DNA from: Oscillibacter valericigenes
GTDB lineage: Bacteria; Bacillota; Clostridia; Oscillospirales; Oscillospiraceae
Reading direction: 5' to 3'
Assembly: GCF_016902445.1 (NCBI RefSeq)
Contig: NZ_JACSNX010000011.1
Coordinates: forward strand, 1-64,000
Length of the DNA: 64,000 nucleotides
Part shown: positions 1-64,000 of the stretch, in pieces
Layout: each line of letters begins with the position of its first letter
Position numbering within the stretch: the first letter of the stretch is position 1
Program-made: the position numbers and the translations under genes
The notes under the pieces: generated by a model
Told to the model about the DNA's origin: nothing
What the model saw: only the letters and a program-made list of their open reading frames with translations
The model's database searches: none

Positions 1-107
<107 letters not shown>

Positions 108-108
108 G

Positions 109-137
109 AAAGCCACATCGATGGATGTGGCTTTTTT
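109..137 (+). terminator. Terminator of the rRNA operon
   Basis: An 11-bp stem (109-119 with 124-134), a 4-nt loop and a T run follow directly on the 5S RNA. This is a canonical intrinsic terminator. Confidence 0.85.
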
Positions 138-164
138 CTTTGGACGGGGGAGGAAATTCGGACA

Positions 165-845
165 TTGAGATATCATACAGTTGTCAAAGGGAGATTCCTC
201 AGCCGGCCCAACCGTTTTGTCGCTTATGTGGAGACGGAGCAGGGGCTTCAGGTCTGCCATGTAAAAAATACCGGCCGCTGCCGGGAGCTTTTGACACCGG
301 GTGCAGTGGTATATCTGGAGCAGGTGGAGAATCCTGCCCGAAAGACGGGATATGACCTGATCGCGGTGGAAAAAGGCGACTTGCTGATCAATATGGATGC
401 GCAGGCGCCCAACCGCGTCTTTCAGGAGTGGGCCGCACAGGGGCATTTTCTCTCGGATGTACAGGCGATCCGGCCCGAATTTCGATATGGGGAGTCCCGC
501 TTGGACTTTGCCCTCTCCACAGAGAAGGGCCTGCATTTGGTAGAGGTCAAGGGCGTTACGCTGGAAGAGGATGGGATCGTTCGTTTTCCGGACGCTCCCA
601 CAGAGCGGGGCGTGAAACACATCCGGGAGCTGCAGCGGGCAGCCCGCGAGGGACTGGGGGCCACCCTGTTTTTTGTAGTCCAAATGAGCGGCGTCCGCTG
701 CTTTTCTCCGAATGATGCCACCCATCCCGGATTTGGAGAGGCTCTGCGCGAGGCGGCGGTCTCCGGGGTCCAGATCCTCGCCTATGATTGCCGGGTAACG
801 CCGGACAGCCTGGAGATCCGCGCCCCGGTGCCGGTCATGCTGTAG
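165..845 (+). CDS. sfsA: SfsA family protein
   Basis: This 226-residue protein has the length and layout of SfsA (sugar fermentation stimulation protein A). That family has an N-terminal OB-fold-like part and a C-terminal PD-(D/E)XK nuclease-like core, and it has been reported as a nucleic-acid-binding protein of unclear role. Visible motif: D114 followed by the EVK triad around residues 127-129 (HLVEVKG). The start is a TTG at 165, chosen because an AGGAA-type Shine-Dalgarno lies about 10 nt upstream and the N-terminus then matches the usual family start. mntP follows after 15 bp, so the two are probably co-transcribed. Family assignment is firm; cellular function is not established. Confidence 0.93.
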   Translation: MRYHTVVKGRFLSRPNRFVAYVETEQGLQVCHVKNTGRCRELLTPGAVVYLEQVENPARKTGYDLIAVEKGDLLINMDAQAPNRVFQEWAAQGHFLSDVQAIRPEFRYGESRLDFALSTEKGLHLVEVKGVTLEEDGIVRFPDAPTERGVKHIRELQRAAREGLGATLFFVVQMSGVRCFSPNDATHPGFGEALREAAVSGVQILAYDCRVTPDSLEIRAPVPVML

Positions 846-860
846 GGGAGAGAGAAAGAC

Positions 861-1433
861 ATGGGATTTTTGGAATTGCTGTTGATCGGTGTGGGGCTCT
901 CTATGGATGCCTTTGCTGTGGCGGTCTGCCAGGGGCTCTGCATGCCGAAGCTGAACCTGCGTCATGCGGCGGTGATCGCGCTTTTTTTCGGCGGCTTTCA
1001 GGCGCTGATGCCTTTGGCCGGGTGGCTGCTGGGAGCGCAGTTTGCCGGGTATATCCAGCATCTGGATCACTGGCTGGCGTTTGTACTGCTGGCGTTCATC
1101 GGCGGCAAAATGCTGTGGGAATCCCGCTCTGTTGAGACGGAGAGCGCTTCCTGCGCCGTAACAGTGACGCTGGATTATCGGCAGCTTTTGGGGATGGCTG
1201 TGGCCACCAGCATCGATGCACTGGCTGTGGGCGTCACCTTTGCCTTTCTGGAGGTGGAGATTCTGCCGGCGGTGACGATCATCGGATGCACAACTTTCTG
1301 CCTCTCTCTGGTCGGCGTGGCTGTGGGAGCCTTTTTTGGCGCCCGGTTTCAGAGATGGGCGGAGATGGCCGGCGGTTTGATCCTGATCCTTCTGGGGGCC
1401 AGGATCCTGCTGGAGCACCTGGGGATCGTATGA
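861..1433 (+). CDS. mntP: Putative manganese efflux pump MntP
   Basis: This 190-residue membrane protein has two homologous halves, each with the MntP acidic motif: GLSMDAFAV near residue 12 and SIDALAVG near residue 114. Six hydrophobic segments are evident, as expected for this inner-membrane Mn2+ exporter. The ATG at 861 has a GGGGAGAG ribosome site just upstream. It sits 15 bp after sfsA and is closed by a strong terminator. No yybP-ykoY-type riboswitch can be placed in the 15-bp gap, so manganese control, if present, would have to act upstream of sfsA. Confidence 0.93.
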   Translation: MGFLELLLIGVGLSMDAFAVAVCQGLCMPKLNLRHAAVIALFFGGFQALMPLAGWLLGAQFAGYIQHLDHWLAFVLLAFIGGKMLWESRSVETESASCAVTVTLDYRQLLGMAVATSIDALAVGVTFAFLEVEILPAVTIIGCTTFCLSLVGVAVGAFFGARFQRWAEMAGGLILILLGARILLEHLGIV

Positions 1434-1470
1434 GAGAATGCGGCCCCGCCGGCCGCGTGTTTCTGAGGGT

Positions 1471-1504
1471 GGAAAGCAGGCGCTCAGCGCCTGCTTTCCT
1501 TTTT
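1471..1504 (+). terminator. Terminator after mntP
   Basis: A perfect 13-bp stem (1471-1483 with 1487-1499) is followed by a T run. It ends the sfsA-mntP transcript. Confidence 0.85.
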
Positions 1505-1663
1505 GCGCATTTGCGCGGACACAGCGGAATGAAGACCACGGGCCCCAGACGGGCGGCATACCGAGGGAACCGCCGCTGCAGGCAGAGGAACTGGGCGACT
1601 GCACTGCGGAGCGCGCACGGGAATGGCGGCCCGGGAATGGCGGCCCGGGAACTGCGCCGGCAA

Positions 1664-1695
1664 AGACGCCCCGGGCGCAGCGGCCCGGGGCGTCT
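1664..1695 (-). terminator. GC-rich hairpin downstream of the Cys-rich gene
   Basis: A 13-bp perfect GC-rich stem (1664-1676 with 1683-1695) lies 17 bp beyond the stop of the minus-strand small gene. The T tail is weak on both strands, so termination is likely but not certain. Confidence 0.5.
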
Positions 1696-1711
1696 GTTCT
1701 CTTATGAAAGT

Positions 1712-1867
1712 TCAGCAGCAGGGATTGGGATTGCAGCCGCAGTTGTTGCCGCAGCCACAGCCGCAGCCGTTGCCGCCCCAACTGCCATTGCCGCAGCAGC
1801 ACCAAATGATGATCAGCAGGATGATGATCCAGCAGCAGTTGCCACCGCCAAAGCCGTTATTGCACAT
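1712..1867 (-). CDS. Small Cys/Gly/Asn-rich hydrophobic protein (51 aa)
   Basis: The start used is the ATG at 1867, which has AGGAGG 8 nt upstream; a longer in-frame reading begins before this site and has no such support. The 51-residue product starts MCNNGFGGGNCC, has one short Ile/Leu-rich membrane segment (WIIILLIIIW) flanked by cysteines, and ends in a CG/NC-rich tail. Nine or more cysteines in so small a protein suggest metal binding or disulfide cross-linking, perhaps at the spore or cell surface; that is inference. It resembles short Gly/Cys-rich proteins seen in Clostridia, but I cannot name a characterised family. Confidence 0.7.
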   Translation of the reverse strand: MCNNGFGGGNCCWIIILLIIIWCCCGNGSWGGNGCGCGCGNNCGCNPNPCC

Positions 1868-1948
1868 ACCGGAACCTCCTATGAAATCGTAGACCGACCG
1901 AACCGGTCTCAATCCATAGTATGCCGTCCCGGAAAAGGGGTTCCGATT

Positions 1949-3040
1949 TTATTTCCGGCTGCTGGTGACGAGAGCGGCCGCCTCTGCTGCCTCTCTTGCG
2001 GTAAAGACGCCCTTGTCCAGCAGGACATCCTCCAGGGTCTGGCTGCTGCCGGCCACCACGGCGTCCAGCGCGTAGTAGGAGACATAGGCCAGGTCCGCCC
2101 GCAGGAACGTGCCGTTCTGCAATGCGGACAGTTCCCCCTCTGTGATGACGCCGTTGGCCAGGGCATTGGACAGGGTGCCGGAGAGGTCCTTATTGTCGGC
2201 AGAGCTGTATCCCAGCGCCCGGAGGATGAACTCCATGTACTGGCTGGCCGTCACTGTCTGGCTGGGCCGGAAGGTGGTGGCAGAGTATCCGTTGGTATAT
2301 CCCTTGCTGTAGGCGTAGCCCACATACTTTTCACTCTGGGTCCCGGCGGCGATGTCCGTAAAGGGCGTGGAGCCGGTATAGGCCAGGGCCTCATCTTCTT
2401 CGCCCAGGACGCGGATGAACATGATGAGCGCCTGCAGCCGGGTGGGAGCCACTTCCAGGTCATAGCCCTCCCCATAGCCGGTAAAGCTGCCCTGGAACAG
2501 ATGCATGGTTTTGAGAGCGGCGGCGATGGCGTTGTAGTCCGTACTGGCGGATTCGCTGAAGGCATACGGTCCCTGATAGTCCACCACAGCCGTCTTGGAG
2601 GTGACGGCGAACACCGCTGTCGTGTCCTCGGCCACCAGATACCGGTGATTGGCTGTCAGGGTGCTGCCGCTGGAAACGGTGGTGCCGGTCGTGACGTCCA
2701 CCACAGCGCCGGATCCGAATGTGACCCGCACGCTTCCGGCCAGAAGCAGCACGCCGGTGCCGGTGGAGCCGGTCAGGGCGTCCCCTTCTTTCAGGCGGGT
2801 CTCCGCCCACGTGGCGGCCGTACCGCCGGAGAGATCTCCGCCGCCGTTCAGCAGCGCCTCGTCAGCGGCGTCCAGCTTTTCCTCTACCTGCTGGTCCACA
2901 GCATCCATAAAGGTACCGGTGAGATAGGAGAGAGAGGCCAGCGGATCCGAAGCACCGCCTGCGGCAGCCAGAGCGTAGACGACGGTGACAGTAAGTAAAA
3001 GACAGACGATGATGAGCGCAGTCTTGAGTTTTTTTGACAT
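1949..3040 (-). CDS. S-layer-homology (SLH) domain protein, membrane-anchored
   Basis: This 363-residue protein has one N-terminal hydrophobic segment (about residues 7-27). A Gly/Thr-rich middle region follows, perhaps a beta-rich FecR-like part (VLLLAGSVRVTFGSGAVVDV). The C-terminal half has SLH-type repeats (for example TPFTDIAAGTQSEKYVGYAYSKG, split by TFRPSQTVTASQYMEFILRALGY). SLH domains usually bind pyruvylated wall polymers. It lies 25 bp downstream of rex on the same strand and could be partly co-transcribed with it. No enzymatic motif is seen; a structural or wall-anchoring role is inferred. Confidence 0.8.
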   Translation of the reverse strand: MSKKLKTALIIVCLLLTVTVVYALAAAGGASDPLASLSYLTGTFMDAVDQQVEEKLDAADEALLNGGGDLSGGTAATWAETRLKEGDALTGSTGTGVLLLAGSVRVTFGSGAVVDVTTGTTVSSGSTLTANHRYLVAEDTTAVFAVTSKTAVVDYQGPYAFSESASTDYNAIAAALKTMHLFQGSFTGYGEGYDLEVAPTRLQALIMFIRVLGEEDEALAYTGSTPFTDIAAGTQSEKYVGYAYSKGYTNGYSATTFRPSQTVTASQYMEFILRALGYSSADNKDLSGTLSNALANGVITEGELSALQNGTFLRADLAYVSYYALDAVVAGSSQTLEDVLLDKGVFTAREAAEAAALVTSSRK

Positions 3041-3065
3041 GGCATGGTCCCTTTCCCGCTTGGCG

Positions 3066-3695
3066 TCAGCGGTTTGCGATGCGGTAACTGAGGGTCAGGA
3101 GGCTGTCTGCAAAGTGGATGTTCTCAAATTGGACATCCGGGACCTGGCTGCTCAGCTCGATGTTGGTAAAGTTCCAGAATCCCTTGACACCAAGGCTGAT
3201 CAGGTGGTCCGCCGTATCCTGCGCCACGGTCTGGGGGATGGTCAGCACCACCACATCCACAGAGTGGCTTTGGATAAACGTGTCCAGCTCCGACATGGAG
3301 CAGATGGGGACCCCGTTGACAGCGGTGCCGATCACAGCGGGGGAGACATCGAACGCCGCATCCACCGTAAAGCCGCACTGAGAGAAGGGAAAGTTCTGCA
3401 GCAGGGCATGTCCCAGATTGCCGACGCCGATCATGATCAGATGGTGATCATTGTCCACGCCCAAAATATGGCCGATCTCAGCCTTCAGTTCTTCCACATT
3501 ATAACCGTAACCCTGCTGTCCGAACTCGCCAAAGCAGCTGAAGTCCTGGCGGATCTGGGAGGCGGTGATGCTCATCTCCTGCCCCAGGGAATGGGAGGAG
3601 ATCCGCACGACGCCGCGGCTGCACAGTTCATTCAGATGGCGGTAATATCTTGGAAGACGCCGGATAACGGCGTCGGAGATGTTTTCCTTTTTCAA
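3066..3695 (-). CDS. rex: Redox-sensing transcriptional repressor Rex
   Basis: This 209-residue protein has the normal Rex length. An N-terminal winged helix (residues about 8-60, with ITASQIRQDFS) is followed by a Rossmann domain with GVGNLG at residues 90-95. Rex senses the NADH/NAD+ ratio and represses fermentation and anaerobic respiration genes. The N-terminus MKKENIS follows a reasonable ribosome site. A near-consensus Rex palindrome lies about 70 bp upstream of the start, suggesting autoregulation. Confidence 0.95.
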   Translation of the reverse strand: MKKENISDAVIRRLPRYYRHLNELCSRGVVRISSHSLGQEMSITASQIRQDFSCFGEFGQQGYGYNVEELKAEIGHILGVDNDHHLIMIGVGNLGHALLQNFPFSQCGFTVDAAFDVSPAVIGTAVNGVPICSMSELDTFIQSHSVDVVVLTIPQTVAQDTADHLISLGVKGFWNFTNIELSSQVPDVQFENIHFADSLLTLSYRIANR

Positions 3696-3763
3696 AAAAT
3701 CACTCCTAGCTGGTTTGGTCTTGTTAAAACATTCTCAATTAAGTTTAGACCAAAAACAGAAAG

Positions 3764-3782
3764 TTGTCAATTTTTTTAACAA
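3764..3782. promoter_or_regulatory. Candidate Rex operator
   Basis: TTGTCAATTTTTTTAACAA matches the clostridial Rex pattern TTGTTAA-N4-TTAACAA in both half-sites, but has a 5-nt instead of a 4-nt centre and one half-site substitution. Another lone half-site (TTGTTAA) starts at 3721. The position upstream of rex fits autoregulation. Confidence 0.45.
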
Positions 3783-3813
3783 TCTTTTTTGAAAAATTTT
3801 TTTAGAGAATCAC

Positions 3814-3842
3814 TTTACAAAGCAGGAAAAAGTTGATATACT
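3814..3842 (+). promoter_or_regulatory. Sigma-A promoter of the tRNA-Arg locus
   Basis: TTTACA (3814-3819), a 17-bp spacer and TATACT (3837-3842) lie 35 bp before the 5' half of the split tRNA. No comparable promoter is seen between the half gene and the intact tRNA at 4059, so transcription probably runs through both. Confidence 0.75.
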
Positions 3843-3877
3843 AAATAAGCTGTTTGGACAGCAGTAACTTCATATCT

Positions 3878-3916
3878 GCGCCCGTAGCTCAGTTGGATAG
3901 AGTGTTAGACTCCGAC
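3878..3916 (+). pseudogene. 5' half of the original tRNA-Arg(CCG), cut in the anticodon loop
   Basis: The acceptor 5' strand, D arm, 5' strand of the anticodon stem (TTAGA) and anticodon loop through CTCCGAC are present, then the sequence switches to unrelated DNA at 3917. The matching 3' strand (TCTAA) and the rest of the tRNA are found only at 19439-19485 and 35681-35726. Joined to either, this makes a complete tRNA with a perfect anticodon stem, so this is the left junction of an integration event. It keeps the sigma-A promoter just upstream. Confidence 0.88.
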
Positions 3917-4003
3917 ATTTCCGGCGGTTCCAGTTGAGATACAGCGCAAAGCCCTGTGGTCACTGGGATCGCGGCTGGGAAGCCAAGCGAAAGCGCCGCC
4001 GTT

Positions 4004-4025
4004 GACTACTATTTGACCACTGTTT
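4004..4025 (+). repeat. Left-arm tandem 11-bp repeats (candidate integrase arm sites)
   Basis: GACTACTATTT and GACCACTGTTT are directly adjacent. Similar pairs occur in both right arms (19297-19318 and 35538-35559) and in a degenerate arm at 12927-12948. The constant pairing and their place next to att cores fit arm-type binding sites of a tyrosine recombinase; this is inference. Confidence 0.6.
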
Positions 4026-4058
4026 CCCCGCAACCGCAAATCCCCTGCAAGTGAATAT

Positions 4059-4135
4059 GCGCCCGTAGCTCAGTTGGATAGAGTGACAGACTCCGACTCT
4101 GTAGGCCACTGGTTCGAATCCAGCCGGGCGTACCA
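4059..4135 (+). tRNA. tRNA-Arg(CCG), complete, CCA encoded
   Basis: It is 77 nt long with anticodon CCG at 4093-4095. The acceptor, D and anticodon stems (ACAGA/TCTGT) pair, and the T arm has the GGTTCGAATCC core, although its outermost pair is A-C. It differs from the reconstructed host tRNA by two compensatory changes in the anticodon stem and by changes in the variable loop and T arm. It is therefore not a simple hybrid att site. It lies inside the left end of element A and probably replaces the host gene that the element splits. Confidence 0.93.
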
Positions 4136-4137
4136 AC

Positions 4138-4172
4138 AAAAGGCACTTGCTTTTGCAAGTGCCTTTTGTTTT
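4138..4172 (+). terminator. Terminator after tRNA-Arg
   Basis: A 13-bp stem (4138-4150 with 4155-4167) with a T-rich 3' side directly follows the tRNA. Confidence 0.8.
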
Positions 4173-4196
4173 CATTTAGGCAAAGGAGGGATTGTC

Positions 4197-4802
4197 ATGG
4201 CGCTCGAGAATAAACTGGGACTCACATCCTCTGCCGACCTTGCCCGCGAGGAGGAACGGATCAGCAAAAAGAAAGCGGTTTCGCTGTTTGAGAAGGGCCT
4301 GCTGGATCAGCTGGAGGCGGGGACTTTTTCCTCTCTGCAATTTATTCACAAGTATCTCTTTGAAGACATCTATGACTTTGCCGGCGAGCTCCGTACCGTC
4401 AACATCGCCAAGGGCAATTTCCGGTTTGCTCCGGTGATGTACCTGGAAGCGGCCCTCTCCAATATTGAAAAGATGCCGCAGTCCACCTTTGATGAGATCA
4501 TCGAGAAGTATGTGGAGATGAACATCGCCCACCCCTTCCGGGAAGGCAACGGGCGCAGCACCCGCATCTGGCTGGATCTGCTGCTGAAAGCAGAGCTTCA
4601 TCAGGTGGTCGACTGGAGCCGCGTGGATAAAGAGGATTATCTGCTGGCCATGGAACGCAGCCCGATTCGGGATACGGAGATCAAGCATATCCTGAAAAAC
4701 GCGCTTACGGACGAGATCGACAGCCGGGATGTCTATATGAAAGGCATTGACCACAGCTACTACTATGAGGGCTATACGGCCTTCAAGGCTGAGGAACTGT
4801 GA
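4197..4802 (+). CDS. fic: Fic-domain protein, class III type (protein AMPylase)
   Basis: The 201-residue protein is translated from the ATG at 4197, which has AAAGGAGGG upstream; a longer reading would run back through the tRNA. The active-site motif [12 protein letters not shown] at residues 112-123 is complete (catalytic His, acidic residue, GNGR). Near the C-terminus SYYYEG (187-192) fits the (S/T)xxxE(G/N) inhibitory motif of class III Fic proteins such as the Neisseria enzyme. It is therefore probably self-inhibited and needs no separate antitoxin. Fic enzymes transfer AMP from ATP to Ser/Thr/Tyr of target proteins; the target here is unknown. Its place right after the element's tRNA suggests an element-maintenance or host-modulating role. 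Confidence 0.87.
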
Positions 4803-4820
4803 ACATCTCATGTTACAGCA

Positions 4821-4858
4821 AAAAAAGAGGCAGGAACCGATTCGGTTCCTGCCTCTTA
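4821..4858. terminator. Bidirectional terminator between fic and integrase
   Basis: A long perfect stem centred near 4841 (AAGAGGCAGGAACC and its complement) has an A run on the left and T-rich sequence on the right. It can end both the rightward fic transcript and the leftward recombinase transcript. Confidence 0.8.
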
Positions 4859-4877
4859 ATCATTCCAGACCACATGT

Positions 4878-6053
4878 TCAGATCTCCAGCCCGTCCTGGA
4901 GCACCCGGCTGGCCGCCAGTTTGTTCTTATCGAAGGCATGGGTATAGATGTCCAGCGTGGTGGATGGCTGGCTGTGGCCCAGGAGGCCTGCCACCGTGGC
5001 CACGTCCGTGCCGTTTGCGATGAGCAGGCTGGCGTTGGTGTGCCGCAGGGAGTGGACGTTCAGATATTCCGGCAGGCCGTGCTTTTTCAGGATTAGCTTG
5101 AACCGCCAGGTGAAGGTGGAGGGCGTCATGGGAAGGCGGCAGCCCTTGCGGCGGAACAGGAAGTCCCCGTCCTCCAGTTCTCTGCCGTCATAGGCCTCCG
5201 TCTCCCACGCGCACTCCTGACGGTATTCTCTCAGCAGAGACTCCATCTCCAGAGAGAAGTAGACGTAGCGGTCTCCGGAGACAGTTTTGGGAGCCTTGGT
5301 GAAGATCTCCTCGTCCGTCACCTTCACCGCGTTCCGGCGGATGTGGATGGATCGCTGCTCCCAGTCAATGTCGCCCCATTGCAGGGCGCAGCACTCACCA
5401 CGGCGCATGCCTGTGGCGATCACCAGCTTGAAGTAGGTCTCATACTTGATGCTCTCGTCCTCCAGGGCGGAGATGATCTTTCCCACGGTCTCCGCGTCAG
5501 CGATTTTCTTCTCTGCCTTTCGTCCCGCGTAGCGGTAGGTGCGCCAGGCAGGGTTATGTCGCAGAAAGCCACCCTCCACGGCATCGGAGAGAATGCTGCA
5601 CAGCGTAGCGTGCACGCCCTCAACGGTGTACTCGGAGAGTGGCTTTTTGGTTTCCGTGCTGACGGTTTCACGGAGCTGGGCGTAGAAGGCCCGGAAGTGT
5701 TCCGGCCGCAGCTCTGTGAGCTTGTAGTGGCCCAGGGCAGGGAGAATGCGGACGATGTCCTGCTGGTCCCGGCGGATGGTGGACTTGGCCAGCTTGCCGG
5801 GGGCAATCTCCCGCAGCCACAGATCGATGTAGGCGGCCAGAGTGATGGGCTTTGTGGTTTCTTCCGGAGTATCCCGGCAGGATCGCTCGAAGAGCACCGC
5901 CTGTTCCTGAAGCCATTTCTCTCTCTGTTTTGGCGTCAGCCCTTCGGGCGGATGAACGGTTTTCTGCCGGGGCTTGATGCGCGCGCCTTTATAGTCGTAC
6001 CCCATGGAGACCACGATGAGATAGCTGTTTCCCCGTTTTCGGATGCTTGCCAT
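4878..6053 (-). CDS. Tyrosine recombinase/integrase 1 of element A
   Basis: The 391-residue protein starts at the ATG at 6053 (MASIRKRGNSY), with GAGAGG 10 nt upstream; the same start gives the same length in element B. The catalytic set is present: Arg in ATGMRRGECCALQW, HSLRH (His-x-x-Arg), GHSQ and the Tyr in LDIYTHAF. The N-terminal SMGYDYKG region resembles the arm-binding domain of Tn916-type integrases. It lies nearest the left att site and is the best candidate for integration at tRNA-Arg. It is close to the element B copy throughout. Confidence 0.92.
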   Translation of the reverse strand: MASIRKRGNSYLIVVSMGYDYKGARIKPRQKTVHPPEGLTPKQREKWLQEQAVLFERSCRDTPEETTKPITLAAYIDLWLREIAPGKLAKSTIRRDQQDIVRILPALGHYKLTELRPEHFRAFYAQLRETVSTETKKPLSEYTVEGVHATLCSILSDAVEGGFLRHNPAWRTYRYAGRKAEKKIADAETVGKIISALEDESIKYETYFKLVIATGMRRGECCALQWGDIDWEQRSIHIRRNAVKVTDEEIFTKAPKTVSGDRYVYFSLEMESLLREYRQECAWETEAYDGRELEDGDFLFRRKGCRLPMTPSTFTWRFKLILKKHGLPEYLNVHSLRHTNASLLIANGTDVATVAGLLGHSQPSTTLDIYTHAFDKNKLAASRVLQDGLEI

Positions 6054-6181
6054 ATGGTGTTGACCTCTCTTTCCTTGGCCTCGTTCCAGCTGAGGCCTGT
6101 TTGGCAAACACACCATACCGAAAGCAACCGCTAAAAGCTATCACAACTTTTGCAAACTCCATTTTTCTACGAAACCGACAA

Positions 6182-7390
6182 TTACGCCCCCCGACGCTTT
6201 TCCATACACGCCGCGGCCAGGTTGAAGAGGGGCCTGCCATCCGGGCGGAGCACCGTGAGCATGGTGTCTGCCGCCTGTTCCTTTTGCGCCTGCTGAGGGT
6301 GGCAGTAGGTGCGCTCCAAGAATCCCGTGTCACCGTGGCCCACCAGATTGGCGACAGTCTGCTTGTCCACGCCGCAGTGGAGCAGCGCGGTCACGAAGTA
6401 GTGGCGCAGGGTATGAAGGTGGTATTCCTTTGGGAAGCCGATGGACTCATAGATTTTCCGCAGCCGCTTGGTGAAGGTATCGGGGTGGATGAGCTGTCCG
6501 TGTTCGTCGGTGAAGAGGTAGAGGCTGAGCTTGCGGTGGGCCTGATCAGCCTCCATCTTTTTGCGGTGGTGGTAGCTGTTGATGATCCCGCACAGATCGC
6601 CGGAGAGATAGATCTCCCGGCTGCGGCCATTTTTGGTAGAGCCTTCCACGATGCCCTTGCCGGCCACATTGCTGCGGGAGCGGCTGATAGTGAGAAGCAG
6701 GGAGTTCTTTCTGAAGGTGAAGTCGGACCATTGCAGGGCGCACAGCTCGCCACGGCGGCACCCAGTATACAGGGAGAGCAGATAGAACATCCGGTAGTGC
6801 CGGGGCTCCCGCGCCAGGGCACCCAGAAGTTTTTGCACCTCGGCCTGGGACGGGACGCGCTGGATGGCCCGCTGGGTGTGTGGCAGTGCCACCATACGAG
6901 CCGGATTCTTTTCCAGGATCTCATTCCGCTTGGCGTCGCTGAGGACAGCGGACACCACCGTCAGATACTTCTGGACGGTTGTCTCCTGGACAGGCTTTCC
7001 GTGACAGGTTCGTTTCCGCAGCTCTTCCAATAGGTTCTCCATGTTGATGGGTCGCAAGCGGCAGAGGGGAATGGCGCCGATGTAGGGGAACACCACCTCC
7101 AGCATTCTGCGATAGGAGGCCAGCGTGCTGGGTGCGTACCGGGACTGCCGGTCCAGCCACCGGCGGGCGTATTCCTCGAAGCGCATGCTGCTGTCCTCGC
7201 AGAATCCGTTTTTCACCAGCCGTTCAAATTCCTCTGCCTGGTGTGCCACATACTGGGGGATCTGCTGTTTGCGGACAGTGTCCGGCACGGTGATGGTCTT
7301 GGCCCGGCTGATTTTTCTTCCGTCAGGCCGGTACCCATTGCTGACGGTGATTTTATATTTTCGCGTTTGAAGCTGCTTGATACTTGCCAT
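6182..7390 (-). CDS. Tyrosine recombinase/integrase 2 of element A
   Basis: This 402-residue protein begins MASIKQLQTRKYK. Catalytic residues are visible: Arg in TGCRRGELCALQW, HTLRH, GHGDTGF and the Tyr in LERTYCH. It lies upstream of integrase 1 on the same strand, separated by 128 bp. The pair, with the same lengths and order, recurs in element B, so two recombinases appear to be a fixed part of this element family. Whether they act together (integration and excision) or on different sites cannot be read from sequence. Confidence 0.92.
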   Translation of the reverse strand: MASIKQLQTRKYKITVSNGYRPDGRKISRAKTITVPDTVRKQQIPQYVAHQAEEFERLVKNGFCEDSSMRFEEYARRWLDRQSRYAPSTLASYRRMLEVVFPYIGAIPLCRLRPINMENLLEELRKRTCHGKPVQETTVQKYLTVVSAVLSDAKRNEILEKNPARMVALPHTQRAIQRVPSQAEVQKLLGALAREPRHYRMFYLLSLYTGCRRGELCALQWSDFTFRKNSLLLTISRSRSNVAGKGIVEGSTKNGRSREIYLSGDLCGIINSYHHRKKMEADQAHRKLSLYLFTDEHGQLIHPDTFTKRLRKIYESIGFPKEYHLHTLRHYFVTALLHCGVDKQTVANLVGHGDTGFLERTYCHPQQAQKEQAADTMLTVLRPDGRPLFNLAAACMEKRRGA

Positions 7391-7432
7391 AGTTGTGTCT
7401 GATTCCTTTCTTCCAATTTTTCAAGCGGGGTG

Positions 7433-8932
7433 TCACCCCAGCGTCTGTTTCATCTGTGGCTCGTCCGGTTTGGGTGTGTCCTTTTGGTGTAGCCCGGCTG
7501 CCGCACCGACGGCTCCGGCGGCCAGGCCGATGACAGCGCCCAGATTCTGCGCGGCCTCACGAGCCTCCATCTGCCGGCGGCGATCCTCCGGGTCATCACT
7601 GGAGTCCTCCAGCAGACTCATTCCCGCAGCCACAGATGCCGCACCAATTCCCACAGCACCAGGATGATGGTGGGGATGTACATCTTCCATCTGATAGAGT
7701 TGGCGGACTCTCGCAGCGTGTCCTCTGCCCTGGAAAGACGCGAGGAGTATGTTTCGCTGATCTTCCCAGCCTGTGATTGGAATTCCTTCAGCAGCTTCTC
7801 GCTCTCCCGCTGGCTGGCGGCGCGGGTCTCCTGCATTTCTTCCTGCATCCACTGCAGGTTCTCTCTGCTGGTCTCCAGCAGTGCCTGCACGGTCTTCTGG
7901 ATCTGCTGCACCGCTTCGGTGTGTGCTGCCGTGAGATTGCCGGCTTGTCCTGCCAGCAGTGTGTTCATCTCCTGCGTTGTGGGGAGACGCTCCAGTGTCT
8001 CCTGGGCCTTGAGGATGGAGTTCCCCGTCAGCTCCATGGCCTGGGTCAGACCCATCCAGTTGGCCTCCGTCAGTGTAACGGCTTTTTGTATATTGGATGC
8101 CTTGTTCAAATTCGCCTGGAGCGCGCTTTGCTGCATGGCCAGCAGCTCGTCCATGGGCGAAGCGTGTTTCTCGAATGCGGAACTCATCTTCCATCGCTCC
8201 TTTCAGATATTTCGTATCATGGAGTTTGTAATCCCAGCAGCGGTAGCCGTCGGGGGTGGTGTAGGTGATGTTCTTGCGGTTTGCTGTCCAGAGAACCGTG
8301 TAGCCCTCGCTCTCCATCAGTTCCAGGAACTGCTCCCGGGAGACGGCGTACTTCATGGCCTCGTTGATCTGCATGGCAAGCCGCACCTTCCAGCTCTGCC
8401 CTCTGGCAGCGATCCGGTACTCCGCCTGGGTGGGGCGGGAGACCATCTGCTGACGCTTTGGCTGGCAGACGGACAGACCATACCGCATGCACAGCGTGTC
8501 TGAGACTTGGCGGAGCTGCGTCAGGTCCGTCTTTTCAAAGTGGAGCTTCCTGCCGGTCTGGAAGCTGACGGAGTTGACGATGAAGTGGGAGTGGATGTGC
8601 TCGCGGTCCGTGTGGGTGGCCACGATGACCTCGTAGTCCTTCCACTGCTGTGCCAGCTCCAGTGCAATCTGGTGCGCCAGCTCCGGTGTGACCGGTTCCT
8701 CCGGATGGAAGGACTGGACGAAGTGATAGTACATGCGGCCGTTGTCCTTTCCGTATTGCAGCTTGGTGCTGATGAACTCGGTGCAGCAGGAGTTTGCCTG
8801 ACAGTTCACGCCGGTCACCAGATGGCGGCCCTGATAAGCGGTCTTTTCCTCCTTCATCACGTATTGGAGCACCGCACTCATGCCGCCGCAGGTCTGACCA
8901 CGGGGACGGTTGACAGCTGTGACGATGGCCAT
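7433..8932 (-). CDS. MOBP-type relaxase (mobilization protein) of element A
   Basis: The relaxase domain occupies the first ~250 of 499 residues, with the metal-binding motif HTDREHIHSHF at 107-117. Relaxases nick oriT and lead single-stranded DNA into a helper's transfer channel. From about residue 248 this frame overlaps a separate gene at 7618-8187. There the relaxase frame reads as a Gly/Arg/His-rich tail not conserved with element B, so its tail may be unselected. The last 62 codons could also be started separately from an ATG at 7621 that overlaps the embedded gene's stop (ATGA). MobC ends 3 bp upstream. Confidence 0.88.
   Translation of the reverse strand: MAIVTAVNRPRGQTCGGMSAVLQYVMKEEKTAYQGRHLVTGVNCQANSCCTEFISTKLQYGKDNGRMYYHFVQSFHPEEPVTPELAHQIALELAQQWKDYEVIVATHTDREHIHSHFIVNSVSFQTGRKLHFEKTDLTQLRQVSDTLCMRYGLSVCQPKRQQMVSRPTQAEYRIAARGQSWKVRLAMQINEAMKYAVSREQFLELMESEGYTVLWTANRKNITYTTPDGYRCWDYKLHDTKYLKGAMEDEFRIRETRFAHGRAAGHAAKRAPGEFEQGIQYTKSRYTDGGQLDGSDPGHGADGELHPQGPGDTGASPHNAGDEHTAGRTSRQSHGSTHRSGAADPEDRAGTAGDQQREPAVDAGRNAGDPRRQPAGEREAAEGIPITGWEDQRNILLASFQGRGHAARVRQLYQMEDVHPHHHPGAVGIGAASVAAGMSLLEDSSDDPEDRRRQMEAREAAQNLGAVIGLAAGAVGAAAGLHQKDTPKPDEPQMKQTLG
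7618..8187 (-). CDS. Coiled-coil protein with C-terminal membrane anchor, embedded in the relaxase gene
   Basis: The 189-residue protein is read in a different frame inside the relaxase gene. Its ATG has AAAGGAG 9 nt upstream. It looks like true protein: a long amphipathic coiled-coil region (about residues 10-165, many Gln/Glu/Ala) and a C-terminal membrane segment (MYIPTIILVLWELVRHLW). Element B has the equivalent gene at the same offset inside its relaxase with the same architecture but little sequence identity. The layout recalls RSF1010, where membrane-associated MobB is encoded inside mobA in another frame. A role in presenting the relaxosome to the membrane is inferred. Confidence 0.8.
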   Translation of the reverse strand: MSSAFEKHASPMDELLAMQQSALQANLNKASNIQKAVTLTEANWMGLTQAMELTGNSILKAQETLERLPTTQEMNTLLAGQAGNLTAAHTEAVQQIQKTVQALLETSRENLQWMQEEMQETRAASQRESEKLLKEFQSQAGKISETYSSRLSRAEDTLRESANSIRWKMYIPTIILVLWELVRHLWLRE

Positions 8933-8935
8933 GTG

Positions 8936-9262
8936 TCACACCGTCCTCTCCAACAGCGTCTTGAGAGATCGCTGGATGTCGGCGTAGAGGGCACAGGCCT
9001 CCTGGACATTCACGGCGGTGATTCGTCCCATGTTGGCTAGGGTGGTGAGCTGGTTGAGGTTGTTGCCCTGGGCCTTCAGGGCTTTTGTGAATTCCGTCAG
9101 CGCGTCGATCCGGATGATCTCCTTGCCGACAGCGCAGTCGGTCAGGTATTTGGTAAGGCTTACACCGCACGCTTCCGCCTTGCGGTGGATGCGCTGAGAG
9201 TCCGCCTCGGTCACGTAAAACGTCAGAGGAACGGATTTCGTTCGATTGGGTTTCTTGCTCAC
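8936..9262 (-). CDS. mobC: MobC-like relaxosome accessory protein of element A
   Basis: This 108-residue protein starts at a GTG at 9262 with AGGAGG 7 nt upstream. The N-terminus (VPLTFYVTEADSQRIHRKAEACGVSLTKYL) is typical of ribbon-helix-helix DNA-binding domains. GNNLNQLTTLANMG is the hallmark of the MobC family. MobC proteins bind oriT and assist the relaxase. The relaxase start follows after 3 bp. Confidence 0.85.
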   Translation of the reverse strand: MSKKPNRTKSVPLTFYVTEADSQRIHRKAEACGVSLTKYLTDCAVGKEIIRIDALTEFTKALKAQGNNLNQLTTLANMGRITAVNVQEACALYADIQRSLKTLLERTV

Positions 9263-9612
9263 AGGGTTACCTCCTGTCTCAAATCTTTTCGTCTCCCTCG
9301 GAGAGCTGGGGAATTTTCAAAGGGGGACTGGTCCCCTTTGAAGTTGCGCTGCCGGAGGCGGTTTTCTGCACTTCCTCAGAAGTATGCGCAACTTGGAGTG
9401 GGTGCAGGGCTTCTGCCCGCAAGGAGATGCCGAAGGCTGTACGCGGCCGCCTGTGGGCGGGCGTGAACAGCCAAAGGCGATGCTTGCTCTCCGCCGATCC
9501 TCCCGTTGCAAGGCAGCGGGCGGCGGAGACCCGTCCCCCACATCTCCCGCGTTTTCCGGCGGTTTGAGGGCCAACAGCGGCCCTTCCGCCGGGGACGGGG
9601 AACGGAGTCCCG
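9263..9612. other. Non-coding region between mobC and repA, candidate oriT region of element A
   Basis: No gene is apparent. Several inverted repeats are visible: 9318-9340 (CAAAGGGG arms), a nested GC-rich hairpin at about 9557-9593, and smaller ones near 9594-9640. oriT commonly lies next to mobC, and the matching position in element B (23959-24109) is also non-coding and hairpin-rich. I cannot identify a nic site. The hairpins nearest repA may instead terminate the leftward repA transcript. Confidence 0.35.
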
Positions 9613-10680
9613 TCAGGCGGGAAAGCCCCTCAGAGGGGCCGCAGCGGCCGCCACAGGGTCGATGGTGACGCTCTTCACGGCAGCGGGATCATCGACACCA
9701 TCGGCCCTCCGCAGGCAGATGAGCCGCTCTCCGTTGCTCTTGCGGAAGGACACGGTAATACCGCTGCGCCTTAGGGCGTCAACGCTTTTGCGGATCTGGT
9801 GAGAGAAGCTGTTGGGCGTCAGGCCCTCCGCACCGGCAGGGTCGATCTTTTCCAGCAGCACCTTGGCAGGGGCGCAGATCTCCTGCTGCTCCCGCAGCAG
9901 CGGGGAGAGGAGCGCCAGGATGCGCCCGTGCGGTTCGCCGGCCTGTTCGCAGTCGTCCGAGAGCAGATCCCAGATGTGAGTGTCGCTGTTGAACTCCAGA
10001 GACAGCTCCCGGTAGGCGATGTCTCTGCCCGTGCAGTAGAGGGTGGCGGTGTTCTCCCGCCGCTTGCTCTTGCGGAGTACGAAGTTGGAGTCCGTGGCAC
10101 CGCTGAGGCCCGTGGTGCCGGAGATCATGTTCATGGGATCGTCGTCGCCCAGCTTGCGCAGGTGATGGACCAGCAGCACGGCGATGCGGTGCCGGTCCGC
10201 CAGACCCTTGAGCACGCCGATGTCCCGGTAGTCGTTGGCGTAGGGGCTCACGTCATTGCTCACGGTGCGGATGCGCTGCAGCGTGTCGATGACCACGAGC
10301 CCGGTGGCCGGATGCTCCTTGAGGAACTGCTCGATCTGTTCCACCAGCCCGCTGTGGAGCTGCTCCGCCATGACGGCGAAGTACAGCGTGGGCGGCGCGT
10401 CCTCGGTGAGATCGAAGAGCCGGCTCTGGATGCGCTGGAAGCTGTCCTCCAGACAGAGGTAGAGGACCTCGCACGGGTGCGTGGGAAAGTTCCAGAGGGG
10501 TTCGCCCCGCGCCACCCGGAGACACAGCCACAGCGCCAGCCAGGACTTGCCGATCTTCGGCGCGCCGGCCAACAGGTGCAGTCCCTGGGGCAGCAGATCC
10601 TCCACAAGGAAGGTGAGCGGCTCGTAGGCGATGGTCTGCAGGGTGTCGGCATCAATGGTGTTGAGTTTTTTCGTTGGCAT
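9613..10680 (-). CDS. RepA-like AAA/RecA-fold replicative helicase of element A
   Basis: The 355-residue protein starts at the ATG at 10680 (MPTKKLNTIDADTL) with AGGAGG 6 nt upstream. Walker A is GAPKIGKS (39-46), Walker B is LVVIDTL (about 128-134), followed by LLVHHLRK and a SGTTGLSGATDSNFVLRK segment typical of RepA/AAA_25 hexameric helicases. A C-terminal region of helices (about 240-355) may be a winged helix. Such proteins unwind DNA for plasmid replication, so the excised circle may replicate. The gene has a roughly 360-nt leader with a candidate antisense RNA across it. Confidence 0.82.
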   Translation of the reverse strand: MPTKKLNTIDADTLQTIAYEPLTFLVEDLLPQGLHLLAGAPKIGKSWLALWLCLRVARGEPLWNFPTHPCEVLYLCLEDSFQRIQSRLFDLTEDAPPTLYFAVMAEQLHSGLVEQIEQFLKEHPATGLVVIDTLQRIRTVSNDVSPYANDYRDIGVLKGLADRHRIAVLLVHHLRKLGDDDPMNMISGTTGLSGATDSNFVLRKSKRRENTATLYCTGRDIAYRELSLEFNSDTHIWDLLSDDCEQAGEPHGRILALLSPLLREQQEICAPAKVLLEKIDPAGAEGLTPNSFSHQIRKSVDALRRSGITVSFRKSNGERLICLRRADGVDDPAAVKSVTIDPVAAAAAPLRGFPA

Positions 10681-10756
10681 GAGAACCTCCTGATGGTTTT
10701 TGAAATTCAGAGGAAGAAAATCTTGCGTTTCGGCAGGCTCTCTGTTAGACTGAACA

Positions 10757-10828
10757 CAGATGGGAGCTGTGTTTTTCGAAACGCGGCGTGCCGCCAGACT
10801 GTTGCAGCAGTTTGGCGGTTTTCCTTTT
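10757..10828 (+). ncRNA. Candidate antisense RNA across the repA leader (element A)
   Basis: Promoter-like TTGCGT (10723-10728), a 16-bp spacer and TTAGAC (10745-10750) are followed about 40 bp on by an 11-bp hairpin (10791-10801 with 10808-10818) and a T-rich tail. This would give a transcript of about 70 nt, antisense to the repA leader. Element B has the same promoter, spacing, loop (TTGCAG) and tail, and the one stem difference keeps pairing as G-U. This is the layout of counter-transcribed RNAs that set plasmid copy number. Confidence 0.5.
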
Positions 10829-11003
10829 GCTGCGGCGGATGATCGTCTCTCACCTCCTTGTGATCTGGATGCCCCGCACCGGCGCGCTCCCTGCTCCATC
10901 GGTACGCTCGTTCGCTGTCGCACAGCCAGCGAAGTCCCGGCGATACTGCCCCTGGAGCATGTGCCCTCCGGCGGTGGGGATGCGGTTGTCAAGGTGCAGG
11001 GGG

Positions 11004-11076
11004 TTGCGTACCAAATCAATGCGTGATATACTGATCGGGTACAAGACCAGTATAACAGATACGCAAACCGTTGCAA
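11004..11076. promoter_or_regulatory. Face-to-face promoters for repA and the DUF6076 gene (element A)
   Basis: Rightward: TTGCGT (11004-11009), 17 bp, TATACT (11027-11032). Leftward: TTGCAA (11071-11076), 16 bp, TATACT read on the minus strand (AGTATA at 11049-11054). The two -10 boxes form the ends of a 28-bp inverted repeat with TCGGGTA inside. Element B keeps all spacings. The two start points would lie within a few bases of each other, so use of one promoter should hinder the other. Confidence 0.6.
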
Positions 11077-11163
11077 GGCCTGGGGACACGGTTTTGCACC
11101 CATGAGAGAAATTCGGGTAAAGGATTTAAACTCTATCGGGTACAGAAGGGGGCGCGGCAGACC

Positions 11164-12258
11164 ATGTATTACATGAATCAGGACGCGGTGGATTACTTTC
11201 GGGTGGATTTCACACCGGGTGAGAGCATCGTGGGCGGGAAGCACTATCCCCTGGGGACCTTTGCCGTGGAGATGATGGAGTGCGGGTGGAACAGAGCTGC
11301 GGAGATCCGTCAGCCGCTGAAGCGGTTTCAGGAGGAGTTCCAGGTATTCCTGGCGGCCAGAGATGTGTCCAGCGCGGCCGCGGCGTTCCATGCCATGCGG
11401 GAGCTGTGGCAGGTGTTGGGGAAGCTGCCGGTGTACAACAAGCTGATGGTGGAGGGCCACCGGCTGCCCGGCCTGATCCCCTATCTGCGCGGGCACCAGG
11501 ACCTGCTGGACGAGATGCTGACGCCGGGGACGCCCCGCAACGAGGGATACATCCGGTGGAAGGGGAAGCTGGAGCATCTGGAGGACGAGCTGCAGTCCTT
11601 TGTCAAAAACACGCAGTGGATGCTGGACGAGTTCTTTCAGGAACTGCCGTCCAGAAGGCGGCAGGACTATATCCGGGCCTATGCCCGATACCGGGATGTG
11701 ATCGAGGACGCAATGCAGGCAAAGCAGGACGTGGAGGATGAGGGAGAGGAGTGGGAGGATCGAACCGTGGATCTGGACACGATCTCCTTTACGTTTCCCG
11801 TGAACATCTCGCTGGTTCCCGTTCTGGACCCGAAGACCCGCCGGCCGACGCTGGCGGAGCAGATGACCTTTGAGAGCCTCCCGGGCTTTTTGTACATGGA
11901 CCTGTACAAGGGGATGGCCGCCGGAAATCTACCCCGGCGCTGCGCTCACTGCCGCCGGTGGTTCCTGGCGATGGGCGGATATGATACCCGCTACTGCAAC
12001 CGGGTGGTGCCGGGCACCAACGGAAAGACCTGCCGGAAGGTGGGCGCCCATGAGCGGGAGAAGGAGAAGCAGAAGACGGAGACGGCGGCCCGGGAGTACA
12101 ACCGGACCTATAACCGCTTGAAGGCACGGAAGCGGCGAGGCCGGATCACCGTAGACGAGTGGAACCGGCAGGTGGCACAGGCCCAGGAGCTGAAGGACGC
12201 GTTCACGGCCCGGAAGATGACCAAGGAAGCGTATGTGAAAAAACTCAATGAGCTGTGA
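11164..12258 (+). CDS. DUF6076 family protein (element A)
   Basis: This 364-residue protein is translated from the ATG at 11164 (MYYMNQDAVDYFRVDFTP); conservation with element B begins exactly there. The first ~250 residues are helical and acidic. The C-terminal part has a zinc-finger-like set (RCAHCRRWF, then YC and TCRK) followed by a Lys/Arg-rich helical tail. The family is common in clostridial mobile elements and has no established function. The zinc finger, basic tail and promoter shared face-to-face with repA suggest a DNA-binding regulator of the element; that is inference. A stem-loop follows the stop at about 12264-12295. Confidence 0.72.
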   Translation: MYYMNQDAVDYFRVDFTPGESIVGGKHYPLGTFAVEMMECGWNRAAEIRQPLKRFQEEFQVFLAARDVSSAAAAFHAMRELWQVLGKLPVYNKLMVEGHRLPGLIPYLRGHQDLLDEMLTPGTPRNEGYIRWKGKLEHLEDELQSFVKNTQWMLDEFFQELPSRRRQDYIRAYARYRDVIEDAMQAKQDVEDEGEEWEDRTVDLDTISFTFPVNISLVPVLDPKTRRPTLAEQMTFESLPGFLYMDLYKGMAAGNLPRRCAHCRRWFLAMGGYDTRYCNRVVPGTNGKTCRKVGAHEREKEKQKTETAAREYNRTYNRLKARKRRGRITVDEWNRQVAQAQELKDAFTARKMTKEAYVKKLNEL

Positions 12259-12329
12259 GAAAGCAGGAGGCCTGTCCCGAGAGGGACAGGCTTCCTGTGC
12301 TGTGTGGTAGTTTATTTTGTCGGCAAGTT

Positions 12330-12632
12330 TTACGAAACGGAACAGGCATCTGTCTCAGCTTCTTCGGCTGATGACAGATGCCTGTTTTCTTGGTAATGAT
12401 TCAATTCGCCGGCCAATTCCCATGCCAGACGGAATCCGCAGAGAAAGCTGTCCAGGGACCGCTCTTCGATGATGTGGTTCTGGGTGTCGATGATCTGCAA
12501 CACCAGTTTCCTCTCTGGCTTTTCCAACCGCTCGATCAGCTGGCGGTGGCAGGTCTCGACTTCCTGTTCGTACTCCGCCAAGGGCAGAGGGGTGTAGAAT
12601 CGGTCGTACAGTGATCTCAGGGTCTCGTTCAT
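12330..12632 (-). CDS. DUF6809-like small protein
   Basis: This 100-residue protein is translated from the ATG at 12632 with AAGGAGG 8 nt upstream. It is all-helical and acidic, with the pattern LYDRFYTPLPLAEYEQEV and LEKPERKLVLQIID, which I recognise from DUF6809 proteins of clostridial elements. No function is known. It has no counterpart in element B at the same position. Confidence 0.7.
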   Translation of the reverse strand: MNETLRSLYDRFYTPLPLAEYEQEVETCHRQLIERLEKPERKLVLQIIDTQNHIIEERSLDSFLCGFRLAWELAGELNHYQENRHLSSAEEAETDACSVS

Positions 12633-13158
12633 GTGTCTCGCCTCCTTGCAGCAAGACACCATACCACAGGCCGAGAAAAATAGCTACTGCTTTTTCGTCC
12701 ATACCTTATCCAAAGTTGAAAAGGTTACTTACAAATGAGGAATGTGATGTAACACCTGTGAAATGATATCAGCATGTAAGCAATCACCAGAGCTTTATAC
12801 ATAAATTGGATTGGGAGGGGATCGTTCTCTATGGGTGACAGTCTGCAATATGTGGTTTGATAAAGCAGTTCAAGATCTGTGTGGTGAGAAGATTCTGGTG
12901 GACTACTGAAGGAATCACTGGCAGGCGACAATTATTCGACTACTATCCAAGAAAGTCCCGGAGAAATTGCAACACAATTCCTCCGGGACTTTGCCGTCAT
13001 TTTTTGCAAAGCTGGCTAAAGCCAACAGAAGCCTGCATCAAGGGGATGAACAGAGCCGGAGATTCTTTCTGCCAGCCCTGTTTCGGCCTATTTGCATTCT
13101 TATGGCTTGGCGGATTGTGACACATACTGCCCTGCATTCCGAATTCGGCCAGACCGCA
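12633..13158. other. Intergenic stretch with a degenerate att arm
   Basis: No convincing gene. It holds the degenerate arm at 12927-12992 and otherwise featureless sequence. The change from mobile-element backbone to cargo genes occurs here. Confidence 0.5.
12927..12992. repeat. Degenerate element arm: 11-bp repeats plus hairpin
   Basis: GACAATTATTC and GACTACTATCC (12927-12948) are followed by a hairpin of the type AAAGTCCCGGAG...CTCCGGGACTTT (12952-12992) with TTGCAACACAAT in the loop region. This is the same order as in the arms at 19297-19362 and 35538-35606, but no tRNA fragment follows. It looks like a decayed right end. Confidence 0.55.
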
Positions 13159-14616
13159 TTATGAATTCAGCAGTTCCTGGGCAATAGGATCGTTGACATC
13201 CATCACTACGACCCGGCGGTTTTTGGCTCCCTCGCTCTCTACGAATTTGCCGTTGGCGTCCCGGTCCTGACCCCGGACGAAGGGATCAGCTTCAAACCCC
13301 AGACCGATGGTCAGCAGCTGATCCTCCGGCACTCCGAAGGCGCTGACCAGCAGTCCTTTCACTGCTGCGGCCCGCCGGTTGGACAGCTCCACACGGGCCT
13401 GCTGACTGCCGTCGGTAGCCGTGGTGCCCGCCAACAAGATTTTGTGGTCAGGATGGGCCAGAATCACCTCGGCTACCGGCTTCAGAGCTTCCTTGGCGGC
13501 TTCTTCATTGATAAAGGCGTCGCTCTCTGCCTTAAACATCACCTGGGTGGAGTTGAGCTCAAAGGGCGTCTCAAAAACCAGGGGTTCTTGCTCTACGGTG
13601 GCCGTTCCAGACTCGGCCGTCGGTTCCTCCGGACCATGGATCCTGAGCGTGTACTGAATGCTGTCTCCCTTGTCCGCCCAAATGTAAATGTAATAGGTGG
13701 TGTTGGGCGGCAGTTCCAAGCTGAGCGTGGCTGCCTTTCCGTCCTGCGCTGCCTGAAGCGGAGCGCCATAGGGGTCGTGCATAGTACTTCCATATACATC
13801 ATAGACCCGCAGATCGAGGTTCCCTGTCCCGGGCGTTATGTTGACAGTAGTGATCTCATAGGTGGCATTTTCCACCGAGTTGGTGGTAAAGGCGAACCAC
13901 TGGCCCAGGTTGTTGCTCACTTTGCCGGAAAGTTGGGCCTCCAGGGGGATCATGCCGCCGTCATCCTGGTTGGTGCCGGCGGAGATCTCCTGCCCGGCCA
14001 CGGCTCCCACAGCCTCGGATACACTTCCGGCGGTGGAATATCCGGTTTTCTGCTCTTCCGGGTCCCGAATAATCAGGGAGTATTCGATGCTGTCTTCCTT
14101 CTCCGACCAGATATAGATGTAATAGGTCGTATCGGGGGGCAGCTCCAGGCTGAGGGTGGATGCCCGCCCCACCTGGGTCGCCTGCAGCGGAGAACCATAG
14201 GGGTCATGGATCGTTTTCCCATATGCGTCATAGACCCGCAGGTCAAGGTTTCCAGTGCCCAGGGTCTTGTTGACCGCCGTGATCTTATACGTCGCATTTT
14301 CTGCCGAACCGGTGGTGAAAGCGTACCACAGGCCGCCTTCCTGTGTGGCTTTTCCGGTCAGCCGGGTGTTCAGAGGCAGCAGGACCGCGTCATTTTGGTT
14401 GGTCCCGCCCCGGAGGGTTTCGCCCTGTTCCGCCGTTTCTTCCAAGCCGTCTGACACCACGGTCAGCGAGCCGTTGTCCGGCTGCTTGGCAGAGTCGGCT
14501 TCCTCGGTCTGAAGGGTTTCTTCCTGAGCTGGTTCATCCGATGCATCCTTTCCGCCGCAGCCGGTCAGCGTAAAGACGAGCATCCATGCAAGAATCCATG
14601 CAGCAATCTGTTTCAT
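13159..14616 (-). CDS. Lipoprotein with two PPC-like domains and a C-terminal OmpA domain
   Basis: The start used is the ATG at 14616, 8 nt after an AAGGGGG site, giving a clean lipoprotein signal (MKQIAAWILAWMLVFTLTGC, lipobox LTGC). An upstream in-frame ATG at 14640 overlaps the previous stop and is possible. Two repeats of about 110 residues (pattern LSGK..WYAFTT...ENATYKIT...LDLRVYD..G...DPYG...LSLELPPDTTYYIYIW) resemble pre-peptidase C-terminal beta domains. The last ~130 residues are an OmpA/MotB-type peptidoglycan-binding domain (LSNRRAAAVKGLL, GAKNRRVVVMD). It probably links the lipid anchor and the wall. It follows a paralogue with which it forms an operon. Confidence 0.85.
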   Translation of the reverse strand: MKQIAAWILAWMLVFTLTGCGGKDASDEPAQEETLQTEEADSAKQPDNGSLTVVSDGLEETAEQGETLRGGTNQNDAVLLPLNTRLTGKATQEGGLWYAFTTGSAENATYKITAVNKTLGTGNLDLRVYDAYGKTIHDPYGSPLQATQVGRASTLSLELPPDTTYYIYIWSEKEDSIEYSLIIRDPEEQKTGYSTAGSVSEAVGAVAGQEISAGTNQDDGGMIPLEAQLSGKVSNNLGQWFAFTTNSVENATYEITTVNITPGTGNLDLRVYDVYGSTMHDPYGAPLQAAQDGKAATLSLELPPNTTYYIYIWADKGDSIQYTLRIHGPEEPTAESGTATVEQEPLVFETPFELNSTQVMFKAESDAFINEEAAKEALKPVAEVILAHPDHKILLAGTTATDGSQQARVELSNRRAAAVKGLLVSAFGVPEDQLLTIGLGFEADPFVRGQDRDANGKFVESEGAKNRRVVVMDVNDPIAQELLNS

Positions 14617-14636
14617 CATCATTTCCCCCTTCCTGC

Positions 14637-15602
14637 TCATCCCTGGGTCGCCGGATCATCCGGCGCCTGGATGTTCAGAGTGTATTCGATCGTATCTCCC
14701 TTGTCGGCCCAGATACGAATGTAATAGGTGGTTTCGGGCGGCAGGTCCAGACTGAGTGTGGCCGCCTGGCCCTTCTGTGCCGCCTGCAGCGGAGAGCCGT
14801 AGGGATCGTGGAGCGTGTCCCCGTATACATCATAGACCCGCAGATCGAGGTCGCCTGTGCCTCTGGTCATGTTTACCGTAGTTAGATTGTAGGTAGCATT
14901 CTCCGCGGAATTTGTGGAGAAGGCATACCATTGCGCCTTGTCCCGGCTCACTTTGCCCTCCAGCTTGGCATTCAAGGGGATGAGCTGGGCGTCGTCCTGA
15001 TTGGTAGCGGCCTGGATTTCCAGACCGTCTGCCGGTTCCGGTCCGGGCTGCGCCGTGTTGTTCTCCGGAAGCTGTCCCTCCGGACTTCGAACAGTCAGGA
15101 CATAGTCAATGACGTCACCCTTGTCAGCCCAGATTTTGATGTAATAGGTGGTTTCGGGCGGCAGGTCCAGGCTGAGTGTGGCCGCTCTTCCGCTCTGTCC
15201 TGCCTTTAACGGGGAGCCATAGGGGTCATGGATCGTCTCGCCAGACTCGTCATAAACCCGCAGGCACAGGTCGCTGGTCTCCGGTGTCTGATTGACCGCC
15301 GTGATCTTGTATGTGGCGTTCTCTGTTGTATCCGTGGTAAATGCGTACCACCGGCTCTCATCTTGGCCGGTTTTACCTGCCAGCTTGGTGTCCAGCGGTA
15401 CAGCTTCCGCACTCTCCTGGTCGATCCCTCCCTGGAGCGCGATGGGCTGCAGGTCCCCAGCGGAGGCGTCATCGTCCTCTTGACTGCTGTTGCCCTGCGA
15501 TTGCGCCGACTGGAGCGCTCCCTCCTCTGTGCCCCCGCCGCAGGCGGCCAAGGTGAGCAGCATACAGGCGGTCAATAAAAACAAGGTCAGCTTTCTAATC
15601 AT
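14637..15602 (-). CDS. Lipoprotein with two PPC-like domains
   Basis: This 321-residue protein has the signal MIRKLTLFLLTACMLLTLAAC (lipobox LAAC), then two copies of the same beta domain as the next gene (ENATYKIT..., LSLDLPPETTYYI.IWADKGD). It lacks the OmpA domain. Its stop overlaps or abuts the start region of the OmpA-type gene, so they are translationally linked. The strong internal similarity of four domains over two genes points to recent duplication. The ligand is unknown. Confidence 0.82.
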   Translation of the reverse strand: MIRKLTLFLLTACMLLTLAACGGGTEEGALQSAQSQGNSSQEDDDASAGDLQPIALQGGIDQESAEAVPLDTKLAGKTGQDESRWYAFTTDTTENATYKITAVNQTPETSDLCLRVYDESGETIHDPYGSPLKAGQSGRAATLSLDLPPETTYYIKIWADKGDVIDYVLTVRSPEGQLPENNTAQPGPEPADGLEIQAATNQDDAQLIPLNAKLEGKVSRDKAQWYAFSTNSAENATYNLTTVNMTRGTGDLDLRVYDVYGDTLHDPYGSPLQAAQKGQAATLSLDLPPETTYYIRIWADKGDTIEYTLNIQAPDDPATQG

Positions 15603-15902
15603 GAAAAATCATCTTCCTCTCCTAATTCATGAAATTTCTTTGCGATCTCGGGGCGATTTCACTTTCTTACAGCATGCATATTTCCTGTCTCCAATATTGC
15701 CCATCTAGCAGGGAGCACAGGATCGAGGGTTCCACCAAGATGCTGCCTTCTTTTGAACACACAGTTCACGCCTTGGGCGGACAGCAATATGGCTGCGTCC
15801 AAGCGGCATAGGGTAAAGCAGGTGTTTGCTTCGCTTTGTATGTTCCCCTCAATCCGTGTTTCTTTTGATCAGGCAGCTTTTCGTCAGCGTTACTGCGCCC
15901 GC
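15603..15902. other. Intergenic, upstream of the PPC lipoprotein operon
   Basis: About 300 bp, with no gene I can support. It must contain the leftward promoter of the PPC operon and the end of the sigma-factor transcript. No clear hairpin or promoter stands out. Confidence 0.4.
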
Positions 15903-17894
15903 TTATCCCACCACATGGACATCTCTTGTGGCGGGCTGGCCCACCGGCATAGAGGTGTCGCTGGGCCAGTAGGTATTGCTGGGGTCAATGCTGAAAGTCA
16001 GATGCTGCCCGTCATATTGCTCCAGGCCCTCTGCGTAAGCAACCGAAATCAGCCGCACCATCCCGCTCCTTGGAGAACCCAGCGGGTCACCTGATTGCAG
16101 CTCCATCTCTTGCGGTGTATCCAGCACGATCAGATGGAAGGTCTGGCTGGAGTCGGTCCAGGGGGCGTTGGGATCGGGACAGCCCTGCAGGTCAATGACT
16201 TCTTCATAGCTGTAAGTGCCTACGGTACCGGTGAAGACGATGCGGCCGTCTTCTGCGCTGTTTCCCCGGCTTTCGGAGTCAGGCGGAGAAACAGGTTCTG
16301 CCTCGATCTCTGACTTTCCGCCGCCCCCTACAGTCTCACTTTGACCGGAACTATGGAAGGAGACCTCTGTCCATTTGATTTCAGTTAGGCCCAGTTCCTC
16401 CGGCACTTCAGTGAATTTCCCGGACCACTGGGGTTCCCGAACCAGTGTCCCGTCCGCAAGGGTAATGCGGGTGATCTCGGTATCGCCGCTTCCGCCGTAG
16501 GTCTCTGTAAGGCGAACGCCGTTTCCATCTGCCTCCCGGGCCAGACCGGCATGATACCCGCCTCCGCTGGAGCCTTCTTCCAGACTCTCCTCCGGCTGGA
16601 ACACGGAATCCGTCTCCGGGTCGTACTGGAAGAATCGCACATACCAATTCCCTGTGTCCGTCTCTTGGGCCAGAAGCAGTGTTGGCACGGGATCGCCGTT
16701 CTGCAAATCAAAGATAGAATACCGGTAATGGCCTGTAGATGCCGAGTCGGAGGTGGTGTAGGTGTAGTCGGGGGCACTGCTGATGATCTCACCGTAGAGG
16801 GCGATGGCCGCATCATCAGAATCGGGAGCCTGTGGGTCTTGGGCGGACTCTGTTTCATTCTCCGCCGTACCAGACTCATCTTCCATGGCGGTCGTATTCG
16901 CGGCTGTCTGTTCTTGAAGGTGATGGATTCCCCATGCACCAGCGCCGATCACCGCCACAGAGGCCAAACCGATGAGTCCCAACTTCACGATGCCCAGTCC
17001 GCTGGCGGCTGCGCCCGTACTGGTTGCTGCGGTACCCCCGGCTGCGGCCGTGTTCGACGCTCCGGCCGCGAAAGCGGATCCGGATGTCGCAGCTGCAGCA
17101 GTCTGGGCAGTCTGTGCCAGCACACACTGCAGAACCCGCTGGCTGGGAAGATGAACGGCCTGTGCCTCCTGGCCCCGCAGAAGCCAGAGAAGGAAGGGAA
17201 GGGGAGAGAGGCCGTATAGCTTGGTGCCCCGCTTCTCCAGGTCCCGTACCTTTGCCTCAATCTTTCTGCGGCCGTACAGCAGCCGGCTTTTAACCGCGCT
17301 CTCCGATGTGCCCAGAGTCTCCGCAATGTCCCTGACCGGCATCTCCTGGTAGTAGTACATGCCGATGACGGCCCGCTGATCCTCCGGGAGACTGTCGATG
17401 ATCTCACGGATCAGCCGCGCCGCCTCGGCCTGGTCAAGGACCATATCCGGTTGGTTCTCACTGCTGCTGTCCACAAAGCGTTCTTCTACAGGTGCATCGG
17501 CATCATCTTCTGGGACAAGCTCGGTAAACAGCGCCGGCCTCTTCCGCTTCAGATAGTCCCGCGCCGTGTTTGCCGCGATCTGCCGCACCCAGGAGGGAAA
17601 TTTGGAATCTCCATAAAAAGTAAAAGTGCCCAAGTGGGTAAAGGCCTTGATATATGTATCCTGCAGAATATCAAAAACCGCATCTTCGTCCTTGATCATG
17701 GACTTGATGGTGTAAAAGGCCTGGCTGTAAGTTTTTTCATACAGGGACGCCATGGCATCCTGGTCTCCCTGCTTTGCCAGGGCGATGCAGCGGGACCAGT
17801 CTTCTGCCTGCGACGGCGCGCTGACCGGGCTTCCGCAAAACGGGCAGACTTGGGCACTCTCCATGATTGATTTTCCACAATGAATGCAATACAT
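15903..17894 (-). CDS. Zinc-ribbon ECF-like sigma factor fused to a membrane segment and extracellular domain
   Basis: The 663-residue protein starts at 17894 with GGAGG upstream. Order: zinc ribbon (C3, C6, C17, C20); sigma-70 region 2 (about 45-115, DILQDTYIKAFTHL); region 4 (about 165-215, LPEDQRAVIGMYYYQEMPVRDIAETLG...ESAVKSRL); an Ala-rich linker; one membrane helix (about 303-325, LGIVKLGLIGLASVAVIGAG); an acidic linker and a ~300-residue presumed outer domain. Sigma factors normally work free in the cytoplasm, so a tethered form suggests control by release or by an outside signal within one polypeptide. A second protein of this plan is at 49493-51163. Confidence 0.83.
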   Translation of the reverse strand: MYCIHCGKSIMESAQVCPFCGSPVSAPSQAEDWSRCIALAKQGDQDAMASLYEKTYSQAFYTIKSMIKDEDAVFDILQDTYIKAFTHLGTFTFYGDSKFPSWVRQIAANTARDYLKRKRPALFTELVPEDDADAPVEERFVDSSSENQPDMVLDQAEAARLIREIIDSLPEDQRAVIGMYYYQEMPVRDIAETLGTSESAVKSRLLYGRRKIEAKVRDLEKRGTKLYGLSPLPFLLWLLRGQEAQAVHLPSQRVLQCVLAQTAQTAAAATSGSAFAAGASNTAAAGGTAATSTGAAASGLGIVKLGLIGLASVAVIGAGAWGIHHLQEQTAANTTAMEDESGTAENETESAQDPQAPDSDDAAIALYGEIISSAPDYTYTTSDSASTGHYRYSIFDLQNGDPVPTLLLAQETDTGNWYVRFFQYDPETDSVFQPEESLEEGSSGGGYHAGLAREADGNGVRLTETYGGSGDTEITRITLADGTLVREPQWSGKFTEVPEELGLTEIKWTEVSFHSSGQSETVGGGGKSEIEAEPVSPPDSESRGNSAEDGRIVFTGTVGTYSYEEVIDLQGCPDPNAPWTDSSQTFHLIVLDTPQEMELQSGDPLGSPRSGMVRLISVAYAEGLEQYDGQHLTFSIDPSNTYWPSDTSMPVGQPATRDVHVVG

Positions 17895-18598
17895 TATGGT
17901 TACCTCCGCGTCCTTTTCTCTTTCAGAATAGCTTGTAATATCTCTCCCTTTTTCTTTTTACTGATTGGAAATGATTCGATCGCTGTCCTGACGATCCAGC
18001 GAATGATCGTGTCCATTTTCTCCTTCCTCCCTTTTGCCTTTGCAGAGATTGTTGTACCCATGGAACGAATGAGAAAGGGAGGCGGTTGTAAAATTTGAAA
18101 ATTTTTATGAAAAAAATTAGAGGGCAGGATGTCTTTTTATAAAATCATAACAGAAGATATTATAAATTCTAGCATATCTTGGCAGTTCTCTCAACCATCC
18201 GACATTCTGCGGAAAGTGTACGAAATTGTGAGATTCTGCGGTAAAGTCGAAGAATACTTACATAGTTTGGGGTGGAAAACAGTCAGCCCTATAAAAAGAT
18301 CACTTTTCATTGGAGATGATGATCGTAATTTGCCCCAAAGTTTTGGGACAACGTTTTCACAGCGGGAAGCCTCACCAGTAAACGGAATTTGATGACATCA
18401 GCGGCAAAAAGGATATTTTCATTGTCTACAGGAAGATTGCCTTTTAATCTTGTTTCTTCTGTGTTATGATAACAAAAACGAGACGGCCGGTATTCCGAGT
18501 GTGATTGCGGCAGAAGATTTGCCTACCGGTGGACATCCGCAGAGAATTCCCCCACAGCGAAATTGCTGCCCGGTAGGGGAACGGTCAAGGAGGTATCC
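17895..18598. other. Long AT-rich intergenic region before mntA
   Basis: About 700 bp, more AT-rich than its surroundings (especially 18060-18470). It contains no gene I can support. It lies between the divergent sigma-factor and mntA genes and presumably holds both promoters. Confidence 0.4.
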
Positions 18599-18883
18599 AT
18601 GGAACAGATCTATCGTCAGCTCGGTGAGCTGGCCCGCCGGCATGGAGCCCGGAAACTGGTTCTCTTTGGCTCCCGGGCCAGGGGAGATTTCCGTGAGCGC
18701 AGCGATATTGACCTGGCGGTGTACGGGATGCCCCCGGAAAATCGGACTTCCTTCTGGCTGGATGCGGAGGAGCTTCCAACGCTCCTAAAGCTGGATATCG
18801 TTCATGTGGCCCCTGACATGGACTCTGAATTTTTGTCCAACATCGAAAAGGACGGTGTGACCCTTTATGCTGCAGAAAGTTGA
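18599..18883 (+). CDS. mntA: MntA-type minimal nucleotidyltransferase antitoxin
   Basis: This 94-residue protein is translated from the ATG at 18599, with AGGAGG 6 nt upstream. The nucleotidyltransferase signature is intact: GSRARGD (24-30) and SDIDLA (35-40), plus a third acidic residue in KLDIVHV. In type VII systems MntA inactivates HepT by adding AMP to a tyrosine beside the HEPN catalytic motif. Its 3' end overlaps hepT by 17 bp, the usual coupling for these pairs. Confidence 0.88.
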   Translation: MEQIYRQLGELARRHGARKLVLFGSRARGDFRERSDIDLAVYGMPPENRTSFWLDAEELPTLLKLDIVHVAPDMDSEFLSNIEKDGVTLYAAES

Positions 18884-19259
18884 AAATTACCGCAGGGCTG
18901 TGGAGCGGCTCCGGGAGGCGCTGTCCGATCTCGCCCAAAATCCGGACTCCACTGTCATTCGTGACGGCGTGATCCAGCGCTTTGAGTTCACCTTTGAACT
19001 GGCCTGGAAGTCCCTGCGGGAATACCTGGAAGACCAGGGCGCCGACATGAGCGGGATCGTTTTCTCCAAACAGGTATTCAAGGCCGCCTATGCCGCGCAG
19101 ATCATCAGCGACCAACAGGTCTGGCTGGATATGCTGGCTTCCCGAAATATTACCTCTCACGTGTATGATGACGCGCAAGCTGCCCAGGTGGTTGCGGATA
19201 TCAGCGATCGCTATATCGGTCCCCTTGCCGCCCTGGCTGAGCGCTACCTGGAAGCATAA
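18867..19259 (+). CDS. hepT: HepT-type HEPN ribonuclease toxin
   Basis: This 130-residue all-helical protein has the RX4HXY motif of HEPN toxins: R93, H98 and Y100 in RNITSHVY. The HEPN Arg and His cleave RNA, and the Tyr is the residue modified by the MntA partner. The protein corresponds to the family once called nucleotidyltransferase substrate-binding (HI0074-like). It lies at the right end of element A, just before the att arm, where toxin-antitoxin pairs often stabilise integrated elements. Confidence 0.87.
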   Translation: MLQKVENYRRAVERLREALSDLAQNPDSTVIRDGVIQRFEFTFELAWKSLREYLEDQGADMSGIVFSKQVFKAAYAAQIISDQQVWLDMLASRNITSHVYDDAQAAQVVADISDRYIGPLAALAERYLEA

Positions 19260-19296
19260 AACAGCGCCGGCTCCGAGCCGTTCTGCATCTGACGCA

Positions 19297-19362
19297 GACT
19301 ACTGTTTGACTACTATCGAAAAAATCCCCGGAGGCATTGCACCGCAATGCCCCCGGGATTTT
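19297..19362. repeat. Right arm of element A: tandem 11-bp repeats plus hairpin
   Basis: GACTACTGTTT and GACTACTATCG (19297-19318) are followed by a strong hairpin (about 19318-19362, AAAATCCCCGG...CCGGGATTTTT) able to terminate both ways. About 75 bp of conserved terminal sequence ending in CGCCTGATGACTCCGAC follows. It is homologous to the arm at 35538-35606. Confidence 0.65.
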
Positions 19363-19438
19363 TCTGCAATTCTCCGCAAATCTGTCCAAAACCCACAAGA
19401 CCACTGGGGCGCAATGCTTTCTCGTTTGGCCGCCTGAT

Positions 19439-19485
19439 GACTCCGACTCTAAAGGTCGCTGGTTCGAATCCAGTCGGGCGTACCA
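19439..19485 (+). pseudogene. 3' half of tRNA-Arg(CCG), junction of elements A and B
   Basis: The anticodon loop through CCA (19440-19485) is identical over 46 bp to 35681-35726 and differs at five positions from the intact tRNA at 4059. With the 5' half at 3878 it would rebuild a perfect tRNA. It is preceded by element A's terminal sequence, not by a tRNA 5' half, so it is not functional here. Confidence 0.88.
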
Positions 19486-19523
19486 AAAACCGCCGAAAGT
19501 GTATCGCTTTCGGCGGTTTTTCT
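19486..19523 (+). terminator. Hairpin after the tRNA 3' half
   Basis: A 14-bp stem (AAAACCGCCGAAAG and its complement) with a T run. It stands where a tRNA terminator would, which suggests that a complete tRNA once preceded it. A related hairpin plus about 40 bp of following sequence recurs at 35911-35990. Confidence 0.75.
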
Positions 19524-19583
19524 CTTAAAAAAGTTCGATACTTTCGTTGGTCAAATCGCAGTCAAAGGTTGACCTTTCAGGAA

Positions 19584-19805
19584 TTATTCAACCGGTGGGA
19601 ACCTCCACGGCTCCGCCACACACTGGTACAGCACGGCTCCGCAGTTCCGGCAAATGACGTACTTTAACCGGTTGCCCAAGAATCCATTCCGCCGGAAGGT
19701 CACGATGGCCTCATTCTGCTGCCAGCCGATCCCCAGGTCATACGAGCCACACCAGGCGCAGCGGGTGACGGGGAGCTGCGGCTGTTTCTTTTCTCTGCTT
19801 TTCAT
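19584..19805 (-). CDS. Small zinc-ribbon protein
   Basis: This 73-residue protein is translated from the ATG at 19805, which overlaps the stop of the upstream integrase (TGATG), so it is translationally coupled. Two CxxC pairs (CAWCGSYD and CRNCGAVLYQC) about 35 residues apart form a zinc ribbon. No counterpart follows integrase 1 in element A. It may be an accessory or excision factor by position; this is inference. Confidence 0.65.
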   Translation of the reverse strand: MKSREKKQPQLPVTRCAWCGSYDLGIGWQQNEAIVTFRRNGFLGNRLKYVICRNCGAVLYQCVAEPWRFPPVE

Positions 19806-20980
19806 CAAATCTCCAACCCCTCCTGCAGCACCTGGCTGGCCGCCTTCTTGTTCTTATCGAACGCATGAGTATAGATGTCCAGCGTGGTGGACGGCTGGCT
19901 GTGGCCCAGGAGGCCCGCCACAGTTGCCACGTCAGCGCCGCCGGCGATCAGGAGGCTGGCGTTGGTGTGCCGCAGGGAGTGGACGTTCAGTGCGGTCGGC
20001 AGGCCGTGCTTCTTCAGGATCAGCTTGAACCGCCAGGTGAAGGTGGTGGGCGTCATGGGGAGCCGGTACCCATGGCGGCGGAAGATGTAGTCCGTGTCCT
20101 CCAGCTTTCGATTATCATAGGTCTCTGCCTCCCAGGCACATTCCCGCTGGAACTCTTTCAGCAGGGATTCCATCTCCAGAGAGAAGTAGACGTACCGGTC
20201 TCCGGCCACAGTCTTCGTTTCCTTGACGATGATGTCCTCGCCGGTGACCTTCACCACATTCCGCTGGATGTGGATGCTGCGTTCCTGCCAATTGACGTCA
20301 CCCCATTGCAGGCCGCAGCACTCGCCCCGCCGCATCCCGGTGGCGATGATGAGCTTGAAGTAGGCCTCGTACTTGAGGCTTTCCTCCTCCAGGGCGGCGA
20401 TGAGCCGCTGGGCGGTGGCCTTGTCGGCGATCAACTTCTCTTTTTTCTTCCCAGCGTAGCGGTACGTCCGCCAAGCCGGGTTATGGTCCAGAAAGCCGCC
20501 CTCCATGGCATCGGAGAGGATCCCGCACAGACATGCGTGGACTCCCTCAACGGTGCACTCGGAGAGCGGCTTTCCCGTTCTTTGATTCTTCACCTTCCGC
20601 AGATCGGCATAGAGCTGTCGGAAGTGCTCGGGACGAAGCTCTATCAGTTTGAGATTTCCCAGGACCGGCAGGAAGCGATCGATGTCCTGCCGCTCCCGGG
20701 CCAGGGTGGACTTGGCCAGCTTACCAGGGGCGATAGTTTGCAGCCACAGCTCCGTGTACTTCGCCAGCGTGATGGAGCGGTCCACCTCCTGCGGCAGGCC
20801 CTTGCACTCCCGCTCGAACAGGACTGCTTGCTCATTGAGCCATTTCTCTTTCTGCTTGGGCGTCAGTCCCTCCGGCGGATGGACAGTCTTTTGTTTGGGC
20901 TTGATGCGATTCCCCTTGTAGTCGTAACCCATGGAGACCACCAGCAGGTAGCTGCCGCCCCGCTTTCGAATACTTGCCAT
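19805..20980 (-). CDS. Tyrosine recombinase/integrase 1 of element B
   Basis: This 391-residue protein is translated from the ATG at 20980 (MASIRKRGGSY), the same start and length as in element A. The catalytic set is intact: ATGMRRGECC, HSLRH, GHSQPSTT and LDIYTHAF. Most differences from the A copy are scattered substitutions, so the two elements are related but not recent duplicates. Its stop overlaps the zinc-ribbon gene start. Confidence 0.92.
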   Translation of the reverse strand: MASIRKRGGSYLLVVSMGYDYKGNRIKPKQKTVHPPEGLTPKQKEKWLNEQAVLFERECKGLPQEVDRSITLAKYTELWLQTIAPGKLAKSTLARERQDIDRFLPVLGNLKLIELRPEHFRQLYADLRKVKNQRTGKPLSECTVEGVHACLCGILSDAMEGGFLDHNPAWRTYRYAGKKKEKLIADKATAQRLIAALEEESLKYEAYFKLIIATGMRRGECCGLQWGDVNWQERSIHIQRNVVKVTGEDIIVKETKTVAGDRYVYFSLEMESLLKEFQRECAWEAETYDNRKLEDTDYIFRRHGYRLPMTPTTFTWRFKLILKKHGLPTALNVHSLRHTNASLLIAGGADVATVAGLLGHSQPSTTLDIYTHAFDKNKKAASQVLQEGLEI

Positions 20981-21108
20981 GTTGTGTTGACCTCGCTTTC
21001 CTTGGCCTCGTTCCAGTTGAGGCCGGTTTTGCAAACACAACATACTGCAAGTGGGAAAGCAAAGCTATTGAAACTTTCGGAGAAACTCATTTTCTACAAA
21101 ACCAACAA

Positions 21109-22317
21109 TCAGGCGCTGCGAGATTTTGAGGAATATGCGGCGGCCAGGTTGAACAGGGCTTCGCCCTCCGGCCGGAGCATGGCGCGCATGGTGCTGGCAG
21201 CCTGCTCTTTCTGCTCCTGCTGCGGATGGCAGTAGGTGCGCTCCAGAAAGCCAGTGTCCGCATGGCCCACCAGATCCGCCACCGTCTGCTTGTCCACGCC
21301 GGAGTGGAGCAGGGAGGTCACATAGTAGTGGCGAAGCGTGTGCAGATGATATTCCTTCGGAAATCCTATGGACGCATAGATTTTCCGCAGCCGCTTGGTG
21401 AACGTATCCGGGTGAATGAGCTGCCCATGTTCGTCCGTGAAGAGATAGGGACTGAGTTCTCGGTGTGCCTGCAAGGCTTCCATCTGCTTCCTGCGGCGGT
21501 AGCTCACCAAGATCCCACGGATGTCGGATGAGAGAATGATCTCACGGCTGTGGCCGTTCTTAGTAGAGCCTTCCACGACACCTTTTCCCGGGACGATGCT
21601 GCGGGAGTGGCTGACCGTGAGGAGCAGGCCGTTTCCACTACACTTAAAATCCTCCCACTTGAGGGCACATAGCTCACCCCGGCGGCAGCCGGTGCACATG
21701 GAGAGGAGATAGAACATCCGGTAGTGCCGCGGCTCCTTTGCCAGGACATCCAGCAGCTTCTGAATCTCTGCTGGAGAGGGAATGTACTGAGCGGTGCGGT
21801 GTGTCATCGGCAGATCGATCATCCGGGCCGGATTCTTCTGGATGATCTCGTTCCGCTTGGCGTCGCTGAGAACGGCGGAGACCACGGTCAGGTACTTCTG
21901 CACCGTGGCCTCCCCGATGGGTCTGCCCCGGTATGTCCGCTTCCGCAACTCCGCCAGCAGATTCTCCAATGCGATGGGCCGCAGACGGTTGATGGGGATG
22001 GCGCCGATGAAGGGATATACCCGCCCCAGCATCCTCCGGTAGCTCTCCAACGTGCTGGGGGCGTACCGGACCTGCCGGGCCAACCACCGCTCTGCGAACT
22101 CCTCGAATGTCATATTCCCGTCCTCGCTGTACCCAGTCTTGAACTGACGCTCCAGTTCCTCCGCCTCGTGAGCCACATACTGCGGGATGCCTCGTTTGGG
22201 GATGCTCTCCGGCACCCGAATGGTCTTGGCTTTGCAGATTTTCTTCCCGTCGGGGCGGTAGCCGTTGCTGACGGTGATCTTGAACCTGCGGTCGTCCAGT
22301 TGCTTGATACTTGCCAT
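21109..22317 (-). CDS. Tyrosine recombinase/integrase 2 of element B
   Basis: This 402-residue protein is the same length as the A copy. Catalytic residues are present: TGCRRGELCALKW, HTLRH, GHADTGF and LERTYCH. It begins MASIKQLDDRRFK. It lies 128 bp upstream of integrase 1, the same spacing as in element A. Confidence 0.92.
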   Translation of the reverse strand: MASIKQLDDRRFKITVSNGYRPDGKKICKAKTIRVPESIPKRGIPQYVAHEAEELERQFKTGYSEDGNMTFEEFAERWLARQVRYAPSTLESYRRMLGRVYPFIGAIPINRLRPIALENLLAELRKRTYRGRPIGEATVQKYLTVVSAVLSDAKRNEIIQKNPARMIDLPMTHRTAQYIPSPAEIQKLLDVLAKEPRHYRMFYLLSMCTGCRRGELCALKWEDFKCSGNGLLLTVSHSRSIVPGKGVVEGSTKNGHSREIILSSDIRGILVSYRRRKQMEALQAHRELSPYLFTDEHGQLIHPDTFTKRLRKIYASIGFPKEYHLHTLRHYYVTSLLHSGVDKQTVADLVGHADTGFLERTYCHPQQEQKEQAASTMRAMLRPEGEALFNLAAAYSSKSRSA

Positions 22318-22360
22318 ATCTCAATATCCTTTCATAGTCAAATCGATTTCGTCCTCGTGG

Positions 22361-23641
22361 TCATCCGCTTTGTGACCGAGGGCGATTTTTTTTCTGCCGC
22401 TCCTTCTGCCGGAGCTTGCGGTCAGTGTGCTGATGTGTGGTGGTGGAATCTCTCACGGGAACAGCAACCTGACCACCTTCCAGAGTGCGGCAAAGCCGGA
22501 CCAGATCGTCTGCAAGACCACCATGCCAACCATGGTCGCCAGCAGGATCAGGGCCAGCCAGATCGAGACCGACAGCGCGGCCCGGAGACTGGGCGGCGAG
22601 ATAGAGAGCTCTCTCTTCTTCCCAGCCTGTTTCAACTCCGCCCGCATTTGGGCCACATCCCACGCCAGGGCCTCCGTCTGCTCCTGGGTGGGGCGCTGCC
22701 CCACCTGCTGGGACAACGCCCGTAACAGGGCCTCCTGTGCCGCAGCGCTGGCCTCCAGACCGTCCAGCCGATCCAGCAGTTCTTCCCAGTCCGCCTCTCG
22801 CAGCAGCACCATCGGCGAGGGAGATACCTTGCTGGGCTGATTCAGCCGTTTCCATTCCTCTGTAGATAATCTCCGCTCGGACTCGGAACTCACGTTCCAT
22901 GACCTCCTTCGTGTACTTCAGTTCGTGGAGCCGGTCATCCCGGCACTTCATCCCCTGGGGCGTGGTGTAGGTGATATTCTTCCGGCTGGCAGTCCATCGA
23001 ACCTGATAGCCCTCGCTCTCCATCAAGGAAATGAATTCTTCCTTGCTGGCGGCGAACTGCATACACTGGTCGATGGTGTTCATGAGCCGGAACTTCCAGC
23101 TCTCGCCCTTGGCGGCGGAGCGATACTCCCGGGCACCCATGCCCTGGGACTGTTTTTTCTTCTGCTGCGGCAGGACAGAGAATCCATGCTCTCGACACAG
23201 CTCATCCGACAGCTGCCGCAGGCTGCGAAGGGTATTCGGCCCCTGCCGGAGCATCTTGCCGCTCTCCCAGCATACCGCGTTGACGATGAAGTGGGAGTGG
23301 ATGTGCTCGGCGTCCAAGTGGGTGGCGATTAGCACCTCGCTGTCTGGCCAAGCTTTGGCGGCGAACTCTTTAGTCAGTTGCTGGGCCTGCTCCCCAATGA
23401 TCACCTCATCCGGAGAAAAGGACTGGACGTAGTGGTAAAACCACACGGGACTCTCCTTGTGGTACATATCCCGCGTGGCCTGGAACTCCTGGCTGACCAG
23501 TGGGGGCGTGCAGTTCTGCCCGCTGATCAACTGGCTGCCGTTTTCATCCAGTGTTTTCTCATCCTGAGACACATATTGCGCTACGCCACGGAGGGCACTG
23601 GCAGACTGTTTCTGGTATTTGATGAAGGTGACCGTGGCCAT
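22361..23641 (-). CDS. MOBP-type relaxase of element B
   Basis: In this 426-residue reading the relaxase domain fills the first ~250 residues, with HLDAEHIHSHF as the metal-binding motif. After about residue 249 it overlaps the embedded gene at 22453-22893, and its tail becomes Gly/Ala-rich with no similarity to the A tail. The stop of MobC overlaps its start codon (TGATG). The embedded gene's stop overlaps a GTG (GTGA) that could restart the last ~30 codons, mirroring the ATGA in element A. Confidence 0.87.
   Translation of the reverse strand: MATVTFIKYQKQSASALRGVAQYVSQDEKTLDENGSQLISGQNCTPPLVSQEFQATRDMYHKESPVWFYHYVQSFSPDEVIIGEQAQQLTKEFAAKAWPDSEVLIATHLDAEHIHSHFIVNAVCWESGKMLRQGPNTLRSLRQLSDELCREHGFSVLPQQKKKQSQGMGAREYRSAAKGESWKFRLMNTIDQCMQFAASKEEFISLMESEGYQVRWTASRKNITYTTPQGMKCRDDRLHELKYTKEVMEREFRVRAEIIYRGMETAESAQQGISLADGAAARGGLGRTAGSAGRSGGQRCGTGGPVTGVVPAGGAAPHPGADGGPGVGCGPNAGGVETGWEEERALYLAAQSPGRAVGLDLAGPDPAGDHGWHGGLADDLVRLCRTLEGGQVAVPVRDSTTTHQHTDRKLRQKERQKKNRPRSQSG
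22453..22893 (-). CDS. Membrane-anchored coiled-coil protein embedded in the relaxase gene (element B)
   Basis: This 146-residue protein starts at a GTG (22893) with AAGGAGG 9 nt upstream. An N-terminal polar part is followed by a coiled coil (about 35-95, EELLDRLDGLEASAAAQEAL) and a C-terminal hydrophobic stretch (about 107-140, WLALILLATMVGMVVL). It starts at the same codon offset in the relaxase as the 189-residue gene of element A. Architecture is shared but sequence is not, as expected for a fast-evolving helper-adapter protein. Confidence 0.78.
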   Translation of the reverse strand: MSSESERRLSTEEWKRLNQPSKVSPSPMVLLREADWEELLDRLDGLEASAAAQEALLRALSQQVGQRPTQEQTEALAWDVAQMRAELKQAGKKRELSISPPSLRAALSVSIWLALILLATMVGMVVLQTIWSGFAALWKVVRLLFP

Positions 23642-23958
23642 CAGCGCTTCTCCTGCTCCGCCAGATCCCGGAGCTGACAGTAGATCTGTCCCAGGGCCTC
23701 CATCGTCTCACCCAAGTACACGTCCTGGATCTTCCCCATGTTGGACAATACCACCAGCTGGTTCAGGTTGCGGCCGATGCCTTTCAGCTCATGGGTGAAC
23801 TCCTTCAGCCCGCCGATTACCACCACCCTGTGACGCAGGGCGGCGGTGCGGACATAGGCTCCCGTGGACATTTGGGCTGTATCCGCCTTAGACTGGATGG
23901 CTTCATACTGCTCCGGTGTCAGTCGAAGGGTGATCCGCTTTTCTTTTTTTTGTTTCAT
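23641..23958 (-). CDS. mobC: MobC-like relaxosome accessory protein of element B
   Basis: This 105-residue protein is translated from the ATG at 23958 with GGAGG 5 nt upstream; a much longer reading upstream lacks protein-like sequence. A ribbon-helix-helix-like N-terminus (ITLRLTPEQYEAIQSKA) is followed by the MobC motif GIGRNLNQLVVLSNMG. Its stop and the relaxase start overlap. Confidence 0.86.
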   Translation of the reverse strand: MKQKKEKRITLRLTPEQYEAIQSKADTAQMSTGAYVRTAALRHRVVVIGGLKEFTHELKGIGRNLNQLVVLSNMGKIQDVYLGETMEALGQIYCQLRDLAEQEKR

Positions 23959-24109
23959 GTATACCTCCGTAAAGTGGGTCCGGGCTTCCGCCCGGAAATC
24001 GCCGGTTTTCCGGCGGCGCCAAGACCGACAAAGTCGGACAGGCGCTCTGCTTGCCCTCCCGAATGGGAGGTTTTCCCTTGTCGGAGCCGTGCGCACCGCA
24101 TCCAGCAAA
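23959..24109. other. Short non-coding region between mobC and repA (candidate oriT, element B)
   Basis: About 150 bp with several short inverted repeats (for example GGGCTTCCGCCC near 23975 and CGCCGGTTTTCCGGCG near 24000). It corresponds to the longer 9263-9612 region of element A. A nic site is not recognisable by eye. Confidence 0.3.
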
Positions 24110-25144
24110 TCATTCAACAGAGTCGATGGTGACGATCTTTTCGGCAGCGAGATCATCGACACCATCGACACTTTTCAGGCAGATGAGCCTGCCCCCGTTG
24201 CTCCTGCGGAACGATACGACGATCCCGCTGTTCCTTAAAACCTCAACGTTTTTCCGAATTTGGTGGGAGAGACTGTTGGGCGTCAGTCCTTCGATGCCGG
24301 CAGGGTCGATCTTTTCCAGCAGCACCTTGGCAGGGACGCAGATCTCCGGCTGCGCCCGCAGCAATGCGGAGAGGAGAACAACGATCCGGTCATTGAACGG
24401 TCCCGCCTGCTCGCAGTTGTCACCGAGCAGATTCCAAACATGGTTCTCAACATTGAATTCCAGAGACAGTTCTCGGTAGGCGATATCCCGGCCCGTGCAG
24501 TAGAGGGTGGCAGAGTTCTCACCACGCTTGCTCTTGCGGAGCACAAAGTTGGAGTCTGTGGCGCCGCTCAGACCCGTGGTGCCGGAGATCATGTTCATGG
24601 GATCGTCGTCATTCAGCTTTCGCAGGTGGTGGATCAGCAGGATGGCAATGCGGTGACGGTCCGCCAGCGCTTTGAGAACGCCGATATCCCGGTAGTCGCT
24701 GGCGTAGGGATTGGTCTCATTACCGACCGTGCGGATGCGCTGGAGGGTGTCGATGACTACCAGACCAGTGACCGGATGCTCTTTGAGGAACTGTTCAATC
24801 TGTTCCACCAGTCCACTGTGGAGTTGCTCTGCCATCACGGCGAAGTGTAGCGACGGGGGTGCGTCCTCGGTGAGATCGAAGAGGCGGCTTTGGATGCGCT
24901 GGAAGCTGTCCTCCAAGCAGAGGTAGAGAACTTCGCAGGGTTTTGTGGCGAAATTCCAGAGGGGTTTGCCCTGTGCGGTACAGAGGCACAACCATAGGGC
25001 CAGCCAGGACTTGCCGATCTTCGGCGCCCCCGCCAGCAGATGGAGTCCCTGGGGCAGCAGATCCTCCACGACGAACGAGAGCGGTTCGTAGGGAATGCTC
25101 TGCAAGGTATCTGCGTCAATGGTATTCAGTTTTTTGATTGGCAT
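24110..25144 (-). CDS. RepA-like AAA/RecA-fold replicative helicase of element B
   Basis: This 344-residue protein is translated from the ATG at 25144 (MPIKKLNTIDADTL) with AGGAGG upstream. Walker A GAPKIGKS and Walker B LVVIDTL are as in the A copy, and the middle 200 residues are nearly identical. The extreme C-terminus is shorter than in A. It should unwind the replication origin of the excised circle. Confidence 0.82.
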   Translation of the reverse strand: MPIKKLNTIDADTLQSIPYEPLSFVVEDLLPQGLHLLAGAPKIGKSWLALWLCLCTAQGKPLWNFATKPCEVLYLCLEDSFQRIQSRLFDLTEDAPPSLHFAVMAEQLHSGLVEQIEQFLKEHPVTGLVVIDTLQRIRTVGNETNPYASDYRDIGVLKALADRHRIAILLIHHLRKLNDDDPMNMISGTTGLSGATDSNFVLRKSKRGENSATLYCTGRDIAYRELSLEFNVENHVWNLLGDNCEQAGPFNDRIVVLLSALLRAQPEICVPAKVLLEKIDPAGIEGLTPNSLSHQIRKNVEVLRNSGIVVSFRRSNGGRLICLKSVDGVDDLAAEKIVTIDSVE

Positions 25145-25220
25145 GAGAACCTCCTGATGTATTTTGAATTGCAGAGAAAAAATGTCTTGCGCTTCGGCAG
25201 GCTCTCTGTTAGACTGAACA

Positions 25221-25292
25221 CAGATGGGAACTGCGTTTTCCGAAACGCGGCGCGCCGCCAGGCTGTTGCAGCAGTTTGGCGGTTTTCCTTTT
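25221..25292 (+). ncRNA. Candidate antisense RNA across the repA leader (element B)
   Basis: TTGCGC (25187-25192), 16 bp and TTAGAC (25209-25214) are followed by an 11-bp hairpin (25255-25265 with 25272-25282), loop TTGCAG and a T-rich tail to 25292. Compared with element A, the stem change A to G keeps pairing with U. Sequence between promoter and hairpin is also well kept although no protein is encoded. Confidence 0.5.
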
Positions 25293-25467
25293 CCTGCGAT
25301 GGATGAGCGGTCACCACCTCCTGATGGTTTGAGTGTCCACACACCGGAGTCCTCTCTGCTCCATTGGTACGCTCGTCCGCTGTGACAGAACCAGCGGAGT
25401 CCTGGCGATACTTCTCCTGGAACGTTCGATTTCCAGCGGTGGGATTCGGTTGTCAAGGTAGATGAGG

Positions 25468-25540
25468 TTGCATACCTGATGGAGTAATGATATACTAATC
25501 GGGTATAATGCTAGTATAACAGAGCCGCAAACCATTGCAA
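25468..25540. promoter_or_regulatory. Face-to-face promoters for repA and the DUF6076 gene (element B)
   Basis: Rightward: TTGCAT (25468-25473), 17 bp, TATACT (25491-25496). Leftward: TTGCAA (25535-25540), 16 bp, AGTATA (25513-25518, read TATACT). The geometry is identical to element A, including the 28-bp inverted repeat and the internal TCGGGTA. Confidence 0.6.
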
Positions 25541-25625
25541 GACCTTGGAACAAAGTTTAGCGTCTCTGAAAGTAAGTCGGGTAAAATTTGAAAAGTGTAT
25601 CGGGTACAGAGGGGCGTGGCAGAGA

Positions 25626-26720
25626 ATGTACTATATGAATCATGATGCCGTAGACTATTTTCGCGTGGACTTTACGCCGGAGGACAGCATCGTGGATGGA
25701 AAGCACTATCCGCTGGGTACCTTTGCGGCGGAGATGCTAGATCGGGGGTGGGAGGCGGTCGCAGACATCCGCTGGCCTCTGAAACGGTTTCAGGAGGAGT
25801 TCCAGGTATTTCTGGCGTCCAGAAATCCATCCAGCAGTGGGATGGCCCTCCAGGCGATGCGGGAGTTGTGGCGGGTGCTGGGGAAGCTGCCGCTCTATAA
25901 CAAACTGCTGCCAGGGGATCATCAGATGGAGGCATTGCTCCTGTATTTGCGGGAGCACCCGGATCTGACGGATGATATGCTGACACCGGGGACGCCCCGC
26001 AACGAGGCGTACACCCGGTGGATGGAAAAGCTGGAGAGCCTAGAGGACGAGCTACAGGCCTTTGTAAAAAACGCAACGTGGATGCTGGAGGAGTTCTTTC
26101 AGAACCTGCCCTCCAGGAAGCGGCAGGACTATCTCCAGGCCTACGCCAGCTATCGTTGGATCATGGAGGAGGCCATGCAGCAACGGAAGGACACGGAGGA
26201 CGAAGGGGAAGTGTGGGAAGATGCCACCGTGGATCTGGACACAGTCTCCTTTGATTACCCAGTGAACATCTCCCTGGTTCCCATCATGGAGACAAGAACC
26301 CACCGTCTGACGCTGGCGGAGCAGATGACCTTTGAGAGCCTCGCCAGCTTTTTGTACGTGGATCTATACAAGGGCATGGGTGCGGGGAACCTGCCCCGGC
26401 GGTGCGCCCACTGTGGTCGGTGGTTTCTGGCAGAGGGCGGATACGACACCCTCTATTGCAATCGGGTGGTGCCGGGTGCGAAGGGGAAGACCTGCCGGCA
26501 AGTCGGAGCCCATGAGCGTGAAAAGGAGAAACGGAGAACTGAGACAGCGGCCCGGGAGTACAGCCGGATATATAACCGTCTGAAGGCCCGGAAGCGGCGG
26601 GGGCGGATTACCACGGACGCGTGGAACCGGCAGGTGGCCCGGGCCCAGGAATTGAAGGACGCATTCACCGCCCGCCAGATCACCCGGGAGGAGTACGTGC
26701 AGAAACTGGATGCACTGTGA
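25626..26720 (+). CDS. DUF6076 family protein (element B)
   Basis: This 364-residue protein is translated from the ATG at 25626 (MYYMNHDAVDYFRVDFTP), the same length as the A copy and similar throughout. The C-terminal zinc-finger-like set (RCAHCGRWF, YC, TCRQ) and basic helical tail are kept. The family function is unknown. A stem-loop follows the stop at about 26728-26757. Confidence 0.72.
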   Translation: MYYMNHDAVDYFRVDFTPEDSIVDGKHYPLGTFAAEMLDRGWEAVADIRWPLKRFQEEFQVFLASRNPSSSGMALQAMRELWRVLGKLPLYNKLLPGDHQMEALLLYLREHPDLTDDMLTPGTPRNEAYTRWMEKLESLEDELQAFVKNATWMLEEFFQNLPSRKRQDYLQAYASYRWIMEEAMQQRKDTEDEGEVWEDATVDLDTVSFDYPVNISLVPIMETRTHRLTLAEQMTFESLASFLYVDLYKGMGAGNLPRRCAHCGRWFLAEGGYDTLYCNRVVPGAKGKTCRQVGAHEREKEKRRTETAAREYSRIYNRLKARKRRGRITTDAWNRQVARAQELKDAFTARQITREEYVQKLDAL

Positions 26721-27208
26721 GAAAACAGGAAGCCTGTCCCGGATGGGACAGGCTTCCGCTGCTGTTAGACCGTTGGGCTTATCAGAGACAATAGGGAGTA
26801 GCCGAGGAGCAGACTATCCTTCAGTTTAGCTTCCTAGAACTGCTGATCCTACGGAAAATAACGTTCTCTGACGGTGGGATAATGGCTTTAAAGGCAGTGC
26901 TGATGTAGCCGTTCCAATGTTGCCATCAGGAGTGATTTGCGCGGGCAGTGTGGAACGTACTAACTGATAAGAAAGAAATTCTAATAAATCCTTCATGTTT
27001 GCTATACAACTAAATAGATGCGGGCACTGAACAATCGCTACAGAATCTGCATTCCTGTATCGACCAAATGGGAAAACTGATTTTTTATTCCAATAAAGGA
27101 TAACAGGAACTCCGCATGGGCGGGGAACATCCTATAAGATCAAGTCAGTACACATAAGTGCTGTTCAAGACGGTAAAATAAAAACAATTACCGAAAAGGA
27201 GGAACTCC
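26721..27208. other. Intergenic between the element B backbone and surface module
   Basis: About 490 bp, AT-richer than the backbone, without a gene I can support. It marks the switch from leftward mobility genes to the rightward surface module. AAAAGGAGG before 27209 is the next gene's ribosome site. Confidence 0.4.
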
Positions 27209-28044
27209 ATGGAACAGCAAGTGATCACATCAGAACAGATTATAGCTTATAACGCCTGGCTTCTCAATGAGGAAAAAGGCCCCGGTACCGTTGAAAAGTA
27301 TCAGCGGGATGTTGGGGCACTCGCAGCCTGGCTGAATGGCGAGGCGGTGACAAAGGAACGGATCTCAGCATGGAAGGATTCCCTGCTGGAAAGGGGCTTA
27401 GCTCCGGTCACGGTCAACTCCATGCTGGCGGCTGTCAATAGCTTCCTCCGATTTACTGGCTGGGAGAACTGCCGGGTTAAATTCCTGAAGATCCAGCACC
27501 GCATGTTCCGGGACGAGTGTCGGGAACTGACCCGGTCTGAGTACGAGCGCCTGATTGCCGCTGCCTACGCCCAGGGCCGGGAGCGGCTGGCTTTGCTGAT
27601 GGAGACTATCTGTGCTACAGGAATCCGTGTCAGCGAGGTGCGTTACCTCACTGTGGAGGCAGTGGGACATGGAAAGGCGGAAATCTCCCTAAAGGGGAAG
27701 ATCCGCACAGTCCTCATTCCTGGCAAGCTGTGCCGCAAGCTGCTGAAGAAAACAAAACCGTTTCCGGTGAGATCTTTCTCACCAGAAACGGGACCGGTCT
27801 CTCCCGCCGGCAGATCTGGGCGGAGATGAAGACTCTGTGTGCAAAGGCGGGAGTGGAAACCAGCAAGGTCTTTCCCCACAACCTGCGGCACCTGTTCGCA
27901 ACCACCTTCTACCGGGTATGCCGGGATATCGCCCGGCTGGCAGATGTTCTGGGACACAGCTCCATTGAGACCACCAGAATCTACTTGGTCACCTCCGGGG
28001 AAGAGCACGCCAGGATCCTGGATCGTCTGCAGTTGGTCTCTTAA
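27209..28044 (+). pseudogene. Tyrosine recombinase with a frameshift
   Basis: The first frame (27209-27829) gives an N-terminal SAM-like domain and the catalytic Arg (CATGIRVSEVRYL). It then leaves the family pattern in an A-rich stretch near 27744-27757. The next frame (readable from about 27730 to 28044) continues with SGEIFLTRNGTGLSRRQIW, HNLRH, GHSS and TRIY. Together they make about 278 residues, a normal XerC/D-like length with all catalytic residues. A single one-base deletion, a sequencing error or a -1 ribosomal shift could explain this. It lies 3 bp before the left repeat of the candidate promoter switch, so it is the likely switch recombinase. Confidence 0.78.
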
Positions 28045-28046
28045 CA

Positions 28047-28314
28047 ACAAAATCATCACTTTGAATAGAAAGAGCCTATGGACAGAGAGATGCTCTCTGC
28101 ATTTTGGACGCAAAATAATCCGCACATATTTTGCGGGCTGAAAATAGGCGCAAAAACAGAAGCCGGTCAAATTCCAGCTTATTCCGGCTTATTTTTGCTG
28201 CAAAAATTCTTTGGCGCTCTTGAAAAATAAAGGAATCTGTGATAAATTAAACAAATAAACAATATGTAGTTCATTTGTTTTTTGCAGCATTCTATATCAA
28301 AATGATGATTTTGT
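28047..28314. promoter_or_regulatory. Candidate invertible promoter segment (phase switch)
   Basis: 18-bp inverted repeats with one mismatch (28047-28064 and 28297-28314; ACAAAATCATCACTTTGA against its near-complement), extended by ATAGAA on the inner side with a 1-nt offset, flank 232 bp. The segment holds a rightward promoter and, before it, a hairpin (AAGCCGG...CCGGCTT, then ATTTTT) that could end transcription from the recombinase. The position between a tyrosine recombinase and a surface-protein operon is typical of phase-variation switches. In this assembly the promoter points toward the surface operon. Confidence 0.6.
28220..28248 (+). promoter_or_regulatory. Promoter inside the candidate invertible segment
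   Basis: TTGAAA (28220-28225), 17-bp spacer and TAAATT (28243-28248), followed by AT-rich DNA. The inferred start is near 28255, so the right inverted repeat would lie in the 5' untranslated region of the next gene. Confidence 0.6.
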
Positions 28315-28331
28315 CATGAGGTGAGAGCGGG

Positions 28332-29165
28332 ATGAAAGCCTTTAAGAGCACACCGACCAAGGCTGCTACCGCTCTGGATCAGCCGGCCCGTATTACTACG
28401 GAATCAGTCCGTGCCTATCTGGCGGACCTGTCGGCCCGGGGGCGAAGTGTTGCCACGGTGCGGGGCTACGCTTCCAGACTGCGGACCCTGTGGGAGGACC
28501 TGCCTCCGGACAAGCTGGTCCGGAGGGAGACGCTGGTCGACTGGCAGAATAAGCTGCTTGACCGGGGGTACTCCCCTGGGAGCGTCAACATCCATCTCTC
28601 CGCCGCCAACGGCCTGCTGGAGTACATGGGGCGGCGGGACCTGCAGCTGGTGGGACAGCTGGATGCGGTGCCCGAGATCCAGCCAGAGCTGACACGGACG
28701 GAGTATCTGCGGCTGCTGCAGACAGCCCGGACCTTGGAGAGGGAGCGGATCTACCTAATGGTAAAGGTATTCGCTCTGACCGGCATTCGGGTGGGAGAGC
28801 TGCCCCTGTTGACAGCGGAGGCCGTAGAGACGGGGTGGCTGTCGGTCAGCGGGGAGCAGAGACCGATTCCTGGTTGCCTGCGGCGGGAGCTGCTGGATTA
28901 TATTGCCAGAAATGGCATCCGGTCCGGCCCGGTGTTTGTATCTCGGAACGGACGCTCTCTGCAGCGGACCCAGGTGACGGCGGAGATCCAATCCCTGAGT
29001 CGGGACGCACGGGTGGAGGCAGCCAAGTGTACCCCCCGGGGCTTGCAGCGGCTCTACCGGGCTACTCAAGCGGAAATCGAGAATGACATCCGCCTGCTGA
29101 CGGCACGATCTTATGAGCAGATGCTGAACACCGAGCAGCTAGCCGTGGGCTGGGAGAACACGTGA
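28332..29165 (+). CDS. Tyrosine recombinase-like protein with degenerate active site
   Basis: This 277-residue protein is translated from the ATG at 28332 after GAGGTGA. It aligns with the recombinase fold of the preceding gene: an N-terminal SAM-like domain (about 20-100), the first Arg (TGIRVGEL) and a C-terminal Tyr (ARSYEQM). The HxLRH box is replaced by CTPRGLQR, so the His is lost, and the GH box is absent. It is unlikely to cut DNA efficiently alone. It may bind the same repeats as a partner or directionality factor. It is the first gene downstream of the candidate switch. Confidence 0.72.
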   Translation: MKAFKSTPTKAATALDQPARITTESVRAYLADLSARGRSVATVRGYASRLRTLWEDLPPDKLVRRETLVDWQNKLLDRGYSPGSVNIHLSAANGLLEYMGRRDLQLVGQLDAVPEIQPELTRTEYLRLLQTARTLERERIYLMVKVFALTGIRVGELPLLTAEAVETGWLSVSGEQRPIPGCLRRELLDYIARNGIRSGPVFVSRNGRSLQRTQVTAEIQSLSRDARVEAAKCTPRGLQRLYRATQAEIENDIRLLTARSYEQMLNTEQLAVGWENT

Positions 29166-29270
29166 TCCCGCCTGTATGCGGGAACTGGAGCCTGCCGAGA
29201 CGGCAAATAATCAGCTCCCCAGCGTGAATCAGCAGAACCACAGAATATCTCACATTTTGCAGGAGAAGCC

Positions 29271-30653
29271 ATGAGCGGGAAGTTGAAAAGAAAGCACGGC
29301 GATTTGCGCAGCCGGGAAAAGGAAAGGCAGGCGTCCGGTGAGTCACGGTATATCGCTGTGACGCTATTTCTTGCATTCTTCATATTTACATTTATCGGCG
29401 CGGGAAATTTTATCATTGTCTCTCTTGTCGGCCTGTTTTTGTGTGCCATAGGGCTTGTGCAGTCTTCTGTGCGGGTGGACCTGTGGATCCTGGTCCCGCT
29501 GATTCTCTATAACGGGATCAGCCTGCTTTCCGGATACCGCACCTACGGCAACACGCTGGATGGATATGCCTCCACGCAGTCGGTTTTTCCGGTGATCTAC
29601 CTTCTGATGTCATATCTTGGCAGTCAGGAGCGGAGACTTCTCAAAAGTCTATGCGCCGTATGGGTCGGTGTGATGGCCACCATCGGTATCGGGCAGTTCG
29701 TGATGGCGGCATTCTCCGGGTCGGCGACCAGATTGTCCGGCCTGATGGGAAATCCCAACGCCATGGGCGCGATGCTGGCGCTTGGGTGGTTTGCCCTGCA
29801 GAGCTGCCTGCGGGAAGAGAATGGGCCCGCGCTGGAGCGGTTCCTGCGGGGCCTGGAATTCATTACACTGACAGCCCTGGCGCTGACGCTTTCCCTTGGG
29901 GCATTTGGGGCGCTGGGCATCGGCGTCCTTGTGATGCATTTCTATGGAAAAGAATGCTTTTCCTCCCTGCTGTGTCGATTGGCGGAAATGATCTTCGCCG
30001 GCGGCTGCGGGATCCTTCTCTACATTGCTGGAAACGCTACGAACTGGCCATGGCTTTGCCTGATCCTGTGCGGCTATATCCTGATCGGAGCATGGTATCG
30101 GGGCCAGTTTGAGCGGGAACTGTCCGACGGGAAATGGGCAAAGCTCCTGATCTGCCTGACCGGAGCTTTGGGTGCGGGCGTGGTGGCCTTTTTAAGGCCA
30201 AACGCTGCGGCGACATTTGCGGAACGGCTGGCCATGATCCGGAACGGGCTGGGATATCTGGGGGTGGATCCCCTGCTGGGCGTTGGGCCCTATCAGTGGC
30301 GGAGACTGAACCTGCAGGATGCGGATACGTACTTCAACACTTGGCACATTCACAATGTGTTTGTCCATGTGGGGGTGGAACTGGGGCTGATCGCCATGGC
30401 CATGCTGGCCATCGCCGTGGTCCGCCATTTCCGCAAGCGGGAGGATCCGGCCCAGCGGGGCGCGTTTTCTGCCGCCCTCGTCCACAACCTGATGGATACC
30501 AGCTTTTTCTATATGGCGACCGTGCCGTTTTTGATCATGACCGCCGGAGACGACGAAGGGAAAAAACGCCGTCTGAGCGGAGCCGCCGTGAAGTGCATGT
30601 TCAGTGTCTTCGCTGTGCTGTTTGCCTGGAACATGGTCCAGATCTTCTGGTAA
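29271..30653 (+). CDS. O-antigen ligase/polymerase-like membrane protein
   Basis: This 460-residue protein has about ten or more hydrophobic segments. The large loop before the last helices carries the Wzy_C/WaaL-type pattern GVGPYQWRR followed by HNVFVHVGVELGL. Such enzymes move lipid-linked glycans onto acceptors: lipid A, other polymers, or proteins (PglL-type O-oligosaccharyltransferases). There is no LPS in this organism type, and the neighbours are a pilin-like protein and a sortase. Glycosylation of that surface protein, or glycan polymerisation, is therefore the best guess. ATG at 29271 with AGGAGAAG upstream. Confidence 0.72.
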   Translation: MSGKLKRKHGDLRSREKERQASGESRYIAVTLFLAFFIFTFIGAGNFIIVSLVGLFLCAIGLVQSSVRVDLWILVPLILYNGISLLSGYRTYGNTLDGYASTQSVFPVIYLLMSYLGSQERRLLKSLCAVWVGVMATIGIGQFVMAAFSGSATRLSGLMGNPNAMGAMLALGWFALQSCLREENGPALERFLRGLEFITLTALALTLSLGAFGALGIGVLVMHFYGKECFSSLLCRLAEMIFAGGCGILLYIAGNATNWPWLCLILCGYILIGAWYRGQFERELSDGKWAKLLICLTGALGAGVVAFLRPNAAATFAERLAMIRNGLGYLGVDPLLGVGPYQWRRLNLQDADTYFNTWHIHNVFVHVGVELGLIAMAMLAIAVVRHFRKREDPAQRGAFSAALVHNLMDTSFFYMATVPFLIMTAGDDEGKKRRLSGAAVKCMFSVFAVLFAWNMVQIFW

Positions 30654-30670
30654 GGAGGTGATGGCACGAT

Positions 30671-31360
30671 TTGAGCACAAAAGCACAATCGAAAAAAGCG
30701 CGCCCGCGTCCGCATGGCATGGCGGCGCTACTGGCGGCCTTCTGCGTTCTGGCCGCCGTTACCCTGGCCGGGGCCTATCAGGCGCAGCAGGCGCTTCCCC
30801 CCTATGTGGGGAAGGACCTGACAGAGGAGGAGGCGGCGGAGGTCATCGCCAGAAACAGCCCCCTCACCTCGTATGTCCGTCTGTCCCCTAATGCCGACTT
30901 TCCCAGAGAGGAGAAGATCACCAAGATCACGATCCACCACATGGGAGGGGATCTCGCGCTGGACGCGCTGGGCGCCTCCTTCGGCAGACGGGACCGGGAG
31001 GCCTCCGCCAACTACGGGATCGACAGTGACGGGAATGTCGGCCTCTATGTGGAAGAGGCAAATCGTTCGTGGGCAAGCTCCAGCCCTGAAAACGATCATG
31101 CGGCAGTCACCATCGAGGTGGCCAACGAGGAAACAGGCGGCAACTGGCGGGTCAGCGACCGCGCCTACGAGGCGCTCATCGCCCTGTGTACGGACATCTG
31201 CCGGCGCAACGGCATGGAAGAACTGGTCTATACGGGGGATGCCAATGGAAGCCTGACCATCCACAAGATGTTCGCGGACACAGCGTGTCCCGGGCCCTAT
31301 CTGGAGAGCAGAATGGAGGAGATCGCAGAAACAGTCAGCAAAAATCTGAAGGGCTATTAA
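30671..31360 (+). CDS. N-acetylmuramoyl-L-alanine amidase (Amidase_2), membrane-anchored
   Basis: The TTG start at 30671 is chosen because AAGGAGGTG ends 10 nt upstream; an ATG at 30661 is in another frame. The 229-residue protein has an N-terminal membrane segment (about 17-38). The zinc amidase fold shows ITIHHMGG near residue 89, NYGIDSDG, and HKMFADTACPG near residue 200 (His and Cys ligands). It cuts the bond between MurNAc and the stem peptide, presumably opening the wall for assembly of the surface structure. It is part of the surface operon. Confidence 0.83.
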   Translation: MSTKAQSKKARPRPHGMAALLAAFCVLAAVTLAGAYQAQQALPPYVGKDLTEEEAAEVIARNSPLTSYVRLSPNADFPREEKITKITIHHMGGDLALDALGASFGRRDREASANYGIDSDGNVGLYVEEANRSWASSSPENDHAAVTIEVANEETGGNWRVSDRAYEALIALCTDICRRNGMEELVYTGDANGSLTIHKMFADTACPGPYLESRMEEIAETVSKNLKGY

Positions 31361-31418
31361 AGCCGACTTATCTAAGAGCGCGGCTGGTGCCGCGCGGTTG
31401 AAGGAGATGGAAACGATT

Positions 31419-33143
31419 ATGGAAGCAGTGAAAAGAAATGTCTGCCGAGGCGTCATATTTCTGATGGCCTGCCTGACATGCGTTGTGGTGTTCGGGGGCG
31501 GCCTGATCGCAGAGGCTGCCGCTCTTGCACCCTATGCCACCTATACCACCTACGCATGTGATCTTGGCATCAACGTCACAAAGACGCTGATCGGGCGGGA
31601 GTTCCGAGAAGGAGATGAATTTACCTTTAAGATTGAGCCGCAGAACGAGGAGAACGAGGAGTACAATAAGGTAAGTAGTGAGACTGTAACTATTAGGGCG
31701 ATGAATAATGGAGAGGGCCTAATTCCAACTGGAAACACGGCCGAAGCCGACGATAGGGCAATATTTATTAAATTCACATGGCCAGGGGAGTATGTCTATT
31801 GCATTTCCGAAGTCGAGCCGGACAAGGGCGCCCTGCCAGGCATCATCTATGATCAGACGAAGTACAAAGTGACGGTTACTGTGGGTGTGAAGGAAGACCC
31901 CGTCGTTGACCCTTCTGACCCTGTCGAGAACAATATCACCCTGGCAGACGGCGGAGAAGAGAACGGGCTTTCTGGTGATGGGGACAACCAGAGCGGCGGG
32001 GACGACGCTCAAAGCAAAGAAAGCGTCCAAAAAGAGCTTGAAGTCACGAACGTCAAAGTCGAGAAGTATTCGAGCAGTGATGGTGAATGGCCAGTCGTAT
32101 ATGATGGACCACCTCTTAAGGACAAGCAATATTGCGCCTTTACCAATATATACGGCACCAGCGTCGGCCTGACCGGCACCAAAACATTGTCTGGCCGCGA
32201 CTTTCAGAGCGGCGATACATTTACTTTCACCATCACGAGAGAAGATGGTGCCCCCGCCCCGGTGGATGATAAAGGAAAGTCTCTGACAGAAGTGACGATC
32301 CAGCCGACGTCTGGAGAAAAGTCTGCAGAAATCGACTTTGGCACGATCTACTTTACGCCCGAGGTTCTGGGTGGGGGCGAAGAAAAAACCTTCACCTACA
32401 TGATCACCGAGAAGCAGGGCGAAATCGACGGGATGACCTATGATACGGCCCAGCGTACGGTTTTGATCGAAGTGAAGCGCCAGGATGACGGAAGCGTGAC
32501 GGCAGAGGTGGTGGAATCGGAGTCTTCTGCGCTTTCGTGGACCAATACCTGGGATGATCCTGACGACCCCGGTGAGCCGGGCGGTGACCCGGGCGATGGT
32601 CCGGGTGATGATCCCAGTCCCAGCTACACCAGCCTGACAGTGAACAAAGAGTGGATCCTGGACGACGGCGGCGAGGCGCCGGTGTCCGTGACAGTGGAAC
32701 TGCTGCGGAACAACAGAGTCTATAAGGAAGTCACGTTAGACGAGGACAATGATTGGTCGCATACATGGACACGCTTGGATGGTCGCTTCAACTGGAAGGT
32801 GCAGGAGGCCGATGTGCCGGACGGGTTCACCGCCGAGGTCTCCCACCGTGGGACCATCTGGACCATCACCAACGACGATATCCCGGAGGATCCCGAGACG
32901 CCCCCAGAGGAACCGGACGAGCCGGACGAACCGGATACCCCGGAGGATCCGGTTACTCCCGATGAGCCGGACGTGCCCGACACGCCGGACACCCCTGATG
33001 AGCCAAATACACCCAACGAACCGACACTGCCCCAGACCGGGCAGAACTGGCGGCTGGTCTGGATTCTGGCCATAACTGGAGCCGTTCTGGTGCTGGTCGG
33101 AATTCTGGGGAAAAAGGGATACCACGGCAAGCATGAGGCGTAA
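31419..33143 (+). CDS. LPXTG-anchored pilin-like surface protein
   Basis: This protein has about 574 residues. The ATG at 31419 is preferred, as AAGGAG lies 12 nt before it. After a signal peptide come two pilin-type beta domains (starting near VTKTLIGREFREGDEFTF and LTGTKTLSGRDFQSGDTF) with Lys and Glu (ITEKQGEIDG) placed as in self-forming isopeptide bonds. A Cna_B-type domain (VNKEWILDDGG...VTVELLRNN) follows, then an acidic Pro-rich stalk (EPDEPDTPEDP-like repeats). LPQTG, a membrane helix and a basic tail end the protein. This is a sortase substrate of the Spy0128/FctA kind. Its stop overlaps the sortase start. Confidence 0.88.
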   Translation: MEAVKRNVCRGVIFLMACLTCVVVFGGGLIAEAAALAPYATYTTYACDLGINVTKTLIGREFREGDEFTFKIEPQNEENEEYNKVSSETVTIRAMNNGEGLIPTGNTAEADDRAIFIKFTWPGEYVYCISEVEPDKGALPGIIYDQTKYKVTVTVGVKEDPVVDPSDPVENNITLADGGEENGLSGDGDNQSGGDDAQSKESVQKELEVTNVKVEKYSSSDGEWPVVYDGPPLKDKQYCAFTNIYGTSVGLTGTKTLSGRDFQSGDTFTFTITREDGAPAPVDDKGKSLTEVTIQPTSGEKSAEIDFGTIYFTPEVLGGGEEKTFTYMITEKQGEIDGMTYDTAQRTVLIEVKRQDDGSVTAEVVESESSALSWTNTWDDPDDPGEPGGDPGDGPGDDPSPSYTSLTVNKEWILDDGGEAPVSVTVELLRNNRVYKEVTLDEDNDWSHTWTRLDGRFNWKVQEADVPDGFTAEVSHRGTIWTITNDDIPEDPETPPEEPDEPDEPDTPEDPVTPDEPDVPDTPDTPDEPNTPNEPTLPQTGQNWRLVWILAITGAVLVLVGILGKKGYHGKHEA

Positions 33144-33753
33144 AATTTTGATCGGCGGAGGGCTGCTGCTTCTGGCAGCAGCCCTTCTTCTCGCCGGGGG
33201 AAATTTTCTGGAGGCGGATCGGGCTGCCCTGGCCTCGGAACAGGTACTTCAGCAGATGGAGCCTCCTGCGCCGGCCGAGGCAGATCCGCCGGAGGAACCG
33301 GAAGAGGTAGTCCCTGCCTATGTGCTGAATCCAGACATGGAGATGCCGGAGACGGAAGTGGATGGACATCGCTACATCGGCGTGCTGGAGATCCCGGCGC
33401 TGGAGCTGGAGCTGCCGATAATGAGCCAGTGGAGCTACCCAAATTTGAAAATAGCGCCTTGCCGATATCAGGGGTCTGCCTATCAGAACGACCTGATCCT
33501 GCTGGCCCACAACTACAGCCGGCACTTCGGACAAATCCACACGCTGGAACCGGGGGACACCGTATGCTTTACCGACGCGGATGGAACCCGGTTCATGTAT
33601 GAGGTCTCTCTGGTGGAACAGCTGGAGCGGACCGCCATTGAAGAGATGGAGAGCGGCGACTGGGATCTGACCTTGTTTACCTGCACGGTGGGCGGTGCCG
33701 CCCGGGTGACTGTCCGCTGCCAGCAGACGGATGACAATGCGGCAAGCAGGTAA
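33133..33753 (+). CDS. Sortase
   Basis: This 206-residue protein has an N-terminal membrane anchor, a Pro/Glu-rich linker and a sortase domain. Catalytic His is in LLAHNYS, Cys in TLFTC and Arg in ARVTVRC. It is short, closest to class D-type sortases by eye, but the class is uncertain. It overlaps the LPXTG gene by 11 bp, so the two are made together. It should join the LPQTG protein to the wall or to other subunits. Confidence 0.85.
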   Translation: MRRKILIGGGLLLLAAALLLAGGNFLEADRAALASEQVLQQMEPPAPAEADPPEEPEEVVPAYVLNPDMEMPETEVDGHRYIGVLEIPALELELPIMSQWSYPNLKIAPCRYQGSAYQNDLILLAHNYSRHFGQIHTLEPGDTVCFTDADGTRFMYEVSLVEQLERTAIEEMESGDWDLTLFTCTVGGAARVTVRCQQTDDNAASR

Positions 33754-33818
33754 GAGGCGGCTCCTGCTGTGTGCTGCGTTTTCACAAATCAAATGCTTGT
33801 CTTTCCGGAAAAGACGCA

Positions 33819-33865
33819 CTGGCGGCGTTCTTGTCCTAGTCAAACGCATGGCTATAGATGTCCAG
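33819..33865 (-). pseudogene. Remnant of an integrase 1 C-terminus
   Basis: Read leftward, this 47-bp piece encodes LDIYSHAFD, a stop, then DKNAA, matching the LDIYTHAFDKNK end of integrase 1 in both elements. It keeps the catalytic Tyr context but nothing else. It suggests that a third related element once ended here. Confidence 0.6.
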
Positions 33866-33921
33866 AGGATAGACGCTCAACCGCCGGCCAACACAAGGTT
33901 TTTCGGTGTTTGTCGGGTATA

Positions 33922-34063
33922 TGTCTACTTTTAGGAATAGAAACCTCGAAAAAATATCTCTGGTGTCTACTTTTGAAAAACCATACTCAGCAAAAATGTG
34001 GCTCATGTCCACTTTTGAAAATGAAATCTCAAAAATAATATTTTTCGTGTCTTCTTTTCTTGA
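33922..34063. repeat. Degenerate 42-bp tandem repeats
   Basis: TGTCTACTTTT-type units start at 33922, 33964, 34006 and 34048, exactly 42 bp apart. On the minus strand the period is 14 codons, and an open frame reads FSKVDMSHIFAEYG, FSKVDTRDIFSRFL and related units. Whether it is translated is unknown. Two copies of TGGTACAAC follow near 34066-34085. Confidence 0.7.
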
Positions 34064-34109
34064 CTGGTACAACTGGTACAACTGGTGCAAATTGTCCATT
34101 GATTAAGCT

Positions 34110-34178
34110 GCCAATCGTCGGATAAAATATTAGCCAAGTATCGGAAAAATATTTTGCCAATCGTCGGAATTTTCTTGC
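34110..34178. repeat. Three 23-bp tandem repeats (iteron-like)
   Basis: GCCAATCGTCGGATAAAATATTA, GCCAAGTATCGG... and GCCAATCGTCGG... lie head to tail with no gap, starting at 34110, 34133 and 34156. The third overlaps the -35 region of the next gene, so they may be regulator or replication-protein sites. Confidence 0.65.
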
Positions 34179-34202
34179 GCTTTCCATTGTAAAGGGTATA
34201 AT
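34175..34202 (+). promoter_or_regulatory. Promoter of the AAA/DUF4143 gene
   Basis: TTGCGC (34175-34180), a 16-bp spacer and a perfect TATAAT (34197-34202). It lies 34 bp before the start codon. Confidence 0.75.
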
Positions 34203-34235
34203 AGAAACAGAGAATAACCTGGGAGGTGCAGTGAA

Positions 34236-35510
34236 TTGAAGCAGTACCGTAAACGGATTGCAGACGAGATCCTCCAACGGAAATTGGAAGGGAAAGGTGC
34301 GGTTCTGATTGAAGGCCCCAAATGGTGCGGAAAGACCACCACCGCGGAGCAGATCGCATCCAGCGTCCTCTATATGGATGACCCGGAAAAGCGGGAACAG
34401 AATATTCAGATGGCGGAATTGAACCCCAAGCGGCTGCTGAGAGGGGATACGCCGCGCCTGATTGACGAATGGCAGCTTGCTCCCAAACTGTGGGATGCTG
34501 TCCGCTTTGAGGTAGATCACCGGGGAGAGCTGGGGCAGTTTGTGCTGACGGGGTCGGCCGTTCCACCTGATACAAAGGACATGACCCATTCCGGCACCGG
34601 ACGTTTCACATGGCTGACGATGCGTCCCATGAGCCTTTACGAATCCGGAGACTCTACGGGGGAGGTCAGTCTGGGAAATCTCTTCACTGCGCCTCAGGAA
34701 ATCGATGGGGAGTCTCATATTGACTTGGACCGACTGGCGTTTCTGGTGTGTCGGGGAGGCTGGCCTCAGGCTGTAGATCTGCGGGACGAGATTGCACTGG
34801 ACCAGGCAATGGATTACTATGATGCAGTTGTCCATTCCGACATCAACCGTGCGGACAATGTTCAAAAAAATCCAGAACGGGTGAAACGACTGATGCGTTC
34901 CTATGCCAGGAGCCAGGGAGGGCAGGTTCCCAATACGGTCATTGCCGAGGACATCTCCGTTAACGAAGATGGAAAAATCAATGAGGAGACAGTAGCGTCC
35001 TATATCAATGCGCTCAAAAAAATATTTGTGATTGAGGATATGCCTGCATGGAATCCAAATCTTCGCTCCAAGACGGCGATTCGGACATCAGATACCCGCT
35101 ACTATGTTGATCCGTCGATTGCAGCAGCGGCCTTGGGTATTGGTCCGCAGGATCTGATCGGAGATTTGAACACATTTGGATTCCTATTTGAAACGCTTTG
35201 TATCAGAGACCTTCGTGTTTTTGCAGATGCCCTGAATGGTCAGGTTTACCATTTCCGGGATAAAGATGGCCTGGAGTGCGATGCAGTAATCCACTTGAGA
35301 AATGGAAGCTACGGACTGGTGGAAATCAAGCTGGGAGGAGAGCGGGCGATCGAGGCCGGAGCGGCAAGCCTGCAAGCCCTGGGCGGAAAGATTGACACAG
35401 CAAAGATGAAGTCCCCAGCCTTTCTGATGGTTTTAACTGGAACCGGAGACTTTGCGTATCGCCGGGCGGATGGTGTCTATGTCGTGCCGATTGGATGTTT
35501 GAAAGATTGA
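34236..35510 (+). CDS. AAA ATPase with DUF4143 nuclease-like domain
   Basis: This 424-residue protein starts at a TTG (34236) with GGGAGGTG 7 nt upstream. Walker A is EGPKWCGKTTT (about 26-36), Walker B is LIDEWQ, and a sensor-like LTGSAV follows. The C-terminal DUF4143 part has a D...E-x-K pattern (ECDAVIHL, GLVEIKLGG) of PD-(D/E)XK nucleases. Such proteins are common and uncharacterised; DNA processing or a defence-like function is possible. Coding sequence here is less GC-rich than the backbone, suggesting another source. It has its own promoter behind three 23-bp repeats. Confidence 0.8.
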   Translation: MKQYRKRIADEILQRKLEGKGAVLIEGPKWCGKTTTAEQIASSVLYMDDPEKREQNIQMAELNPKRLLRGDTPRLIDEWQLAPKLWDAVRFEVDHRGELGQFVLTGSAVPPDTKDMTHSGTGRFTWLTMRPMSLYESGDSTGEVSLGNLFTAPQEIDGESHIDLDRLAFLVCRGGWPQAVDLRDEIALDQAMDYYDAVVHSDINRADNVQKNPERVKRLMRSYARSQGGQVPNTVIAEDISVNEDGKINEETVASYINALKKIFVIEDMPAWNPNLRSKTAIRTSDTRYYVDPSIAAAALGIGPQDLIGDLNTFGFLFETLCIRDLRVFADALNGQVYHFRDKDGLECDAVIHLRNGSYGLVEIKLGGERAIEAGAASLQALGGKIDTAKMKSPAFLMVLTGTGDFAYRRADGVYVVPIGCLKD

Positions 35511-35537
35511 TCTGAGTCTGTAGATACGAAAGATGCT

Positions 35538-35606
35538 GACTGCTATTTGACGACTATTTGCAAAAGGCCCGGAGCTGTTGCACTGCAATGGCTCCGGGCT
35601 TTTTCT
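35538..35606. repeat. Right arm of element B: tandem 11-bp repeats plus hairpin
   Basis: GACTGCTATTT and GACGACTATTT (35538-35559) are followed by a hairpin (AAAAGGCCCGGAGC...GCTCCGGGCTTTTT, to 35606) and a terminal CGGCCTGATAACTCCGAC. The order is the same as at 19297. Confidence 0.65.
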
Positions 35607-35680
35607 ATAAATGTGCTGAAAACTGTGCAACTCCACCGAAACCCTTGCGCTCCAACGGGCTCCCCTTTGACGGCCTGATA

Positions 35681-35726
35681 ACTCCGACTCTAAAGGTCGC
35701 TGGTTCGAATCCAGTCGGGCGTACCA
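35681..35726 (+). pseudogene. 3' half of tRNA-Arg(CCG), right end of the array
   Basis: The anticodon loop to CCA is identical to 19440-19485. The TCTAA stem strand complements TTAGA at 3904-3908, so this is the other half of the split host gene. A strong terminator follows. Confidence 0.88.
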
Positions 35727-35727
35727 G

Positions 35728-35766
35728 CTCGTCGCAAGCGGCATATCGCTTGCGACGAGTTTTTTC
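35728..35766 (+). terminator. Original tRNA-Arg terminator
   Basis: A 13-bp stem (35728-35740 with 35747-35759) and a T run directly follow the CCA end. This was probably the terminator of the undisturbed host tRNA gene. Confidence 0.8.
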
Positions 35767-36164
35767 ATTTCCTTGCAAAACGCATCGCGCGCCCATTGAA
35801 GCTGCCCCCCGCTTCCAACTGCGCCCCGCCCCGCTGGGCTCACAGTTGGTGGGCCGCCCTGCGGGCGGCGTTTCTCGGAAACGGGAAGAGATCGATTTTA
35901 ACCGCCCCTTCCAAAGACCGCCGAAAGCTATGCGCTTTCGGCGGTCTTGGCCCTGGATCGTTTTACTTTCGCTGGCCAGATCCCACCAGCGCCGGCCTTG
36001 AAGGCGGCAGTCACACTGCTGCGGATGCGGAGAGCCTTTTGGCACTGCTGACCACCACGTCGGCATCCGGAGACAGAAGCGGACAGAACGATGCCTGGAA
36101 ACCTTTCACAATAGGCGCAGGGCCGGCATCTCTCAAGATTGCCGGCCCTGCCGTTCGAAAAAAC
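35767..36164. other. Intergenic, right flank of the array
   Basis: No gene seen. A hairpin (GACCGCCGAAAG...CTTTCGGCGGTC, about 35916-35946) and the following 40 bp resemble 19486-19560, the left end of element B. A GC-rich hairpin at about 36115-36151 precedes the end of nhaC. Confidence 0.5.
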
Positions 36165-37502
36165 TTATTTTACAGACATTTCCTTCTCGGCGGCCTTCTC
36201 CTCGGGAGTGCGGAGCAGGCCGAACTGGATGGTGACACAGGTGGCGATGATGAGAGCAAACATGTAGAAGGAATAGGGTAGAACATCCAGCGGGGTGCAG
36301 CCGGCCAATTCCGTGATGATCAGGATGCCGCCGTCGTGAGGCATCAGGGCCAGGAACGCGCAGGCGAAGATGTCCACCAGGCTGGCCAGGCGCTTGGGCG
36401 CGATGCCGAACTTGCCTCCGATCTCCTTGGCGATGGGGCAGGTGACGATGATGGCGATGGTGTTGTTCACCAGGGCACCGGACAGGATGCCGGAGAGCAG
36501 GCCGATGCCATATTCGGCGCTGCGGCGGCTGTGGATCTTGGCGGTGATGGCATTCACCATCCACTCCACACCGCCGTAGTAGCGGACCAGGCCGATGATG
36601 CCGGAGATCAGGATGGCCACGATGCTGATGCTGAACATGTCACTCATCCCGGTGCCGATGGCCTGGATCCATTCAAAGAAGCCGACGGTACCCTGGGCAA
36701 TGCCGATGACGCCGGTCATCAGGATGCCAATGAACAGGACCAGGGCGACGTTGATGCCCATCAGGGCGGAAACCAGGACCACGATGTAGGGCAGGACCTG
36801 GATAACACTGTAGGCGCCGGCTTCAATGGTACCGGAACCCTGACCGCCCAAAACGGTGTAGAGGACCAGCGCGACGATGGCGGCGGGCAGAGCGATGAAG
36901 AAGTTCATGCGGAACTTGTCTTTCATCTCAGAACCGCAGCCCTGTGCGGCGGAAATGGTGGTATCGGAGATCATAGACAGGTTGTCGCCGAAATAGGAGC
37001 CGCCGATGACGGCCGCACCCACAATGGCGGGGTTCAGGCCGGCGCCGGTCGCCACGCCTATGGCCACGGGAGCCATGGCGGCGATGGTGCCCATGGAGGT
37101 GCCGATGGCGGTGGAGATGAAGCAGCACATCAGGAACACGCCGGGGATCAGCAGGGTCACAGGGATGAAGTGCAGAGCCAGATTGATCACAGAGTCCTTA
37201 CCGCCCATGGAGGCGGCAGCGCCCTGGAAGCCGCCGGCCATCAGATAGATCAGGACGATCATCATGACGCCGGAGTTGCCCATGCTCTGACAGAAGACGT
37301 CCAGCTTTTCGGTGACGGACACCTTGGGAGCCAGCATCAGTGCTGCGGCAATGCCGGCCAGAAGGGCCACATGGCGGGGGAACATGCCGAAGGGATTTTC
37401 AACGCCCATCAGGGTGAAGGTGATGCCGCAGCCGACGTACAGTGCCAGGAATACGATCAGGGGGAGGAATGCGGATGCGCCGAGTCTTTTCTGGTTTTCC
37501 AT
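36165..37502 (-). CDS. nhaC: NhaC-family Na+/H+ antiporter
   Basis: This 445-residue protein has about eleven membrane segments and the family signature GGSYFGDNLSMISDTT (about 167-182). NhaC proteins exchange Na+ for H+; some relatives couple substrate uptake to it (for example malate/lactate or amino-acid exchange). It lies 37 bp downstream of the C-S lyase gene on the same strand and is probably in the same sigma-54-controlled operon. It may therefore serve transport connected with that enzyme. Confidence 0.87.
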   Translation of the reverse strand: MENQKRLGASAFLPLIVFLALYVGCGITFTLMGVENPFGMFPRHVALLAGIAAALMLAPKVSVTEKLDVFCQSMGNSGVMMIVLIYLMAGGFQGAAASMGGKDSVINLALHFIPVTLLIPGVFLMCCFISTAIGTSMGTIAAMAPVAIGVATGAGLNPAIVGAAVIGGSYFGDNLSMISDTTISAAQGCGSEMKDKFRMNFFIALPAAIVALVLYTVLGGQGSGTIEAGAYSVIQVLPYIVVLVSALMGINVALVLFIGILMTGVIGIAQGTVGFFEWIQAIGTGMSDMFSISIVAILISGIIGLVRYYGGVEWMVNAITAKIHSRRSAEYGIGLLSGILSGALVNNTIAIIVTCPIAKEIGGKFGIAPKRLASLVDIFACAFLALMPHDGGILIITELAGCTPLDVLPYSFYMFALIIATCVTIQFGLLRTPEEKAAEKEMSVK

Positions 37503-37539
37503 AATCTTTCTCCTCTCAGTTTCCTCTACGATCTATGGA

Positions 37540-38712
37540 TCAGCGGCTGTGGACCGCGCGTTCCAACTGCGTCAGGGCTTTTTCCAGAGTGGCCCGGGGA
37601 CAGGCGGCGTTGAGCCGCAGGAAGCCGGAGCCGCCGACGCCGAAGTCGGGGCCGTAGCCCAAGGCCACACCGGCTTTTTCCACGCAGAACGTTTTCAGGG
37701 TCTCGTCGTCCATGCCAAGGGCTCTGGCGTCGATCCAGCAGAGATACGTGGCCTCCGGGGTGTTGGGCTTCAGCTCCGGCAGGCGTTCGGCGCAGAAGCT
37801 GCGGATGAAGCGCATGTTCTCGGACAGATAGACCAGAAGCTCCTCCAGCCACTCCTCGCCGTGGGTGTAGGCCTCCATGGTGGCGACCAGGGAGAAGCAG
37901 TTGTTCCGGGCGATGTCCATCCGCTTCAGCTCCGCCACATAGGCGTCCTTCCGCTCACCGCTGTTGAACACGATGGTGGAAGACTGGAGGCCTGCCAGGT
38001 TGAAGGTCTTGCTGGGGGCGATGCAGGTGGTGGTGACGGCGGCGATCCCCGGGGAGACGGAGGCCATACAGGTGTGCTTGTGGCCGTCCAGCATCAGATC
38101 CGAATGGATCTCATCGGAGATGATCTCCACGCCGTGGCGGAGGCAGATCTCGCCCATCGTCCGCAGCTCTTCGGGAGTCCACACCCGGCCCACGGGGTTG
38201 TGGGGGTTGCAGAGGATGAAGAATCTGCAGCCCCTGGCTTTTTCCTCAAAGTCCGCGAAGTCCACGGTGTAATAGCCAGCGTCATCCCGCTTCAGCGGGC
38301 TGACCACCAGCTCACGGCCGGTGTTCAGCACCACGTCGGAGAAGGGATGGTACACCGGCTGCTGAATGAGGATCTTGTCGCCGGGCTGTGTAAACATGGT
38401 CAGGACCATCCGCATGCTGGGCACCACGCCGGGGGCGAACGCCATCTTTTCCACATCGGGCCGCCAGCCGTTGCGCTTTTCCTGCCAGCCGGCAACGGCC
38501 TCAAAGTATTTGGGCGTCCGCCAGGTGTAGCCGAAAATGCCCTGGTCCGCCCGGGCCTTGATGGCGTCCACGATGCAGGGCGCTGTGCGGAAATCCATGT
38601 CCGCGATCCACAGGGGGATCACATCATTGGTCCCGTAGTGCAGCTCTGCCTCCTGAAATTTGGCCGCATAATTTTGGGAACGGTCTACGATCTCGTCAAA
38701 ATTGAATTTCAT
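37540..38712 (-). CDS. patB: MalY/PatB-type PLP C-S lyase (cystathionine beta-lyase)
   Basis: This 390-residue protein is translated from the ATG at 38712 (MKFNFDEIVDR) with GGGAGG upstream. It is a fold-type I aminotransferase-like enzyme: PLP Lys in APSKTFNLAG, CNPHNPVGRVW, and SDEIHSDLM with the cofactor Asp. MalY/PatB enzymes split cystathionine or cysteine conjugates to a thiol, pyruvate and ammonia. A near-perfect sigma-54 promoter lies 45 bp upstream and a sigma-54 activator gene lies next door, so expression is probably induced by a specific substrate. Confidence 0.88.
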   Translation of the reverse strand: MKFNFDEIVDRSQNYAAKFQEAELHYGTNDVIPLWIADMDFRTAPCIVDAIKARADQGIFGYTWRTPKYFEAVAGWQEKRNGWRPDVEKMAFAPGVVPSMRMVLTMFTQPGDKILIQQPVYHPFSDVVLNTGRELVVSPLKRDDAGYYTVDFADFEEKARGCRFFILCNPHNPVGRVWTPEELRTMGEICLRHGVEIISDEIHSDLMLDGHKHTCMASVSPGIAAVTTTCIAPSKTFNLAGLQSSTIVFNSGERKDAYVAELKRMDIARNNCFSLVATMEAYTHGEEWLEELLVYLSENMRFIRSFCAERLPELKPNTPEATYLCWIDARALGMDDETLKTFCVEKAGVALGYGPDFGVGGSGFLRLNAACPRATLEKALTQLERAVHSR

Positions 38713-38756
38713 GTATCCTGCCTCCCGATTGTTTTGTAGGACGCCAAATATAAAAA

Positions 38757-38771
38757 GCAAAAATTGTGCCA
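38757..38771 (-). promoter_or_regulatory. Sigma-54 (-24/-12) promoter upstream of patB-nhaC
   Basis: On the minus strand TGGCAC-AATTT-TTGC is an exact fit to the sigma-54 consensus TGGCAC-N5-TTGC. It starts a transcript about 33-35 nt before the patB ATG. Room for activator sites remains at 38780-38885. Confidence 0.8.
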
Positions 38772-38885
38772 AGTTTGCGGGGAGGTGAATTTTGTGAGAA
38801 TGTCCAATTTTTTGTGGATCATGTTCCGAAAAAGCGACAAAAAAGAGAGAGGGGCTTGTTTTGAAAATTGGGGAAATGAAAAAAT

Positions 38886-38919
38886 AATAGGGTGAAGTTC
38901 AAAAACTTCACCCTATTTT
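38886..38919. terminator. Terminator of the sigma-54 activator gene
   Basis: AATAGGGTGAAGTT and its complement form a 14-bp stem that includes the stop codon of the activator. AT-rich tails on both sides could allow termination in either direction. Confidence 0.75.
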
Positions 38920-40989
38920 AGGAAAGGCATTTTGTGCCAACTCTTGATACAGGGCATGTCCCCGCTGGGACAGACGGCTGCCGCCGCGGCCGCGGGAGAC
39001 GGTCACCAGGCCCAGGCGGTTCAGGGTCAGCAGGATATCGCGGATCTCCTGCTCGGTGGTGCGGAATCCCTCTTTCAATGCCCCCGAGAGCAGGGTGCCC
39101 CGCCCCATGCCCTGGTCCGCCCCGCCCAGCGTCCGAAGCAGGAAGCAGAACAGCGGTTCGCGGCCCTGGGCCGCCTGCCAGAACGCCGGGTCGCCGGATG
39201 GCTTGGGCGTGAACTGCTCGCGGGCCGGGAGCGCAGAGGGACAGAGATAGTCGGGAAGGTCGCCGCTGTCCACGCGCTCCTTTCCCAGAATAAAGAGGTA
39301 TTCCACCAGATTTGACAGCTCCCGGACGTTTCCATCCCAGCGGTAGGACCGGAGGATCGCCTGGGCGGCGGGAGAGAAGGTAAAGTGTGTGCCGGCCCGG
39401 TCCATCAGGTGCGCAGCGATCAAAAACAGATCGTCTCCCCGGTCCCGGAGCGGGGGAATGGAGATCGGCAGCGTGTTGAGACGGTAGTACAGGTCTTTGC
39501 GGAAGGTGCCCTGCCGGACACGCTCCAGCAGGTCTTCATTGGAGGCGGCGATGATCCGCACATCCGTGGGGATGATGCAGTTGCCGCCCATCCGCATGAA
39601 TTCCTTCTCCTGCAGCACGCGCAGCAGCTTGATCTGCAGCGTCTGGCTCATGGCCTCGATCTCGTCCAAAAAGAGCGTGCCCCGGTGGGCGTATTCGAAG
39701 AGGCCCAGCTTTCCGCCTTTCCTGGCGCCGGTGAAGGCGCCTTCGTCATAACCGAACAGCTCGCTCTCCAGCAGGGAGTCGGAAAGCGCGGCGCAGTTGA
39801 TGGCCACAAAGGGAAGATCCCGGCGGCGGGAGGCATTGTGAATGGAGTGGGCGAACAGCTCTTTGCCGGTGCCGCTCTCGCCGGTCAGGAGGATGGCCGA
39901 ATCCGTGGCTGCCATTCTGGCGGCGATCTGCTTGGTCCGCAGAATGGCGTCGCTCTGACCGATGATATCGTCAAAGGTGTATTTGGACTGATAGCCCCGG
40001 TGGTACATTTGCAGCCGGAACTGCTGCTGCCGCTCCTCCTCGGCGGTGAACCGCTGGAGCAGCAGGAAGCATCCGATATATTCCCCCTGCCAGTCCACCG
40101 GCGCGATGGTGAGATTGAAATAGGTGCCCTTCAGCTGGATCAGGCGGGAGGTCTTGTGGCGGCAGTCACGCTCTGTCAGCTGCCGGGAGAGGGCGGGGCA
40201 GAGCACGTGGAAGGATTGGCCGATGGACTCCTTTTTCTTCAGCCCCAGCATGCTCTCTGCCAGGTCGTTGACAGCAAAGCAGCAGCTGTTCACATCAATG
40301 CCCAGAATACCGGTCTCCAGCGTGCCCATCAGGATGTCCAGATAGGACTCCGCCTTCAGGTTGGCCCGCCACAGGGCTGCCAGGCTTTGCCCCTGATGCG
40401 CCAGGGATTCGGCATAGCTGCAGAATTCCGCACTTTTTGGGAACCAGGTGAAGCCCAGTTTCAGCGCGATCTTCAGCAGGGTATCCGTAGTAAATACCCG
40501 GGGCCCCAGATCGATCACCTGCAGCACCGTGGGCGGCACATACCGGGACTCACCGGGCGTGATGGCCAGCGTTACATCCGGCGGATAGCTGGAGCCGGGG
40601 TAGACCGGGATGAATTCGATCTGCGTGATGCCCAGATAGTTCAGCTCCGCAATGCTCTCGTATGCCATCTGGACGCTCAGATTCACCAGCATGGCCTGCG
40701 TGCCCCGGGGGAACTGCCGCAGAGCGTCGATCTCCTTTTTGAAAAATGTCAGAGACGGCGTCACGACGTGTTCCTTGTCCGGGATCAGGGCGGAGATCTG
40801 AGCAAAAGCGTCGGAAGAGGTGGCGGCAATGATATACAGATCGGCGTCAGTGGGCATCCGGGGAAAATCGCCGGCTTCTACGCTGAAGGTCTTCAGCGCG
40901 ATGCTGGAGCCGAAAAACTGGTGGAGCCGCTGAGCATAGGTCGGGCAGGTGGATGCGGCCTGCGTGATCAGAACGACGGTTTTGGCCAT
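38908..40989 (-). CDS. PrpR-like sigma-54-dependent transcriptional activator
   Basis: This 693-residue protein has an N-terminal PrpR-type receptor domain (about 1-190), a PAS domain (about 215-325) and an AAA+ sigma-54 activation domain with Walker A GESGTGKE (370-377) and GAFTGA (417-422). The C-terminus does not show the usual Fis-type helix-turn-helix. It reads as a winged helix ([21 protein letters not shown]). It probably senses a small molecule and activates the patB-nhaC operon from the nearby -24/-12 promoter. Confidence 0.87.
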
Positions 40990-41277
40990 GACATTTCTAC
41001 CTCATGCTGTTTTGCAGAAATTCCGAATTCAGCACAGAGCCCATGGTGTGCGTGCAGAACACCGTGCCGAATGTTTCTCACATAAAAGAACGCCATGGCT
41101 TTAATATAGCATAGGAGGAAGCCTGCTGTCAAAAACGCCTGCGATGAATCTCGTTGCAGATCCATTCGAATGACGATGCCAGCTTGGGATGTGCCTGGAA
41201 TCCACAGTTGACCACACGAGATGGGAAACTCCGCCCTCCTGGACCCAGGATGCGGACGGTCTGGATCTGCACTGCTC
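40990..41277. other. Intergenic before the sigma-54 activator gene
   Basis: About 290 bp with no gene. It contains the presumed leftward promoter of the activator and the end of the liv operon transcript. No clear terminator is seen after the aminotransferase. Confidence 0.35.
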
Positions 41278-42462
41278 CTATCCCTTTTCCAGGGCGTCCC
41301 GGAACACCCGGCACATGATGCTTGCGCCCAGGACGATCTGGTCCTCCGAGGCGTTGGAGTAGTTCAGCCGCAGGCAGCGTTTTTCGTCCTGTCCAGCGAA
41401 GAAGGAGACACCGGGGATATAGGCCACCTTCCGGGCCGCCATCACCGGCATCAGGGCGGTGGTGTCGATCCCCTCCGGCAGCGTCACCCACAGAAAGAGG
41501 CCGCCCTGGGGATGCGTGCAGGACGCCCCTGCAGGCAGGTCCCGCTCCAGGCAGGACAGCATCAGGTCCCGCCGCTTTTTATACAGGGCACTGATCCGGC
41601 GGATATTGGCGTCCAGGTCATTGTCCTCCAGATAGGTATCCGCCACCATCTGAGACAGGGTGCTGGTCTGAAGATCCGCGCACTCCTTGGCGCTGGCGTA
41701 CTTCTCCAGCAGCGCCGGGGCGGCGATCAGCCAGCCCAGGCGGAGGCCCGGGCTCAGGACCTTGGAGAAGGACCCCATGTAGGTGACGATGCCGGCGGTG
41801 TCCATGGATTTCAATGTGGGCACGGGCTCCCCCTCGTACCGCAGGTCGCCGTAGGGATTGTCCTCCAGAATGGGCAGGCCGTACCGTTCCGCCAGGGCCA
41901 GCACCCCTTTGCGGCGCTCCAGGGACCAGGTCTTGCCGGTGGGGTTCTGGAAGGTGGGGATGATGTACATGAGCTTGGCCTCCGGATGGGCGGCGAGCTT
42001 GCGCTCCAGATCCTCCAGCACCATGCCCTCGTCATCGGTCTCCACGGGGAGGGGCTGGCACTCATAGGAGCGGAAGGCCGTCAGCGCGGCCAGGTAGGTG
42101 GGATTTTCACACAGCACCGCGTCCCCCGGCTCCAGAAAGACCTTTCCCGCCAGATCCAGCCCCTGCTGAGAGCCGCTGACCATCAGAATGTCATCTGCCG
42201 TGCAGGAGATCCCCTGCGCCCGGTGTCGCCGGGCCAGCTTCTCCCGCAGGGAGGACAGCCCCAGAGAAGCACTGTACTGCAGGGCAGCGGGGCCCCGGGC
42301 GGAGAGCACCTTGTCAGCAGCCCGCCGGAGGTCTTCCACCGGGAATGCCTCCGGCGCAGGCAGCCCGCCGGCGAAGGAGATGATATCCGGCCGTGCGGTC
42401 AGTGCCAGCACGTTCCGCAGCGCGGATGTATCCATGTGAGAGATTCGGTTTGAAAATCGCAA
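41278..42462 (-). CDS. PLP-dependent aminotransferase (2-aminoadipate/LysN type)
   Basis: The TTG start at 42462 is chosen: AAGGAGGG lies 7 nt upstream, the preceding gene stops 13 bp earlier, and the 394-residue length is normal. PLP Lys is in YMGSFSKVLSPGLRLGW; PTFQNPTG, LEDNPYGDLRYEG and the C-terminal Arg (CLRLNYSN) complete the site. Relatives transaminate aminoadipate, leucine or aromatic amino acids. Being last in the liv operon, action on imported branched-chain amino acids is likely. Confidence 0.85.
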   Translation of the reverse strand: MRFSNRISHMDTSALRNVLALTARPDIISFAGGLPAPEAFPVEDLRRAADKVLSARGPAALQYSASLGLSSLREKLARRHRAQGISCTADDILMVSGSQQGLDLAGKVFLEPGDAVLCENPTYLAALTAFRSYECQPLPVETDDEGMVLEDLERKLAAHPEAKLMYIIPTFQNPTGKTWSLERRKGVLALAERYGLPILEDNPYGDLRYEGEPVPTLKSMDTAGIVTYMGSFSKVLSPGLRLGWLIAAPALLEKYASAKECADLQTSTLSQMVADTYLEDNDLDANIRRISALYKKRRDLMLSCLERDLPAGASCTHPQGGLFLWVTLPEGIDTTALMPVMAARKVAYIPGVSFFAGQDEKRCLRLNYSNASEDQIVLGASIMCRVFRDALEKG

Positions 42463-42475
42463 GAGTCGTCCCTCC

Positions 42476-43099
42476 TTATTTGATGAACAGGGGCAGGGCG
42501 TTCCGGATGAATTCCACACAGCCGTCCTCCCCCAGCTTTTCCGAGTCCAGGGAGAGGTCATAGCCGGCGGCGTCCCGCCATTCCTCTCCGGTGTAGTAGT
42601 GGTAATAGGCGGCACGGCGGTGGTCCTCCACCCGGATATGCCGGGCCACCTCATGCTGGCTCCAGGCCAGGGAGTAGGAGGCGACCCGGGCCAGCCGGGC
42701 CTCCAGCGGGGCGTGGATGAACACCCGCAGTACGTTGGGCTGGTCCATCAGAAGATAGTTGGCGCAGCGGCCCAGGATGACGCAGCTCTCGCTGTCAGCC
42801 AGCTCCTTGATGATCTTCGCCTGGAAGCTGAAGAGGTTCCGGGTGGAGATGTAGTCGTCGCTGTCCGGCGGCAGGATCTCCCCGGTGTACACCTTCTCGG
42901 CGGCGGAGAGCATCTCCCGCAGGCCGATCCGCTCGTCGGCGGCGCCGAACAGCCTCTCGTGGATGCCGCTGACCTCCGAGGCCTTGCGCAGCAGGTCCCG
43001 GTCGTAATAGGGGATGCCCAGGGCCTCCGACAGCCTGCGGGTGACATTGTGGCCGCCGCTGCCGGTCTCCCGGGCCACGGTGATGATGAAACGCTCCAT
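42476..43099 (-). CDS. Cytidylate kinase-like family protein
   Basis: This 207-residue protein is translated from the ATG at 43099 with AGGAGG 8 nt upstream. The P-loop is in ARETGSGGHNV; the YYDRDLL and GRCANYLL segments are typical of the Cytidylate_kin2 family. These are widespread in Clostridia but their substrate is not established and they are distinct from Cmk. It lies between livF and the aminotransferase within an evident operon, an unusual place for a nucleotide kinase. Confidence 0.83.
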   Translation of the reverse strand: MERFIITVARETGSGGHNVTRRLSEALGIPYYDRDLLRKASEVSGIHERLFGAADERIGLREMLSAAEKVYTGEILPPDSDDYISTRNLFSFQAKIIKELADSESCVILGRCANYLLMDQPNVLRVFIHAPLEARLARVASYSLAWSQHEVARHIRVEDHRRAAYYHYYTGEEWRDAAGYDLSLDSEKLGEDGCVEFIRNALPLFIK

Positions 43100-43112
43100 A
43101 TGCTCTGCCTCC

Positions 43113-43817
43113 TTACGCGCCCAGATAGGCTTTGCGGACCCGGTCGTCGGCGGCCAGCTCTGCCGCCGGGCCCTCCATGGAGATGGTGCCCGTCTCCAGC
43201 ACATAGGCCCGGTCGCTGACCGCCAGGGCCATTTTGGCGTTCTGCTCCACCAGCAGGATGGTGATGCCGCTTTTGTGGAGCTCCTGAATGATGGAGAAGA
43301 TCTCCTTCACCAGCAGCGGGGACAGGCCCATGGAGGGCTCATCCATCAGGACGATCTTGGGGTCTGTCATCAGGGCCCGGCCGGTGGAGAGCATCTGCTG
43401 CTCGCCGCCGGAGAGAGTCCCCGCCAGCTGCCGGCGGCGCTCCTTCAGCCGGGGAAAATGGCCGTAGACCCGCTCCAGATTTTCTGAGATCCGCTTCTGG
43501 TCCCGGAGAATGTAGGCCCCCATCCGCAGGTTCTCCTCCACAGTCATGCGGGCGAAAACGTGACGCCCCTCCGGCACATGGGCCATGCCCAGGCCGATGA
43601 TGGTGTTGGCCGGGACCTTCTGCAGGTCCGTGCCGTCCAGCAAAATGGAGCCGGAGGCCGCCGGCAGCAGGCCGGAGATGGCGTGGAGGGTGGTGGTCTT
43701 GCCGGCGCCGTTGGCCCCGATCAGGGACACCAGCTCCCCGTCCGCCACGGTGAGGGAGATGCCCTTCAGGGCGTGGATGGCTCCGTAGAATACATGCAGA
43801 TCCTTGATTTCCAGCAT
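43113..43817 (-). CDS. livF: Branched-chain amino acid ABC transporter ATP-binding protein LivF
   Basis: This 234-residue protein has Walker A GANGAGKTT, signature LSGGEQQ and Walker B VLMDEPSMGLSP. The length and the MLEIKDLHVFYGAIHALKG start are typical of LivF. It pairs with LivG to power import of Leu/Ile/Val through LivH and LivM. It lies 12 bp after livG with AGGAGG before the ATG. Confidence 0.93.
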   Translation of the reverse strand: MLEIKDLHVFYGAIHALKGISLTVADGELVSLIGANGAGKTTTLHAISGLLPAASGSILLDGTDLQKVPANTIIGLGMAHVPEGRHVFARMTVEENLRMGAYILRDQKRISENLERVYGHFPRLKERRRQLAGTLSGGEQQMLSTGRALMTDPKIVLMDEPSMGLSPLLVKEIFSIIQELHKSGITILLVEQNAKMALAVSDRAYVLETGTISMEGPAAELAADDRVRKAYLGA

Positions 43818-43829
43818 AGTGCTCCCTCC

Positions 43830-44595
<766 letters not shown>

Positions 44596-44603
<8 letters not shown>

Positions 44604-45750
44604 GGTAGGACACCTCCTTTTTGGCAGCCCTGGCGGCACCGGCGCCCGCGAAATGGGCCCGGATCCGGGCAGGCCACCTGGGGATGTCGCACAGGGCGAA
44701 CTCCCGGCTGCCCATGATGCCCTTGGGCCGGAACAGGATGACGATGATCAGGGCGATGGAGTACACCAGCATGGGATAGGCGAACACGTTCTGGACAATG
44801 ACCGGCAGCGCTGCCACCCAGGCGCCGTTCTTGATGGTGTAGTTCAGCAGGAACATCACCACAGCGGCGATCACCGAGCCGGTGAGGGAGCCCATGCCGC
44901 CCACCACCACCATCACCACAATGAACACGGAGTTCAGGATGGAGCCGTTGGTGAAGGCGAAGGAGGTGGTGGTCAGAGCCCCGTTGCAGCAGGCATACAG
45001 GGCACCGGTGATCCCCGCGAAGAAGGCGGAGATGGTGAAGGTCAGCACCTTGTAGTAGTTGACGTTGATGCCGGAGGCGGAGGCGGCGATCTCATTGTCC
45101 CGGATGGCCCGGATGGCCCGGCCGTACTTGGAGCGGACGAACAGGAACATGGCCGCCACGCACAGGATCACCACCAGGGCCACCAGCCACAGGTAGCGCA
45201 TCTTTTCGTCATTGGAGAAGCCCAGCCCTGTGGCGTACAGCGCCGAGGAGGCGGAGCCCTGTCCCAGGCCCTGCTGGCCGCAGAAGGGCAGGTTGTTGAT
45301 GATGTTGACGATGATCATGCCGAAGCCCAGGGTGATGATGGCCAGATAGTCCCCCTTCAGCCGCAGGGCCGGGATGCCCACCAGCAGTCCCAGCACCGCC
45401 GCCAGCACCCCCGCTGCCAGGAAGCTGACCAGCAGCACCAGGATAAACGCCGGGCCGGACTTCTGGTCATAGACGCCCGCCCGCTGGAAGGCCAGGGAGA
45501 TCAGGGCCGCCGCATATGCCCCCACGGCCATGAAGCCGCAGTGGCCCAGGGACAGCTGCCCCAGAAAGCCCAGCACCAGGTTCAGGGAAGCGGCCATGAC
45601 GATGAGATATCCGCACTGCCAGATGGAGGGGGTGATCCGCAGCTTCATGGTGTCGCCGCCGGTCAGGCCCAGCGCCACGGCAGCGGCAAACAGCGCCGCC
45701 ACCGCGATGAAGTTGACAAGGTATCGGAGCTTGGTCTCTTTTGCGTTCAT
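44596..45750 (-). CDS. livM: Branched-chain amino acid ABC transporter permease LivM
   Basis: This 384-residue protein has about ten membrane segments and the LivM motifs GHCGFMAVGAYAAAL and GGMGSLTGSVIAA. An additional C-terminal tail (about 30 residues, Ala/Arg-rich) follows the last membrane helix. It overlaps livH by 4 bp (ATGA), so translation is coupled. Confidence 0.93.
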
Positions 45751-46640
45751 ACTTTCTCCCCCACATTCTTTCCCAGGATCCCGGCGGGCCGCAGCATCAG
45801 GACCACGATCAGGATCAGATAGACAAAGGTGTCCGACATGGACGAGCTGATGTAGGTGTTGGCGCCGGACTGGACGATGCCGATCAGCAGTCCTCCCAGC
45901 ATGGCCCCCGGCAGGGAGCCGATGCCCCCCAGCACCGCCGCCACGAAGGCGTAGATGCCCAGGGTGGCGCCCATGGTGGTATAGACCCGGGGATACTGGG
46001 AGACGTACATCAGCGCCGCCACCGCCGCCAGCCCGGCGCCGATGGCAAAGGTGATGAGGATGGTGTGGTTGACATTGATGCCCATAAGGGTGGAGGCGCT
46101 CTTGTCCTCCGACACGCAGCGCATGGCGCAGCCGATGCGGGCCTTCTGGGTGAACAGGTACAGCGCCACCATAATGACGGCGGAGACCGCGATGGTGATG
46201 ATGGTGGCGTGGCTGATGGAGACGCCGCCCACGGAGATGGTGTCGGCAAACAGGGTGTAGGGCACCCTGGGGTCCGGGCCGATGGCCGGGATGGCCTGGG
46301 CCAGATTCTCCAGCACAAAGCTCATGGCGATGGCGGTGATGAGACAGGTCAGGCTGTTGCCGGTCCTGCGGACCGGCCGGTAGGCCAGCAGCTCCACCAG
46401 CACGCCCACGCAGGCACAGATGACGATGGCCGGGATCACCGCCAGCCAGCCCGGCAGGCCCATGCCCATCAGCAGCGGGATGGTGAAAAACAGCGTGTAG
46501 CCCCCCACCATGATAAAGTCGCCGTGGGCGAAGTTGATCAGCTTGATGATCCCGTAGACCATGGTGTAGCCCAGGGCGATCAGCGCGTAGACGCTGCCCA
46601 GGCGCAGGCCCGTGATCAAAAACTGGATGAATGTGATCAT
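45747..46640 (-). CDS. livH: Branched-chain amino acid ABC transporter permease LivH
   Basis: This 297-residue protein has eight or so membrane segments and the LivH hallmarks LRLGSVYALIALGYTMVYGI, FAHGDFIMVGGY and VLGGIGSLPGAMLGG. It is the first permease gene after the livK-livH hairpin. Confidence 0.93.
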   Translation of the reverse strand: MITFIQFLITGLRLGSVYALIALGYTMVYGIIKLINFAHGDFIMVGGYTLFFTIPLLMGMGLPGWLAVIPAIVICACVGVLVELLAYRPVRRTGNSLTCLITAIAMSFVLENLAQAIPAIGPDPRVPYTLFADTISVGGVSISHATIITIAVSAVIMVALYLFTQKARIGCAMRCVSEDKSASTLMGINVNHTILITFAIGAGLAAVAALMYVSQYPRVYTTMGATLGIYAFVAAVLGGIGSLPGAMLGGLLIGIVQSGANTYISSSMSDTFVYLILIVVLMLRPAGILGKNVGEKV

Positions 46641-46693
46641 AGCAGTTCCCTCTTCTCTTCTTGGTTTGTGCCCGGTCCGGCTCGGAAAGGACG

Positions 46694-46718
46694 AAAGGGA
46701 GGCGGGACGCCTCCCTTT
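46694..46718 (-). terminator. Hairpin between livK and livH
   Basis: An 11-bp stem (AAAGGGAGGCG and its complement) with a 3-nt loop sits in the 105-bp gap. The T tail is weak. Such hairpins commonly protect the binding-protein message or give partial termination, so that LivK exceeds the permeases. Confidence 0.6.
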
Positions 46719-46745
46719 CCCTTATGAAGCTTCGGCGTGCGGGGA

Positions 46746-47975
46746 TCAGTCCACGCTCAGGGTCTCAATGGAGATCTTCTGGACGGAGTCCGTGGCCTCG
46801 TCGTACTGGTAGCCCATGAGGACGCCGGACTTGATGGGGGTGCCGGTGTCGTCGAAGGAGAAGGTGCCGGTGGACACCTCGTAGACCTTGCTGGTGTCTG
46901 CCAGAGAGGCCTGGACGCTGGCGGCGTCGGCGGCTCCGGCGTCCTCCATGGCGGACACCAGGACATACACGGCGTCATAGGCCAGGGCGTCGAAGTTGTT
47001 GGGAGACTCGCCGTATTTGGCCTCATAGCTCTCGATGAAGCTGAGGGACACGTCGCTGGTGGCCAGGTCTGTGGAGTAGTGGTTGACAAACATCACGTTG
47101 TTGTAAGCGGACAGGTCAGCGCCGTCGGGAATGGTGGTCTCGGTGTTGTCCACGCCGTCAGCGCCCAGCAGGACGCCGTCGAAACCCACGCTGCGGGCCT
47201 GGGGGATCAGATAGGGACCCATCACGTCGTAATAGAAGGGGGTGAACACCAGCTCCGCGCCGGCGGATACCATCTGGTTGAACTGGTTGGTGTAATCCAC
47301 CTCGGTCATGGTGGCCACGGACTCTTCCGCCACCACCTCGATGCCCTTTTCGGCGCAGGCGGCGGAGAAGGCGTCCCGCAGGCCGGAGGAGTAGGTGTCG
47401 GCGGAGCAGTAGACGATGCCCACCCGGGTGTAGCCCTGGTCAGCGGCGTACTGGGCCGCCAGCTCCCCCTGGAAGGAGTCCCGGAAGCAGGTGCGGAACA
47501 CATAGCCCATGGAGGTGGTCAGGGAGTCCGCCGTGCCGGAAGGGGTGATGAGCACCACGCCCTCGGAGTTGGCGATGGAGGTGATGGCGGACGTGCAGCC
47601 GGAGGTGGCGGAGCCGATCACCAGCTGGATGCCGTCGGAGATCAGGGCATTCATGGCGTTGACGCACTCGGTGGTGTCGCCCTGGTCATCCCGGATGTCC
47701 GCTGCCAGCTGATAGGTGCCGTCGCTGAGGGTGACGCCGCCGGCGGCGTTGATCTCCTCAATGGCCAGCTCTACGCCCCGCTGGTTGTGGGTGCCGTAGA
47801 CTGCCAGGCTGCCGGTCAGGGGGCCGATCATGCCCAGGGTGATGACGGCCGTGCCGCCGTCCTCAGAGGCATCACCGCTGTCGGCGGCAGCGTCATCACT
47901 GGTGCTGCCGCAGGAAGTGAGACTGAAGGCCAGGCAGGCGGCTGTCACGAGGCTCAGGATTCTTCTCTTCTTCAT
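46746..47975 (-). CDS. livK: Branched-chain amino acid-binding lipoprotein LivK
   Basis: This protein of about 409 residues is translated from the ATG at 47975 with AAGGAGG 8 nt upstream. It has a lipoprotein signal with lipobox LTSC near residue 22 and an acidic spacer. A periplasmic-binding-protein type I fold follows (IGPLTGSLAVYGTHNQRGVELAIEEINAAGG). It captures substrate outside the membrane for LivHMGF. It is the first gene of the operon, behind a strong promoter and a 5' hairpin. Confidence 0.93.
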   Translation of the reverse strand: MKKRRILSLVTAACLAFSLTSCGSTSDDAAADSGDASEDGGTAVITLGMIGPLTGSLAVYGTHNQRGVELAIEEINAAGGVTLSDGTYQLAADIRDDQGDTTECVNAMNALISDGIQLVIGSATSGCTSAITSIANSEGVVLITPSGTADSLTTSMGYVFRTCFRDSFQGELAAQYAADQGYTRVGIVYCSADTYSSGLRDAFSAACAEKGIEVVAEESVATMTEVDYTNQFNQMVSAGAELVFTPFYYDVMGPYLIPQARSVGFDGVLLGADGVDNTETTIPDGADLSAYNNVMFVNHYSTDLATSDVSLSFIESYEAKYGESPNNFDALAYDAVYVLVSAMEDAGAADAASVQASLADTSKVYEVSTGTFSFDDTGTPIKSGVLMGYQYDEATDSVQKISIETLSVD

Positions 47976-48010
47976 CACAATTCCTCCTTAAAAAGTTCTG
48001 GAAAAACAGA

Positions 48011-48045
48011 AAAGGAGTGCGAACGGAAACCGTTCACACTCCTTT
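48011..48045 (-). promoter_or_regulatory. Leader hairpin of livK
   Basis: A 16-bp stem with one mismatch (48011-48026 with 48030-48045), followed on the minus strand by TTTTCTGTTTTT. It starts within a few bases of the predicted transcription start. It could be a 5' stabilising stem or an attenuator. Confidence 0.6.
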
Positions 48046-48056
48046 GTGTTGTTATT

Positions 48057-48085
48057 AGCATAAAGGCCATGCGCGCATTTGTCAA
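48057..48085 (-). promoter_or_regulatory. Promoter of the liv operon
   Basis: On the minus strand TTGACA (48080-48085), a 17-bp spacer and TATGCT (48057-48062) make a strong sigma-A promoter. Confidence 0.8.
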
Positions 48086-48099
48086 TCACATCTTTGTAT

Positions 48100-48719
48100 A
48101 AAATCTTTAAAAAAGCAGGACTGTTTTTGTGGGATCCATAAAATTTGACGCTGCAGCATATGCATGTGACACATTTTTCTTGGACGTAATTGGCCGAATG
48201 CGCCAGTCAAAGCGCTCCGTACGGCAGCTGAATTTCTGAACAAATGTCCGGCTTTCATTGGAATGTGTCTGCCTTGGGAGCCGTGCCTGCACGCTGCGCA
48301 TGCCTCAGGTTGTGTCCTGCAGAGGCACCGGATATGGAGCGCCCTGCAGACTGATTTGATGGTTGCACGAAGCGGATCTTCTTTGCAGCGAGGGAAGCGG
48401 GGCTCACGGCCGGCTTTGCGATGGATCCGGGAGACTGGGATGGGGCGGGCCCCTGCCGCCGGTCCCGCGCCGGACCTGCTCCAGAACAACCTGCAGCAGG
48501 TCCCGGGAGGGAGCAGCTCCGGCGGCATCCGTCTCCAGGCTGCGGCGCAGGAGCTGGGCAAACGTCAGGGGGACAGGGTGCCCGCAGGATGAGGTCCGGC
48601 GGCATCCCGGCATAGGGCATCAGCTCCCTCCACAGACGGCGGGCAGGCTGGCCGTGCGCTGCCGGGCAGTCTGCGCTTCGGCGGCCGCCTCCAGCCCGGG
48701 AAGACAGGGACGGCGCATC
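48100..48719. other. Gene-free stretch upstream of the liv operon
   Basis: About 600 bp. Open frames here are Pro/Arg/Cys-rich and without ribosome sites, so I call no gene. No repeat or RNA structure stands out. Confidence 0.4.
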
Positions 48720-49268
48720 TCATATCCCCTCCGCGTCCTGTCGGCAGCTCCGGCTGGCGGCCTGGATCTTCCGCTGGACGAAGAATGTCTTGACCAGCTG
48801 GTAGAAGAAGGCGGGGATGCCGATAAAAATACTGATGATCCCCTTTGCCAGAGCCCAGAAGATCCAAAACCAGAGGGTCCCGAAGATGGTGAGAGGCAGA
48901 AAGGACTGCAGGTAGGTGATCAGCTTCCAGCCGAAGGGAATGAAGAAAAACCAAACGGCGTACAGCATCCGCTCCGGGCCGGCGGCACTGCTCTGGAAGA
49001 GCGTCTGTCCCAGGACCAGAGCTGTGACCGCGCCGTACACGCACGTGCGGAGGAATTCCGAGCGGGTATCCACAAGCGCGTCCAGATATTTTCGGCGGCG
49101 GTCCTCCTCTGCGGCCCGGGCCTGCTCTGCCTGCTGGTCCCGAAGGAGCTGAGCGCAGTCCACGCACAGGCAGGGGGTATAAAGGCTGGCACAAGCCCTG
49201 CACAGGGCCTTTCCGCAGTGCTGACAGGTGGCGACGGCTTCCCGGTCCTCGTGGTAAAAGCATTTCAT
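48720..49268 (-). CDS. B-box-like zinc-finger membrane protein
   Basis: This 182-residue protein is translated from the ATG at 49268 with AAGGAGAA upstream. The N-terminus MKCFYHEDREAVATCQHCGKALCRAC is a B-box-like set of Cys/His ligands with further cysteines (CLCVDC). A charged helix (about 45-65) and three hydrophobic segments follow (about 75-95, 103-125, 130-160). Such proteins occur widely in Firmicutes without assigned function. It lies upstream of no obvious partner. Confidence 0.68.
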   Translation of the reverse strand: MKCFYHEDREAVATCQHCGKALCRACASLYTPCLCVDCAQLLRDQQAEQARAAEEDRRRKYLDALVDTRSEFLRTCVYGAVTALVLGQTLFQSSAAGPERMLYAVWFFFIPFGWKLITYLQSFLPLTIFGTLWFWIFWALAKGIISIFIGIPAFFYQLVKTFFVQRKIQAASRSCRQDAEGI

Positions 49269-49492
49269 AACGGATTCTCCTTTTCTCATGTTGTTGAAAA
49301 CGGCCTGCCGGCCCTTTCAAGGAATGAGACACGGGAGAACGGTGCCGGGTTTTGTCAGGAGAGAAAAAATCTGCGGGATCCGCAGGGGTGTCCGGCCCTC
49401 AGCTCTGAAGGAGGGTGAGCCGGTCTGGAAGGAACAGAGGGCCAGCGGCGAAATCCGCTGGCCCTCTGATGATACCGCCCCGCCGGCGGCCG

Positions 49493-51163
49493 TCACGACA
49501 CGATGACCTGGAAGGAGACGGCGTCCGTCATGGGAAATGTCCCCACGTTGGTCCAGGCGTCAAATTGATAGACGCCGGTGATGGTGGCGGTGCCCGGGGA
49601 GAGGGCGGTCACATTGCAGAAGTTGGAGCCGCTGGAGGAGATCGACACGACCGAGGGGTCACTGCAGCTCCATGTGGTGCCTGTCATGGTGCTGTCGCGG
49701 CCCGTACTGTACTGCTGCAGATAGTTGCTGCCGGATTGCCCGACGGTCAGATACAGCGGGTCATCAGCCCACTGATAGCTCCACGCATAGTGCCCCTCCA
49801 CCGTTACAGGCAGGCGGACCTGATAGTTGTTGTCATCTGGAAAGGTGGCGATGATCTCTGCCGTGCCCGGGCTCAGAAGAGCGATCCCGCCGATGGGGCT
49901 GACATCGGCCACCGCCGGATTGGTGGAGGAATAGACGATGCCGTCATAGGGGGTATCGGCATTGCTGATCATGCTGATGGGGAAGGCCACGTTGTCCCCG
50001 TACCCGGCGGAATAGCTTGAAAAGTTCATCCGGACCTCCGGGGTGGAGGCAGGCTGCGGCTCTGCCGACGGCTCCGGCTCTTCCACCGGCACCGGATCCG
50101 GTTCGGGCGCGGGTCCCGGCTGCGGCTGCACCGGCTCCGGGGCAGGAGCCGGCTCAGGCTCCGGCGCGGGAGTCGGCTCGGGCTCCGGGGGCGGTTCAGG
50201 CTCCGGAATGGGCTGCGGCTCCGCCACCTCCACGATGGGTGCCGGATCCTCCGCCGGTTCCGGCTCCGGCTGGTAAAGCGCTGCGCCGCCGGCCACGGCG
50301 CCCGCTGCTGCAAGTCCGGCCAGCCCCAGCGCAGCCTTATGGGCCAGCAGGCCGCTCAGCGCATGGGAGGCCGTTCCGCCGGAGGCCGCAGCGGTCCCGG
50401 CAGCTGCGCCGCCGGAGGGAGCGACTGTGCCGGCGGCACCGGCGGCTGCCGTTCCGGCTGCGGCAGTACCCGCTGCTCCGGCCAGCACGGAGCGGGCCAG
50501 CGCCTCTGCCGCAGAGGCGCTCAGACCGCCGATGCCCGCGTCCCTCTGCAGGAAGTACACCAGGAACGGCAGCGCGCTGTAGAGCTTGACGCCCTGGGCC
50601 GCGTATGCGTCCACGCCGGACTTGATGGCCTTCCGGGCGTAGTTCAGGCGGCTTTTGACGGTGCCCTCCGAGGTCTCCAGGGCGGCGGCAATGTCCTTTA
50701 CGCTCATCTCCTCGTAGTAGAACATCAGCACGCACTGGCGCTGGGGCGGCGGCAGCTGATCCACCAGCTCCACGATCATCCGCCGGGTCTCATCATTGTC
50801 CAGCGCTTTGTCCGGCACGGTCTGCTCATCCAGGCTTTCAAAGGCATCCAGCAGGCTGTTGCCCTCGTCGTCCTCCGGGATCTGGGCCTCCCGTCGGCCC
50901 CGGGTGAGGACATTGCGGCAGTGGTTGGCGGTCATGGCGGAGAGCCAGCCCCAGAAGGCCTCCGGGTCCTGGAGCCTGTCCAGCCTGGTCAGCATGGAGA
51001 TCAGGATCTCCTGGGTGGCGTCCAGGGCGTCCTCCTCGTGTTTCAGCATCTTCCTGCAGTGGTAGTACACCCGGTTCTGGGCCGCCAGGACCAGTTCCTC
51101 CTGGGCCTGTTGGTCCCCGGACAGACACCGCCGGATCACCGGCGACATGCTCGGCATCGCCAT
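49493..51163 (-). CDS. ECF-like sigma factor fused to membrane helix, Pro-rich stalk and Ig-like domains
   Basis: This 556-residue protein has sigma-70 region 2 (about 15-85, [17 protein letters not shown]), region 4 (about 130-180, [27 protein letters not shown]) and an Ala/Gly-rich linker. A membrane segment (about 268-290) precedes a long [10 protein letters not shown]-type stalk (about 292-385) and two bacterial Ig-like domains at the C-terminus ([25 protein letters not shown]). The stalk and Ig domains are surface-protein features, so the C-terminus should lie outside. The plan is the same as the protein at 15903-17894. It may sense the wall and release or restrain its own sigma domain. 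Confidence 0.82.
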
Positions 51164-51387
51164 GCGCCTGCTCCTTTCTCCCTCAAAAACGCTCCGGATA
51201 CCCGGTTTTCAAATGATTTCGTCCTTATTCTATGCCGGCGGAGCGGACCTGTCAATGGACGAGGCAGCCGGAGGCCCGAAAAAACGCAGACCCCTGTGTG
51301 GCCGGCACCGTGGAGGCGGCTGTCCGCTGAGCCCTTGGGGGGCGGGGGGATCCGGGCAGGATGCGCCGGACCGGCGGTGAAGCGCGC

Positions 51388-53748
51388 TCAGGCGATGTAG
51401 TCCAGCAGCCGGGAGATGACGGTGCAGCCCTGGGCGCGGTTCATGCTGCTGCTCCCGCCGAACGTGCCGTCCTTCTGGCCGTTCAGCAGGCCCAGCGCGT
51501 AGCAGGTGCGCACCGCTTCCTGATACCGGGCCGGGATCCGGCTCCAGTCTCCCATGCGGCTCTGGGCGGCCTGGCACTCCGCCGCGGAGGGAAGGGGAGC
51601 GCCTTTGTCCAGCAGGATGTTGTACATCATCTGGGCCATGTCGCAGCGGCTGATGGGGGCGTTGATCTCTGCGCTCCAGACGCCCTCCGCCAGCTCCGCT
51701 TGCTTCAGGTCCGTACCGTCGAGGATCCCGTGGGCGTCATTGACGGTCACGTTCGGCGTCCACCAGCTGGCGCCGGACTTGGCCGACTTCAGGTCCGCCG
51801 GGTAGAAGGCCCGGGAGAGCATGGCGTTGAAGTGGGCGTTGGTCACCGGATCGGCCGGGCGGAAGGTTCCGTCGGTGTAGCCGTTGACGAAGCCCTGCTC
51901 CACAGCGGCTTTGATGGCGGCGCTGGCCCAGTGGGCGGCGGGCACATCCCGGAAGGCGGCGCCGGCGGTCTGGCTGCTGCCGCCCTGGGTCCCGGCCTGC
52001 TCCGGCTGCTCCGCCGCGGTGCTGTCCTGATTGGTGGTCTCGCTGCCGAAGAAGTCCACCTGGTAGGTGAAGTCCTCCACGCCCTGGCCGTTCAATGCCT
52101 TCAGGCCCTCGATGCGGACGGTGTAGGTGCCCTCGTAGGTCTCCACGCCCTCCGGCCGGAAGGTGACGCAGTAGCCCTCGCCGTAGCCGGAGGAGGTCAC
52201 ATTGAAGAAGCCGTCGCTGCCGCGGCTGGAGAAGGCCCAGGTCCTGCCGTCCGACTCCCGGGTCAGGGTCACCGTCAGAGCGGACTTGACGGCAGTCTGG
52301 TACGCTGTGGGGTTCAGGGTGACGCTCCAGGCGGTGTCGCCGTCGAAGAGCTGGGCGGGGAAGCTGCCGGAGGCGGGCCAGCCGATGAAGTCGTAGTCAC
52401 AGCCGGCACCGCTGCGGTCAAAGACCTTCTCCGCCACATAGCGGCTGTAGCCCCGGCCGCTCACGGCGTAGCCGAAGCCCACCTTTCCCAGTGTGGGATT
52501 CAGCTGCCAGCGGCGGTGGCCCAGCGTGGCGATGTTGCTGGCGTCACTGTCGTCCATGAAGGCGTCCACGGCGCCTGTGAGGGTATGGCCGGCGGCGAGG
52601 TTGCTGCTGGCAGAGGCGCTCTTGGCCTGCTGGTAGAAGCTGTCCCCCATGCCGGCGGGCTGATCGGGGTAGTGGTCCAGACTGCCGTTGGCCGCCTGGA
52701 TCACCGCGCCATACTGGGCATTCTCGCACAGGGACAGGTCCAGTGTCACGGCGGGAAGGCCCGCAATGCGGCGCAGGGCGTTGAGCCGGTCCGCGGCCGC
52801 CTGGAGGGCGCTGGCCTTCACCTTGCCGGTGGTGTAGGGGGCGGCGGTGGAGGGGGCCGCGTCAAAGACCTCTTCCGGAAGGGTCAGGGGACTCTCCGCC
52901 AGGAGGGACTCGATCTCCTGCTGGGAGAGCTTCTCCATGTCCAGGCTCCCGCTGTTCCGGTTCCCGGTCTTCCCGGCCACGTCCGACTGGTCCAGCTTGG
53001 GGATGGGCTCCGTGTAGGAGTCGCCGCAGCGGATGCAGGTGTAGGTCCGCACGCCCTCCCGGTCCGCCGTGGCGTAGCGGGTGATCTCGGAGGTGTACGT
53101 GTGCCCCAGCGCGGGGGAGGTGAAGTCCACCTCTTCCAGTCCGCAGAGCCTGCAGGTGTGGTAGTACCGGGCGGGTTCCGTGCAGGTGGCGGGCGTGGCC
53201 CGGCTGACGGGCTCCCAGACATGGCGGCAGGTGTCCTGCCTGCCGCCCTCAGAGCCGGACGGCGCATCCGGGCCGCCGCTGGGGTCCTGGCCTTGGCTGC
53301 TGCCGGGAGCATCGCCGCCCTGGCCGGCCGGAGGATCGTCCTCCGGCTGCTGCCCATCGGGAAGGTCCGCGTCCGGCAGGGAAGAGGACTCACCGCCAGT
53401 CCCGCCCGTGGGGGCATCCAGCTTGGGGATGGGCTCCGTGTAGGAGTCGCCGCAGCGGATGCAGGTGTAGGTCCGCACGCCCGTCTGGTCCACAGTGGCC
53501 TCCCGGGTGACGGAGGAAGTGTAGAGGTGGCCCAGCGGGGGCTGGTCGTAGACCCGGCGGAGCTCCTCGCCGCAGTCCAGGCAGGTGGTGACGGTGGCGC
53601 CCATCTCCGTGCAGGAGAGCTGTTCCGAGCGGGTGCCGGTGACGAGGTGCTCACAGCCGCTGGCCGCGGCGGGGACCGCCAGCAGTCCGGCGGACAGGGC
53701 CAGCGCCAGCAGCAGGCTGATCGTCTTGAAAAATACGTGTTGTCTCAT
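51388..53748 (-). CDS. Secreted CAP-domain protein with SLH domains
   Basis: This 786-residue protein has a signal peptide (about 1-30) and two copies of a Cys-rich module (TYTCIRCGDSYTEPIPKLD) separated by a Pro/Gly/Asp-rich linker. A CAP/SCP domain follows (about 305-470, LNALRRIAGLPAVTLDLSLCENAQYGAVIQA..., GHRRWQLNP). A beta-rich region and C-terminal SLH repeats (AFRDVPAAHWASAAIKAAVEQGFVNGYTDGTFRP) end it. SLH repeats bind the wall; CAP domains have varied, often unknown roles. It lies behind the second sigma-factor gene on the same strand, about 220 bp upstream of it. Confidence 0.83.
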   Translation of the reverse strand: MRQHVFFKTISLLLALALSAGLLAVPAAASGCEHLVTGTRSEQLSCTEMGATVTTCLDCGEELRRVYDQPPLGHLYTSSVTREATVDQTGVRTYTCIRCGDSYTEPIPKLDAPTGGTGGESSSLPDADLPDGQQPEDDPPAGQGGDAPGSSQGQDPSGGPDAPSGSEGGRQDTCRHVWEPVSRATPATCTEPARYYHTCRLCGLEEVDFTSPALGHTYTSEITRYATADREGVRTYTCIRCGDSYTEPIPKLDQSDVAGKTGNRNSGSLDMEKLSQQEIESLLAESPLTLPEEVFDAAPSTAAPYTTGKVKASALQAAADRLNALRRIAGLPAVTLDLSLCENAQYGAVIQAANGSLDHYPDQPAGMGDSFYQQAKSASASSNLAAGHTLTGAVDAFMDDSDASNIATLGHRRWQLNPTLGKVGFGYAVSGRGYSRYVAEKVFDRSGAGCDYDFIGWPASGSFPAQLFDGDTAWSVTLNPTAYQTAVKSALTVTLTRESDGRTWAFSSRGSDGFFNVTSSGYGEGYCVTFRPEGVETYEGTYTVRIEGLKALNGQGVEDFTYQVDFFGSETTNQDSTAAEQPEQAGTQGGSSQTAGAAFRDVPAAHWASAAIKAAVEQGFVNGYTDGTFRPADPVTNAHFNAMLSRAFYPADLKSAKSGASWWTPNVTVNDAHGILDGTDLKQAELAEGVWSAEINAPISRCDMAQMMYNILLDKGAPLPSAAECQAAQSRMGDWSRIPARYQEAVRTCYALGLLNGQKDGTFGGSSSMNRAQGCTVISRLLDYIA

Positions 53749-54084
53749 GGAAAGATCCTCCTTTTATCGATCACTTCAGATCCGGTGAGCTGCAGGGCGT
53801 CCGGGGACAGCCGGCGGGAACTCTGATCAGGGACAAAGCCGTTCGGAACGGCTTCCCTCCGCTGGCCCATCGGAGCCTTTCTGTGAATGAGACACCGCTG
53901 CGATGGGCCGGGTTTTATCCATACGGTAAAAATTCAAAAAATTTTCGGAAAGGGGAAGGGACCGCGCAGCGGACAGACGGCTGAAAGCCGGAGCAGACCT
54001 GCGGACCAGATTTTTGCCGCTTTTAACTTCCATTTAAGGTCCGGTCCCTAAAATATTCACATTAACCGCAAAAGGAGGCGCATC

Positions 54085-55032
54085 ATGCTTCAAGTTGAAC
54101 ATTTGACCCGGCGGTATGGGAAGGTCACCGCCGTGGACGACCTGAGTTTTGAGATCTCGGATGACGGTGTCTACGGCTTTCTGGGCCCCAACGGCGCCGG
54201 CAAGTCCACGACAATGAACATCATGACCGGCTGCCTGTCCGCCACCAGCGGCACAGTCAGGATCTCCGGCTATGACATCTACGAGCAGCCGAAGGAGGCC
54301 AAGCGGCGGATCGGCTATCTGCCGGAACAGCCGCCTCTCTACCTGGGGGAGACGCCGGCAGAGTATCTGCGATTCGTGGGCGAGGCAAAGGGCCTGCGGG
54401 GAGATGCTCTGCGGAGAGAGATCGAGGATGCCATCGAGGAGACCGGCATCGGCGAGATGCGCAGCCGGCGCATCGATGCCCTCAGCAAGGGCTACCGGCA
54501 GCGGGTGGGCATCGCCCAGGCGCTGCTGGGCGAGCCGGAGATCGTGATCCTGGACGAGCCGACAGTGGGGCTGGACCCCCTGCAGATCCTGGAGATCCGG
54601 TCGCTGATCAGCGCCCTTGGCAGGAGCCGGACCGTGCTGATCAGTTCCCACATCCTCTCTGAGGTGCAGACCATGTGCAGCAAGATCCTCATCATCGCCC
54701 ACGGAAAGCTGGTGGCCTTCGATGCGCCGGAAAAGCTGGAGGAGCGGCTGGCCGCGCCCGGGGAGATCACCATCACGGCGGAGACGGATGCCCAGCGGGC
54801 CCGGGCTCTGGTGGAGGCGCTTCCCGGCGTGGCGGGCATCACGGTCAGGGCGGACGGCCCGGACCGCTCGCAGCTGGCGGTGGCTTCCGGGACAGAGGAC
54901 ATCTACGCGCTCTCCCAGGCCATCTTTCAGACATTTGCCTCCAGTGGATGTGCCCTGTGTGAGCTGGGCGTCAAAAAGCCCAGCCTGGAGGACATCTTCC
55001 TGGAGCTGACGGAAGGAGGCGAGACGGCTTGA
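54085..55032 (+). CDS. ABC transporter ATP-binding protein (GldA-like)
   Basis: This 315-residue protein is translated from an ATG after AAAAGGAGG. Walker A is GPNGAGKSTT; the signature region is LSKGYRQRVGIAQ and Walker B IVILDEPTVGLDP. A C-terminal extension (about 220-315) is typical of GldA/Nod-type ATPases. It starts a four-gene operon with overlapping ends, so it energises the permease encoded next. The substrate is not known. Confidence 0.9.
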   Translation: MLQVEHLTRRYGKVTAVDDLSFEISDDGVYGFLGPNGAGKSTTMNIMTGCLSATSGTVRISGYDIYEQPKEAKRRIGYLPEQPPLYLGETPAEYLRFVGEAKGLRGDALRREIEDAIEETGIGEMRSRRIDALSKGYRQRVGIAQALLGEPEIVILDEPTVGLDPLQILEIRSLISALGRSRTVLISSHILSEVQTMCSKILIIAHGKLVAFDAPEKLEERLAAPGEITITAETDAQRARALVEALPGVAGITVRADGPDRSQLAVASGTEDIYALSQAIFQTFASSGCALCELGVKKPSLEDIFLELTEGGETA

Positions 55033-55892
55033 GCGCGATCTTCACACATGAGCTCAGAAGCTATTTCCACTCGCTCACGGCCTGGGTCTTTGCGGCGTTC
55101 CTGCTCTGCTTCGTGGGGATCGGCGCGATGATGTACAACATCCAGGCGGCGGTCAGCAACTTTGAATATGTGCTGTCCCTGAGCTCCCTGGCGTTTGTGG
55201 TCATCGCACCCATTCTGGCCATGCGGGTGCTGGCGGAGGAGCGGCGTCAGAAGACGGACCAGCTGCTCTATGCCCTGCCGGTCTCCACCACGGAGGTGAT
55301 CCTGGGCAAGTACGCGGCACTGCTGGTGCTGTACCTGGTGCCCCTGGCCATCATCGCTGTGTACCCGCTGATCTTCGCCCGGTTCGGCGAGGTGTACCTG
55401 CCCACCAGCTACGGCAGCCTCTTCGCCTTCTTCCTGCTGGGGGCGGCGCTGCTGGCCGTGGGAGTGTTCATCTCGTCCCTGACGGACAACCAGGGCCTGG
55501 CCGCCGGCATCGGCATCGCGGTGATCCTGTTCAACTACTACAGCGTCAGCCTCTCGGAGTATATGTCCTCCTCCGCCCTGGGCAGTGTCATCGCCCTGGT
55601 GGCCATCAGCTGTGCCGCGGGCCTCCTCCTCAAGCTGCTGACAGGGAACGGCACCCTGGGCTACTGGACCGGCTTCGGCCTCAGCGCGGCCTCCATCGCC
55701 CTGTACAATCTCGACCGGGAGGCGCTGGAGGGCCTGCTGCCGGAGATCATGAGCGCGCTGTCCCTCTTTGAGCGATTCTATGTGTTTGTCAACGGGGTGT
55801 TCGATGTAAAGGCCGTGGTGTTCGATCTCAGCGTCATCGGGTTCTTTCTGTTCCTCTCCGTGCAGTCCCTGGAGAAGAGGAGGTATAACTGA
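55029..55892 (+). CDS. ABC transporter permease (GldF/ABC-2 type)
   Basis: This 287-residue protein has six membrane segments and starts at a TTG overlapping the previous stop (TTGA). The motif ILAMRVLAEERRQKTDQLLYALPVS is typical of ABC-2 permeases of the GldF/NosY group. Its stop overlaps the next start (TGATG). Confidence 0.87.
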   Translation: MSAIFTHELRSYFHSLTAWVFAAFLLCFVGIGAMMYNIQAAVSNFEYVLSLSSLAFVVIAPILAMRVLAEERRQKTDQLLYALPVSTTEVILGKYAALLVLYLVPLAIIAVYPLIFARFGEVYLPTSYGSLFAFFLLGAALLAVGVFISSLTDNQGLAAGIGIAVILFNYYSVSLSEYMSSSALGSVIALVAISCAAGLLLKLLTGNGTLGYWTGFGLSAASIALYNLDREALEGLLPEIMSALSLFERFYVFVNGVFDVKAVVFDLSVIGFFLFLSVQSLEKRRYN

Positions 55893-57295
55893 TGAAGAAG
55901 AACGCCATGCGGGGCGGGGCCTATTCCGCCGTCATGACCGCTGTGGTGCTGGCCATCCTGGTGGCGGTGAACGTGCTGTTCTCCGCCCTGCCGTCCAGCT
56001 CCACGGAGTACGACATCAGTGCCAGCAAGCTCTACTCCGTCACCAGCAACACCAAGAGCGTGGTGAACGCGCTGACGGAGGATGTGACCATCTACTGGAT
56101 CGTCCAGGCCGGCGAGGAGGATGCGGTGATCGAAAAGCTGCTGGACCGGTACGAGAGCCTCTCAGACCACATCACCGTGGAAAAGCGCAATCCGGACGTG
56201 TACCCCACCTTCGCGGAGCAGTATACGGACGGCACGGTCTACAACAACTCCCTGGTGGTGGAGTGCGGCGACCGCAGCCGGTATATCAGCAATACGGATA
56301 TCTACCTGACAGATGCGTCCCTTTACTCCTACAGCTACAGCACCAGCTTCGACGGCGAGGGGGCCATCACCTCCGCCATCGACTATGTGACGAACCCCGA
56401 CCAGCCGGTGGTCTACACCCTCACCGGCCACGGGGAGGGAGAGCTGCCTGCCACCTTTGCCGATGACCTGGAAAAGGAGAACATCCTGGTAGAAGAGCTG
56501 TCCCTTCTGAACAGCGACAAGATCCCTGAGGACGCCGCGTGTCTGATCGTATACGCGCCCCAAAGCGACATCTCCGAAGCGGAGCGGGAGATGCTGGCAG
56601 GCTATGTGGAGGACGGCGGCCGCCTTCTGGTGATGGCCGGGCCGGTGGAGGATGAGGAGCTGCCCAATCTCTATGGCCTCCTGGAGCCCTATGGCGTCAC
56701 GGCGGCGGACGGGATCGTCGTCGAGGGGGACCGGGAGCACTATGCCTTTTCCTCCCCTGCGGCGCTGATGCCGGATCTGGCGGAGAGCGATATCACAACG
56801 CCTCTCGCGGAGGAGGGATACTATGTCATCCTGCCGCTGGCCGTGGGCCTGACGGTGGGGGAGAATACCACCAGCGCCACGGTGACCAGCCTGCTGTCCA
56901 CCTCTGATGCGGCCTACAGCAAGCTGGCCGGCTATGACATGGCCACCTATGAAAAGGAGGACGGGGATATCGACGGCCCCTTCTCCCTGGCGGTAGAGGC
57001 ATCCTATGAAAACGGCGGCGGGCTGATCTGGATCAGCTCCTCGGCTTACCTGGACGATATGTACAACGCCTACAGCTCCGGCGCCAATGTGAACTTCACC
57101 ATGAACGCGGTCAGTCAGCTCATCGGCGAGAGCGAGACACTGTCCATCCGGGCAAAATCCCTCAATTACAACTATCTCACCATCAGCGACAGCGTCAGCG
57201 GACTGCTTCAGGTGCTGATGATCGGCCTGATCCCCCTGGCGTTCCTGGGGGCGGGCATCGCTGTGGTGGTACGGAGAAGGAGGCTGCAGAAATGA
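55892..57295 (+). CDS. GldG-like ABC-associated membrane protein
   Basis: This 467-residue protein has an N-terminal membrane helix and a large outer domain with the Gldg family pattern (LYSVTSNTKSVVNALTEDVTIYWIV, LTGHGEGELP, YVEDGGRLLVMAGP). A C-terminal membrane helix with a basic end follows. In gliding bacteria the group serves motility; in Firmicutes the role is unknown. It overlaps the next gene by 4 bp. Confidence 0.85.
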   Translation: MKKNAMRGGAYSAVMTAVVLAILVAVNVLFSALPSSSTEYDISASKLYSVTSNTKSVVNALTEDVTIYWIVQAGEEDAVIEKLLDRYESLSDHITVEKRNPDVYPTFAEQYTDGTVYNNSLVVECGDRSRYISNTDIYLTDASLYSYSYSTSFDGEGAITSAIDYVTNPDQPVVYTLTGHGEGELPATFADDLEKENILVEELSLLNSDKIPEDAACLIVYAPQSDISEAEREMLAGYVEDGGRLLVMAGPVEDEELPNLYGLLEPYGVTAADGIVVEGDREHYAFSSPAALMPDLAESDITTPLAEEGYYVILPLAVGLTVGENTTSATVTSLLSTSDAAYSKLAGYDMATYEKEDGDIDGPFSLAVEASYENGGGLIWISSSAYLDDMYNAYSSGANVNFTMNAVSQLIGESETLSIRAKSLNYNYLTISDSVSGLLQVLMIGLIPLAFLGAGIAVVVRRRRLQK

Positions 57296-58716
57296 CGAGA
57301 AAGACGAGGCTGATCCTGCTGTCCGGCATCCTGGTGGTCACGGTGGGTGCCGCCGTGGGCGTCAGCCTTTCCGAAAAAGCCCGGGAGGACATCCGGGAGA
57401 GCGGCGAGGTGGTGTTCGAGCTGCCGGCGAATACGGCTACGGCCGTCTCCTGGACCTATACGGATGAGGACGGCGGAACGGTGTCCCTGTCCTTCCACAA
57501 AGATGGGGACTGGCTCTACGACGGTGACGAGGCATTCCCCGTGGACGCGGAAAAGCTGCAGGAGCTGCTGGACCAGTTCGCCCAGCTGCGTGCGGCATTC
57601 GTCATTGAGGATGTGACGGACTATGCCCAGTACGGCCTGGAGGATCCGATCTGCTCCATTGACATCACCGCCGGGGAGACAGACTATGAGATCTTGGTGG
57701 GCGATTACAGCGAGATGGACAGCCAGCGGTACCTCTCTCTGGGGGACGGGAGCGTCTATCTGGTGAATGAGGACCCGATGGACGTCTATGAGGCCACGCT
57801 GGACGACTTTCTGCGGGGCGATGACATCCCCGCTTTTGCGGAGGTGGAGTCCGTCGCCTTCGGCGGGGCGGAGGATCAGACCATCCGGCGGGATGAAAAT
57901 GGAGACTCCTACCGGAAGGAGGACGATTACTATCTGGACGGCAGACCGCTGGACACGGACAAGCTGGACAGCTACCTCTCGCACCTCAGCGGCATGAGCC
58001 TCAATGATTATGCCACTTACAAGGCAGCGGAGGCAGATCTGGCGGAGTACAGCCTGGACGATCCGGAGCTGACGGTCACCGTGGAGTATCCGGATCTGGA
58101 GACCGAGGAGACGGAGATCATCACGGTGGCAGTCTCCCGCGCCCCGGCGGACCGGGAGACCCCCTGGTCGGAGGTGGCGGCGGCCCTGGGATCGGAGGAT
58201 GAGGACGCCTCGGCCTATGAGGACTCTGTCGCCTACCTGCGGGTGGGGGAGAGCACCATCATCTATGAGATCAGCTATGAGGACCTCGCGCAGATCATGG
58301 CCTGCACCTATGACGATCTCCGCCACAGCGAGATCCTCCCGGCGGAGTTTGAGGATGTGCAGAGCCTCACGGTCACACTGGACGGGCAGTCCTATACCTT
58401 TACCCGCACTGCGGAGACTGGAGAGGACACAGATGCCCAATGGACCTACGGAGAGGAAGAGGCGGATCTCTCCGGTGTGGAGGACGCGCTCACGGCGCTT
58501 TCCGCCAGCAGCTTCGAGAGCGGGACTGCCGGCGAGGCAGAGATCTCCCTTACGGCTGTGCTGGATCTGGATGGCAGTCCGGAGATCGGGATCACGCTCT
58601 ATCGGGCGGACGGAGAGAGCTGCGTCGCCGAAGTGGACGGCGAGCAGATCGGCACAGTCCCCCGCAGCCAGGCAGTGGATCTGATCGAGGCCGTGAACGC
58701 CATCGTATTGAACTGA
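57292..58716 (+). CDS. DUF4340 domain protein
   Basis: This 474-residue protein has an N-terminal membrane helix and repeated alpha/beta units of DUF4340 type (KDGDWLYDGDEAFPVDAEKLQELLDQF, YGLEDP...ITAGETDYEILVGDY). It regularly accompanies GldG-like proteins and is probably an outer subunit of the same complex. The operon ends with a strong terminator. Confidence 0.85.
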   Translation: MTRKTRLILLSGILVVTVGAAVGVSLSEKAREDIRESGEVVFELPANTATAVSWTYTDEDGGTVSLSFHKDGDWLYDGDEAFPVDAEKLQELLDQFAQLRAAFVIEDVTDYAQYGLEDPICSIDITAGETDYEILVGDYSEMDSQRYLSLGDGSVYLVNEDPMDVYEATLDDFLRGDDIPAFAEVESVAFGGAEDQTIRRDENGDSYRKEDDYYLDGRPLDTDKLDSYLSHLSGMSLNDYATYKAAEADLAEYSLDDPELTVTVEYPDLETEETEIITVAVSRAPADRETPWSEVAAALGSEDEDASAYEDSVAYLRVGESTIIYEISYEDLAQIMACTYDDLRHSEILPAEFEDVQSLTVTLDGQSYTFTRTAETGEDTDAQWTYGEEEADLSGVEDALTALSASSFESGTAGEAEISLTAVLDLDGSPEIGITLYRADGESCVAEVDGEQIGTVPRSQAVDLIEAVNAIVLN

Positions 58717-58779
58717 GCAGCGGGCAGGATCCCTGTGGGGGCATATCTGCAAAAGATGCCCGGGGGAGAAAAGACGCAC

Positions 58780-58817
58780 CAAAAGGGCGGGCCGGAGATC
58801 TCCGGCCCGCCCTTTTG
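58780..58817. terminator. Terminator after the ABC/Gld operon
   Basis: A perfect 19-bp inverted repeat (CAAAAGGGCGGGCCGGAGA and its complement) with T and A runs on the outer sides. It can serve both the rightward operon and the leftward ykvI-type gene. Confidence 0.85.
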
Positions 58818-58892
58818 AAGGAAGGCTTCAAACAGCAGCTGCTCCTGTATATCGCAGCAGCGGCAGGTGTGTTTTGATGGGACTTCGAGAAT

Positions 58893-60011
58893 TCAGCCGG
58901 CCTCTGCCGCGCCGGACCGACGCACACGGATGATCTTCACCAGCAGGAAGACGGAGAGGATCACGCCGGACAGCCCCAGAACCGAGTAGACGATGTTCAC
59001 GATGGTGGTGAAGGGGATGAAGCTGCCAGTGGCGATGCCGAAGGCCACGGTGCCGAAGACGATGGCGTAGAACTTCTTGGTGCCTTGCTGGGAAAAACGG
59101 TCCGCCAGGATGAAGAGCTGACCGGTGGCAGTTGTGAAGATGCCCAGAATGATGACGATGGAGTAGAAACCGGCCAGGAAGGGCAGGTGCGCCTGGACCG
59201 CCGCCAGCATGGGAATCTGGGACCCCGCCACGTCGTCCAGATTCAGCATCAGGGCCAGCGCCACGGAGAACGCCGCCGCAAACAGGAACAGGGCGGAGAG
59301 GACGGACGTGGCGGCGGCCTGCTTTTTGGATTTGAGCAGACTGCCCATGGAGGTGACCCAGGGCAGGGCCAGCATCAGCACGCCGCCGTAGGACAGACCA
59401 GCCAGAATGGGGTTTTTGATCCCCAGGACGGTGGGCTGGAGGATCTTGCCCTCCGCAACATACTGGGCGGTGTTTTTAGCACCCTCCAGCGGAGAAACGT
59501 CAGCTGTGAGGATCATGTAGATGCCGCAGCTCACAGTAAACACCATGATGATGATCCCGATACAGCCCAGCACATCTACTAGCTTCCGCAATCCCAGACA
59601 GGCCACCAGCGCGCAGACCACGCCCATGCCGATGGTACCTACGTACTCGGGCAGGTCAAAGTACTGGCGGATGGTGGCGCCGCTGCCGGTGATCATCACC
59701 ATGATGAAGGCCACCAGCGTGATGTAGACGTAGTAGTCGAAGATCTTGCCGATGTATTTTCCGCAGTAATAGTAGTAGCATTCATTGGACTTGTTGAAGT
59801 GGACCAGGCAGCCGGTCGTGTACATGATGTAGTTGATACCGGCGGCGAAGAGCGCCGCCACCGCGAACACGATAAACGGCCAGACGCCGCCCCAGGAGAC
59901 GAAAAACTGGGCGATCTCATTTCCGGTGGCAAAGCCGGAGCCGATGTGGTAGGCGGTGTACGCCCCGGCTACAGCAAGGACCTGCATCAATCCGCTTCGT
60001 TCCTTACGCAT
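58893..60011 (-). CDS. YkvI-type membrane transporter
   Basis: This 372-residue protein has about ten membrane segments. The N-terminus GAYTAYHIGSGFATGNEIAQFF has the Gly-rich broken helix of APC/LeuT-like carriers, as in Bacillus YkvI. The substrate is unknown. It lies downstream of the opine dehydrogenase on the same strand, so an amino acid or opine is a reasonable guess. Confidence 0.8.
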   Translation of the reverse strand: MRKERSGLMQVLAVAGAYTAYHIGSGFATGNEIAQFFVSWGGVWPFIVFAVAALFAAGINYIMYTTGCLVHFNKSNECYYYYCGKYIGKIFDYYVYITLVAFIMVMITGSGATIRQYFDLPEYVGTIGMGVVCALVACLGLRKLVDVLGCIGIIIMVFTVSCGIYMILTADVSPLEGAKNTAQYVAEGKILQPTVLGIKNPILAGLSYGGVLMLALPWVTSMGSLLKSKKQAAATSVLSALFLFAAAFSVALALMLNLDDVAGSQIPMLAAVQAHLPFLAGFYSIVIILGIFTTATGQLFILADRFSQQGTKKFYAIVFGTVAFGIATGSFIPFTTIVNIVYSVLGLSGVILSVFLLVKIIRVRRSGAAEAG

Positions 60012-60080
60012 GTTGCGCCTCCTCTTACGATATGATCTTGAAGGGGATGCTCCGCCCGGCGGGGCATCCCGTACTGGGGA

Positions 60081-60108
60081 GGGACTGCGGCGTCAAGGCC
60101 GCAGTCCC
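60081..60108 (-). terminator. Hairpins between opine dehydrogenase and ykvI-type gene
   Basis: An 11-bp perfect stem (GGGACTGCGGC and its complement, 6-nt loop), with a second GC-rich hairpin at about 60043-60069. Neither has a T tail, so they may give partial termination or protect message. Confidence 0.5.
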
Positions 60109-60120
60109 GCTTCCGCATGG

Positions 60121-61386
60121 TCATTTCTCGGTGAAGACGCCCTCCCGCAGATATTTGTGGAGCTGCTCGTGGGTCATGTGGCCGATGTCCAGATAATCCA
60201 GTGTGTACTTGCTTTCCTTGGCCAGGTCCCGCTTCAGCATGGTGCTGGCCAGCAGGATCATGGAGTCGATGATGGGGGTGGGCACACCGTATTTCCTGCC
60301 CAGCTGGCTCATGAAGTAACAGCCCACGGGCACGTCCTCGGTGATGTAGCGATTCTCCAGGTCGAAGGGACCGTCGCCGAAGAAGTTCTCATACTTCTCC
60401 GTGAAGGGGACGGCGAAGTCGGGGCCCATATACTCCTTGCCGTACATGGTGGTGCGGGAGAAGAAGTCCTCATAGTTGACAGTGCACAGGCCCACCTCCA
60501 TGGCGGCGGCCAGGGCTTTTTCCTCCTCCCAGAACCGGGCCTGGACCTCGGCGATGGCGGGGCACAGGGCGAAGCCGTACAGGGAGTAGTTCTTCATCTC
60601 CTGATCCAGCACCTTGTCGAAGTTCTGCATGACAGCGGCGCCCAGGACCGCGCCGGGCACGTGGATGACCGGGTTCACGTTGGACAGGTTGATGTCCAGG
60701 ACCGTGTTGCCCCGGACGAAGCCGTGCTGGAAGACCTCGCCCTTCTTGGAGACGGTGACTTCACCGTCGGCGTCCATGATGGCGTCAAAGGCGGGGATGT
60801 ACCAGGCAGAGGCCATGAAGTCATCGGTGTCCGTGTCCGGCAGTGCGCAGCCACGGATGGTGGTGATGCGGTCCTCGACCTTGCACTCGTTGGTGGTCAC
60901 GCCGCCCCGGCGGACGATGCGGATGCCGTAAGGGGCCGTGTACCAGGCGCCCACGATGACCTTCTTGGTGCAGCCCATCTCCCGCATCAGCTTGCGGCAG
61001 ACGAAGGTGCCGCAGTTGTCCGGCAGGATGTGGATGACCTGACCGTCCTCCAGCAGGGGGATCAGCTGCCGGAACACATCCTCGTGGGCGATGGCCACGG
61101 TGGCCACGATGATGATGCCGGCACCCTTGACGGCCTTGGCCATGTCGTCGGTGGCCAGGGCGATCTTCACGTTGCCCTTGCGCTGGAACCCGAAATAGCT
61201 GAACTGGTTGCCGCTGAGGGTGATGCCGGTTTTTTCGATATTGGTGAAGTTGGTCTTGGCAAAGCGGGGCTGGTCCCAGAGGCGGACTTCCTTGCCGCCC
61301 ATGGCACAGTCGGCCGCCATGGTCTTGCCCACGGCGCCGGCACCCAAAATGGCAATCGGCATATCCTTCAGATAACGCATGTCCAT
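60121..61386 (-). CDS. NAD(P)-dependent opine dehydrogenase family protein
   Basis: This 421-residue protein is translated from the ATG at 61386, with AGAGG 8 nt upstream. An N-terminal Rossmann domain (IAILGAGAVGKTMAADCAMGG) is followed by a helical C-terminal domain of the octopine/nopaline dehydrogenase family. These enzymes join an amino acid and a 2-oxo acid by NAD(P)H-linked reduction, or the reverse. With a transporter next to it, use of opine-like or N-substituted amino acids is likely. The promoter overlaps a palindrome also found before the pyruvate:ferredoxin oxidoreductase gene. Confidence 0.82.
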   Translation of the reverse strand: MDMRYLKDMPIAILGAGAVGKTMAADCAMGGKEVRLWDQPRFAKTNFTNIEKTGITLSGNQFSYFGFQRKGNVKIALATDDMAKAVKGAGIIIVATVAIAHEDVFRQLIPLLEDGQVIHILPDNCGTFVCRKLMREMGCTKKVIVGAWYTAPYGIRIVRRGGVTTNECKVEDRITTIRGCALPDTDTDDFMASAWYIPAFDAIMDADGEVTVSKKGEVFQHGFVRGNTVLDINLSNVNPVIHVPGAVLGAAVMQNFDKVLDQEMKNYSLYGFALCPAIAEVQARFWEEEKALAAAMEVGLCTVNYEDFFSRTTMYGKEYMGPDFAVPFTEKYENFFGDGPFDLENRYITEDVPVGCYFMSQLGRKYGVPTPIIDSMILLASTMLKRDLAKESKYTLDYLDIGHMTHEQLHKYLREGVFTEK

Positions 61387-61429
61387 ACAGTCGTCCTCTC
61401 GTTTGGTCAGCCTGTGGCTGAAATTTTGG

Positions 61430-61484
61430 TGACTATTAGTCATTGACTGATATTCAGTATATGCGGAAGGCGGCATTTTGTAAA
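61430..61484 (-). promoter_or_regulatory. Promoter and operator-like palindromes of the opine dehydrogenase gene
   Basis: On the minus strand TTTACA (61479-61484), 17 bp and TATACT (61456-61461). ACTGATATTCAGT (61446-61458) overlaps the -10 box, and TGACTATTAGTCA (61430-61442) follows the start point. Both are palindromic and suit a TetR-type dimer. Confidence 0.6.
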
Positions 61485-61543
61485 GACACAAAACTGGACA
61501 ATTATTTTGAAAGAGTTTTGTTTGGTTTCAACAAGAAACAGAC

Positions 61544-61578
61544 AAAGAGCACAGCCCCATCCATGGACTGTGCTCTTT
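61544..61578 (-). terminator. Terminator after the tetR gene
   Basis: An 11-bp stem (AAAGAGCACAG and its complement). On the minus strand it is followed by a T-rich run. Confidence 0.75.
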
Positions 61579-61627
61579 CAGCAGAGAGAGGATTTAACAG
61601 GGAGGCATTCGGAAAACACGGCGGCTG

Positions 61628-62239
61628 TCAGCGGATCATGCCGCGGGCCGTTACGCGAACCGCCTGCTCCATCATATCGGCAAGGCTGCGGCCCTGTTTG
61701 TCAAAGCACCACAGGATCTCCACACCGATCATGGTAGAGAGAAGGATGTGCGCATATTCATTGGTAGAGATGCGCTCATCCAGCAGACCGTCCTGCTTTC
61801 CGCGGTCCACGATCCCTCGCAGGCACTGCAGCAGGACCCGGTCGTCTCCGTAGTACTCTTGGTCGTTTTGCGTGAAATAGTTGGACACCATCGCCCGGAT
61901 GATCCCTTTTCCCCGCTTTTCGTACTCCGGATAGGAGAGACGGACGAATTGGGTGATCATGGGGAGAAAGGACAGTTCCTGAACCTGCTGATAGGCCTGG
62001 GCATAGATCTCATCGGAATAGGCCAGTGTGGAGAAGACCAGATCCTCTTTAGACTTGAAATGGGTGTAAAAGCTGCCCTTTGCCACATGGGCCGCCGTGG
62101 TGATATCCTCCACCGTCACGGCGTGAAATCCCTGTTCATTGATGGCACGAATGCCGGCCTCATAGAGCTTTCGTTTTGTCTTCTGGGCCTGGCTTTGCCG
62201 CTTTGTAGGACGGGAGGCGGGATCGGTTGGCTTATTCAC
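61628..62239 (-). CDS. TetR/AcrR family transcriptional regulator
   Basis: This 203-residue protein starts at a GTG (62239) with GAAGGGAAG upstream. The N-terminal TetR helix-turn-helix is clear (about 20-65, AGIRAINEQGFHAVTVEDITTAAHVAKGSFYTHFKSKEDL). The C-terminal ligand domain is unassigned. It lies between the opine dehydrogenase and pyruvate:ferredoxin oxidoreductase genes, whose promoters carry related GACTG/CAGTC palindromes, so control of both is likely. Confidence 0.88.
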   Translation of the reverse strand: MNKPTDPASRPTKRQSQAQKTKRKLYEAGIRAINEQGFHAVTVEDITTAAHVAKGSFYTHFKSKEDLVFSTLAYSDEIYAQAYQQVQELSFLPMITQFVRLSYPEYEKRGKGIIRAMVSNYFTQNDQEYYGDDRVLLQCLRGIVDRGKQDGLLDERISTNEYAHILLSTMIGVEILWCFDKQGRSLADMMEQAVRVTARGMIR

Positions 62240-62413
62240 GTAAACAACTTCCCTTCAAGAGAGATCAACGAAATCATCTTACTGTTTAGAATACTTCAAC
62301 GGGGGCCAAAAGTCAATTCTCGATCACGCGGCGGCCGCCTTGGGGCCAATTGCAGATTTTGCACAGTTTTCCAGCTAGGAGTTTGGGCATCCTGCAGAAT
62401 TCCGCAGGAGAGC

Positions 62414-64000
<1,587 letters not shown>

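Follow-up and report, generated by a model that had tools for sequence, protein, structure and literature searches.

The locus and its gene content

The window, namely the whole stretch of 64,000 nucleotides from Oscillibacter valericigenes that was analysed, carries on its plus strand two genes related to tyrosine recombinases, separated by a short intergenic region with an inverted repeat at each end. The upstream gene, designated Rec1 (27209-28044), encodes an Xer-like tyrosine recombinase recognised by domain matches, the presumed invertase in relatives, and is frame-broken in the window; two bases separate the end of its stop codon (28044) from the left repeat (28047-28064, plus strand). 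The right repeat lies on the minus strand (28297-28314), and the enclosed segment of 232 nt (28065-28296, plus strand) contains a terminator-like hairpin predicted by folding and assigned to no strand (28148-28201), followed by a plus-strand promoter (28220-28248) with the elements TTGAAA-17-TAAATT and a TG before the -10, which reads into the downstream gene, Rec2.

Rec2 (28332-29165, plus strand) begins with the ATG at 28332, 17 bases past the right repeat, and is the first gene of the switched operon; its product is a catalytically dead paralogue of tyrosine recombinases that ends in E-Q-x3-G-W-x3. It is followed on the same strand by genes for a membrane-type protein (29271-30653) with a weak Wzy_C/O-antigen-ligase likeness (E 6.5e-4, below the Pfam cut-off), an N-acetylmuramoyl-L-alanine amidase with an Amidase_2 domain (30671-31360), a pilin-like surface protein with FctA and Cna_B domains and an LPQTG anchor of the LPxTG type (31398-33143), and a sortase assigned by domain match (33133-33753). 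The sequence-only reading of this DNA had a surface operon begin after the right repeat: an operon does start at that point, with Rec2 as its first gene and the surface genes farther on, and the labels "pilin-like" and "sortase" are borne out by these domains and by the anchor.

In the nearest relative (L036), Rec1 is again followed by repeats and Rec2, after which come genes for an SLH-domain protein (1112 aa), a Cna_B-containing LPxTG protein (1040 aa) and a sortase. DNA similarity of the window to L003, the locus from the nearest relative, is limited to blocks at 27052-28064, 28407-29174 and 32628-33766. To the left of the switch, the region 19805-25456 of the window encodes on its minus strand two integrases, a MobA-type relaxase and a NikA/MobC-like protein, accompanied by an AAA_25 protein (24110-25456); this region is probably a mobilizable element. 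A DUF6076 protein is encoded at 25545-26720, in the interval that separates these genes from the switch. Both the integrase and the relaxase genes (19.8-24.2 kb) lie outside the block homologous to L003 (27052-33766), and the DUF6076, relaxase and integrase proteins of the window have no tblastn match at 1e-15 in L003; the earlier suggestion that a mobile element delivers the switch is therefore unsupported.

Inverted repeats, hairpin and promoter

The two repeats of the window, 18 nt each and 232 nt apart, are complementary at 17 of 18 positions (94%) and score 15; the 290-nt intergenic region, when shuffled 300 times with its dinucleotides preserved, reached at most 14. The described anatomy of 18-bp repeats around 232 nt with a promoter and a preceding hairpin is confirmed, the repeats exceeding chance, and the locus has the arrangement that characterises invertons, inverted repeats flanking a promoter. 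No further copy of the window repeat, at up to two mismatches, was found in the draft genome of 106 contigs. The promoter stands on the plus strand facing right, in agreement with the claim that the assembled state is ON; two weaker promoter-like matches lie on the minus strand, and chance alone would give 1.0 match in the region. Located 5' of the promoter, the hairpin has a core stem of 7 bp (28160-28166/28184-28190) and, with its extension, spans about 28148-28201; its folding z is -1.93, and since 9 of 200 shuffles fold equally well, it is modest as stand-alone evidence. GCCGG-type stems resembling it were seen by eye in many related segments.

The switch family among related genomes

The search with Rec2 covered 86 genomes of the same genus, 37 of which had a Rec1- or Rec2-type match, and the stretches compared were 40 from the genus and 40 from the family; the relatives with names are labelled Oscillibacter or Oscillospiraceae. 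A Rec1-like match of some kind occurs in 282 of 300 family genomes, many of these matches being weak and perhaps belonging to ordinary Xer proteins, and at E <= 1e-60 such matches are found in about 79 of the 300 (counted by eye).

Inverted repeats scoring at least 10 are present at the Rec1 end in 59 of 70 usable Rec1 loci, and in 48 the score is at least 13; this count leaves aside three Rec1-class ORFs without TR[IVL]Y (the N-terminal piece in the window, L104 and the second ORF of L124), L062, which is near an edge, and L074, a duplicate. By the same score rule repeats are missing in the other 11 of the 70 (L047, L051, the first L067 copy, L070, L087, L096, L101, L114, L118, L120 and L121). 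In the first set examined, 32 of 36 loci outscore all 40 of their own shuffles. The left repeat begins between -11 and +19 nt from the Rec1 end in 56 of the 59 repeat loci, and the inner segments range from 192 to 277 nt. A promoter score of at least 9.5 is reached by 50 of the 59 segments versus 7% of shuffled ones, and in 45 of these 50, ON and OFF alike, the distance from the exit end to the start of the -35 is 60-92 nt (77 in the window).

The repeats share a recognisable site. By a strict arm test, the core CARAAT-N4-ATTYTG is found in 21 of 45 loci, and a weight matrix built from these strict-arm sites matches both sides in 56 of 59. The 4-nt centres of the left and right sites are identical in all 57 loci with a placeable core (two were skipped), a result that the procedure used for picking repeats partly favours; these centres are of 38 distinct kinds, one of them palindromic, and the arms differ between left and right in up to 13 of the 57 loci per position. 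Matched centres are a requirement for strand exchange by tyrosine recombinases. The sites of the window fit this model, with CATC as the centre in both: the left core (28048-28063) is CAAAAT-CATC-ACTTTG and the right core (28298-28313), read on the minus strand, is CAAAAT-CATC-ATTTTG. Moreover, the distance between Rec1 sequences correlates with the distance between site arms (rho 0.29, 0 of 2000 permutations, n=55). By their composition, the repeats are built like recombination sites.

Both orientations in relatives

By a fixed rule for promoter direction, 13 of the 59 loci are ON, 34 OFF and 12 undecided. Pairwise alignment of 60 segments, i.e., the 59 plus that of L108, gave 53 direct and 22 inverted pairs at a score of at least 30, the top of 269 null scores being 15.5. 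The window segment, assembled in the single state ON, is inverted relative to the segments of L042, L043, L040, L037, L038 and L041 (inverted scores 33-47, direct scores 10-18), and it has a weak inverted match, with a score of 21, to that of the closest relative, L036.

The clearest pair is L107/L108, two draft contigs of one genome, in which the segment is inverted with 99.3% identity over 277 nt and the flanks are collinear (98.8% over 86 nt at the Rec1 end, 96.1% over 178 nt on the downstream side); the L108 contig starts in the last 86 nt common with L107, beside the site. The same arrangement is present in L110 versus L113, also draft contigs, with 291 nt inverted at 90.7%. Base differences between L107 and L108, followed by eye, show that outer half-sites stay with the flanks and inner half-sites move with the segment, so that the exchange falls in the site centre. 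Inversion within the switch family is well supported by these alignments, and inversion at the window locus itself is presumed by kinship with them.

The adjacent recombinase Rec1

In the relatives Rec1 has the full catalytic set, and the catalytic Tyr is found in 37 of 37 Rec1 sequences of an earlier set chosen by score alone and excluding the window; its presence in 65 of 65 sequences of the tree and alignment is by construction, as the rows were filtered on TR[IVL]Y. The window gene is split: 27209-27829 encodes the N-terminal portion and 27730-28044, in another frame, the C-terminal one. Its length falls 10 nt short of that of the open L036 gene, with the alignment gap at about 27747. The recombinase gene reported before the left repeat is in its place, its stop ending two bases before the repeat, and is not intact. 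Likewise, the proposal of a phase switch is upheld as regards an invertible promoter by anatomy and family; flipping at the present day is doubtful because the adjacent Rec1 is frame-broken. The window locus can be called a member of the inverton family by descent whose activity has perhaps been lost, and the switch is probably frozen ON through the loss of Rec1, unless a paralogous recombinase works in trans. The same genome has four tandem Rec1-Rec2 pairs (contigs 3, 96, 10 and 1), and its Rec1 paralogues L039, L043 and L047 have open frames and the catalytic Tyr.

Rec2, a recombinase paralogue without catalytic residues

An alignment of 60 different Rec2 and 65 Rec1 sequences shows that the catalytic Tyr, His II (HxxR) and His III are each present in 0 of 60 Rec2 proteins, one row being gapped at the Tyr; among the other catalytic residues, Arg I is kept in 20, Lys in one and Arg II in 45 of the 60. 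The Rec2 of L059 has a Tyr one column off the catalytic one, inside its E-Q-L-T-Y-G-W end. A motif E-x-xxx-[GAS]W near the C-terminus is found in 58 of 60 Rec2 versus 0 of 65 Rec1 sequences, and in a quick tree the Rec2 proteins form one side of a single branch with SH-aLRT 100. The loss of catalytic residues is thus established by comparison of the aligned proteins. Rec2 varies more than Rec1, with a median identity of 44% versus 64% in 36 pairs; nevertheless, its dN/dS lies between 0.065 and 0.31 in the 14 closest of 19 pairs, and between the window and L036 it is about 0.36 for Rec2 and about 0.17 for the sortase. On these substitution ratios, Rec2 is under purifying selection.

At E <= 0.001, the only domains matched by the window Rec2 belong to the Phage_int_SAM and Phage_integrase families, and no NusG-like domain is found. 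Domain matches and a structural model (mean pLDDT 88.8, pTM 0.59) agree on a predicted tyrosine recombinase fold with core-binding and catalytic-type domains. By E-value the nearest structure is XerA (5hxy, E 6.6e-10, TM 0.44), and the model superposes better overall on lambda integrase (TM about 0.6). Where the last catalytic helices would be expected, the model has a single long helix (residues 235-273); the corresponding part of the L036 Rec1 model has four shorter helices of low confidence (pLDDT 43-67). XerC and XerD are both catalytic partners; with respect to XerC/XerD and XerA, Rec1 carries the same catalytic set and Rec2 is devoid of the Tyr and both His.

Distribution of Rec2 and the operons in which it occurs

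Counted by eye, 31 of 400 family genomes, representing 16 genera, have Rec2 at E < 1e-70; at the threshold E <= 1e-60, seven of 345 genomes from the order have it, three of the seven belonging to another family. Of 76 Rec2-class ORFs, a total that includes fragments and second copies, 52 have a Rec1 gene no more than 1500 nt upstream. The first cargo proteins were scanned for domains at 36 of 41 loci, each trimmed to its last 650 residues; L066 and L092 (frame errors), L105 and L038 (both by choice) and L102 (a near-copy of L101) were left out, and nine further Rec2 loci had no cargo ORF by the rule used. With overlaps possible, the 36 proteins include eight with SLH, five with Cna_B and five with DUF7601 domains, four nucleotidyl transferases, three ABC-2 membrane proteins and a few glycosyltransferases, so surface proteins or polysaccharides are the output of many Rec2 operons. 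For the first cargo protein of the window itself, no domain match was obtained at 1e-5. A separate scan, again of the last 650 residues, took in all 16 loci without an adjacent Rec2 that had a cargo ORF.

The position of Rec2 is not uniform. In L107, L112, L113 and L115, a large ORF starts after the repeats and Rec2 lies behind it, and in L117-L121 longer forms of Rec2 (447-537 aa) are followed by a Rec2-like ORF of 187-189 aa; sugar-nucleotide or other polysaccharide-type genes come next in several of these. In L109 and L111, both from a single genome, Rec2 stands behind an element of another kind, about 1.46 kb long, which is bounded by 21-nt repeats, carries an integrase gene and is in opposite orientations at the two loci; the Rec2-side flank is collinear (79%) and the other flanks are unrelated. 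Envelope and export-like genes come next in L109 (by eye). At five loci (L057, L058, L059, L061 and L116), the 3.2-3.9 kb examined upstream of Rec2 contained no Rec1, and at 13 chosen loci, these five included, no core site of at least 12 bits was found within 900 nt upstream of Rec2, a search that a divergent site could escape; L116 has one core site of 12.6 bits, 102 nt past the Rec2 stop. The idea that Rec2 always acts on Rec1 sites is disfavoured by the 13 loci. The five loci with neither Rec1 nor an upstream core site argue against Rec2 being just one more player in the inversion reaction, and the varied contexts point to a component of phase-variable operons rather than of one inversion reaction.

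Some loci have other proteins in the place of Rec2. In L046, L071 and L074 the protein encoded there is 422-423 aa long and has two stretches of integrase domain, that of L071 having winged-helix matches in its C-terminal part, and in L122 and L124 a protein with DUF4379, a treble-clef zinc finger, stands behind the Rec1-type switch.

Proposed mechanism and alternative explanations

The explanation that accounts best for the locus, and that is put forward with high confidence, is an invertible promoter of a family presumably flipped by Rec1, here ON and probably frozen, whose operon starts with a likely regulator. Rec1 would act on two inverted core sites of 16 nt (CARAAT-N4-ATTYTG) just behind its own gene and would flip about 230 nt containing one sigma-A-type promoter and the hairpin. 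In the ON state transcription from the promoter would cross the right site and enter Rec2 and then the surface genes; in the OFF state the promoter would point back to the 3' end of Rec1. The first product, Rec2, a recombinase paralogue deprived of catalytic residues and kept by purifying selection, is most likely a DNA-binding regulator made in the ON state only; its targets may be the expression of the operon or the exclusivity of surface loci, given a position like that of Bacteroides UpxY/UpxZ.

That the window switch still flips, the frame break being due to misassembly or to a minority allele, or a paralogous Rec1 (contigs 96, 10 and 1) acting in trans, is a distinct possibility, though the less probable course: both sites are retained with identical centres and the open paralogues with the catalytic Tyr are available in the same genome; however, the change in Rec1 is a 10-nt length difference and not a homopolymer slip, the site arms at contigs 96 and 10 (CGGAAT/CAGAAT) differ from CAAAAT of the window, and the contig-1 locus (L047) yielded no repeats. 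It is highly improbable that no inversion system exists and that the repeats are a fixed regulatory element, such as an operator or a terminator, or the att sites of an integrated element: a hairpin in the region and mobile genes 3-8 kb to the left of the repeats could be read in this way, but segments homologous to one another are found both ways round between flanks that stay collinear, the centres agree within a locus and vary from locus to locus, and the repeats are inverted and not direct.

For Rec2, decay as a functionless leftover of a recombinase duplication is improbable as well. Catalytic residues are lost in all 60 proteins, variability exceeds that of Rec1 and two copies are broken (L066 and L065), yet dN/dS is well below 1, the C-terminal motif and the single well-supported branch set Rec2 apart from Rec1, and strong matches extend over the 31 family genomes and 16 genera counted by eye. 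Rather unlikely, although by no means as remote, is a role as accessory subunit of inversion, in which mixed complexes with Rec1 on the sites would set rate or direction, for example by stabilising ON. Paralogy with Rec1, the adjacency in 52 of 76 cases, expression coupled to ON by position and the correlation between Rec1 and Rec2 distances (rho 0.38, 1 of 1000 permutations) suit this role; linkage by itself can produce the same correlation, which is therefore not used as proof of interaction, and Rec2 is present elsewhere without Rec1 and nearby core sites and also behind the different invertible element of L109 and L111. The preferred reading of Rec2 as an ON-state regulator can be extended, tentatively and at somewhat less than an even chance, to an undescribed class of regulators, recombinase descendants devoid of catalysis whose remodelled C-terminus is a long helix ending in E-Q-x3-G-W, which are made only in the ON state as usually the first products of capsule and surface operons under phase variation and report the ON locus in cis or in trans, whatever the invertase. 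As members of such a class of new regulators, Rec2 proteins may act in expression feedback or in the mutual exclusion of loci.

Comparison with known systems

Invertible promoters are already well known, and the dead recombinase behind the promoter is the new part; the literature covered, most subscription papers lying outside it, contained no description of such an arrangement. The portion of PMC11892184 available to this comparison describes, by read mapping, inverton group 139 with 33 members, 32 of them in Clostridia, linked to a tyrosine-type recombinase (invertase group 35) and with orientation changes in culture. Likened by description, group 139 and the Rec1 loci both have short inverted repeats near a tyrosine-type recombinase and about 230 nt of invertible DNA. 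In particular, an Intestinimonas inverton of that study has 14-nt repeats and, by its coordinates, an inner part of 227 nt, the same dimensions as the Rec1 loci; sought by coordinates, it was not found among the family matches listed. In the same portion of the paper, invertases near invertons are described as generally non-regulatable, group 145 being a potential exception, and no dead recombinase is named behind the promoter. By analogy, this published inversion in Clostridia is consistent with the reading of the window.

Invertible switches of C. difficile are treated in PMC6837544 and PMC9286219, in the accessible text of which no dead recombinase is described and "catalytically inactive" refers to a cyclase. 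The pdcB switch (PMC9286219) is also an invertible promoter in a Clostridium-class relative with the ON state facing the regulated gene; that gene, however, codes for a c-di-GMP phosphodiesterase, and no dead recombinase in first position is mentioned in the part of the article at hand. In the capsule loci of Bacteroidales, as far as the consulted excerpt of PMC12118408 goes, an invertible promoter likewise precedes a surface or polysaccharide operon headed by dedicated regulators, of which UpxY is an antiterminator and UpxZ an inhibitor of UpxY, whereas Rec2 has a tyrosine-recombinase fold. Rec2 does not belong to the UpxY antiterminators, a NusG-like domain being absent from its matches at E <= 0.001.

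The switch family offers a clear site model, with arms and a variable but matched centre, often occurs in multiple copies per genome and sits ahead of genes for giant surface proteins or for sortase-anchored proteins, or of polysaccharide operons. Should Rec2 be a regulator, as its place in the operon hints, the coordination of numerous phase-variable surface loci in bacteria would find an explanation.

Rec1 matches and inverted repeats on viral contigs

Seventeen viral contigs (L126-L142) match the Rec1 alignment, L142 weakly, and L128 and L129 are identical. Inverted repeats occur right after the Rec1 gene in 11 of the 16 viral contigs examined, and in most of those inspected the cargo looks different. 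Four contigs (L127, L132, L134 and L136) end 3-6 nt past the Rec1 match; reading these ends as assembly breakage at the repeat was dropped, and the breaks are not used because provirus trimming may explain them, proviruses being at times trimmed at gene ends. Among the family genomes, five Rec1 matches on the minus strand (G298:C6, G365:C101, G319:C36, G321:C28 and G321:C5; counted by eye) begin within 19-30 nt of where their contig starts; this evidence is weak and is not relied on. A search of the viral contigs with the Rec2 sequence alone gave no match, and one with the Rec2 alignment retrieved one contig; viral contig L126/L143 carries Rec2 besides Rec1.
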